A stretch of DNA of 26,306 nt from a virus. The position numbers were made by a program, and so were the translations under genes. This document shows positions 1 to 26,306 of the stretch, in pieces. Within the stretch, counting starts at the first letter, position 1; every line of letters starts with the position of its first letter. The DNA lies in IMG/VR virus record IMGVR_UViG_3300049914_000048, positions 1 to 26,306 of that record; one strand, written 5' to 3'. A model generated the notes under the pieces. The model was given only the letters and a program-made list of their open reading frames with translations. It made no database searches and was not told the origin of the DNA.

Positions 1-133
1 TTTCGTACACCTCAAGCAAAAACATCCCACAGTCCACTCCGGCATATTTAACTCGCCCTTCGTGGTGCCATGGAGTGCCTGCCCACGTTTTTGCTTCGTC
101 GATGATTGCCTGTCTGATCTCGCTTTCTTTCAT
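1..133 (-). CDS. NlpC/P60-type tail peptidase, N-terminal part only
   Basis: The reading frame starts with ATG at 133 and is still open when it runs off the window start, so only 44 residues are seen. They include a predicted helix (MKESEIRQAIIDEAKTWAGT), then PW and GVDCGMF around Cys35. This is the usual start of an NlpC/P60 cysteine peptidase, with the catalytic Cys in a DCxG-like context. In siphophages these peptidases act at the tail tip, cleaving peptidoglycan during DNA entry or helping tail assembly. The ATG overlaps the stop of the upstream 74-aa gene by 4 nt (ATGA), as expected in this operon. The position after the DUF2460 and DUF2163 genes fits the standard tail-tip order. His and the third catalytic residue lie outside the window. 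Confidence 0.85.
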   Translation of the reverse strand, partial: MKESEIRQAIIDEAKTWAGTPWHHEGRVKYAGVDCGMFLLEVYE

Positions 134-354
134 TCCCCGGCTTCCGTAAAATCCACGTAGAATTGTTTGCCAGGAACAAGTTCTGCCATGACTTTCGGGT
201 TAACCGTGGACAGGCTTATTGAGCCGCCTGGGGTGTACAGATAGAACTGCTTGTTTTCCTCAGAGCCGGACGTCACAGGGCTTAATTTCACCGTGCCGCC
301 GCCGCCCTTTACTTCGATTCTTTCCGCCACTTCAAACTTTGCTCGTACTGACAT
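130..354 (-). CDS. Small conserved phage tail-region protein
   Basis: This 74-aa protein has no signal peptide or membrane segment. The ending, with PVTSGSEENKQFYLYTPGG, a Ser/Leu-rich strand and VPGKQFYVDFTEAGE, is a pattern I recognise from small proteins encoded in phage structural regions whose function is unknown. It is probably all beta. A strong ribosome binding site (AAGGAGGACGACACAATG) fixes the start, and the stop overlaps the NlpC/P60 start by 4 nt. It could be a small virion or assembly protein; the sequence gives no catalytic motif. Confidence 0.85.
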   Translation of the reverse strand: MSVRAKFEVAERIEVKGGGGTVKLSPVTSGSEENKQFYLYTPGGSISLSTVNPKVMAELVPGKQFYVDFTEAGE

Positions 355-372
355 TGTGTCGTCCTCCTTTTT

Positions 373-1248
373 TTAATATGCAGTCTCCGGGATGGGAATA
401 TATGGGAACCCTCTAAAACTCGCACTTCTTGAAAATTTGCTCGCGCATGTCGTCAACTGGTGATCGCATCCGGGATAAATCTCAAAAGCGTCGGCAGCCA
501 CAGGCAGGTTATCCAGCGGCAGAATCACATTAACGATACCGGATGTGTGGAGGAATGATTTGATCGTCCTCCTCAATCCTGAATTGAGTCCCGAGGTGAA
601 TTTGATAACCCCAAGGTCAAAATATCCGTCCGCCTGCGTGAGATTCGTCGAGAATGAGCCGGCTGTGAGCGTTCCTGCGATTACGGCGCCCGTTACCATA
701 AAGCCCGCAGGAAAGGCCGCCTTTGATGCGCCACACCCCGTGCTGTATAGTGACCAAACGCAACCGGGCTGGTAGACGAGATGAGGCCATGGGGATTGCA
801 ATAATTCGAGGGAGCTGCGTACCTTGATCTTGGCATATGTTCTGCCCATTTCAATGTCTGAGACGATTCCGGAAAAAAGGGTATAGCCAAAAAGAGGCGC
901 GGTTCCCCATGTCGTGAAATAGAGCCGTTCAAGTTTTATTGTCGCGCCATCGAGGGCGCCATTTTTACATGCTGAAAGAAAACCGATGCCGCCAATGAGC
1001 GCCGTTGTTGGATATGCCTCGACCTCAAGCTCGTCAACTTCAATCCCCCGAACCTGCGTGATCTTGCTGCGCTTCAAAAGCAGCCCCTTTGATAAATAGG
1101 TATGAGTGTTCCAGCTGACATCAGAATCAAACATGACATAGCATAGGAGGGTCGTGCCATCGGAAAGCGTGATCATCAGGACTTCAGCAATGTAGAATTG
1201 ACTGCTGTTCTGCAATAATGCAAGGCCGGGGACGGACACTGTCTTCAT
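373..1248 (-). CDS. DUF2163 / BR0599-family tail-tip protein
   Basis: The 291-aa protein belongs to the DUF2163 / phage BR0599 C-terminal family, seen from the C-terminal signature YPGCDHQLTTCASKF followed by a FRGFPYIP segment and from the N-terminal LCYVMFDSDVSW region. Cysteines in GCVWSLYSTGCGASK (about residues 163-177) and in the C-terminal signature are typical. The family is encoded next to DUF2460 and NlpC/P60 genes and is thought to be a baseplate hub or distal-tail component, as in gene transfer agents and lambda-like tails. Its ATG overlaps the stop of the DUF2460 gene by one base (TAATG), indicating translational coupling. Full length for the family; no anomaly. Confidence 0.92.
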   Translation of the reverse strand: MKTVSVPGLALLQNSSQFYIAEVLMITLSDGTTLLCYVMFDSDVSWNTHTYLSKGLLLKRSKITQVRGIEVDELEVEAYPTTALIGGIGFLSACKNGALDGATIKLERLYFTTWGTAPLFGYTLFSGIVSDIEMGRTYAKIKVRSSLELLQSPWPHLVYQPGCVWSLYSTGCGASKAAFPAGFMVTGAVIAGTLTAGSFSTNLTQADGYFDLGVIKFTSGLNSGLRRTIKSFLHTSGIVNVILPLDNLPVAADAFEIYPGCDHQLTTCASKFSRSASFRGFPYIPIPETAY

Positions 1249-1904
1249 TATCTCACCGTCTCCAATGACAATTTTTTAAGCTCCCACAAATTATACATAA
1301 ACTGACTGAACGAATCGCCTGAGCCTTCTCCATATTCAATAAAGCACACCCGTTTATAATATGAAAAGTCGGCGGTGATCGGAGCCGCGCCGGGGATGTG
1401 CCCGATGCCGAACGTCAGCAGCCCTCCGTTGAAATAACTGGTCGAGCCATCCGACGCCTTGATGCTGTAATAGCTCGGATCTTGAAGGACGGCATTCACA
1501 TAAACATTAAGCACCGGAAGTGGCGAGCCGGGCGCCTGAATGTCGAGACATGGCTCTGCAAAGCCCCCATACGTTCTGACTAACTGGAATGCAGCGGTAA
1601 CGGTATCGCCTGTCCCTATAGCCTGCCCCGCGACTTTGTTGTCTGATGGGTCGATATAAAGGAACGAATCGAAGGCTCCCTGGCGCGAGAGGTAGAAGCC
1701 CATCAGGGTTTGCAATTCATTGAGGGCGACGGTGTCGCGCAAAACTTCGTAAGATAGATCGTACTGATAAATCGGGTATTGATAAAGCGCTGCCCTGAGC
1801 GATCTTCCAGACGTTGATTTTTGAATGCGCGTGGAGAAGATTGGCGTCTTGGCCTGGTCCCATTTCAGCCCTTTCAGCGTTGTCGGGAAAACCACATTTG
1901 ACAT
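1248..1904 (-). CDS. DUF2460-family distal tail protein
   Basis: The 218-aa protein matches DUF2460, the putative distal tail or baseplate protein of siphophages and gene transfer agents. Visible hallmarks are the N-terminal FPTTLKGLKWDQAKTP with FSTRIQ, the YPIYQYDLSYEVLRD strand pair, the LQTLMGFYLSRQGAFDSFLY helix-strand (about residues 65-84), and a C-terminal beta region. It starts 3 nt after the tape measure stop, with an AGGGTG ribosome binding site. Family knowledge puts it at the tail end opposite the head, bridging tube and tip. An inserted segment after FLYIDPSDNK (GTGDTVTAAFQLVRTYGG onward) looks like the beta-rich module often present in this family. Confidence 0.93.
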   Translation of the reverse strand: MSNVVFPTTLKGLKWDQAKTPIFSTRIQKSTSGRSLRAALYQYPIYQYDLSYEVLRDTVALNELQTLMGFYLSRQGAFDSFLYIDPSDNKVAGQAIGTGDTVTAAFQLVRTYGGFAEPCLDIQAPGSPLPVLNVYVNAVLQDPSYYSIKASDGSTSYFNGGLLTFGIGHIPGAAPITADFSYYKRVCFIEYGEGSGDSFSQFMYNLWELKKLSLETVR

Positions 1905-1907
1905 TTT

Positions 1908-4208
1908 TCACACCCTGATCCCTAAGCTCTTCGCGCTGCTCTTGAGTCCCTTCAGCAGATTGCGTCCATGTTGGTTGGACCACGACTGCGCATCAAGCGC
2001 ACCGTTAATATGAATAACTGTATTCCCGCCGCCGCCGCCTGTCATGTTGCGCACATTCTTCGCGAGATCAGCCGGCAAGACCATTTCCTCCGCATGAAGC
2101 TGGGTGAGTGGGTTGAATCCGGCAGGAACGTCAAAACCCCCAGCAGCTACGGCTAACGACTGGAAGCCCTCACAGAGCGCGAGCATTTCCGCTGCTGCTG
2201 CTACAGCCAGGGCGGGCCCGACATAGGGGATACTTGCCATCGCCGCCGCTCCGCCCGACGCCGCAACCGCCGCATTTTTATTAACTAAGCTGACAGCCAC
2301 AGGTGTTGCAATCGCCTCCTTTTCAACCGCCTCTTCAATGCCCATCGCAATCAGCATCTTTGAGTACATCTCCGATATCCCCAGTTTCGTCGCCTCTTTC
2401 GATATCCACTGCATCACCTCTTTGGTGCACATGTCAATAAATGAGGCCAGAATTGATACGCCGAGATTGTCTATCGCTTTCTGTAATGTAGTGGTGCCTA
2501 AGATAATACCCTTGACCGAAGTGCTGATCGCCGACTGGACAGGCGCGAGAAGCGAATCAAAAACCTTTTTCGTCTCAAGGGAGAGCTTATCGTTTAAGCC
2601 GATAATTTTTTCATTGTGCTTTTGGGTTGCGCCCTCAATTTGCGCCTGCACCCTTTCCCAGATAGACGGATATTTCTCGGCCAGGGCTTCAAGTTTTGAG
2701 AAATTCTCCATCTGGATCGCAAAGAGATCCTTCTGAAGGGTCTGCTCTTGTTTTATCTGCTCCTTGGCGGAAATCTCTCCGAGCTTAAATTTTGTATCAA
2801 CCTCTCGCGATTTGGCGGCAGCGGCTTCCTCGGCTAATTTGTTCGCCGATGCGATCCGCGTTCCCTCATCCTTGATCTCTTGCTGTACGTCTTTTTTCTC
2901 AAGCTCGAAGATGATGTGGTTGACCTCAAAGCGTTCCTTTGACCCCGCTTTCGTCATCGCCAGCTTCTCTGCCCAAAAAGTCTTCTCGCGCTCAGTAGAA
3001 AAATCAAAATAGGCTTTTTCGTCCATTTTCTGCTGTTCGAGCGTGTCCCGCCATTGACCAATTCTTGAAGGGTCTTCTTTTCCTTTCTCCGTATCAGGCG
3101 CGACAAATGACTTCGTGCCGCCCGTGGGCATCGCGCCCGCAGCAGCAGGCGCGCCAGACGGCATCCAGATAGCCTTCAGACGAGAGTTTGCTTTTTCCGC
3201 ATCAGCAACAATAGAATCCCATGCCGCTTTGAAATTATCCTTTACGTCAGAGACGCCGCCCTTCATGGCGTCCCAGGCGCCCTGGAAATCGCCCTTCAGA
3301 ATCAGCATCACGGCTCTTGCGACACTTGAAACAATGCCGCCTATGCTGGCAAATGTAGCGACGATTACTGCGCCGGCCATCTTTGCCGCAAATGATAGTC
3401 CTTCAAATACTGTCATGAATGCCTTAACCGCGCCCATGACATAGGGCAGCACGGTTCCTGCAAGTTCTCCAAGCGTGCCCGCAAGGGCAACAACCGTCGG
3501 CAGCAGTTCGTTTCCGATCTGGATTTTCACAGCGTCAAATATAATATTGAGGGTGTTGAGCTGGTAAGTCATTTGCTTTGTCTGCTGCGCAGCATCACCG
3601 CCGATAACAAGCCCATATCTCTCCGCCACCTCGGTCGCTCTTCTCATCATTTCCTCGGTGAGGTTGAGATATTTATAGACTTCCATGGCGCCACGCCCGA
3701 AGGCATAGAGCGCGAACTGGTTGCGATCCGCGCCTGCTTTATATTCGTTCATTGTCTTGATCGCGTTATTAAAGATTTCTGTTTGTGATAAAAGGTCGCC
3801 ATTGCCATCTTTCAGAACAATGCCAATTTGCTCAAGAGCCTCAGAGGTTGCCTTGATGCGCATTCCGAGGCGCATGTTCATCGCTGCATATTCTTCGGTG
3901 GTGCCGCCGATCATCTTGATCGCTGTTGCGAGAACTGACGCCTGTTCGGTGGTTGAGCCCATGACGCGCGAGAGGGAAAGGATGCTTGCGTTGTAGGATG
4001 TTGCGGCATCGACGGCAGACTTCATCGCTCCAACAGACAGCGCGCCGGCAAGCAAGCCGGTGAGCATCTTCGCAGCGTCACCGAGACCGGTCATGGAGTC
4101 TTTCATCTGATTAACAGATTGACTGACAGCGGCGGCAGCCTGGGAGGCGCCGTCTTTAAGACCCGCAATGTCGGCTCCGAATTTTACAGTGGTTTCAGTA
4201 TCGGACAT
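1908..4208 (-). CDS. Tail tape measure protein
   Basis: At 766 aa this is the longest reading frame and sits where a tape measure gene belongs, just after the tail chaperone pair. The N-terminal region (MSDTETTVKFGADIAGLKDGA and the following heptad-like helices) is typical of lambda-H-like tape measures. Two hydrophobic stretches in the middle (about residues 240-300) and another Ala/Gly-rich one near 640-680 are the membrane-active segments such proteins use during DNA injection. A charged coiled-coil zone lies at about 390-520. The usual 1.5 angstrom-per-residue rule gives a tail of roughly 110 nm. The C-terminus has a Gly-rich turn before VIHINGALDAQSW. Start: AAGGTGATGAAAAATG; the gene begins 11 nt beyond the chaperone extension stop. 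Confidence 0.95.
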   Translation of the reverse strand: MSDTETTVKFGADIAGLKDGASQAAAAVSQSVNQMKDSMTGLGDAAKMLTGLLAGALSVGAMKSAVDAATSYNASILSLSRVMGSTTEQASVLATAIKMIGGTTEEYAAMNMRLGMRIKATSEALEQIGIVLKDGNGDLLSQTEIFNNAIKTMNEYKAGADRNQFALYAFGRGAMEVYKYLNLTEEMMRRATEVAERYGLVIGGDAAQQTKQMTYQLNTLNIIFDAVKIQIGNELLPTVVALAGTLGELAGTVLPYVMGAVKAFMTVFEGLSFAAKMAGAVIVATFASIGGIVSSVARAVMLILKGDFQGAWDAMKGGVSDVKDNFKAAWDSIVADAEKANSRLKAIWMPSGAPAAAGAMPTGGTKSFVAPDTEKGKEDPSRIGQWRDTLEQQKMDEKAYFDFSTEREKTFWAEKLAMTKAGSKERFEVNHIIFELEKKDVQQEIKDEGTRIASANKLAEEAAAAKSREVDTKFKLGEISAKEQIKQEQTLQKDLFAIQMENFSKLEALAEKYPSIWERVQAQIEGATQKHNEKIIGLNDKLSLETKKVFDSLLAPVQSAISTSVKGIILGTTTLQKAIDNLGVSILASFIDMCTKEVMQWISKEATKLGISEMYSKMLIAMGIEEAVEKEAIATPVAVSLVNKNAAVAASGGAAAMASIPYVGPALAVAAAAEMLALCEGFQSLAVAAGGFDVPAGFNPLTQLHAEEMVLPADLAKNVRNMTGGGGGNTVIHINGALDAQSWSNQHGRNLLKGLKSSAKSLGIRV

Positions 4209-4219
4209 TTTTCATCACC

Positions 4220-4516
4220 TTACCGCGACGGAGAGAATCCCGCCGCCTCAAGACCTGCCAGCAGCTTTCCGAAATCTCCCTCGTCTTGCTGCTTTGATAT
4301 TTTGTTTTTTGGTGCAATCTTAAAAAATCCCCGAACAAGAAGGTGGGTGGGTGGGCAGAATGACCAATACTCATATAGCGCCGTCAATCGCGGCAACGTA
4401 ATATGATCTTCAATATAATCCCATGTCCACCCGGTTGCCGTTGCTAAGCCAGCGACGACTTCATTCCAGTCTATTTCCCAAATTGGGATGCGAGCATCGC
4501 CGGCAGAAATTCCCCC
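4220..4516 (-). CDS. Tail assembly chaperone extension made by -1 frameshift
   Basis: An open frame without its own convincing start lies -1 to the gpG-like gene and runs from its last 15 codons to a stop at 4220. The translation (IPIWEIDWNEVVAG, ATGWTWDYIEDHITLPRL, then a PPTHLLVRGFFKI segment) has the WTWDYI and LPRL pattern of the distal part of tail chaperones. By analogy with lambda gpG/gpGT it would be made as a fusion after a -1 slip. A run of five Gs read as CTG GGG GAA (4518-4510) is the most likely slip site: a P-site GGG tRNA can re-pair perfectly one base back. No stop interrupts the -1 frame from there. The exact slip point is inferred, not observed. Confidence 0.8.
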   Translation of the reverse strand, partial: GGISAGDARIPIWEIDWNEVVAGLATATGWTWDYIEDHITLPRLTALYEYWSFCPPTHLLVRGFFKIAPKNKISKQQDEGDFGKLLAGLEAAGFSPSR

Positions 4517-4812
4517 AGGTTCTCGGGCACCTTTTGACCCATCGCAGCAAAGCTCACCTTTACGAAATTGCCCATGTCGAGCATTTCCTCTACTTCTTCA
4601 AGCGTGATTCCCGGATAGTTTCGCGTGAGCGCCTGATGCACGACCTGTGTGGTTGCGGCAAATTGTGCCTCAGTATCATCCTTATTCTCCATGGTCTTGA
4701 TCTCATCCTTGAGCGCCTTATGCTGCTTGATATTCAATGCCGGCACGATCATAGCCTGGCCGCCCATGGATATCTCAATTCCTTCAATCGGATTGTCTTT
4801 CAGCTTGATCAT
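4471..4812 (-). CDS. Tail assembly chaperone (gpG-like)
   Basis: This 113-aa protein sits directly before the tape measure gene, the conserved site of the lambda gpG-type chaperone that holds the tape measure soluble during tail assembly. It opens with a short beta region (MIKLKDNPIEGIEI) followed by helices (ALNIKQHKALKDEIKTM, ITLEEVEEMLDM), as in related chaperones. Termination at 4471 gives the short form; slippage near 4512-4516 would give the long form. Its ATG overlaps the stop of the upstream glycosyltransferase by 4 nt, so that inserted gene is translationally coupled to it. Confidence 0.88.
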   Translation of the reverse strand: MIKLKDNPIEGIEISMGGQAMIVPALNIKQHKALKDEIKTMENKDDTEAQFAATTQVVHQALTRNYPGITLEEVEEMLDMGNFVKVSFAAMGQKVPENLGEFLPAMLASQFGK

Positions 4813-5510
4813 ATTTTCTTAATCCCCCATTGCACCATTGTCTGATTTAAGATGTCGAGCTTGCTTGCTATTGGAATATTATACATGTGCATCATAAAGA
4901 CGGGATTTGGATATCCCTTATTCTGTAAGACGCTTCTCAAGGTCGTGAACTTGAGCCCATATTTCGAGATATTGCGCGAGCAGATATAGTCGTCGATCAG
5001 GTGCTCGCGTGCCATGCCGCCGTTGGTTTCCTGTGAAATCGTCTGGATGTTTGCCATTGCTTCCTCAAGCGTGAGATCGTCTGGCGGCTTCCATAATTCG
5101 ATGCATAAGTCTGATGCAACCGCAAACCAGTTGCAGGAGCCGATAAATCGGCCATCTCTCAGGAAAAAGCGGTCGGCCTTGAATCTATGCGTCGATTCAT
5201 CGCTGCCGTTATGCATCACCGTGTCTTTGGAAATATGATTTGTTACATCCATTAGGTCGGGATGAATGAGGCAGTCGCCGTCACAGAAAATATTCCAGTC
5301 ATTCGCGTGCTGCTGCGCGAGTTCGTAAATTTGCAGCTTCTCGAATGTCACAGGCCAATCAGGAAACTTACGCTCGGTGATGATAAAGAAATCGGCGCCG
5401 ATCTTCTCTGCATATTTGCGCATATACGGAAAGGTTAGCGCCGTGATCTCCGGCTCGTAGTCGTCGATATTGAGCGTGTAGAGCGTCTTCTTCAGAGGCT
5501 TATTCCACAT
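4809..5510 (-). CDS. Glycosyltransferase-like protein inside the tail module
   Basis: The 233-aa protein looks like a nucleotide-sugar-dependent glycosyltransferase of GT-A fold. An N-terminal strand-helix (YTLNIDDYEPEITALTFPYM) precedes KLQIYELAQQ and a WNIFCDGDCLIHPD segment with a DxD motif (Asp77-Gly-Asp79), the metal/nucleotide-sugar binding signature; a later EHLIDDYICSRN helix could hold the acceptor or base residues. No signal peptide or membrane segment is visible, so it should act in the cytoplasm. It has a strong ribosome binding site (AAGGAGGGGGCGCATG) and overlaps the chaperone gene by 4 nt, so it is co-expressed late with tail proteins. The substrate is unknown: a tail protein or a host glycan precursor are both possible. 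Family assignment is by motif only. Confidence 0.72.
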   Translation of the reverse strand: MWNKPLKKTLYTLNIDDYEPEITALTFPYMRKYAEKIGADFFIITERKFPDWPVTFEKLQIYELAQQHANDWNIFCDGDCLIHPDLMDVTNHISKDTVMHNGSDESTHRFKADRFFLRDGRFIGSCNWFAVASDLCIELWKPPDDLTLEEAMANIQTISQETNGGMAREHLIDDYICSRNISKYGLKFTTLRSVLQNKGYPNPVFMMHMYNIPIASKLDILNQTMVQWGIKKI

Positions 5511-5521
5511 GCGCCCCCTCC

Positions 5522-6274
5522 TTAGCTTCCGGCGAAGGAGAACGAGCCCATCTGGTTGTTTGCATCTGCCATTGCCTGAAAATCAAACTCAGGTATTGTC
5601 CAGTCTTCGAGTTTCGTCGCAAGCGAGAGCTTCGAGCTGATGCAACTGTTCAGCGTAATGGTCATGTTTTTCCCGCCATACTTGCCATTGATGACAACTT
5701 TAAATTTCGGCATCACGCCCATCAATTGATTATTGATGATGAAGTTCTGCCCCGGCAGCGCATTTGCCGTATAGAGATATGAGAGAAGAACTGCCGCGTT
5801 ATTGTCGCCGGCGTTGAAGGTATAGACGCCGTTGCTCGCGTTGCAGGCATAGACGCCGTTTCCCGTCGCTGTTGCGCCGCGCGTCATGCGCACGCCATTC
5901 GCGGCATACGTAACCCCCAGATCAACGGTAAACGTGCTGTTGTTCGCCACGGTCACAGAGTTTCCCGCGACGGTGCCCGTCTCAAGCTCCTTTGCCTTGA
6001 TCTCTCCGGTGAGCAGCGTTTCGCCGAACACCAGATTAAACGCTGCCGCTTCAAAGCGCGCAAATTTTGCCTTGCCCGTCGTCTTTCTCGCGCCTCTCGC
6101 TACCTCAACCGGGTCTTGATAAAGCCCGCGAAGCTCCTTCAGCGTTGAAGACAGATCAAGACTGACGTCCTGAAGTACGCCGAATGGCACTGGTGTCGGG
6201 ACGGTTATTGCCGCCCCGGTGAGATCAACCGTCGGGACTGCCCATAAACTTCCTGATCCAAAAATAAACTGCAT
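5522..6274 (-). CDS. Major tail tube protein
   Basis: The 250-aa, beta-rich protein occupies the tail tube position. The N-terminus (FGSGSLWAVPTVDLTG), the LQDVSLDLSSTLKELRG strand and the DPVEVARGARKTTGKAKFA segment, plus the C-terminal WTIPEFDFQAMAD strand, are typical of siphophage tube subunits that stack as hexameric rings. The middle part (about residues 95-165) is Thr/Asn/Gly-rich with repeated GNGVYAC/NGVYTF strands and may be an additional surface domain. A good ribosome binding site (AAAGGAGGAACGAACAATG) fixes the start. It precedes a glycosyltransferase gene, which makes this protein one candidate substrate, though nothing in the sequence proves it. Confidence 0.9.
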   Translation of the reverse strand: MQFIFGSGSLWAVPTVDLTGAAITVPTPVPFGVLQDVSLDLSSTLKELRGLYQDPVEVARGARKTTGKAKFARFEAAAFNLVFGETLLTGEIKAKELETGTVAGNSVTVANNSTFTVDLGVTYAANGVRMTRGATATGNGVYACNASNGVYTFNAGDNNAAVLLSYLYTANALPGQNFIINNQLMGVMPKFKVVINGKYGGKNMTITLNSCISSKLSLATKLEDWTIPEFDFQAMADANNQMGSFSFAGS

Positions 6275-6301
6275 TGTTCGTTCCTCCTTTACGAGAATTT
6301 C

Positions 6302-6496
6302 TTAAAAGAGTTTTTTCAGCTCTTCTTTTGATTCGTAAACATAGCCATAGTGGTCGGTGTCGCTGATGCCTGATTTATTGCGAAAGCGATCCTGAAACCA
6401 CGCCTCGATCTTGGTAAAGATTTCCGCCGCTGTATATGTTGCAGGCGGAGTCTCCTTCTCGTCCTGTATATCGTTTGCATTCTTCTTTATAACCAT
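6302..6496 (-). CDS. Small hypothetical tail-region protein
   Basis: A 64-aa protein beginning MVIKKNANDIQDE. I chose the ATG at 6496 because a GGAGGT ribosome binding site sits 8 nt upstream; a longer frame from 6553 would run into the preceding gene. It is highly charged, with a central helix (YTAAEIFTKIEAWFQDRF) and an aromatic YGYVYESKEELKKLF ending. No family recognised. Its place between tail terminator and tube genes suggests a minor tail or assembly role. Confidence 0.7.
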   Translation of the reverse strand: MVIKKNANDIQDEKETPPATYTAAEIFTKIEAWFQDRFRNKSGISDTDHYGYVYESKEELKKLF

Positions 6497-6513
6497 TTTC
6501 ACGACCTCCATTT

Positions 6514-6942
6514 TTAAGTTGCTACAATTATCACCGGCACAATCGCCATACACTTATTGCCTAAGATGCCTTCAAAGATTTGTATCTTCCCCTCGATGCG
6601 GCAATCGGAAACTGTATCGGGAAGCCCAAGCTGATAAACGCCCGATACAGGATCAGGCGCCAAAGCTGTTTCAAGAGCGTCAAGCAGGTTATTCAATGCG
6701 GTGCTCGCATAGCCACCAGATTGCGTTAGTGTCGCGTATACCCACCATTCAGCGCGCAGCGTATATTTATCAGGTATCCCCCGCTTTTTCGCAACGTCCT
6801 GGTCGTCCTGCAACTGAAAGAGCGCAGGGCATTGATCGTCGGGCACCTCTCCCATGGGCATCAGCTTGCGATCAATAAGCGTGAAATTGGCCGCGCCCTG
6901 TGCTTTCGCAAAGAGTGCCGCGAATATCGTCTCCCTGTTCAT
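6514..6942 (-). CDS. Tail terminator-like protein
   Basis: The 142-aa protein lies between the HK97 gp10-like gene and the tail tube gene, the standard place for the lambda gpU-like tail terminator, which caps the growing tube. The alternating features fit the family: an N-terminal helix (ETIFAALFAKAQG), CPALFQLQDDQDVAKKRG, a strand TLRAEWWVYATL, a helix STALNNLLDALETAL, and a C-terminal strand hairpin (IFEGILGNKCMAIVPVIIV). It overlaps the upstream gene by 4 nt. The function is inferred from gene order and fold pattern. Confidence 0.8.
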   Translation of the reverse strand: MNRETIFAALFAKAQGAANFTLIDRKLMPMGEVPDDQCPALFQLQDDQDVAKKRGIPDKYTLRAEWWVYATLTQSGGYASTALNNLLDALETALAPDPVSGVYQLGLPDTVSDCRIEGKIQIFEGILGNKCMAIVPVIIVAT

Positions 6943-7412
6943 TTAAGCGCCCTCGCTATTGCCCGATCATATTCGGCGTAAATCTCCGGTATCAGCTCCT
7001 TCAATGAAGATCGCAAATACGATCTCTCTGGTATATGGGACCCGGGGTGATTAACGCTCTTCAAAAACATTTCCTTCCCCCCCATATAGAAGTGCAGCGC
7101 CAAAGCGTTGCGCGGCTTAATGACATGCGGTTTTGTCATGCCGCCGTATTCATGGATGTGCGCATATTCGACATTTGTTCCGGTCTTCGCCTCAATGCGT
7201 GCCTCTGATTCAGTTACCTCGCCATGAATGCTTGCCCTCAGATGATCGCTTCGGTTTCTCAGAACGGGACCGGAAAGCTTTTCCTTCACCGAGCGGAGCA
7301 GCAGGATGTTGAGCACTTTCGTGCTGGCAAGGAGTTCGGCTCGCAACTTTGGATTGAAGCCTTCGATTCTGGCGATTACTTCCCGGTCTCCGATGATTTC
7401 AGCCGTTATCAT
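6939..7412 (-). CDS. HK97 gp10-like head-tail joining protein
   Basis: This 157-aa protein shows the pattern of HK97 gp10 / Mu gpG-type tail completion proteins: GPVLRNRSDHLRASI followed by VEYAHIHEYGG, then PHVIKPRNALAL and a C-terminal HIPERSYLRSSL. Members form the neck or tail completion ring that links connector and tail. Length is normal. It overlaps the connector gene and the next gene by 4 nt each, so the three are translated in a coupled block. Confidence 0.92.
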   Translation of the reverse strand: MITAEIIGDREVIARIEGFNPKLRAELLASTKVLNILLLRSVKEKLSGPVLRNRSDHLRASIHGEVTESEARIEAKTGTNVEYAHIHEYGGMTKPHVIKPRNALALHFYMGGKEMFLKSVNHPGSHIPERSYLRSSLKELIPEIYAEYDRAIARALK

Positions 7413-8221
7413 ATCGGCACCACCCTTTGATATTGCCGCAGCAGAGACTTGAAATCGCCGGTAATGTCGGTTGATGTATAGGAGATCCTTTCCGGTCCCA
7501 TTCCATAGCCGGTCACGCCCACGCGCTCACGCTGCTTATATTTCAAAGCGATCAGCTCAATCGTTACCTGTGCGATCTCGAAAGGAATTACCGTATAGCC
7601 CGCCGTATATGCCATGGTAACGTTTTGGATACCCTTCGTGAAAAAAGCGTTTTTAAGATACAGCGCTGTCTCGTTGAAGCGATATCCTGGCGTCGGATCG
7701 GCAACAAAGGGAAGGATCGCCTCACCATCAACCGTGACGGCGCTTACTGCCGTCGCCGGATAATTGGAAAACATAAGAACCGAAGAGCCATTGCCGTCTC
7801 TTCTTTCCGTATAGCTCGCTGATGCAAAAATACGATTTAGGTGCGTCTGCAAGAATGAGCTGGCAGCAGTCACGAGCCGCTGAATCAGCGTCGGTGGCGC
7901 AGACATCATCTCCGGAAGATATGCTATCGCCTCAGCAATTGTGGTGAGGTCAAGGGCGTTCACAGCATAGACCGTGATTATCCATGCAGCGAAAGCGCCC
8001 GTTCCATTGAAGCTCGTAACATTAACGACCAGCGCACCGGTTGTAATATTATAACTCACGACAAGACCGGCCATCCAATAGGTTGCTGCGCCACCTACTG
8101 GTTTGGTTGCCGACAAGATCGTAACCGCCTGCCCAGGCAAGAAGCCAAGGCTGATCTGCGTTGTGAGAGATTGGTTGCCGCTCCCTATCGTGAGCGATGT
8201 CGATGACGTTCCGGTTATCAT
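7409..8221 (-). CDS. Head-tail connector (gp6-like) with N-terminal fibre-type domain
   Basis: The 270-aa protein has two parts. Residues about 100-270 are a gp6-like connector: TTIAEAIAYLPEMMS, an LIQRLVTAASSFLQTHLNR helix, YTERRDGNGSSVLMFSNYP, and a YTAGYTVIPFEIAQVTIELI helix. This is the ring that joins the portal to the tail. Residues 1-90 instead resemble a beta module familiar from tail fibres and virion proteins: TSSTSLTIGSGNQSLTTQ, LGFLPGQAVTI, VVSYNITTGALVV and AAWIITVY. Such modules are usually not part of connectors, so this looks like a domain fusion. Start: GGAAGGTGAAAAATG. A small hairpin precedes it at 8236-8254. Confidence 0.85.
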   Translation of the reverse strand: MITGTSSTSLTIGSGNQSLTTQISLGFLPGQAVTILSATKPVGGAATYWMAGLVVSYNITTGALVVNVTSFNGTGAFAAWIITVYAVNALDLTTIAEAIAYLPEMMSAPPTLIQRLVTAASSFLQTHLNRIFASASYTERRDGNGSSVLMFSNYPATAVSAVTVDGEAILPFVADPTPGYRFNETALYLKNAFFTKGIQNVTMAYTAGYTVIPFEIAQVTIELIALKYKQRERVGVTGYGMGPERISYTSTDITGDFKSLLRQYQRVVPI

Positions 8222-8235
8222 TTTTCACCTTCCGC

Positions 8236-8254
8236 CCCGGCGCTTATTGCCGGG
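8236..8254 (-). other. Hairpin in the leader of the connector gene
   Basis: A 6-bp perfect GC stem (CCCGGC / GCCGGG) with a 7-nt loop lies 14 nt before the connector start, just ahead of the ribosome binding site. There is no following U-tract, so it is not an intrinsic terminator. A local effect on RNA stability or translation is possible; it may also have no function. Confidence 0.4.
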
Positions 8255-8307
8255 AGCTCCCCATTGTATTCTTTTGAGCGCCGCCCTCCGTTGCTCTGGG
8301 GAGTTTT

Positions 8308-8511
8308 CTACTTCTTGCTCCTTTTCCCGCTGGGCGGCTCTGGGTCTTTTTTTTCAGAATCTTCGGGTATATATTCGATCAGCCTTGCCCCGTGGAACCT
8401 CACCAATACATCGCCAGCCTCATCAGGAACCGTCACCTCGCCGTTTTTGTCGGCCTGGTAGACAATCCCATCGTGGCTGCATGATTTGCCTGTCAATTTA
8501 ATTTTCTGCAT
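8308..8511 (-). CDS. Small conserved head-region protein
   Basis: A 67-aa acidic/basic protein with a short beta start (MQKIKLTGKSCSHDGIVYQ), a VTVPDEAGDVLVRFHGARLI segment and a charged disordered tail rich in Lys, Asp, Pro. The V-DEAGDVL-R-HGA pattern recalls small phage proteins encoded just after the capsid gene, with residues resembling a rubredoxin-like or decoration-type mini-domain; no firm family. The ribosome binding site AAGGAGAACAGATATG is strong. About 86 nt without coding separate it from the connector gene. Confidence 0.75.
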   Translation of the reverse strand: MQKIKLTGKSCSHDGIVYQADKNGEVTVPDEAGDVLVRFHGARLIEYIPEDSEKKDPEPPSGKRSKK

Positions 8512-8523
8512 ATCTGTTCTCCT

Positions 8524-9435
8524 TCATTCTTTCCTTATTTCATCAAGACATGGTGAAATGCTATAGCCCCTGTATGATTCAACGGGAAACATCTTCCCGT
8601 TGACATTGATGCAGATAGGTTCTCCCTTTGCTTCCTGTTTCATCGCCTGCACATTTAAGTAATGAAAAAATGGTCCCGGAAGGTTCTTCGCCGCTTCCAT
8701 ATAATCATTGAACTTGGAAGGATCAATGAACATTGCCAGCTTCAGCGCATCGAGCAATCTTTCCGTGTGCAGCTCCTGGTAACGCCGCCCGTCATCCGAC
8801 TGGATATCTCCCACGATCATGGGGGATTTATCGTAAATGCGCTGCCCGTCTATCTCGACGTAACTCAAATGCTCAAATATGGTATCGGGAAGGTAACTGA
8901 TGCGATCATGCCCCAGGTGTCGCAGAATATCATACGTATGATGAATGTGATCGTCTGCCCGGAACCATCTGTAGGCCGGATGCGTTAGATGCCCGATAAT
9001 CTGGCAGGCCTTTCTCGAAACCGTCAGCCCTCCCTCCGCGAGCATTTCCTTGAAAATGAGATCATTCGCGTAGACAAGCCCTATGCCGTCAGGCCACTTA
9101 GCAAACTCATCGAGAAACTCCACGTCCCATCCAGACGTTTGGATGACCGTATCAGTCGGCAGAAGCGTTATCAATTTGCCTCGCGCTGCCCGATATGCGC
9201 TATTAAGATATGTTGGGCCCAGGGTGCCGTGAGGGAATATTAACTGGTTGACTGTCAGGCCGGGAGCCTCAAGATTATGGCAAGCAGGATCGTCGTCATC
9301 AACCAAGAGAATGATCTCCATATTTTCAGGGTATATGGTGGTCTCAAACACCATTTCGTAAAAGGCTTTAAGGTCTTTAGGATTTCCGCGGTGCGGTGTT
9401 ACTATTGAGAAATCCGGTGCCGCCGGTCTCTGCAT
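8524..9435 (-). CDS. GT2-like glycosyltransferase next to the capsid gene
   Basis: The 303-aa protein resembles family 2 (GT-A) glycosyltransferases. It opens with FSIVTPHRGNPKDLKAFYEM, then EIILLVDDDDP (Asp46-49, the nucleotide-sugar/metal region), ARGKLITLLPTDT (Asp95 in the second acidic motif), a WDVEFLDEFAKWPDGIGLVY segment, and an FEHLSY motif near residue 190. No signal or membrane segment is seen, so it should be cytosolic. A strong ribosome binding site (AGGAGGACTTGGTATG) follows a hairpin after the major capsid gene. Possible acceptors are capsid or other virion proteins, or a host glycan. The catalytic Asp of the inverting family cannot be fixed by eye. Confidence 0.8.
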   Translation of the reverse strand: MQRPAAPDFSIVTPHRGNPKDLKAFYEMVFETTIYPENMEIILLVDDDDPACHNLEAPGLTVNQLIFPHGTLGPTYLNSAYRAARGKLITLLPTDTVIQTSGWDVEFLDEFAKWPDGIGLVYANDLIFKEMLAEGGLTVSRKACQIIGHLTHPAYRWFRADDHIHHTYDILRHLGHDRISYLPDTIFEHLSYVEIDGQRIYDKSPMIVGDIQSDDGRRYQELHTERLLDALKLAMFIDPSKFNDYMEAAKNLPGPFFHYLNVQAMKQEAKGEPICINVNGKMFPVESYRGYSISPCLDEIRKE

Positions 9436-9459
9436 ACCAAGTCCTCCTATTGTTCACCT

Positions 9460-9483
9460 GGCGGGACCCAGAAAAGTCCCGCC
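9460..9483 (-). other. Stable hairpin after the major capsid gene
   Basis: A perfect 8-bp inverted repeat (GGCGGGAC / GTCCCGCC) with an 8-nt loop lies 22 nt after the capsid stop. No U-run follows, so it should not act as an intrinsic terminator by itself. Hairpins at this position commonly protect the highly expressed capsid mRNA from 3' decay or set lower expression of downstream genes; that role is inference. Confidence 0.6.
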
Positions 9484-9504
9484 CCTATTATCTCAAGACA
9501 TCAC

Positions 9505-11031
9505 TTATGGATGCGGCACTATGCAGTTGATTACGCAGAATGCGAAAGGCGCATAGCACTGGAGAACGCCATCAGCGTAAATGCCATACTCGTAGCGTCT
9601 CCTGACCATTGGCCATTCGATTGACCAATAATCTCTCCGCATCTTCTTCTTCACGATCTGCCCAACATCATTCAGCGGATAGGGCACCGAATTTGACCAG
9701 CCCAGCATCGTGCCCTGAGGCATGTTCGGATGGACAATAACCTTCACCTTTTTATTAACGACCGGATTGAGGATCGTCGCGATAACAACGCCCGCATCGA
9801 TTCCGGTTCCGTGACCTTCAATGTCCATCGTGTATCGAATCAAAGGCGCGGCGCCGTTTGCGATAACCAGGGCGTTGAGGTCGATCAGTTCCTTGCTCGA
9901 TACATAAAGCTCATCGATGCCGAGGCGGTAAAGATCATACATCTGCGAAAATGCTATATTGAGCTGCGTAACTCCACCCGCCCCGTCAGTGGTCAGGAGA
10001 CCATTGACGTTCTGGACATAGGCGCCATTAAGGACGTTGGTGATCTGCGAGATCATGCCGTCATAAACAAGCGAATCGACGGAGTAATCGTTCACGAGAT
10101 CAAGAGCGCTGAAGGGCTGGCTCAGCGGGCTCGCTACTGCGGTGAACGTCTTTGTGCTCGCTGCTGTTACCGAATGCAGATACATGTGGGCGTTGTCCGC
10201 CACGCCAAGATACCATGCATACGCAACGGCACCGGCGACGGGCGTCACGGTGGCGGTAATGCTGTCATTGGCCGCGCCCGTGAGTTGCACCGCAACTGCC
10301 GAAGGAATTGCAACGCCGCCATTGATTGTATCGCTGCTGCCATCGACGTTCGTGCGGGTCGAGGACTGAATGAGGCCTGTTGCCAGATTCGCAGCAAGGG
10401 TCTGCCCCGTGAGTCCCATATTCCAGCCGGCAAGTTGCTGATATCCGGCAAGCGTCAGGGCTACGCAGGCGACGCGGTATGTCGTCGCGTTCGCAAGTGA
10501 TCCGCCGGAGCCGACATCTGTCATCGTCGGAGTCGGAGTCTGGCCGAGAGCGGTAATGCCAACGCCGCCCAGATCGCAGAACTCTTCCTGGATCATCAGC
10601 GACCATAGGAGCTGCAACTGCGCCTCAGCCTTCAGATCCATGAAATTCTTTGACGCGAGGTCGGCTTTTGTGGTGACCCAGTTTTCCAGTCCATACTCGA
10701 CATAGGCTGCCAGCGCTCGCCTGGTATGATACCCGATAGCGCCGCCTCTGTTTCCTTCAGAGACGCCCATGTGGACGTTCGCGGGGTTGATCTGGTCAAT
10801 GATCTGCCAGTTCGCCTGGGTTCCGAATCCTGTTACGTCGCGCGGAATTTTGTTTCTCAAGGGCGTGATCACCGGGAAAAGATGCTTCGCAACCGGCTCA
10901 AGGTCGTAGCCTATCAACCCGGTTACTGCGGTCGCCGGCTGCACAAAGGTACGCAGCACGTCATCGCTTGGCTTTACGAGCGCGTCGCGCATGACGTTCA
11001 TTGTCTGTTCTGTAAGAGCTTGTCTGTCCAT
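9505..11031 (-). CDS. Major capsid protein with inserted beta domain
   Basis: The 508-aa protein follows the protease/scaffold gene and has HK97-fold features: an N-terminal helical arm, AKHLFPVITPLRNKIPR, a long helical spine (LASKNFMDLKAEAQLQLLWS, about 125-145), and a C-terminal P-domain/A-domain segment with KVKVIVHPNMPQGTMLGWSN and WSIEWPMVRRRYEYGIY. Residues about 164-302 are different: Thr/Ala/Val-rich strands including SITATVTPVAGAVAYAWYLG, an Ig/fibronectin-III-like pattern. This looks like a surface domain inserted in the capsid core. A strong ribosome binding site (AAAGGAGGAACACAAAATG) fits high expression. There is no large N-terminal scaffolding domain, consistent with separate scaffold in the protease gene. 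Confidence 0.93.
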   Translation of the reverse strand: MDRQALTEQTMNVMRDALVKPSDDVLRTFVQPATAVTGLIGYDLEPVAKHLFPVITPLRNKIPRDVTGFGTQANWQIIDQINPANVHMGVSEGNRGGAIGYHTRRALAAYVEYGLENWVTTKADLASKNFMDLKAEAQLQLLWSLMIQEEFCDLGGVGITALGQTPTPTMTDVGSGGSLANATTYRVACVALTLAGYQQLAGWNMGLTGQTLAANLATGLIQSSTRTNVDGSSDTINGGVAIPSAVAVQLTGAANDSITATVTPVAGAVAYAWYLGVADNAHMYLHSVTAASTKTFTAVASPLSQPFSALDLVNDYSVDSLVYDGMISQITNVLNGAYVQNVNGLLTTDGAGGVTQLNIAFSQMYDLYRLGIDELYVSSKELIDLNALVIANGAAPLIRYTMDIEGHGTGIDAGVVIATILNPVVNKKVKVIVHPNMPQGTMLGWSNSVPYPLNDVGQIVKKKMRRDYWSIEWPMVRRRYEYGIYADGVLQCYAPFAFCVINCIVPHP

Positions 11032-11070
11032 TTTGTGTTCCTCCTTTACGTTACTTTTTTAAGTTCAATA

Positions 11071-12375
11071 TCAGCCGGCGCTAACGCGCATTGGTTTCAT
11101 AAGCTGATGTTTTGCTACAACGCGAGCAACCGCCATCGGGTCTTTGCTCGCAGTGGCCGCCTTGTATTCGTCAGAGTCTTCCACCCGCTGCACATCATTA
11201 TGGGCGCCATCTTTCTCTTTGGTGACCGCGATGGTATTGAGGGGTCCCTTTGCGGGAGCCGGCTCCGCTTCGAGCGCCTTGACGCGTTCGATCAGATCCG
11301 TCTTGTCTTTCGTCAATGTGGTGATCTCGGTTTTCGCGGCTGTGAGATCGGTTTCAAGCGATGCAATCCGCGTTACGTCGGGGCTGTCTGCCTTTTCTGC
11401 CTTCTCACATCGACAGCCAAGAGCAGCGCAATGATCATGGATGTCCTGTATCCGCTTCAGATCACTGGCGCTATGACGGGAGCCTTTGCGGAATACATCA
11501 TCAAGAATCCCCGCCGCCATTGCAATAGCGGGCGTGGGCGGAGCCTGTACGTTGGTTTCCATGATCTCTGATGCAATGAAAGCCTTGAGTTTGTCAACCA
11601 CCGCCTTAAGGTCTGCCGCCTGACTCGCTGCTTCAGGATGATTCTCCATAAGCTCCTTGTCAAGTAGGTAGGTGATATTGAGCAGCGCTTCCATTGCCAC
11701 CTGTGCATCCCAAACCTCTTCGCCAAGATAGCGCTTGAGATCGGGCATTGCGGGCGCGGGCGGCTCAGCCGGCTTTTGTTCGGGGACTTCAATCCGAACG
11801 ATGTTCAGTGTTGCGAGCGCATCCTGCAGGGTTGTCGCCTTTAGGGTGCCATCGCCTTCTGGGATATAGGCAATACGGAAGAGAAGACCGTCTGCCGATT
11901 TCCATTCAAATATTTTTTCCTCCATGTTCTCACCTCCCGGGAATATTCTGTATTCATCAATTTGACAGCCTTCATTCGACGGCCTATCAACAAGTGAAAA
12001 CTCAGTAATTGATCGGATAAAAAGACGATCATCAACCTGCTTGTCTTTCTTTGCCCCGATTGAAAAGCCATTATAAACTTTTTCCTTTACCTTCAACCAT
12101 GCATCATCGTCAACAACCTTGACGCCAAGATAAACCCCCTTTTCATCGACGGTGATCTCCGCAGCCCTTCCCACAGCGCTCATCTGGTGCATTTCACGAA
12201 TATTGCGATACTTCATGTAATCAGGCAGGCAACCTTCGACGCTGCCAAGATCAACAATCGTCCCATAGGAATCCTTGACATCCTCGCGGGTCCCATAGCC
12301 ATAAACCATGCGTTGGTCTTCGTCGATGCGCGTGATCGGTATATAGATTTTTGGATTGTCTGTCTTTTGTCCCAT
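11071..12375 (-). CDS. Prohead protease with C-terminal scaffold-like region
   Basis: The 434-aa protein is a head maturation protease of the HK97/XkdF-like class fused to a scaffold-type tail. Residues 20-140 carry VYGYGTREDVKDSYGTI, an IREMHQMSAVG segment with probable catalytic His63, NGFSIGAKK with probable nucleophile Ser105, and ITEFSLVDRPSN. The C-terminal part (about 190-434) has no enzyme motif and is largely helical, with a coiled coil (SLETDLTAAKTEITTLTKDK and following heptads), as expected for internal scaffolding. It lies directly before the capsid gene. The motif assignment is by eye; the role as protease and scaffold follows from gene order and family knowledge. Confidence 0.85.
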   Translation of the reverse strand: MGQKTDNPKIYIPITRIDEDQRMVYGYGTREDVKDSYGTIVDLGSVEGCLPDYMKYRNIREMHQMSAVGRAAEITVDEKGVYLGVKVVDDDAWLKVKEKVYNGFSIGAKKDKQVDDRLFIRSITEFSLVDRPSNEGCQIDEYRIFPGGENMEEKIFEWKSADGLLFRIAYIPEGDGTLKATTLQDALATLNIVRIEVPEQKPAEPPAPAMPDLKRYLGEEVWDAQVAMEALLNITYLLDKELMENHPEAASQAADLKAVVDKLKAFIASEIMETNVQAPPTPAIAMAAGILDDVFRKGSRHSASDLKRIQDIHDHCAALGCRCEKAEKADSPDVTRIASLETDLTAAKTEITTLTKDKTDLIERVKALEAEPAPAKGPLNTIAVTKEKDGAHNDVQRVEDSDEYKAATASKDPMAVARVVAKHQLMKPMRVSAG

Positions 12376-12376
12376 A

Positions 12377-13132
12377 TTAACCTCCTTCTAATTCCATAAC
12401 CACGGGCAGCACATCACAGGTGCAGTTTGGGTGCGCGGGCGGACAATCATCGCCGCTTGAAAAAGAATCCTCAAGAGCGATAACACCATCAGCCACATTA
12501 TCGTCACATTCGTCATCATCGTCATGCTCGCTGCCTAAAATCCATTCCTTGCCGTCCACAACGCCGCTTGCGCGATAGGCTTCCATGTTGCCCTGGATGT
12601 CCGCAAAGGCCGTCTCTGTGCGTGCGATCATGTCAGCGCGGTCTTCGGAGAATCCATGATTGTCAATGATCTCCTGCTTGAGCTTATCCGTGCTGTAGCC
12701 CTTGTCGATAGAATCCTTGATCGTGGATCTCAGCATGTCCCGCGTCGTGTCGGTGATCGCATATTCGCGGTTCGGGTTTTCAATCCAGTGCGGGATCTCT
12801 TTCGTGCCGATGTTTTTCATGCCCACCAGGTCAGCTGCACGCTCAGCGGCATAGGCACTCGCCCGCTCATTTAGGAATGATGTCATTCCGTCAGTCGCGT
12901 CAAAGCTGATCTGAGCCAGAGCGGCGCGAGTACCGTCCGCATATATTTTCTCAAGAGCTTCTTCCGTGGGGTTGATCAGAACGGACCAGCCCTTGAAATC
13001 GAGATCCTTCAATACCTTCTCAACAACCTCATCAGTCGTGAGGACATTGCTGGCGCTCTCGATACCCTTGAGCACCTGCTCGGCTGTGACTGCCGATTCG
13101 GTCTTGAATAGCTCTGTGAATTCTCCTTGCAA
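12377..13132 (-). CDS. Mu gpF / SPP1 gp7-like minor head protein
   Basis: This protein (251 aa from the TTG at 13132) has the Mu F / SPP1 gp7 head-morphogenesis signature: RADMIARTETAFADIQGNM, then a DDDDECDDN segment and a HPNCTC motif near the C-terminus (Cys/His-rich). These minor capsid proteins sit by the portal in the procapsid. No ATG is usable; TTG is preceded by a GGAGAGGG ribosome binding site. The same frame stays open upstream through a coding-like stretch (PIDRNRKSVKKERDK) up to a TAA at the edge of a ten-A run inside the portal gene end, so a portal fusion by -1 frameshift is possible (see findings). It ends 2 nt before the protease gene. Confidence 0.88.
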   Translation of the reverse strand: MQGEFTELFKTESAVTAEQVLKGIESASNVLTTDEVVEKVLKDLDFKGWSVLINPTEEALEKIYADGTRAALAQISFDATDGMTSFLNERASAYAAERAADLVGMKNIGTKEIPHWIENPNREYAITDTTRDMLRSTIKDSIDKGYSTDKLKQEIIDNHGFSEDRADMIARTETAFADIQGNMEAYRASGVVDGKEWILGSEHDDDDECDDNVADGVIALEDSFSSGDDCPPAHPNCTCDVLPVVMELEGG

Positions 13133-13170
13133 CTTATCCCTCTCCTTCTTGACCGATTTCCGGTTGCGGT

Positions 13171-14577
13171 CTATAGGATGTATCTTTTTTTTTTACCCGC
13201 ATCCCTGTAAACCTGCGCAACGGCATCGTCTCCGTTCCCCTTTTTCTTTGCAGGAAGTTTCTTTCCGCCGTCTTCATTATCACCGCCAGGAGCAGCATCG
13301 CTATTCGTCGGCTGCCCCATTGCAGGCGGCAGCGGCTTTACCGGTGCAGCGCCAACAAGGCCCTGTCTTGTGCGCACCTCGTCGGGACTGATGACATATT
13401 CCTGCAAATAGATTTTATCCACCTCCGCCTGGACGAGTGGGTCGATTACCCTGACGTCCTGCCATTTGAATTGCAGATCGCGGTAACCGAAATACTTCCA
13501 GATGATTTTGTTCCAGAAATTCTTTTCCCAAACCATAATAGGCTCAAGCCCTTCTTCCTGGGCGCGGTCTTTCTCGCTTTGTGCTTGCGCGCGGTTCATC
13601 TGCTTGACAAACGCGGTGGGTGGCAGAGAGAAGGCGAAGCAGATAATCCTTGCCAGCCATTCGTCATACTCGTCCTTGATCGCATTCTGTTTAATGTCAT
13701 AAGGCTCGATGCCGTGCGGAACAAACTTTGCCTTTCTGCGTTCACCCAAGTCGCCGGACATCAATGAATCAAACCAGAGCTGAAACTGCTTTATCTGGTC
13801 AGGATTCCAGTCCTCGGGAACGCCGAAAATCAGGTCGGGAAGATTGCCCTCTGTATAATACGAGAGTTGATGAATCTGCCTGCGCAGGGCGATATTGACG
13901 GTGATGATCACCTGCTCTACCGGGCTGAAGCCGTATGCCTTATTCGTCCTGATATTGCGCGGCATATATATGATCTCGTCAGCGCTGTAATCTACCGCAG
14001 GGACGCCCTTGATGTATTGCTGATAAGCAACTTCGGGAGGCATCGGCGTGCGGCCTTCTCCGTCGAGTTTGCGGGTGATCAATGCACCGTCCATGAGATC
14101 AAGCGAATAGAGTTTGCCACCTTTAGTCATGCGCGGATAAGCCGTCGGAGCATCAATCACCAAAAGGTCTTCGTGCAGCGCCCGGCGCCATGTTGCAAAG
14201 TCATGCTCACGATCAGGGAAGCGAAAAAGGTCTTCGACTTCCTGACAGCGCGGATCGTTGGCCGCCTGTTTTGCCGGGTCAATCGGGACGATGCTCCATT
14301 CCAGCTTCGATAACTGATCTTTTCGTGTTTCAATAGCGAGGCGCATAAGATCATAGCCGTCAGCAAGGCCGCGCAGCATGGCAAACCCGACGTCCGTATC
14401 TTGCCGCGGCACATAGACGAGATTGAATCCGACCGGATAGTCAAACTGCCTGCCTTCCATGCCCTCTTGAAAAACGGGCTGAAGCGGCTGCATGGGTCCG
14501 AACGGCACGACATCCGCGCCGGCGATAATGTAGGCGATGCCCGTCTTCAGTCTGTCTATGAAACCTTTCTCTGCCAT
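13171..14577 (-). CDS. Phage portal protein
   Basis: The 468-aa protein is the portal, the dodecameric DNA gate at one capsid vertex. Evidence: position after terminase and before the gpF-like gene; the DGYDLMRLAIETRKDQLSKL and WSIVPIDP segment; SADEIIYMPRNIRTNKAYGFSP; ALRRQIHQLSYYTEGN; a clip/stem region with EWLARIICFAFSLPP; and the following NRAQAQSEKDRAQEEGLEPI helix. The C-terminus is low-complexity (Pro/Gly/Asp/Lys) and ends in a Lys run encoded by ten As. The ATG at 14577 shares one base with the stop of the preceding gene (TAATG). A longer upstream reading would overlap that gene fully and is rejected. Confidence 0.93.
   Translation of the reverse strand: MAEKGFIDRLKTGIAYIIAGADVVPFGPMQPLQPVFQEGMEGRQFDYPVGFNLVYVPRQDTDVGFAMLRGLADGYDLMRLAIETRKDQLSKLEWSIVPIDPAKQAANDPRCQEVEDLFRFPDREHDFATWRRALHEDLLVIDAPTAYPRMTKGGKLYSLDLMDGALITRKLDGEGRTPMPPEVAYQQYIKGVPAVDYSADEIIYMPRNIRTNKAYGFSPVEQVIITVNIALRRQIHQLSYYTEGNLPDLIFGVPEDWNPDQIKQFQLWFDSLMSGDLGERRKAKFVPHGIEPYDIKQNAIKDEYDEWLARIICFAFSLPPTAFVKQMNRAQAQSEKDRAQEEGLEPIMVWEKNFWNKIIWKYFGYRDLQFKWQDVRVIDPLVQAEVDKIYLQEYVISPDEVRTRQGLVGAAPVKPLPPAMGQPTNSDAAPGGDNEDGGKKLPAKKKGNGDDAVAQVYRDAGKKKRYIL
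13186..13195 (-). repeat. Ten-A homopolymer at the portal/gpF junction
   Basis: A run of ten A (T on the plus strand) near the portal C-terminus is read as AAA AAA AAA A in the portal frame. It contains an A AAA AAA type slippery heptamer. A -1 slip here joins the portal frame to the gpF-like frame with no intervening stop. It could equally be the site of a sequencing length error. Confidence 0.8.
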
Positions 14578-14948
14578 TAACGCCCTCCACGCAACCACGA
14601 GACAAAGCATTTACTGCCGGCAGCAGGGCTGACAGTTATTCCATTTGCAAACCTGACGGGAGTTGATGATGTCCAGCTTGGCGAGAGATTCCCGCTTGCG
14701 GCCGTTGTATAAACTCCGGGGAGTTGGGTTCCTGATGCCGCTGTGCCGCTATCGTAGAGATCACATGCGCAGGCGGTCGCACCATTTCCCCGGCAGAAGA
14801 CGCCGATAAGACCGCCCGCCCCGACGACGGCGGTTTTGGTGGCGGTTATCGCTCCGCTGTTTTCTGCAACAGGCTCCGCCGCAATCGCGGCGCTTGTCAT
14901 TGCGAGCAATGCTGCGATAAGAAATATGCAAAGAGTTTTCTTGATCAT
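14577..14948 (-). CDS. Exported small protein with virion-decoration-like beta fold
   Basis: The 123-aa protein starts with a clear Sec signal peptide: MIKKTLC, hydrophobic core IFLIAALLAMTSAAIA, and an Ala-x-Ala type site before EPVAENSG. The mature part has the pattern AVVGAGGLIGVF, TACACDLYDSGTAASG, and a VRFANGITVSPAAGSKCF ending. This resembles small beta-sandwich proteins common in phage structural regions, where the version without signal peptide is a putative decoration or tail protein. Several Cys (about 52, 60, 62, 114) could form disulphides outside the cytoplasm. The ATG overlaps the stop of the Wzy_C-like gene by 4 nt; ribosome binding site AAAGGGGGAATTATG. Role unknown. Confidence 0.78.
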   Translation of the reverse strand: MIKKTLCIFLIAALLAMTSAAIAAEPVAENSGAITATKTAVVGAGGLIGVFCRGNGATACACDLYDSGTAASGTQLPGVYTTAASGNLSPSWTSSTPVRFANGITVSPAAGSKCFVSWLRGGR

Positions 14949-16195
14949 AATTCCCCCTTTGATTTCACTCTGCTTACTGTGCCGAGATAAAGCACCGTGA
15001 GCGCCTGAGTAGGCATCGTCTGCCATGAGAAAAAGAACAGCGCGCAAATGCACGACGCCAGAAGCCCATAGAATGGGACTCTTGCCGTCTGAAGGCACAA
15101 CCATTTTGAATGCGCTCTTAAGTGCGCGAGGAATAGAGATCGTGCAACTACGAGAAGCAGCAGCACGGCACCAATGATACCGGCAACAAAAAACCATTCA
15201 ACGTAATCATTGTGCGCCTCGATGTATGGACGCTCTTGCTGCTTATCGCTTCTGAAATATTCGAGATCGCCGCCAGACACCTTGCCCGCGGCAATCAGCA
15301 GCGCCTTCTTGTCGCGAATGGTCGTCCAGAGCATTTCACGATCTGCAGAGCTTAAATATTTACTCGACGTGATTATCGGAATCACCCTGTCATATTGTGC
15401 GAATCCCCATCCAGTCCATGGCTTTGTCATCGCAACAGTCAGTGTCGTTTTCCATATTTCAAGACGCCCCGCTTTATGCTGATCGAGCGCGAATGGCTTA
15501 ATCAGGCAATGAAAGCCAACGATGAAGATCAGCAGCGCAGCGAAAAGCGCCATCTTGACTTTCCAGTTCCGCAACCGCATAACGACCATGCACAAGACGA
15601 CCCCGAACGCAACCACGCCCATGTATGAATGGGCGAGTATCAATCCGAGAATCGGAATCCATATCCACTTGATTTTGCCACTTCTCAGGAATGGCGCTGC
15701 GCCAACAGCGAGAAGACACGACATGTCATCCTGGTTGCCCATCAGGCCGAAGTAGCTGTTGAGGTCTGGCGCGATGTAGTAATACGCGCCGCACGCCTGC
15801 ATGACCTGAAAGCCGACGCAGATCGTAGCCAGCAGCATGATGAAATCGTAGATATAATCCTCGTACTGATGCCAGCGCGGCTGTTTTTCGACAAGCGCGA
15901 TAAAAAAGACGCAAAGCCCGAAGAGGATATATTCAACGGTTCTGGGTCCGCCAGTAAAGAGCTGGAAGCACGCCCACAAAACCAGCGCGCCAAGCAGCCC
16001 ATCAATGGCGATCAAAATATATATCCCCGCAGCCACGGTCATAAAGAACGTGAAGTTTGGCGTATGCTGCAAGCGAAGATTGATGCCGTTCGGTATCAGC
16101 AAGATCGTCGCAGCAAACAGCACCAGCATAATCAGCCCAGCAATAATGGCTGAATTTTTCTTACTGGATGGGGCGTCCCAGAGATTCAAATACAT
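14945..16195 (-). CDS. O-antigen ligase/polymerase-like membrane protein (Wzy_C)
   Basis: The 416-aa protein has about ten hydrophobic segments and the signature of the O-antigen ligase superfamily (WaaL/Wzy, Wzy_C): a GLMGNQDDMSCLLAVGAAPF segment (about 150-169), then the periplasmic-loop motif RLEIWKTT (Arg244, Trp248), WTGWGFAQYD, and EAHNDYVEWF with His328. Members join or polymerise lipid-linked glycans at the periplasmic face of the inner membrane. It sits between two exported-protein genes, within the late operon between TerL and portal, where no virion gene of this type is expected. It may alter host surface polysaccharide during infection or lysogeny. Ligase and polymerase cannot be separated from sequence. 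Confidence 0.85.
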   Translation of the reverse strand: MYLNLWDAPSSKKNSAIIAGLIMLVLFAATILLIPNGINLRLQHTPNFTFFMTVAAGIYILIAIDGLLGALVLWACFQLFTGGPRTVEYILFGLCVFFIALVEKQPRWHQYEDYIYDFIMLLATICVGFQVMQACGAYYYIAPDLNSYFGLMGNQDDMSCLLAVGAAPFLRSGKIKWIWIPILGLILAHSYMGVVAFGVVLCMVVMRLRNWKVKMALFAALLIFIVGFHCLIKPFALDQHKAGRLEIWKTTLTVAMTKPWTGWGFAQYDRVIPIITSSKYLSSADREMLWTTIRDKKALLIAAGKVSGGDLEYFRSDKQQERPYIEAHNDYVEWFFVAGIIGAVLLLLVVARSLFLAHLRAHSKWLCLQTARVPFYGLLASCICALFFFSWQTMPTQALTVLYLGTVSRVKSKGEL

Positions 16196-16205
16196 CTCAG
16201 ATTCC

Positions 16206-16682
16206 TTACTGCCCGACGCACATGTAATTCACAGTAGAGCCTGCCTGTCCCATGAGCTGCACCGTTGTTACGTTGCCCGGAGCTATCCAGACGGGCAGCC
16301 CCCTTGTGGTGTCTGTCGCGGTACAGATATAATTTGTGTCGGCGAAATTAAATCCGGCAATCGCGGCGGTATTGGGAGATTGAACAAGTAAGGTCACCTT
16401 GCCGACATAGATTTTCGGGACTGCGTTTGTATTCGCGCAGGTGCCGGTTGTTCCGCAAAGGACAGCCTGTATCCCATAAGGCACATATCCTGCATTGACA
16501 AAATCATGGAAATATCTGCTGGGGACATTAATTGTTCTGCTGGCGCTGATCGCATATGCATTGCCGTCGCGATCATAAACCCCATATACGCCTGTCGGCA
16601 CGACAAAGGTCGTGTTGGCAAAAACAGGAACCGCGATCAACACGAGCAGCGCGATCAAAAGAATGCTGATTATTTTCTTCAT
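16206..16682 (-). CDS. Exported protein of unknown function
   Basis: The 158-aa protein begins with a Sec signal peptide: MKKI, core ISILLIALLVLIAVPVFA, then NTTF. The mature part is beta-rich with Cys pairs (VLCGTTGTC near residues 93-99, YICTAT, and NYMCVGQ at the very end). A VYDRDGNAYAIS/NVPSRYFHDFVNAGYVPYG segment recalls small phage proteins with a vapDxxxfvxaGyvp pattern seen in virion gene clusters. It directly follows TerL and precedes the Wzy_C-like gene. Together with the 14577-14948 gene it brackets that enzyme, so all three may act at the envelope. No family assigned. Confidence 0.72.
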   Translation of the reverse strand: MKKIISILLIALLVLIAVPVFANTTFVVPTGVYGVYDRDGNAYAISASRTINVPSRYFHDFVNAGYVPYGIQAVLCGTTGTCANTNAVPKIYVGKVTLLVQSPNTAAIAGFNFADTNYICTATDTTRGLPVWIAPGNVTTVQLMGQAGSTVNYMCVGQ

Positions 16683-16705
16683 TTTTCCGTCCTCCTGAAT
16701 TTAGT

Positions 16706-18295
16706 TTAATTTGATTTTGCGCTTCTTGCTTCGAGCGCCTTCTTTGCTTCTGCCTCATAATATTCGAGAAGCCCCGTTGAGCCTTCACTGAACTCTGCAA
16801 ATGCGTCTGATGCCGCATCCACCTGATCATCGTTTGTGCCATTGTCAAAGACTTGCAATTCGGATTTGAAAGATTCATTCCACGGAGCCCTGAGCAGCAC
16901 AACGTTTCCAACATTCACCTGCGCAGCAAAAGGCATGGCGCGTATCACCTTCTCTCCGCTGATCGGCAATGCCTTGACCGTGAATCCTGAGAGCAGCTTG
17001 ATAAAGTTCTTTGCCTGAGCCTTTCCCGCTTGCCCCGGGTCTTGAGGAATCCTGATGCGGCAGATCGTGCCGTCGCCTATCGCTGTATTGCGCAATGCCT
17101 TCTCGACATCTTCAGCGCCCCATTGGTCTCTGATAACACTTGCAACGATATAGCGTCCGTCGGGCATTCTGCCGAGCTTGCAGCCCACAGTGTAATCGCC
17201 TTCATTCTTGCTTGCCGCAAAATCCCATGCTCGCACGAATTTAGTTCCTGCCGGGATGGCGTCGAGTGTCTCCATCATTGCGGGATTGAATATATTGCCT
17301 TCGCCCGGTTTCGGGTCTTGCTGATATAAAGCGCCCCAGAGGTAGGGACCCAGCACTTTCTTGATAGCCAGCAAGGTCGCCAGAGAATAACGCTCTGGGT
17401 GCAGCGCCTCGCCCTTTTTACGATATGTCTCGTCTTCTTCAGCGATTGCTTTCAATCGAACAATCTTGAATGTATCGCCCTCACCGCTCTCCATTTGCTT
17501 GATGATTCTGCCGGCAGGATCGTCCTCATTCCAGTGCGTCATGATGATTAAGACGCCGCCGCCGGGCGCGAGGCGTGTATAGCCGGTAGAGGTATACCAA
17601 TTCCAGACAGATTCACGAATGACGGGAGATCGCGCTTCTTTGAAATCCTTGATCGGGTCGTCAATCAACAGAATATTGGCTCCCATGCCGGTAATGCCGC
17701 CGCCGACGCCTGCTGCGCGGTAGCTGCCCTTATGGTCTACGATCTCGAAGATTTCAGTATTGCGCACATAAGAGCCGCCCGTTTCGCTGCGCACGAATTT
17801 ACTCGCCAGCTTTGTCTCTGGGAATATTTCGGCATATTCTTCGGAATCAATGATCCGCTGCACATCGCGGTTATTGAGGGCAGTTAGATCAGAAGAGTAA
17901 CTTGAGGAGATCATGGTAAGGTCAGGGAATTTCCCAAACGCATAAGCTGGGAAGCGCCTGCTCACCAGCTCGGTCTTGCCGCATCTGGGCGGCGCGAGGA
18001 TCATAAGACGAGGACTTTCCTTTGCAGCAACAGCAGCAAGGAACTGATCAAGCTCCTCGGCGATTAATTCATGGCACCACCCCGGCAGATATTGCGGGAA
18101 CGTCCAGAGCGTAAACTCCATGAGCGATTCACGTGCTATCTGTGCGCATTCGAGCAGCAGCGGGGCAGCGTCGAGATCACTTAACCCCTCTACCACCAGT
18201 GCGCGTTCTCTTTCGTTTAGAGATAGCAGCGATTCTATCCATGAGCTTTTGCTTTGCCCCCGCGACGTTGAAACTGAGCCTCCCATTGACTTCAA
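16706..18295 (-). CDS. terL: Terminase large subunit
   Basis: The 529-aa protein is the DNA-packaging motor and headful or site-specific nuclease. Motifs are complete: Walker A-like APPRCGKT (residues 101-108), coupling SSSYSSDL near 130, Walker B ILLIDDP (208-214), and the C-terminal RNase H-like nuclease with AWDFAASKNEGDYTVG, and NDDQVDAASDAF near the end. The frame starts at a TTG (18295) with a GGAAGAAGA ribosome binding site, and an ATG lies at codon 4 (18286). This overlaps TerS by 119 nt. The N-terminal helix (LLSLNERERALVVEGL) looks genuine, so the overlap is probably real, but a later start cannot be excluded. Confidence 0.95.
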   Translation of the reverse strand: MKSMGGSVSTSRGQSKSSWIESLLSLNERERALVVEGLSDLDAAPLLLECAQIARESLMEFTLWTFPQYLPGWCHELIAEELDQFLAAVAAKESPRLMILAPPRCGKTELVSRRFPAYAFGKFPDLTMISSSYSSDLTALNNRDVQRIIDSEEYAEIFPETKLASKFVRSETGGSYVRNTEIFEIVDHKGSYRAAGVGGGITGMGANILLIDDPIKDFKEARSPVIRESVWNWYTSTGYTRLAPGGGVLIIMTHWNEDDPAGRIIKQMESGEGDTFKIVRLKAIAEEDETYRKKGEALHPERYSLATLLAIKKVLGPYLWGALYQQDPKPGEGNIFNPAMMETLDAIPAGTKFVRAWDFAASKNEGDYTVGCKLGRMPDGRYIVASVIRDQWGAEDVEKALRNTAIGDGTICRIRIPQDPGQAGKAQAKNFIKLLSGFTVKALPISGEKVIRAMPFAAQVNVGNVVLLRAPWNESFKSELQVFDNGTNDDQVDAASDAFAEFSEGSTGLLEYYEAEAKKALEARSAKSN

Positions 18296-18569
18296 TCTTC
18301 TTCCTTTCGCATGGTTTCATGTCGTGAATGAGGATGCTGAGCTGCGCAGCGCTGAGCCTTTGCCCATGGTCAACAAGTGGTCGAGAATAAACCCACCTCT
18401 CCCTGTCCTTGTCATACTGCGCCTTGATCTCTGTTGCACTCAAGCCTTCCGCGATGCGTTGCAAGGTGCGCTCAGGGGTGAGTTTCACCCTTTTGGCGAT
18501 CTCCAGAATCTTTTTGCGCGCGATCTTTGCAGCTTCGAGCCCTATTTCCTCATTGGTTTTGGTCTTCAT
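18177..18569 (-). CDS. terS: Terminase small subunit-like protein
   Basis: The 130-aa protein directly precedes and overlaps TerL. It has an N-terminal helical region (NEEIGLEAAKIARKKILEIA), a helix-turn-helix-like VKLTPERTLQRIAEGLSATE, a central helix (LSAAQLSILIHDM), and a very basic tail (SKRKRTRTGGRG). These fit a DNA-recognising small terminase, though no family signature is certain. No ribosome binding site precedes the ATG at 18569, but a promoter-like element ends about 7 nt upstream, so translation could be leaderless (see findings). It is the first gene of the late operon. Confidence 0.75.
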   Translation of the reverse strand: MKTKTNEEIGLEAAKIARKKILEIAKRVKLTPERTLQRIAEGLSATEIKAQYDKDRERWVYSRPLVDHGQRLSAAQLSILIHDMKPCERKKIEVNGRLSFNVAGAKQKLMDRIAAISKRKRTRTGGRGVK

Positions 18570-18576
18570 GGTGGCA

Positions 18577-18605
18577 ATGGTAGGTTATTTTTTTGGAAAA
18601 GTCAA
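18577..18605 (-). promoter_or_regulatory. Candidate late-operon promoter
   Basis: TTGACT (-35, 18605-18600) and TACCAT (-10, 18582-18577) are separated by 17 nt on the minus strand, in the 78-nt gap before TerS. The predicted start is at about 18570, right at the TerS ATG. Two direct TGCATAC repeats lie just upstream, 11 bp apart. Promoter function is predicted by eye only. Confidence 0.5.
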
Positions 18606-18623
18606 GTATGCATATGGTATGCA
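18606..18623. repeat. Two TGCATAC repeats 11 bp apart, upstream of the late promoter
   Basis: GTATGCA occurs on the plus strand at 18606-18612 and 18617-18623 (TGCATAC on the coding strand), one helical turn apart and abutting the -35 hexamer. This is the layout of an activator binding site. The adjacent upstream gene (18648-18854) encodes an HTH protein that could bind here; that link is inference. Confidence 0.45.
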
Positions 18624-18647
18624 CAGGCTATGGAAAATCGTTTATTT

Positions 18648-18854
18648 CTATCTTGGTTTGCGTTTTTTGCCGTATTTCCCCTTGTGGAAGTGTGTAAGCC
18701 ATAGATCAAGCTCATGGGGTAGGCAGACGGGTGTTCCTCCGGGGGTATAATAGACTGGCATGTGACATTTTTTGCGCCATCGTCTGCACGTATCGATTGA
18801 GACGCCACAATAATCTGCAATAGCGTGCCATCCTGTGAGCCAGCCTTCAGCCAT
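18648..18854 (-). CDS. Small helix-turn-helix protein
   Basis: The 68-aa protein has an N-terminal HTH of the MerR/excisionase type: GWHAIADYCGVSIDTCRRW, then VYYTPGGTPVCLPHELDLW as a wing-like segment, and a basic tail (KGKYGKKRKPR). Candidate roles are late-gene regulator or terminase-associated DNA-binding protein (some TerS proteins start in this way). It overlaps the upstream membrane protein gene by 8 nt and is followed by the late promoter region. Confidence 0.75.
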   Translation of the reverse strand: MAEGWLTGWHAIADYCGVSIDTCRRWRKKCHMPVYYTPGGTPVCLPHELDLWLTHFHKGKYGKKRKPR

Positions 18855-19065
18855 GGAGGATTCTCTCGTAAAAGGTGGTCATATCTTCCCACCAGTCTGG
18901 CGTAAAGACGATGATCTCTGCGGTGTAGACTCCAAGGAATGCAGCGAGCGAAAGCACGATGATCCACCAGCGCATCTTTTCTTTTCTGAATGTTTCGTAA
19001 ATCGGGAATGACATTATGATCAGGACGGCGGCGATGCTGATGAGGGTGTTGATGATCTTGTTCAT
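18847..19065 (-). CDS. Small membrane protein, two transmembrane segments
   Basis: The 72-aa protein has two hydrophobic helices: IINTLISIAAVLIIMSF (about 3-20) and WWIIVLSLAAFLGVYTAEII (about 33-52), separated by a charged loop (YETFRKEKMR) and followed by an acidic, aromatic tail (PDWWEDMTTFYERIL). A holin or other inner-membrane role is possible but no lysis enzyme gene is nearby. The start overlaps the DUF559-like gene by 4 nt (ATGA). Family not recognised. Confidence 0.75.
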   Translation of the reverse strand: MNKIINTLISIAAVLIIMSFPIYETFRKEKMRWWIIVLSLAAFLGVYTAEIIVFTPDWWEDMTTFYERILHG

Positions 19066-19556
19066 ACCAATCCTGCTTTCTCGTAAATTATTTCCTTGAT
19101 GCTTTTAATAACTGCCTTTGAATCCATACAGAGTAGCCACGTAGGCACACGCAATATTTTATATCCCATCTTGCGCATATAATTGTCCCGCCTCTCGTCT
19201 TTCTCCTTTTCATGTCTGGGGCCATCAATTTCAACGACGAGAAATTTGTGAATCAAATAATCGGCTCGATAGCGACCGATTGAAACTTGAAATTGAAATG
19301 GTATCTCATTAACGATCAGGATGTCATAAAATATCTGTTCAATTTTACTATCAGCCTGTAATTTGCCAAGATCGAGGCATTGGCCAATTGTCGCAAAATC
19401 CGGCTTTTTATAATAACCTCTGATCTTCAAGTCGGCATGATGTCTTATGGCGTCAGTGATTCTGCCCTCATCCATCCCTTCTTTTCTTGCGGCCTCTACA
19501 AAGGGGAGCGCCTTTTCAAATTCTTTCTCAAGAAGTCCTTGAGTGATCTTTTTCAT
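19062..19556 (-). CDS. DUF559-like PD-(D/E)XK nuclease
   Basis: The 164-aa protein ends with a DUF559/Vsr-type nuclease core: helix with Glu (SKIEQIFYDIL, about 70-80), YRADYLI with the metal-binding Asp, FLVVEIDGPRHE with the E-x-D/G pattern, DERRDNYMRKMGYKILRVP and a final helix. The N-terminal 60 residues are an additional helical domain (LLEKEFEKALPFVEAARKEG). It overlaps the end of the replication gene by 29 nt. Such nucleases occur as homing-type, repair or restriction-like enzymes; its place in the replication cluster suggests DNA processing. Specificity unknown. Confidence 0.8.
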   Translation of the reverse strand: MKKITQGLLEKEFEKALPFVEAARKEGMDEGRITDAIRHHADLKIRGYYKKPDFATIGQCLDLGKLQADSKIEQIFYDILIVNEIPFQFQVSIGRYRADYLIHKFLVVEIDGPRHEKEKDERRDNYMRKMGYKILRVPTWLLCMDSKAVIKSIKEIIYEKAGLV

Positions 19557-20367
19557 TATAATTCCCGCTTTCGGTATCGACTATCTTTTTGCAATATGGC
19601 CATGGCTCTTTTGGTTTCTCCAAGAAGCATCTGCAAAGGGCATGCAAAACGGCCTTTTCGTTTTTTTTATCCTTCAGCATTTTGTTCTTAAAGGCATATA
19701 CTTCGCGGAAAATATTTTCATTAAAGAGTTGCTTGCTGATTTGATCAAGGTCGTTATTTGTCTTAATCGGTGAGGCTTCTGTTACTTCTTCTTTTGAGGG
19801 CAGTTGAAAAGGTGCGTTATTTCCCTTCTTTGTATTATTCTTTGTAGTAGAAGATGAAGATGAAGATGAAGGGGTTATCTTTTGCTTATCTTTGGTGGTT
19901 ATCTTTTTGGTTGTGTTATCTTTTGGGTAGTATGGATTTGGTTTGCCCTTCTCAAAGCTGGGATTCCCCCCTAATGTCCCAGACTTAGACCGAATACAGC
20001 GGACTTGGTGATCTCGCACCATTCGTCGGGACGTTATTGTAATCAAGCCTGGGTCATCCTCTTTTTCGCGGTCGTTTCTCGGACGAATCGAGGAGAAATC
20101 GAGGAGAAATCGCGAGCTTTTCGAGGAGAAATCAACCTCTGCAATTCTATGTTCTGAGAGATAGTTGATGATAAACCGAGCCTTGTTTCCGTGGCAATTG
20201 AGGACTTTTGCCCATTGTGAAATCTCTCGCGTCAGCCTCCCCGGCGTCTCTGACCACCAAAGCCGGCAGCATATACGAATCCATGCGCCCTCTATCTCAA
20301 GTGGATGCTCCCCAAGATCACGCTGCCAATCACCAGGATAAAATTGGAAGGCAGGATTCTTTCCCAT
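19528..20367 (-). CDS. DUF1376-like replication protein
   Basis: The 279-aa protein (from ATG 20367, AAGGGA ribosome binding site; an in-frame ATG at 20400 lacks one) has an N-terminal DUF1376-type winged-helix region: NPAFQFYPGDWQRD, LEIEGAWIRICCRLWW, and a helix ending LSEHRIAEVDF. A long Lys/Ser/Asn-rich linker (about 130-200, with a seven-Ser run encoded by GATGAA repeats on the plus strand) leads to a DnaB-binding-like C-terminal helix (EKAVLHALCRCFLEKPKEP) ending with WPYCKKIVDTESGNYNEKDH. Phage proteins of this type are replisome organisers that open the origin and load helicase. The gene carries three phased repeats that may be that origin. Confidence 0.85.
   Translation of the reverse strand: MGKNPAFQFYPGDWQRDLGEHPLEIEGAWIRICCRLWWSETPGRLTREISQWAKVLNCHGNKARFIINYLSEHRIAEVDFSSKSSRFLLDFSSIRPRNDREKEDDPGLITITSRRMVRDHQVRCIRSKSGTLGGNPSFEKGKPNPYYPKDNTTKKITTKDKQKITPSSSSSSSTTKNNTKKGNNAPFQLPSKEEVTEASPIKTNNDLDQISKQLFNENIFREVYAFKNKMLKDKKNEKAVLHALCRCFLEKPKEPWPYCKKIVDTESGNYNEKDHSRTS
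20088..20133. repeat. Three phased iteron-like repeats, candidate replication origin
   Basis: The 13-mer TCGAGGAGAAATC occurs exactly three times, at 20088-20100, 20099-20111 and 20121-20133. Start-to-start distances are 11 and 22 bp, one and two helical turns, so all copies face the same side of the helix. It lies within the replication protein gene, like the lambda origin inside gene O. No adjacent AT-rich unwinding region stands out beyond the linker-coding part (19800-19930). Origin function is inferred. Confidence 0.55.
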
Positions 20368-20368
20368 A

Positions 20369-20473
20369 TCAGGTCCCTTCCCTATAAAAGAAAACCCCAA
20401 GCGAGTGGCACAGAGGCATTTGCATGACTCTCCCGCTGGGGTCTCTCTTATAGGTTTTGGAATTGTGATTCAC
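20369..20473 (-). CDS. Possible 34-aa leader ORF ahead of the replication gene
   Basis: A GTG-initiated frame with a possible AGAGG site upstream encodes VNHNSKTYKRDPSGRV and a further 18 residues, ending with TGA one base before the replication gene ATG, a coupling-type arrangement. It crosses the predicted terminator/pseudoknot. It is either a real short gene, a regulatory leader, or chance; its weak start makes me unsure. Confidence 0.3.
   Translation of the reverse strand: MNHNSKTYKRDPSGRVMQMPLCHSLGVFFYREGT
20380..20442 (-). terminator. Predicted intrinsic terminator/attenuator
   Basis: On the minus strand ACCCCA-GCGGG (20442-20432) pairs with CTCGC-T-TGGGGT (20405-20394): about 11 pairs including a GU and one bulged base, with a 26-nt loop. 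TTTTCTTTT (20394-20386) follows directly. This is a Rho-independent terminator shape placed just before the replication gene ribosome binding site. Its loop contains CCTCTGTGCC, which can pair with a perfect partner further upstream. Predicted by eye, not folded by software. Confidence 0.55.
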
Positions 20474-20490
20474 GCCTTTACCTCTGTGCC
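20407..20490 (-). promoter_or_regulatory. Leader stem that forms a pseudoknot with the terminator
   Basis: GGCACAGAGG (20490-20481) and CCTCTGTGCC (20416-20407) form a perfect 10-bp inverted repeat with a 64-nt spacer. The 5' half of the terminator stem lies inside it and the 3' half outside, so the two helices together make an H-type pseudoknot, or compete. This resembles riboswitch or attenuator design and no known class is recognised. Confidence 0.5.
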
Positions 20491-20501
20491 TGAAAAGTCT
20501 T

Positions 20502-20549
20502 TTACATTAGTTGTCCAATAAAATCAATCAATAATTCTATCTTATTCAT
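20502..20549 (-). CDS. Possible 15-aa leader peptide
   Basis: A strong ribosome binding site (GAGGTGACGGAATG) starts a 15-residue frame, MNKIELLIDFIGQLM, that stops at 20502, just ahead of the 10-bp repeat and terminator. It is rich in Leu and Ile. Position and spacing are those of a leader peptide whose translation could influence the downstream RNA fold. Expression is not shown. Confidence 0.4.
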   Translation of the reverse strand: MNKIELLIDFIGQLM

Positions 20550-20558
20550 TCCGTCACC

Positions 20559-21020
20559 TCACCCCTTCGGCTGCATTCCAGGCCGCACCATTTGAATAAG
20601 CTGCCCGCCTTCGGTCTGCTCTTCAATCATAAAACTCAAGGCGCTCATATCCTGAAGGCTGATCGCGCCCATAAACCCCGCAAGCGAGAGCCTATGAACT
20701 ATTACCTCAACCTCCTGCTGATTCGTCACATCCATTTCTTCGGTGCACTTCTCAAGATCAGGATTCGGAATCTGCTGCCCGTCTTTCTCTATCATGGGCG
20801 GCACCTGAAGCTGCAATCCGTCGGGCGTTACCTTGCCATATTTCCGCACGATCTCGCGCATCTCCTCATCGATCTCCTTCCAGAGCGGCGTCAGCGCCTT
20901 ATAATTCCTGTCCAGCCAATAGCCCGTTCTGGGCTGAAGCGGCACCTGTGCGATTCTCAGGATCGCATTCATGCCCGCAAGGAGCTGCTTCTTTGTTAAC
21001 TTCACACTTTCTCCAACCAT
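20559..21020 (-). CDS. Hypothetical early protein
   Basis: The 153-aa protein is not recognised. It opens with a helical domain (KLTKKQLLAGMNAILRIAQ, WLDRNYKALTPLWKEIDEEM), has a mid segment LQLQVPPMIEKDGQQIPNP with Pro turns, and ends with EVEVIVHRLSLAGFMG and SALSFMIEE. No catalytic motif or membrane segment is seen. The overall pattern (N-terminal helices, a VxPDG-type loop, C-terminal beta/helix) recalls small early phage proteins of unknown function. A strong GGAGG ribosome binding site precedes ATG 21020, which lies inside the upstream gene's frame. Confidence 0.75.
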   Translation of the reverse strand: MVGESVKLTKKQLLAGMNAILRIAQVPLQPRTGYWLDRNYKALTPLWKEIDEEMREIVRKYGKVTPDGLQLQVPPMIEKDGQQIPNPDLEKCTEEMDVTNQQEVEVIVHRLSLAGFMGAISLQDMSALSFMIEEQTEGGQLIQMVRPGMQPKG

Positions 21021-21288
21021 CTGATAATTCCTCCTTCCTTATTATTCGATAATTTGTCAATCCCGGCTTCATACGCTCACAAATCACATCATATCCATTC
21101 GCTTGTAGGAACCTTTTCACGTCACAGCGAATCCTCGCGGTGTCTACCTGTAAAATATGGTGCAGATCATAAAGCGTTACCTCTCCCCATTGTTGCAGGT
21201 GATCATATACGCGCCAATTCCCGGTTCCTCTTGGAAAAGGATTCTCTGGCAATCCCCGCGCCTTAAAATTAATCTCTGTCTGGGTCAT
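20899..21288 (-). CDS. Winged-helix-like DNA-binding protein
   Basis: The 129-aa protein (ATG 21288, GGGAGGTGGAAAGA ribosome binding site) has a probable winged-helix region: NWRVYDHLQQWGEVTLYDLH, then a DTARIRCDVKRFLQANGYDV recognition-type helix, and PGLTNYRII. After that the frame continues for about 45 residues over the next gene (EELSDGW onwards), a 122-nt overlap that is long for this compact region. That tail lacks conserved character and may be a readthrough of a lost stop; the folded domain ends about at NYRII. Likely an early regulator or replication accessory. Confidence 0.7.
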   Translation of the reverse strand: MTQTEINFKARGLPENPFPRGTGNWRVYDHLQQWGEVTLYDLHHILQVDTARIRCDVKRFLQANGYDVICERMKPGLTNYRIIRKEELSDGWRKCEVNKEAAPCGHECDPENRTGAASAQNGLLAGQEL

Positions 21289-21604
21289 TCTTTCCACCTC
21301 CCTTCTGGATATTCTCAAGGTATGCTGAAACGGCAGTGCCGATCGCTTTCTGCATACCATTATCTGCAACCATTCTGCCGTCCATTTCGAGCCTATTCAT
21401 TATCGCCTCGGTAACATGCTCAAGCAGCTCATCGTTCCCGGCGGGAGTGTCAACTACATAGCATCCTCCACAGCGCAGCCCGATTAGAAAGTTGCCATCA
21501 GTGATCTGGTAAATCGCCAATACCTTCCTGACCGCTCTTACCGCCTGCGCCATTCTCTTACAGATGGGACAGGTAAGATCAGATTCTCTGATTTCATGTG
21601 CCAT
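21269..21604 (-). CDS. Small zinc-ribbon-like protein
   Basis: The 111-aa protein begins at ATG 21604 with an AAAGGAGGCTGAAA ribosome binding site; a longer frame from 21691 lacks one. Cys pairs CPIC (about residues 12-15) and CGGC (about 45-48) would make a four-Cys zinc ribbon. A helix RMAQAVRAVRKVLAIYQ lies between, and the C-terminal part is helical (LLEHVTEAIMNRLEMDG, MQKAIGTAVSAYLENIQKG). Its target is unknown. Its stop overlaps the start of the winged-helix gene (21288) by 20 nt. Confidence 0.75.
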   Translation of the reverse strand: MAHEIRESDLTCPICKRMAQAVRAVRKVLAIYQITDGNFLIGLRCGGCYVVDTPAGNDELLEHVTEAIMNRLEMDGRMVADNGMQKAIGTAVSAYLENIQKGGGKNDPDRD

Positions 21605-21733
21605 TTTCAGCCTCCTTTCCGAAGGGGCAGGCAAGGAGCCTTCAGCGCTGCGCGGCAGCTCCCGCGGAAAGAGGCTATTGAGACCCTGCATGATCTCTCA
21701 GCGCAGCTTCGCATGTGCCCACCCCAACTCTTG

Positions 21734-21868
21734 TTAGTAAAGAATCGGATATTTATCGCCGATCTTGTCCTTGAGAAATTCAAAGATCAGCCTTTTCGCT
21801 TCAAGCTCCCATGCGCCTCCGTCTGCCTCAAAGAGCGCGGCACGTGGGGCGGCAATTTGCCAGATCAT
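21734..21868 (-). CDS. Probable 44-aa small protein
   Basis: An ATG at 21868, inside the end of the upstream gene, starts a 44-codon frame: MIWQIAAPRAALFEADGG, then WELEAKRLIFEFLKDKIGDK and a YPILY ending. Composition (acidic/basic helix with hydrophobic faces) and clean codon use look genuine. GGAATTAA upstream is a weak ribosome binding site; a 41-nt overlap allows reinitiation. It could be an own small gene or the displaced C-terminal part of the upstream protein after a frameshift. Function unknown. Confidence 0.5.
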   Translation of the reverse strand: MIWQIAAPRAALFEADGGAWELEAKRLIFEFLKDKIGDKYPILY

Positions 21869-22103
21869 TTAATTCCATTTTCATTTCCGCCAGAGTATTA
21901 TTGGGATATGGGAACCCACGCTCCCTGAAATCACGCACGGCAGTATCAATGATTTCATCACGACCGAAGAGCGTTTTGCCCGCGCACTGAACGATGATCT
22001 CATCGTCAAAAAGGTTATGCTGCACCGATTCGGCGTGCTGCATTTCTTCTTTTTTTTCTGCCTTGATTTCCTGCTGCTGGTCTTCCTGATCAAACAACTC
22101 CAT
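21828..22103 (-). CDS. Hypothetical early protein
   Basis: The 91-aa protein (ATG 22103, GAGGT ribosome binding site; an ATG at 22115 lacks one) starts MELFDQEDQQQEIKAEKKEE, an acidic helix, followed by IIVQCAGKTLFGRDEIIDTA and VRDFRERGFPYPNNTLAEMK. The VRDFRERGFPYP part recalls a short N-terminal segment seen in some phage proteins (including putative methylases), but there is no enzyme domain here. The last residues (LANCRPTCRAL) differ in character and overlap the 44-aa frame, so an earlier frameshift is possible. Confidence 0.65.
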   Translation of the reverse strand: MELFDQEDQQQEIKAEKKEEMQHAESVQHNLFDDEIIVQCAGKTLFGRDEIIDTAVRDFRERGFPYPNNTLAEMKMELNDLANCRPTCRAL

Positions 22104-22130
22104 CGGTGACCTCATTGGCAGGGGACGGAT

Positions 22131-22346
22131 TTATCGGCTGTTCCGGCTCTCCTCGAACTGATAGTATGCAGCGATCTTTTCCCATGCAATTATGCTGCCC
22201 TGAATCCGCCCCTTCAAGATTCTGTGCAGCGTGAAATACGGAACCCTCATTCGATGAGCCAATTCTGTGACGAACATGCGCGGCTTTTTCTTCTTGCTAA
22301 GATCGGCGCGCATCTTCATTAGTAATTCATTTCTGAACGTTTGCAT
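22131..22346 (-). CDS. XRE-like small DNA-binding regulator
   Basis: The 71-aa protein has a basic N-terminus (MKMRADLSKKKKPR) and an HTH of the XRE/Cro kind: FVTELAHRMRVPYFTLHRIL then a short loop and SIIAWEKIAAYY. It is divergent from the rightward early operon across a 203-nt intergenic space, a typical arrangement for a switch repressor or Cro-like protein. No ribosome binding site is seen before ATG 22346, but a promoter-like element ends 7 nt upstream. The full C-terminal dimer/RecA-cleavage domain of CI repressors is absent. Confidence 0.7.
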   Translation of the reverse strand: MQTFRNELLMKMRADLSKKKKPRMFVTELAHRMRVPYFTLHRILKGRIQGSIIAWEKIAAYYQFEESRNSR

Positions 22347-22353
22347 GGTGCGA

Positions 22354-22382
22354 AATTAACTCATTTAACTCCCTTTTTGCAA
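22354..22382 (-). promoter_or_regulatory. Candidate leftward promoter with TTAACTC repeats
   Basis: TTGCAA (-35, 22382-22377) and TTAATT (-10, 22359-22354) are 17 nt apart on the minus strand; the predicted start is at the regulator's ATG. Two direct copies of TTAACTC (plus strand 22356-22362 and 22365-22371, 9 bp apart) overlap the -10, as an autorepressor site would. By-eye prediction. Confidence 0.45.
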
Positions 22383-22475
22383 GTATTCTTTCTATCTTAA
22401 TTTTATTCCCTATAATATCAGCCATTTATAGGATTGCGGCTGCGCGAAAAAAGTTGCGTGGATTGCAAAAAAGAC

Positions 22476-22503
22476 TTGACATATGTAATGGTGGCATGAT
22501 AGT
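22476..22503 (+). promoter_or_regulatory. Candidate rightward early promoter
   Basis: A consensus TTGACA (22476-22481) is followed after 16 nt by GATAGT (22498-22503), matching 4 of 6 bases of the -10 consensus. It lies about 45 nt before the first plus-strand gene (22550), facing away from the XRE-like gene. This is the only strong sigma70-like match seen for the rightward operon. Confidence 0.6.
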
Positions 22504-22549
22504 AAGCAGCCACATGATACATAATGCCAATAAAAATCAGGAGGTGAAT

Positions 22550-22732
22550 ATGAAATTAAGAGAAATGAAAATCGGAGATACCGCTTATACGAAATCGCAT
22601 GAGGGTATCAAGGAAAGGCGAAATGGCGAGATCGTTGACCTTTGGGAGGGCTCGAAAGGGCAATGGTGCGCGAACGTTAAAATCAGCGGGAATAAAATTA
22701 TCTGTGTTCGTGATTCAGATTTAATCAATTAG
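22550..22732 (+). CDS. Small hypothetical early protein
   Basis: The 60-aa protein starts at ATG 22550, 4 nt after a GGAGG ribosome binding site; a longer frame from 22454 crosses the promoter and is rejected. The sequence (MKLREMKIGDTAYTKSHEG, then an IVDLWEGSKGQWCANVKI strand pattern ending IICVRDSDLIN) suggests a small all-beta fold, perhaps SH3- or KOW-like, without known family. It is the first gene of the rightward operon, 16 nt before the next. Confidence 0.7.
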   Translation: MKLREMKIGDTAYTKSHEGIKERRNGEIVDLWEGSKGQWCANVKISGNKIICVRDSDLIN

Positions 22733-22748
22733 AAAGGAGGTAAAATAC

Positions 22749-23099
22749 ATGCCAGAATTTAAGATCGAATTTACAGTTGTCAGGAAAGGCGCCAGGGCAG
22801 AGAGAATCAAAAACGAAATAGAGGACGTCCTTGGACGTGCAATCAGCATCAGGAAGGTCAATGCGAATCCGGGCAGATCGGAGCGCCTTGCTGAAGCCGA
22901 GGCGAAGATCGAAGATGCGAAATCAATCATTACAGATTTACAGCAGGAAATCCAAGACTGGTATGATAATCTGCCAGAGGGATTTCAGACTGGCGACAAA
23001 GGAGATCGCCTTCAGGAATGCGCCGACAGCCTGCAATCGCTGATCGACGACCTTGAAAACGTAGACTTCGGAAGCGTTGAGTTTCCGGGCATGTATTAG
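22749..23099 (+). CDS. Conserved coiled-coil early protein
   Basis: The 116-aa protein begins MPEFKIEFTVVRKGARAERI; its second half has heptads RLAEAEAKIEDAKSIITDLQ, WYDNLPEGFQTGDKGDRLQ, and LQSLIDDLENVDFGSVEFPG. The WYDNLPEGFQ and SVEFPGM pattern is one I recognise from conserved proteins of unknown function in phage and plasmid early regions. AGAAAGGAGGT precedes the ATG by 8 nt. It ends 13 nt before the Toprim-DUF932 gene, so the two are probably made together. Confidence 0.8.
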   Translation: MPEFKIEFTVVRKGARAERIKNEIEDVLGRAISIRKVNANPGRSERLAEAEAKIEDAKSIITDLQQEIQDWYDNLPEGFQTGDKGDRLQECADSLQSLIDDLENVDFGSVEFPGMY

Positions 23100-23112
23100 A
23101 AAGGAGGCCACC

Positions 23113-24696
23113 ATGCCAAAGATTTGTTACGTCCCACGCAATTTCGATAAAATAGGCACGCGTCTGACCACACTCGCCGAACAGATCATCAATGAATATT
23201 CAAAGCAGGGATTCGATCTGACGCTTCGTCAGTTGTATTATCAATTCGTCGCCCGTGATCTTCTTCCAGACAAATGGGCGGACAAAACCACCGGCAGCAA
23301 AAATAATCAGAGAAGCTACAGCAACCTCGGGAGTTTGATCAACAATGCAAGGCTCGCGGGGCTGATTGACTGGTATGCGATTGTTGATCGCACGCGGGGT
23401 CTCGTCAAAAATTCACACTGGGACAACCCTGCTGAAATCGTAGATCAATGCGCTCAGAGCTATCAGATCGACAAATGGGCGGAGCAGGAAACCCGCGTTG
23501 AGTTATGGATTGAAAAGGATGCATTGGCGGGCATTGTTGATAGTGTCTGCCGATCTCTCGACATTCCATATTTTTCATGCAGAGGTTATACCTCTCAGAG
23601 CGAAATGTGGATAGGGGCAATGCGACTTAGAAGGCAGATCAAGAATGGGCAAGGTGTCATCGTCCTGCATTTAGGTGACCATGACCCATCCGGCATAGAT
23701 ATGACGCGCGACATCACGGACAGGATATCGCTATTCACTGCCGGCAGCCATCACGAATTAGTTGTCGAGAATGGCGGAGATCAATCTTTTGACATTGGCG
23801 AGGTCGCCCACGACCAACTCGGCGAGCGCCTCGGAATCCCCCGCAAGTATTATGACAGAATGCGCGAGGAGACCCCAAATCTTCTGGCGGTAAATGTCAA
23901 CACGTGGCTCAAGCAACAACCAGAGCGCAGACCTGTCAGGACGCTCGACAATCGTGTCCGCGCCTTTCTGAGCGACAAGTATCGGCCGCTCGACAATTTT
24001 CTCGTGGCGAGCGCAGCGTTGCCCATCCTGCATGAGCAGGGGGCGAACATTGAGATCATATCCTCAGAAATGACAGAACGGCGCCTGTATCTGCAAGCGA
24101 TCACGCACAAGCATCAAGGTGAAGTCAGAAAAGGCGATGTCGTCAAAGCGGGATTGGTGATCTCCAATTCAGAGATCGGGCTGGGCGCTGTCCGCGTTGA
24201 GACATTGCTTTATCGGCTCGTCTGTCTGAACGGCATGATCACAAGCGAAGGCATCAGACGCCATCATGTTGGCAAACGCCTTGGAGGAGACGAGGAGATC
24301 GCGCTTTCATATTACGAGACCGAAACAATTGAAGCCGATAATAAGGCATTTCTTCTGAAGATCAGAGATACCGTGAAGCATCATCTTGAAGGAATCGACT
24401 TCAACGCCCACCTTGACCGCATGAAAGCAGCAGCAGAGCAAAGGCTGATGATCGCAAAGGTGGATGACATGATCGAAGAGGTGACAGCACGGTTCTCTCT
24501 CTCGAAGACAGAGGGCGGCGGCATTCTTGAAAATCTTATCAAGGGCGGCGACGCCACACTTTGGGGATTAGCGAACGCGGTAACGGCAATGGCGAATGAT
24601 ACAGCCGACTATGATCGCGTAATTGAACTGGAGCGGATTGGCGGCAGGATCATTGATCTGACGCCGAGCGAGTTCAAGTATATTCAGGCAGCGTAA
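23113..24696 (+). CDS. Fused Topo VI A/Toprim-like and DUF932 protein
   Basis: The 527-aa protein (ATG 23113, AAAGGAGGCCACC ribosome binding site) joins parts of two phage proteins. Residues 1-210 resemble a Topo VI A/Spo11-like Toprim protein: LTLRQLYYQFVARDL with Tyr42/43 in the place of the nucleophile, LIDWYAIVDRTRG, WIEKDALAG with Glu134, SCRGYTSQSEMW, and HLGDHDPSGIDM with Asp189/Asp191. The usual end of that family is missing. From about residue 214 a DUF932-type protein follows: EVAHDQLGERLGIPRKYYDR, VRTLDNRVRAFLSDKYRPLD (275-294), GLVISNSEIGLGAVRVETLL, then a helical tail. DUF932 normally has an extra N-terminal part too. Function unknown; DNA cleavage or strand processing is plausible. 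Confidence 0.85.
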   Translation: MPKICYVPRNFDKIGTRLTTLAEQIINEYSKQGFDLTLRQLYYQFVARDLLPDKWADKTTGSKNNQRSYSNLGSLINNARLAGLIDWYAIVDRTRGLVKNSHWDNPAEIVDQCAQSYQIDKWAEQETRVELWIEKDALAGIVDSVCRSLDIPYFSCRGYTSQSEMWIGAMRLRRQIKNGQGVIVLHLGDHDPSGIDMTRDITDRISLFTAGSHHELVVENGGDQSFDIGEVAHDQLGERLGIPRKYYDRMREETPNLLAVNVNTWLKQQPERRPVRTLDNRVRAFLSDKYRPLDNFLVASAALPILHEQGANIEIISSEMTERRLYLQAITHKHQGEVRKGDVVKAGLVISNSEIGLGAVRVETLLYRLVCLNGMITSEGIRRHHVGKRLGGDEEIALSYYETETIEADNKAFLLKIRDTVKHHLEGIDFNAHLDRMKAAAEQRLMIAKVDDMIEEVTARFSLSKTEGGGILENLIKGGDATLWGLANAVTAMANDTADYDRVIELERIGGRIIDLTPSEFKYIQAA

Positions 24697-24820
24697 AGCT
24701 GCACTTTAGCTAAGGCGGTGCCCATGCGGAAATCATGCACACCAAATTTGCTTGATCGGAACGACCCGTGGCAGTCTTTTCACATGATTTTAAGACTGTC
24801 CACCGCCGAAAGGAGGTAAG
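24697..24820 (+). other. Non-coding gap with inverted repeats before a ribosome binding site
   Basis: A 124-nt gap with no clear gene. GTGGCAGTCTT (24768-24778) and AAGACTG-T-CCAC (24792-24803) form a hairpin with one bulge and a 13-nt loop. GGCGGTG (24714-24720) can instead pair with CACCGCC (24801-24807). Both end within 8 nt of the AGGAGG site for the next gene. A 31-aa frame (24724-24819) also fits but has no good start signal. Structure could control translation; this is a reading by eye. Confidence 0.35.
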
Positions 24821-25258
24821 ATGAAGCATACACCAATACCATGGATTTTTTATAAGAACAAGTTGCGCCCCAAAATTAGCGATGTTGTGATTATTGAGAT
24901 ACAAGATCAAAAGGGGAAGGCTATTATTAAATGGCCTGGATTTGAAGGAGTGGAAAATCGGGATGCTAACGCTCGTTTCATCATCGCCGCCTGCAATAAC
25001 TTTGAGGTGCTAATTCAATCATGCAGGGAGGCGTTTTGGCAGAGTCATGATCCTGAAGTTGAGCGGATGTTACGAGAAGCAGTCTATAAGGTGGAGGCCG
25101 CTCTGCTCGGCATCATTTACAATGGGCTACAAGAGACCGCACACGGTGGGGGGATACCACTATTCACTGATCTGGAAACAAGAGCCACGTTCGTCCTGCG
25201 CAGCGGAGAAACACTCCCTGAAGCACTTGCAAGAAAGAGGGCGGAGTTTAAGAAATAA
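24821..25258 (+). CDS. Small hypothetical early protein
   Basis: The 145-aa protein has an AAAGGAGGTAAG site immediately before its ATG. Residues 1-45 form a beta region (PIPWIFYKNKLRPKI, VVIIEIQDQKGKAIIKW), followed by DANARFIIAACNNFEVLIQS, a pattern common in small phage early proteins, and a helical middle (VERMLREAVYKVEAAL). The last part (FTDLETRATFVLRSGETL) may be another short domain. Function unknown. Confidence 0.7.
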   Translation: MKHTPIPWIFYKNKLRPKISDVVIIEIQDQKGKAIIKWPGFEGVENRDANARFIIAACNNFEVLIQSCREAFWQSHDPEVERMLREAVYKVEAALLGIIYNGLQETAHGGGIPLFTDLETRATFVLRSGETLPEALARKRAEFKK

Positions 25259-25281
25259 CAAAGGGCAGCGAGCCAAGGCGT

Positions 25282-25347
25282 AGTTATCCGGTGAGCAAGG
25301 ATACATCGTGAGGAAACCCGCCGATGCTGATGATAACTGTAAGCATC
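25282..25347 (+). other. Possible small pseudoknot in the intergenic leader
   Basis: GATGCT (25323-25328) and AGCATC (25342-25347) form a hairpin whose 13-nt loop contains GATAACT (25332-25338), a perfect 7-nt complement of upstream AGTTATC (25282-25288). Together these give an H-type pseudoknot. The surrounding 122 nt (25259-25380) hold no convincing gene. Not folded computationally. Confidence 0.35.
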
Positions 25348-25380
25348 AAAGCCGCCCCTCAACAATTTAAGGAGGTCAGC

Positions 25381-25509
25381 ATGACAGAAGAAAAGCAGAA
25401 AAGGAAAAAACGTGGTTGGTGGAGTAAGCAGATCAGGACACTTTTAGGCTGGTGCGGTTTCTATATTGCAAAGAAGCCCGCCAAGAAAACCAAGCAGGAG
25501 GTGAAATAG
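25381..25509 (+). CDS. Very basic 42-aa protein
   Basis: The frame starts at ATG 25381 after an AAGGAGGTC site and reads MTEEKQKRKKRGWWSKQIRT, then a hydrophobic stretch (LLGWCGFYIA) and a Lys-rich end (KKPAKKTKQEVK). An upstream in-frame ATG (25324) lacks a ribosome binding site. The basic character with two Trp and a short hydrophobic segment suggests nucleic-acid or membrane contact. Its stop is followed 1 nt later by the next gene's ATG. Unknown family. Confidence 0.6.
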   Translation: MTEEKQKRKKRGWWSKQIRTLLGWCGFYIAKKPAKKTKQEVK

Positions 25510-25510
25510 C

Positions 25511-26306
25511 ATGACAGAAAAAAAAGGAAAGCAATTAGATTATCATCCCGCGCTGATCGCCGCGCAGGGCACGGATGTGAATCTCGGCGACTATGCGATT
25601 TCAACAGATAGCGTCGTCAAGCAGATCGGGCAGATTCAGGAATTGATGAAACGCGTCATGAAGGAGGGCGAGCATTACGGAACAATTCCTGGCACAGAGC
25701 GTAAGTGCGATCTCTGCAACGGCACGGGCAAGGGCGAGGATCACAAAAATTGCCTCGCTTGCGGAGGATCGGGAAAGCTCAAGAAGCCATCCCTATTCAA
25801 GCCGGGGGCTGAAAAGTTGGGCTTCACGTTCAGACTACGCCCCGAGTTCGATCTTGATGTTATTAACCTCGGCGACGGCCATCGGGAGTATCGCTTTGTA
25901 TGTAGATTGATCCATATTCCTACCGGCGCAAATGTCGGCGAGGGCGTCGGGATATGCTCAACCATGGAAGGGAAATATCGCTACCGCTGGGACAATACCG
26001 AGAAGGAAGTCCCAAAAGAATACTGGGACAATGGCGACAAAACATTGCTCGGCGGGCGCTATATGCAACCGCGGAAAGCATGGATGAAGGAAGATGGACA
26101 ATCGAAACAAAAATGGTTCATCTTTCAGCGCGTCGAACACGACAATCCCGCAGACTATTATAATACCTGCGAAAAGATCGGCAAAAAGCGCGCCCACGTT
26201 GATGCGATTCTGACGGCAACCGCAGCAAGCGACATTTTTAGTCAGGATTTGGAAGAAGACGAGGCGGCGGCAAGACTCGCAGCGGAGAGAGCAGCAGAAA
26301 CAGAAG
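25511..26306 (+). CDS. Conserved phage protein with inserted DnaJ-type zinc motif, partial
   Basis: From ATG 25511 the frame is open for 265 codons and continues past the window. It has the pattern MKRVMKEGEHYGTIPGT, KPSLFKPGAEKLGFTF, YRFVCRLIHIPTGANVGEGV, CSTMEGKYRYRW and KKRAHVDAILTATAASDIFS, which I recognise from conserved phage early proteins of unknown function. Between the TIPGT and KPSLFKPG blocks lie two CxxCxGxG motifs (CDLCNGTG 66-73, CLACGGSG 81-88), as in DnaJ zinc domains. The GGAGG site partly overlaps the end of the 42-aa gene. The C-terminal part seen is Ala/Glu-rich. Confidence 0.75.
   Translation, partial: MTEKKGKQLDYHPALIAAQGTDVNLGDYAISTDSVVKQIGQIQELMKRVMKEGEHYGTIPGTERKCDLCNGTGKGEDHKNCLACGGSGKLKKPSLFKPGAEKLGFTFRLRPEFDLDVINLGDGHREYRFVCRLIHIPTGANVGEGVGICSTMEGKYRYRWDNTEKEVPKEYWDNGDKTLLGGRYMQPRKAWMKEDGQSKQKWFIFQRVEHDNPADYYNTCEKIGKKRAHVDAILTATAASDIFSQDLEEDEAAARLAAERAAETE

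Follow-up and report, generated by a model that had tools for sequence, protein, structure and literature searches.

A putative in-frame join of a Mini-A gene and a DUF932 gene in a phage contig

Mobile elements encode type IIB topoisomerase-like proteins called Mini-A, which are described as truncated Topo VI A relatives (PMC7614492, PMC8185306), and a review names Pseudomonas phage NP1 as an example (PMC7614492). Among PHROG profiles, the family corresponds to phrog_6247, 'DNA topoisomerase'. DUF932 proteins, which correspond to phrog_1362, are encoded in other contigs beside genes for RecT, Sak4, SbcD, an exonuclease and NinB. In this study, we analysed a 26.3-kb virus record (the window, which is the whole stretch of DNA examined), whose minus strand carries the structural genes (terminase, portal and tail), with an early operon beginning on the plus strand at about 22.4 kb. 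Based on the company that DUF932 relatives keep elsewhere, we regard this operon as recombination-related. Profile matches indicate that one of its ORFs, encoding 527 amino acids (23113..24696, plus strand), is made of two unrelated proteins joined in frame, the N-terminal two-thirds of a Mini-A protein and most of a DUF932 protein.

The fused ORF and what each partner has lost

The fused ORF begins with an ATG at 23113, and its stop codon ends at 24696. A strong Shine-Dalgarno sequence, AAAGGAGG, was read directly at 23100..23107 (plus strand) and ends 5 bases before the ATG. On the same strand, the ORF is preceded by a small phrog_4068-like gene of the same operon (22749..23099, by profile match), relatives of which sit upstream of Mini-A in L013, L094 and L231. 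It is followed by a gene without an assigned function (24821..25258), and by a phrog_10048 gene (25511..26305, by profile match) that runs off the contig and has relatives close to Mini-A (L027) and to DUF932 (L146). Models of defence systems gave no match.

The profile phrog_6247 covers residues 3-210 (profile 3-199 of 303; E 6e-73 for this half), and phrog_1362 covers residues 210-517 (profile 57-386 of 391; E 4.5e-58). Pfam DUF932 (PF06067) covers residues 287-493 with 39.7 bits against a gathering cut-off of 23. These matches bear out the domain identities given in an earlier sequence-only reading, namely a Topo VI A/Toprim-type protein followed by DUF932. The NP1 phage matches residues 8-209 at 45.5% identity; in pairwise alignments, the Mini-A protein of L335 is 57% identical over residues 1-219, and the closest DUF932 relative, that of L096, is 57% identical over residues 206-526. 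Since the L335 and L096 alignments overlap at residues 206-219, the join lies within this zone (23728..23769, plus strand). Together, profile limits and pairwise alignments place it best at about residue 210, nt ~23737-23751, in agreement with the interval 23735-23757 proposed by the earlier reading. The only in-frame starts close to the join are ATG 23701 and ATG 23860, and neither is suitable for producing a separate DUF932 protein from an internal start.

The Mini-A part (residues 1-210, 23113..23742, plus strand) shares with its family the tyrosine motif, the Toprim Glu and the DxD. The 5Y-CAP-like tyrosine motif, TLRQLYYQ, has R39, Q40, Y42, Y43 and Q44 conserved, and E134 (IEKDAL) as well as D189 and D191 (GDHDPSG) are also conserved. 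When strongly conserved columns were defined as those with >=90% conservation among 145 relatives, 48 of the 50 preceding the break were found to be retained, and none of the 23 beyond it was present. Intact Mini-A proteins extend ~95 residues past this point, and the C-terminal third of the family (fourth Toprim strand, PPPNPAK, DSR, SWELDAL and end helices) is missing from the window protein, which thus has neither a complete Toprim fold nor the PPPNPAK/DSR/SWELDAL block. In the predicted structure of the intact L335 protein (pLDDT 94.4), the Toprim strands are residues 127-133, 152-155, 181-187 and 216-222. The window protein leaves the family at ~210, so the strand at 216-222 is gone, and the break is predicted to cut through the Toprim fold and to remove its fourth strand.

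The DUF932 part (residues 211-527, 23743..24693, plus strand; phrog_1362 and Pfam DUF932) resembles its family in 62 of 67 conserved columns. However, the N-terminal conserved columns, within the first ~45-57 residues of phrog_1362, are absent, and where the family starts with an LAxEIxRQxxxKKDF region the window protein has Mini-A instead. Thus, each partner has indeed lost one terminus, as had been claimed. The lost Mini-A and DUF932 pieces were also sought in the rest of the window, and neither left a trace there (best E values 0.63 and 2.5, compared with 203 and 159 matches in the ORFs of relatives).

In a subgroup of Mini-A proteins (L028, L032, L183, L198, L208 and others), an insertion of ~25-60 residues follows the DxD helix and precedes the fourth Toprim strand, at the very position of the break in the window protein. 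A set of Mini-A proteins that had seemed to form a family ending at this position proved to have only an insertion, with the C-terminal block resuming after it. Among the Mini-A proteins apparently ending there, the one exception away from a contig edge, L185 (4872-5711), looks frameshifted, its C-terminal block being seemingly out of frame, probably because of a frameshift or a sequencing error.

Predicted function of the fused protein

The Spo11-like label previously given to the first half holds for the intact relatives of the Mini-A part. When the predicted structure of intact L335 was compared with the PDB, Topo VI A chains of M. mazei were the best matches (9o8p_A, E 1.7e-4, probability 1.00), but the global TM-score was only 0.33, so the model points to fold kinship between intact Mini-A and Topo VI A rather than close similarity. 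This likeness belongs to the predicted fold of the intact relative and not to the fused protein, which differs from Topo VI A and Spo11 by its incomplete Toprim domain. Neither Pfam TP6A_N nor TOP6A-Spo11_Toprim matched the window protein (each was weakly matched in 2 of 60 Mini-A relatives), and PDB fold searches gave nothing significant either for the model of the fused protein or for its DUF932 half.

Although the tyrosine, the Toprim Glu and the DxD are retained, the incomplete Toprim fold makes activity of the Mini-A part unlikely; judging from the conserved columns and the predicted structures, the fused product probably lacks the DNA cutting expected of an intact Mini-A. The DUF932 part may still fold, and its translation may begin at the Mini-A start site. 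When the fusion was modelled, confidence fell below 50 at residues 210-216 and 220-223, and a two-residue bridge at 218-219, also of low confidence, sits where the fourth Toprim strand should be. This model is weak evidence, since its Mini-A half was built on few sequences. It seems quite improbable that the Spo11-like module and DUF932 form a nuclease directed to the recombination machinery of the phage or governed by it, with the start of the DUF932 part, HHELVVE, replacing the last Toprim strand.

Occurrence and origin of the join

Queries made from the whole protein, from either half alone, from a 72-residue region around the join and from alignments of the families were run against IMG/VR, GTDB genomes (one scan), phages and plasmids, and no second fusion was among the matches listed (best 80 loci per scan). 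The window contains the sole ORF with both domains among the 174 distinct Mini-A and 159 distinct DUF932 ORFs listed (514 loci; the Mini-A count is likewise that among the matches listed). The scan ranked by the full fused protein gave only DUF932-half matches among those listed, and of the matching records, 304 from phages and 63 from plasmids, not one reached >=80% coverage of the fused protein. One full-span match, in L343, proved to be two separate genes. Relatives found by terminase were at most 38% identical, and neither gene was present in their DNA that was compared. The joined form therefore appears to be unique within the collections searched.

Separate Mini-A and DUF932 genes lie on the same strand within a few kb of each other in about eleven other contigs (L018/L343, L025, L058, L080, L087, L088, L126, L147, L225, L226 and L364), and this recurrent adjacency suggests a shared pathway. 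In L087, Mini-A (5494-6387) is followed by DUF932 (7121-8317), so that Mini-A is 0.7 kb upstream, in the order seen in the fusion. An ancestor of the fused ORF may have carried an intact Mini-A gene and then an intact DUF932 gene on the same strand of an early recombination/replication operon. A deletion, arising in the phage itself or in assembly, would have taken the last ~95 Mini-A codons, the spacer and the first ~45-57 DUF932 codons, at least ~0.45 kb in all, or about 1.2 kb with the spacing of L087. As no close phage relative with the undeleted arrangement was found and the nearest halves are ~57-60% identical, we infer both this ancestor and the exact breakpoint.

Taking biological deletion and assembly join together, it is very likely that the fused ORF arose recently, in a single in-frame joining event. 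Everything that was retained is well conserved, without signs of long decay, which argues that the event is either recent or not real DNA. Furthermore, the join was seen in none of the relatives listed and cuts through the fold of an enzyme, so a single deletion event or a mistake in assembly is most likely, not a new kind of enzyme. As counter-points, an in-frame and fully open ORF is equally expected of a selected fusion, and HHELVVE might stand in for the missing strand.

The sequence by itself does not separate a deletion in the phage from an assembly join. The former, which would leave a natural fused gene with a crippled Mini-A part and a perhaps working DUF932 part, is the leading explanation, with a likelihood approaching even. 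GC content and codon usage are uniform across the join (codon usage of 0.12 for the DUF932 half and 0.091 for the next long gene, and between -0.041 and 0.14 for the genes left of the join), Mini-A and DUF932 are known same-strand neighbours, with Mini-A upstream in L087, and the ORF is open, in frame and provided with a strong ribosome-binding site; against these stands the fact that the record is a single contig with no second copy. Somewhat less probable, but a serious candidate, is that both genes are intact in the actual phage and that the assembler skipped the intervening sequence or merged two strains, given that a unique join across a folded domain, flanked by two well-conserved remnants, has the look of intact genes falsely joined. 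Such a chimera is less easily reconciled with the unchanged composition at the join, nor was a repeat of assembler length seen there, although the lost parts lie outside this repeat check. The constant GC content and codon usage disfavour a join of two unrelated genomes, but a skipped stretch or a mixture of strains is still compatible with them. That the ORF encodes a natural, selected two-domain enzyme coupling a Spo11-like cleavage module to DUF932, as the sequence-only reading had considered, is unlikely. In its favour, the catalytic residues (Y42/Y43, E134, D189 and D191) are retained, and other phages have both families amid genes for recombination or replication. Against it, the removed parts include the fourth Toprim strand and 23 near-invariant residues, model confidence is low at the join, and no homologue with the join is among the matches listed. 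Moreover, the halves are separate genes in every homologue found, and nearly all of these possess the ends missing here, which is the kind of outcome that the sequence-only reading had itself named as refuting.

One copy of an 18-nt near-repeat (16/18 matching), at 23723-23740, falls exactly on the join's Mini-A side, and the other, at 25152-25169, within the gene that follows. A partner as good was seen for none of 718 18-mers sampled from the region, but this near-repeat leaves the join unexplained since its second copy is outside DUF932.

Should the fusion be both real and functional, it would, as far as searched here, directly connect a phage Mini-A with DUF932 for the first time, and would suggest that the two act together in phage recombination. 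As by-products, this analysis identifies Mini-A and DUF932 genes as recurrent same-strand neighbours, and indicates that a fused ORF known from just one metagenomic contig calls for a read-level check before a new enzyme is claimed. Elsewhere in the window, the portal-type profile phrog_2662 is split over two adjacent minus-strand genes, 13171-14610 (profile 28-441) and 12377-13132 (profile 582-710), and by these matches the region 12377-14610 appears to be a split portal/head-morphogenesis pair.
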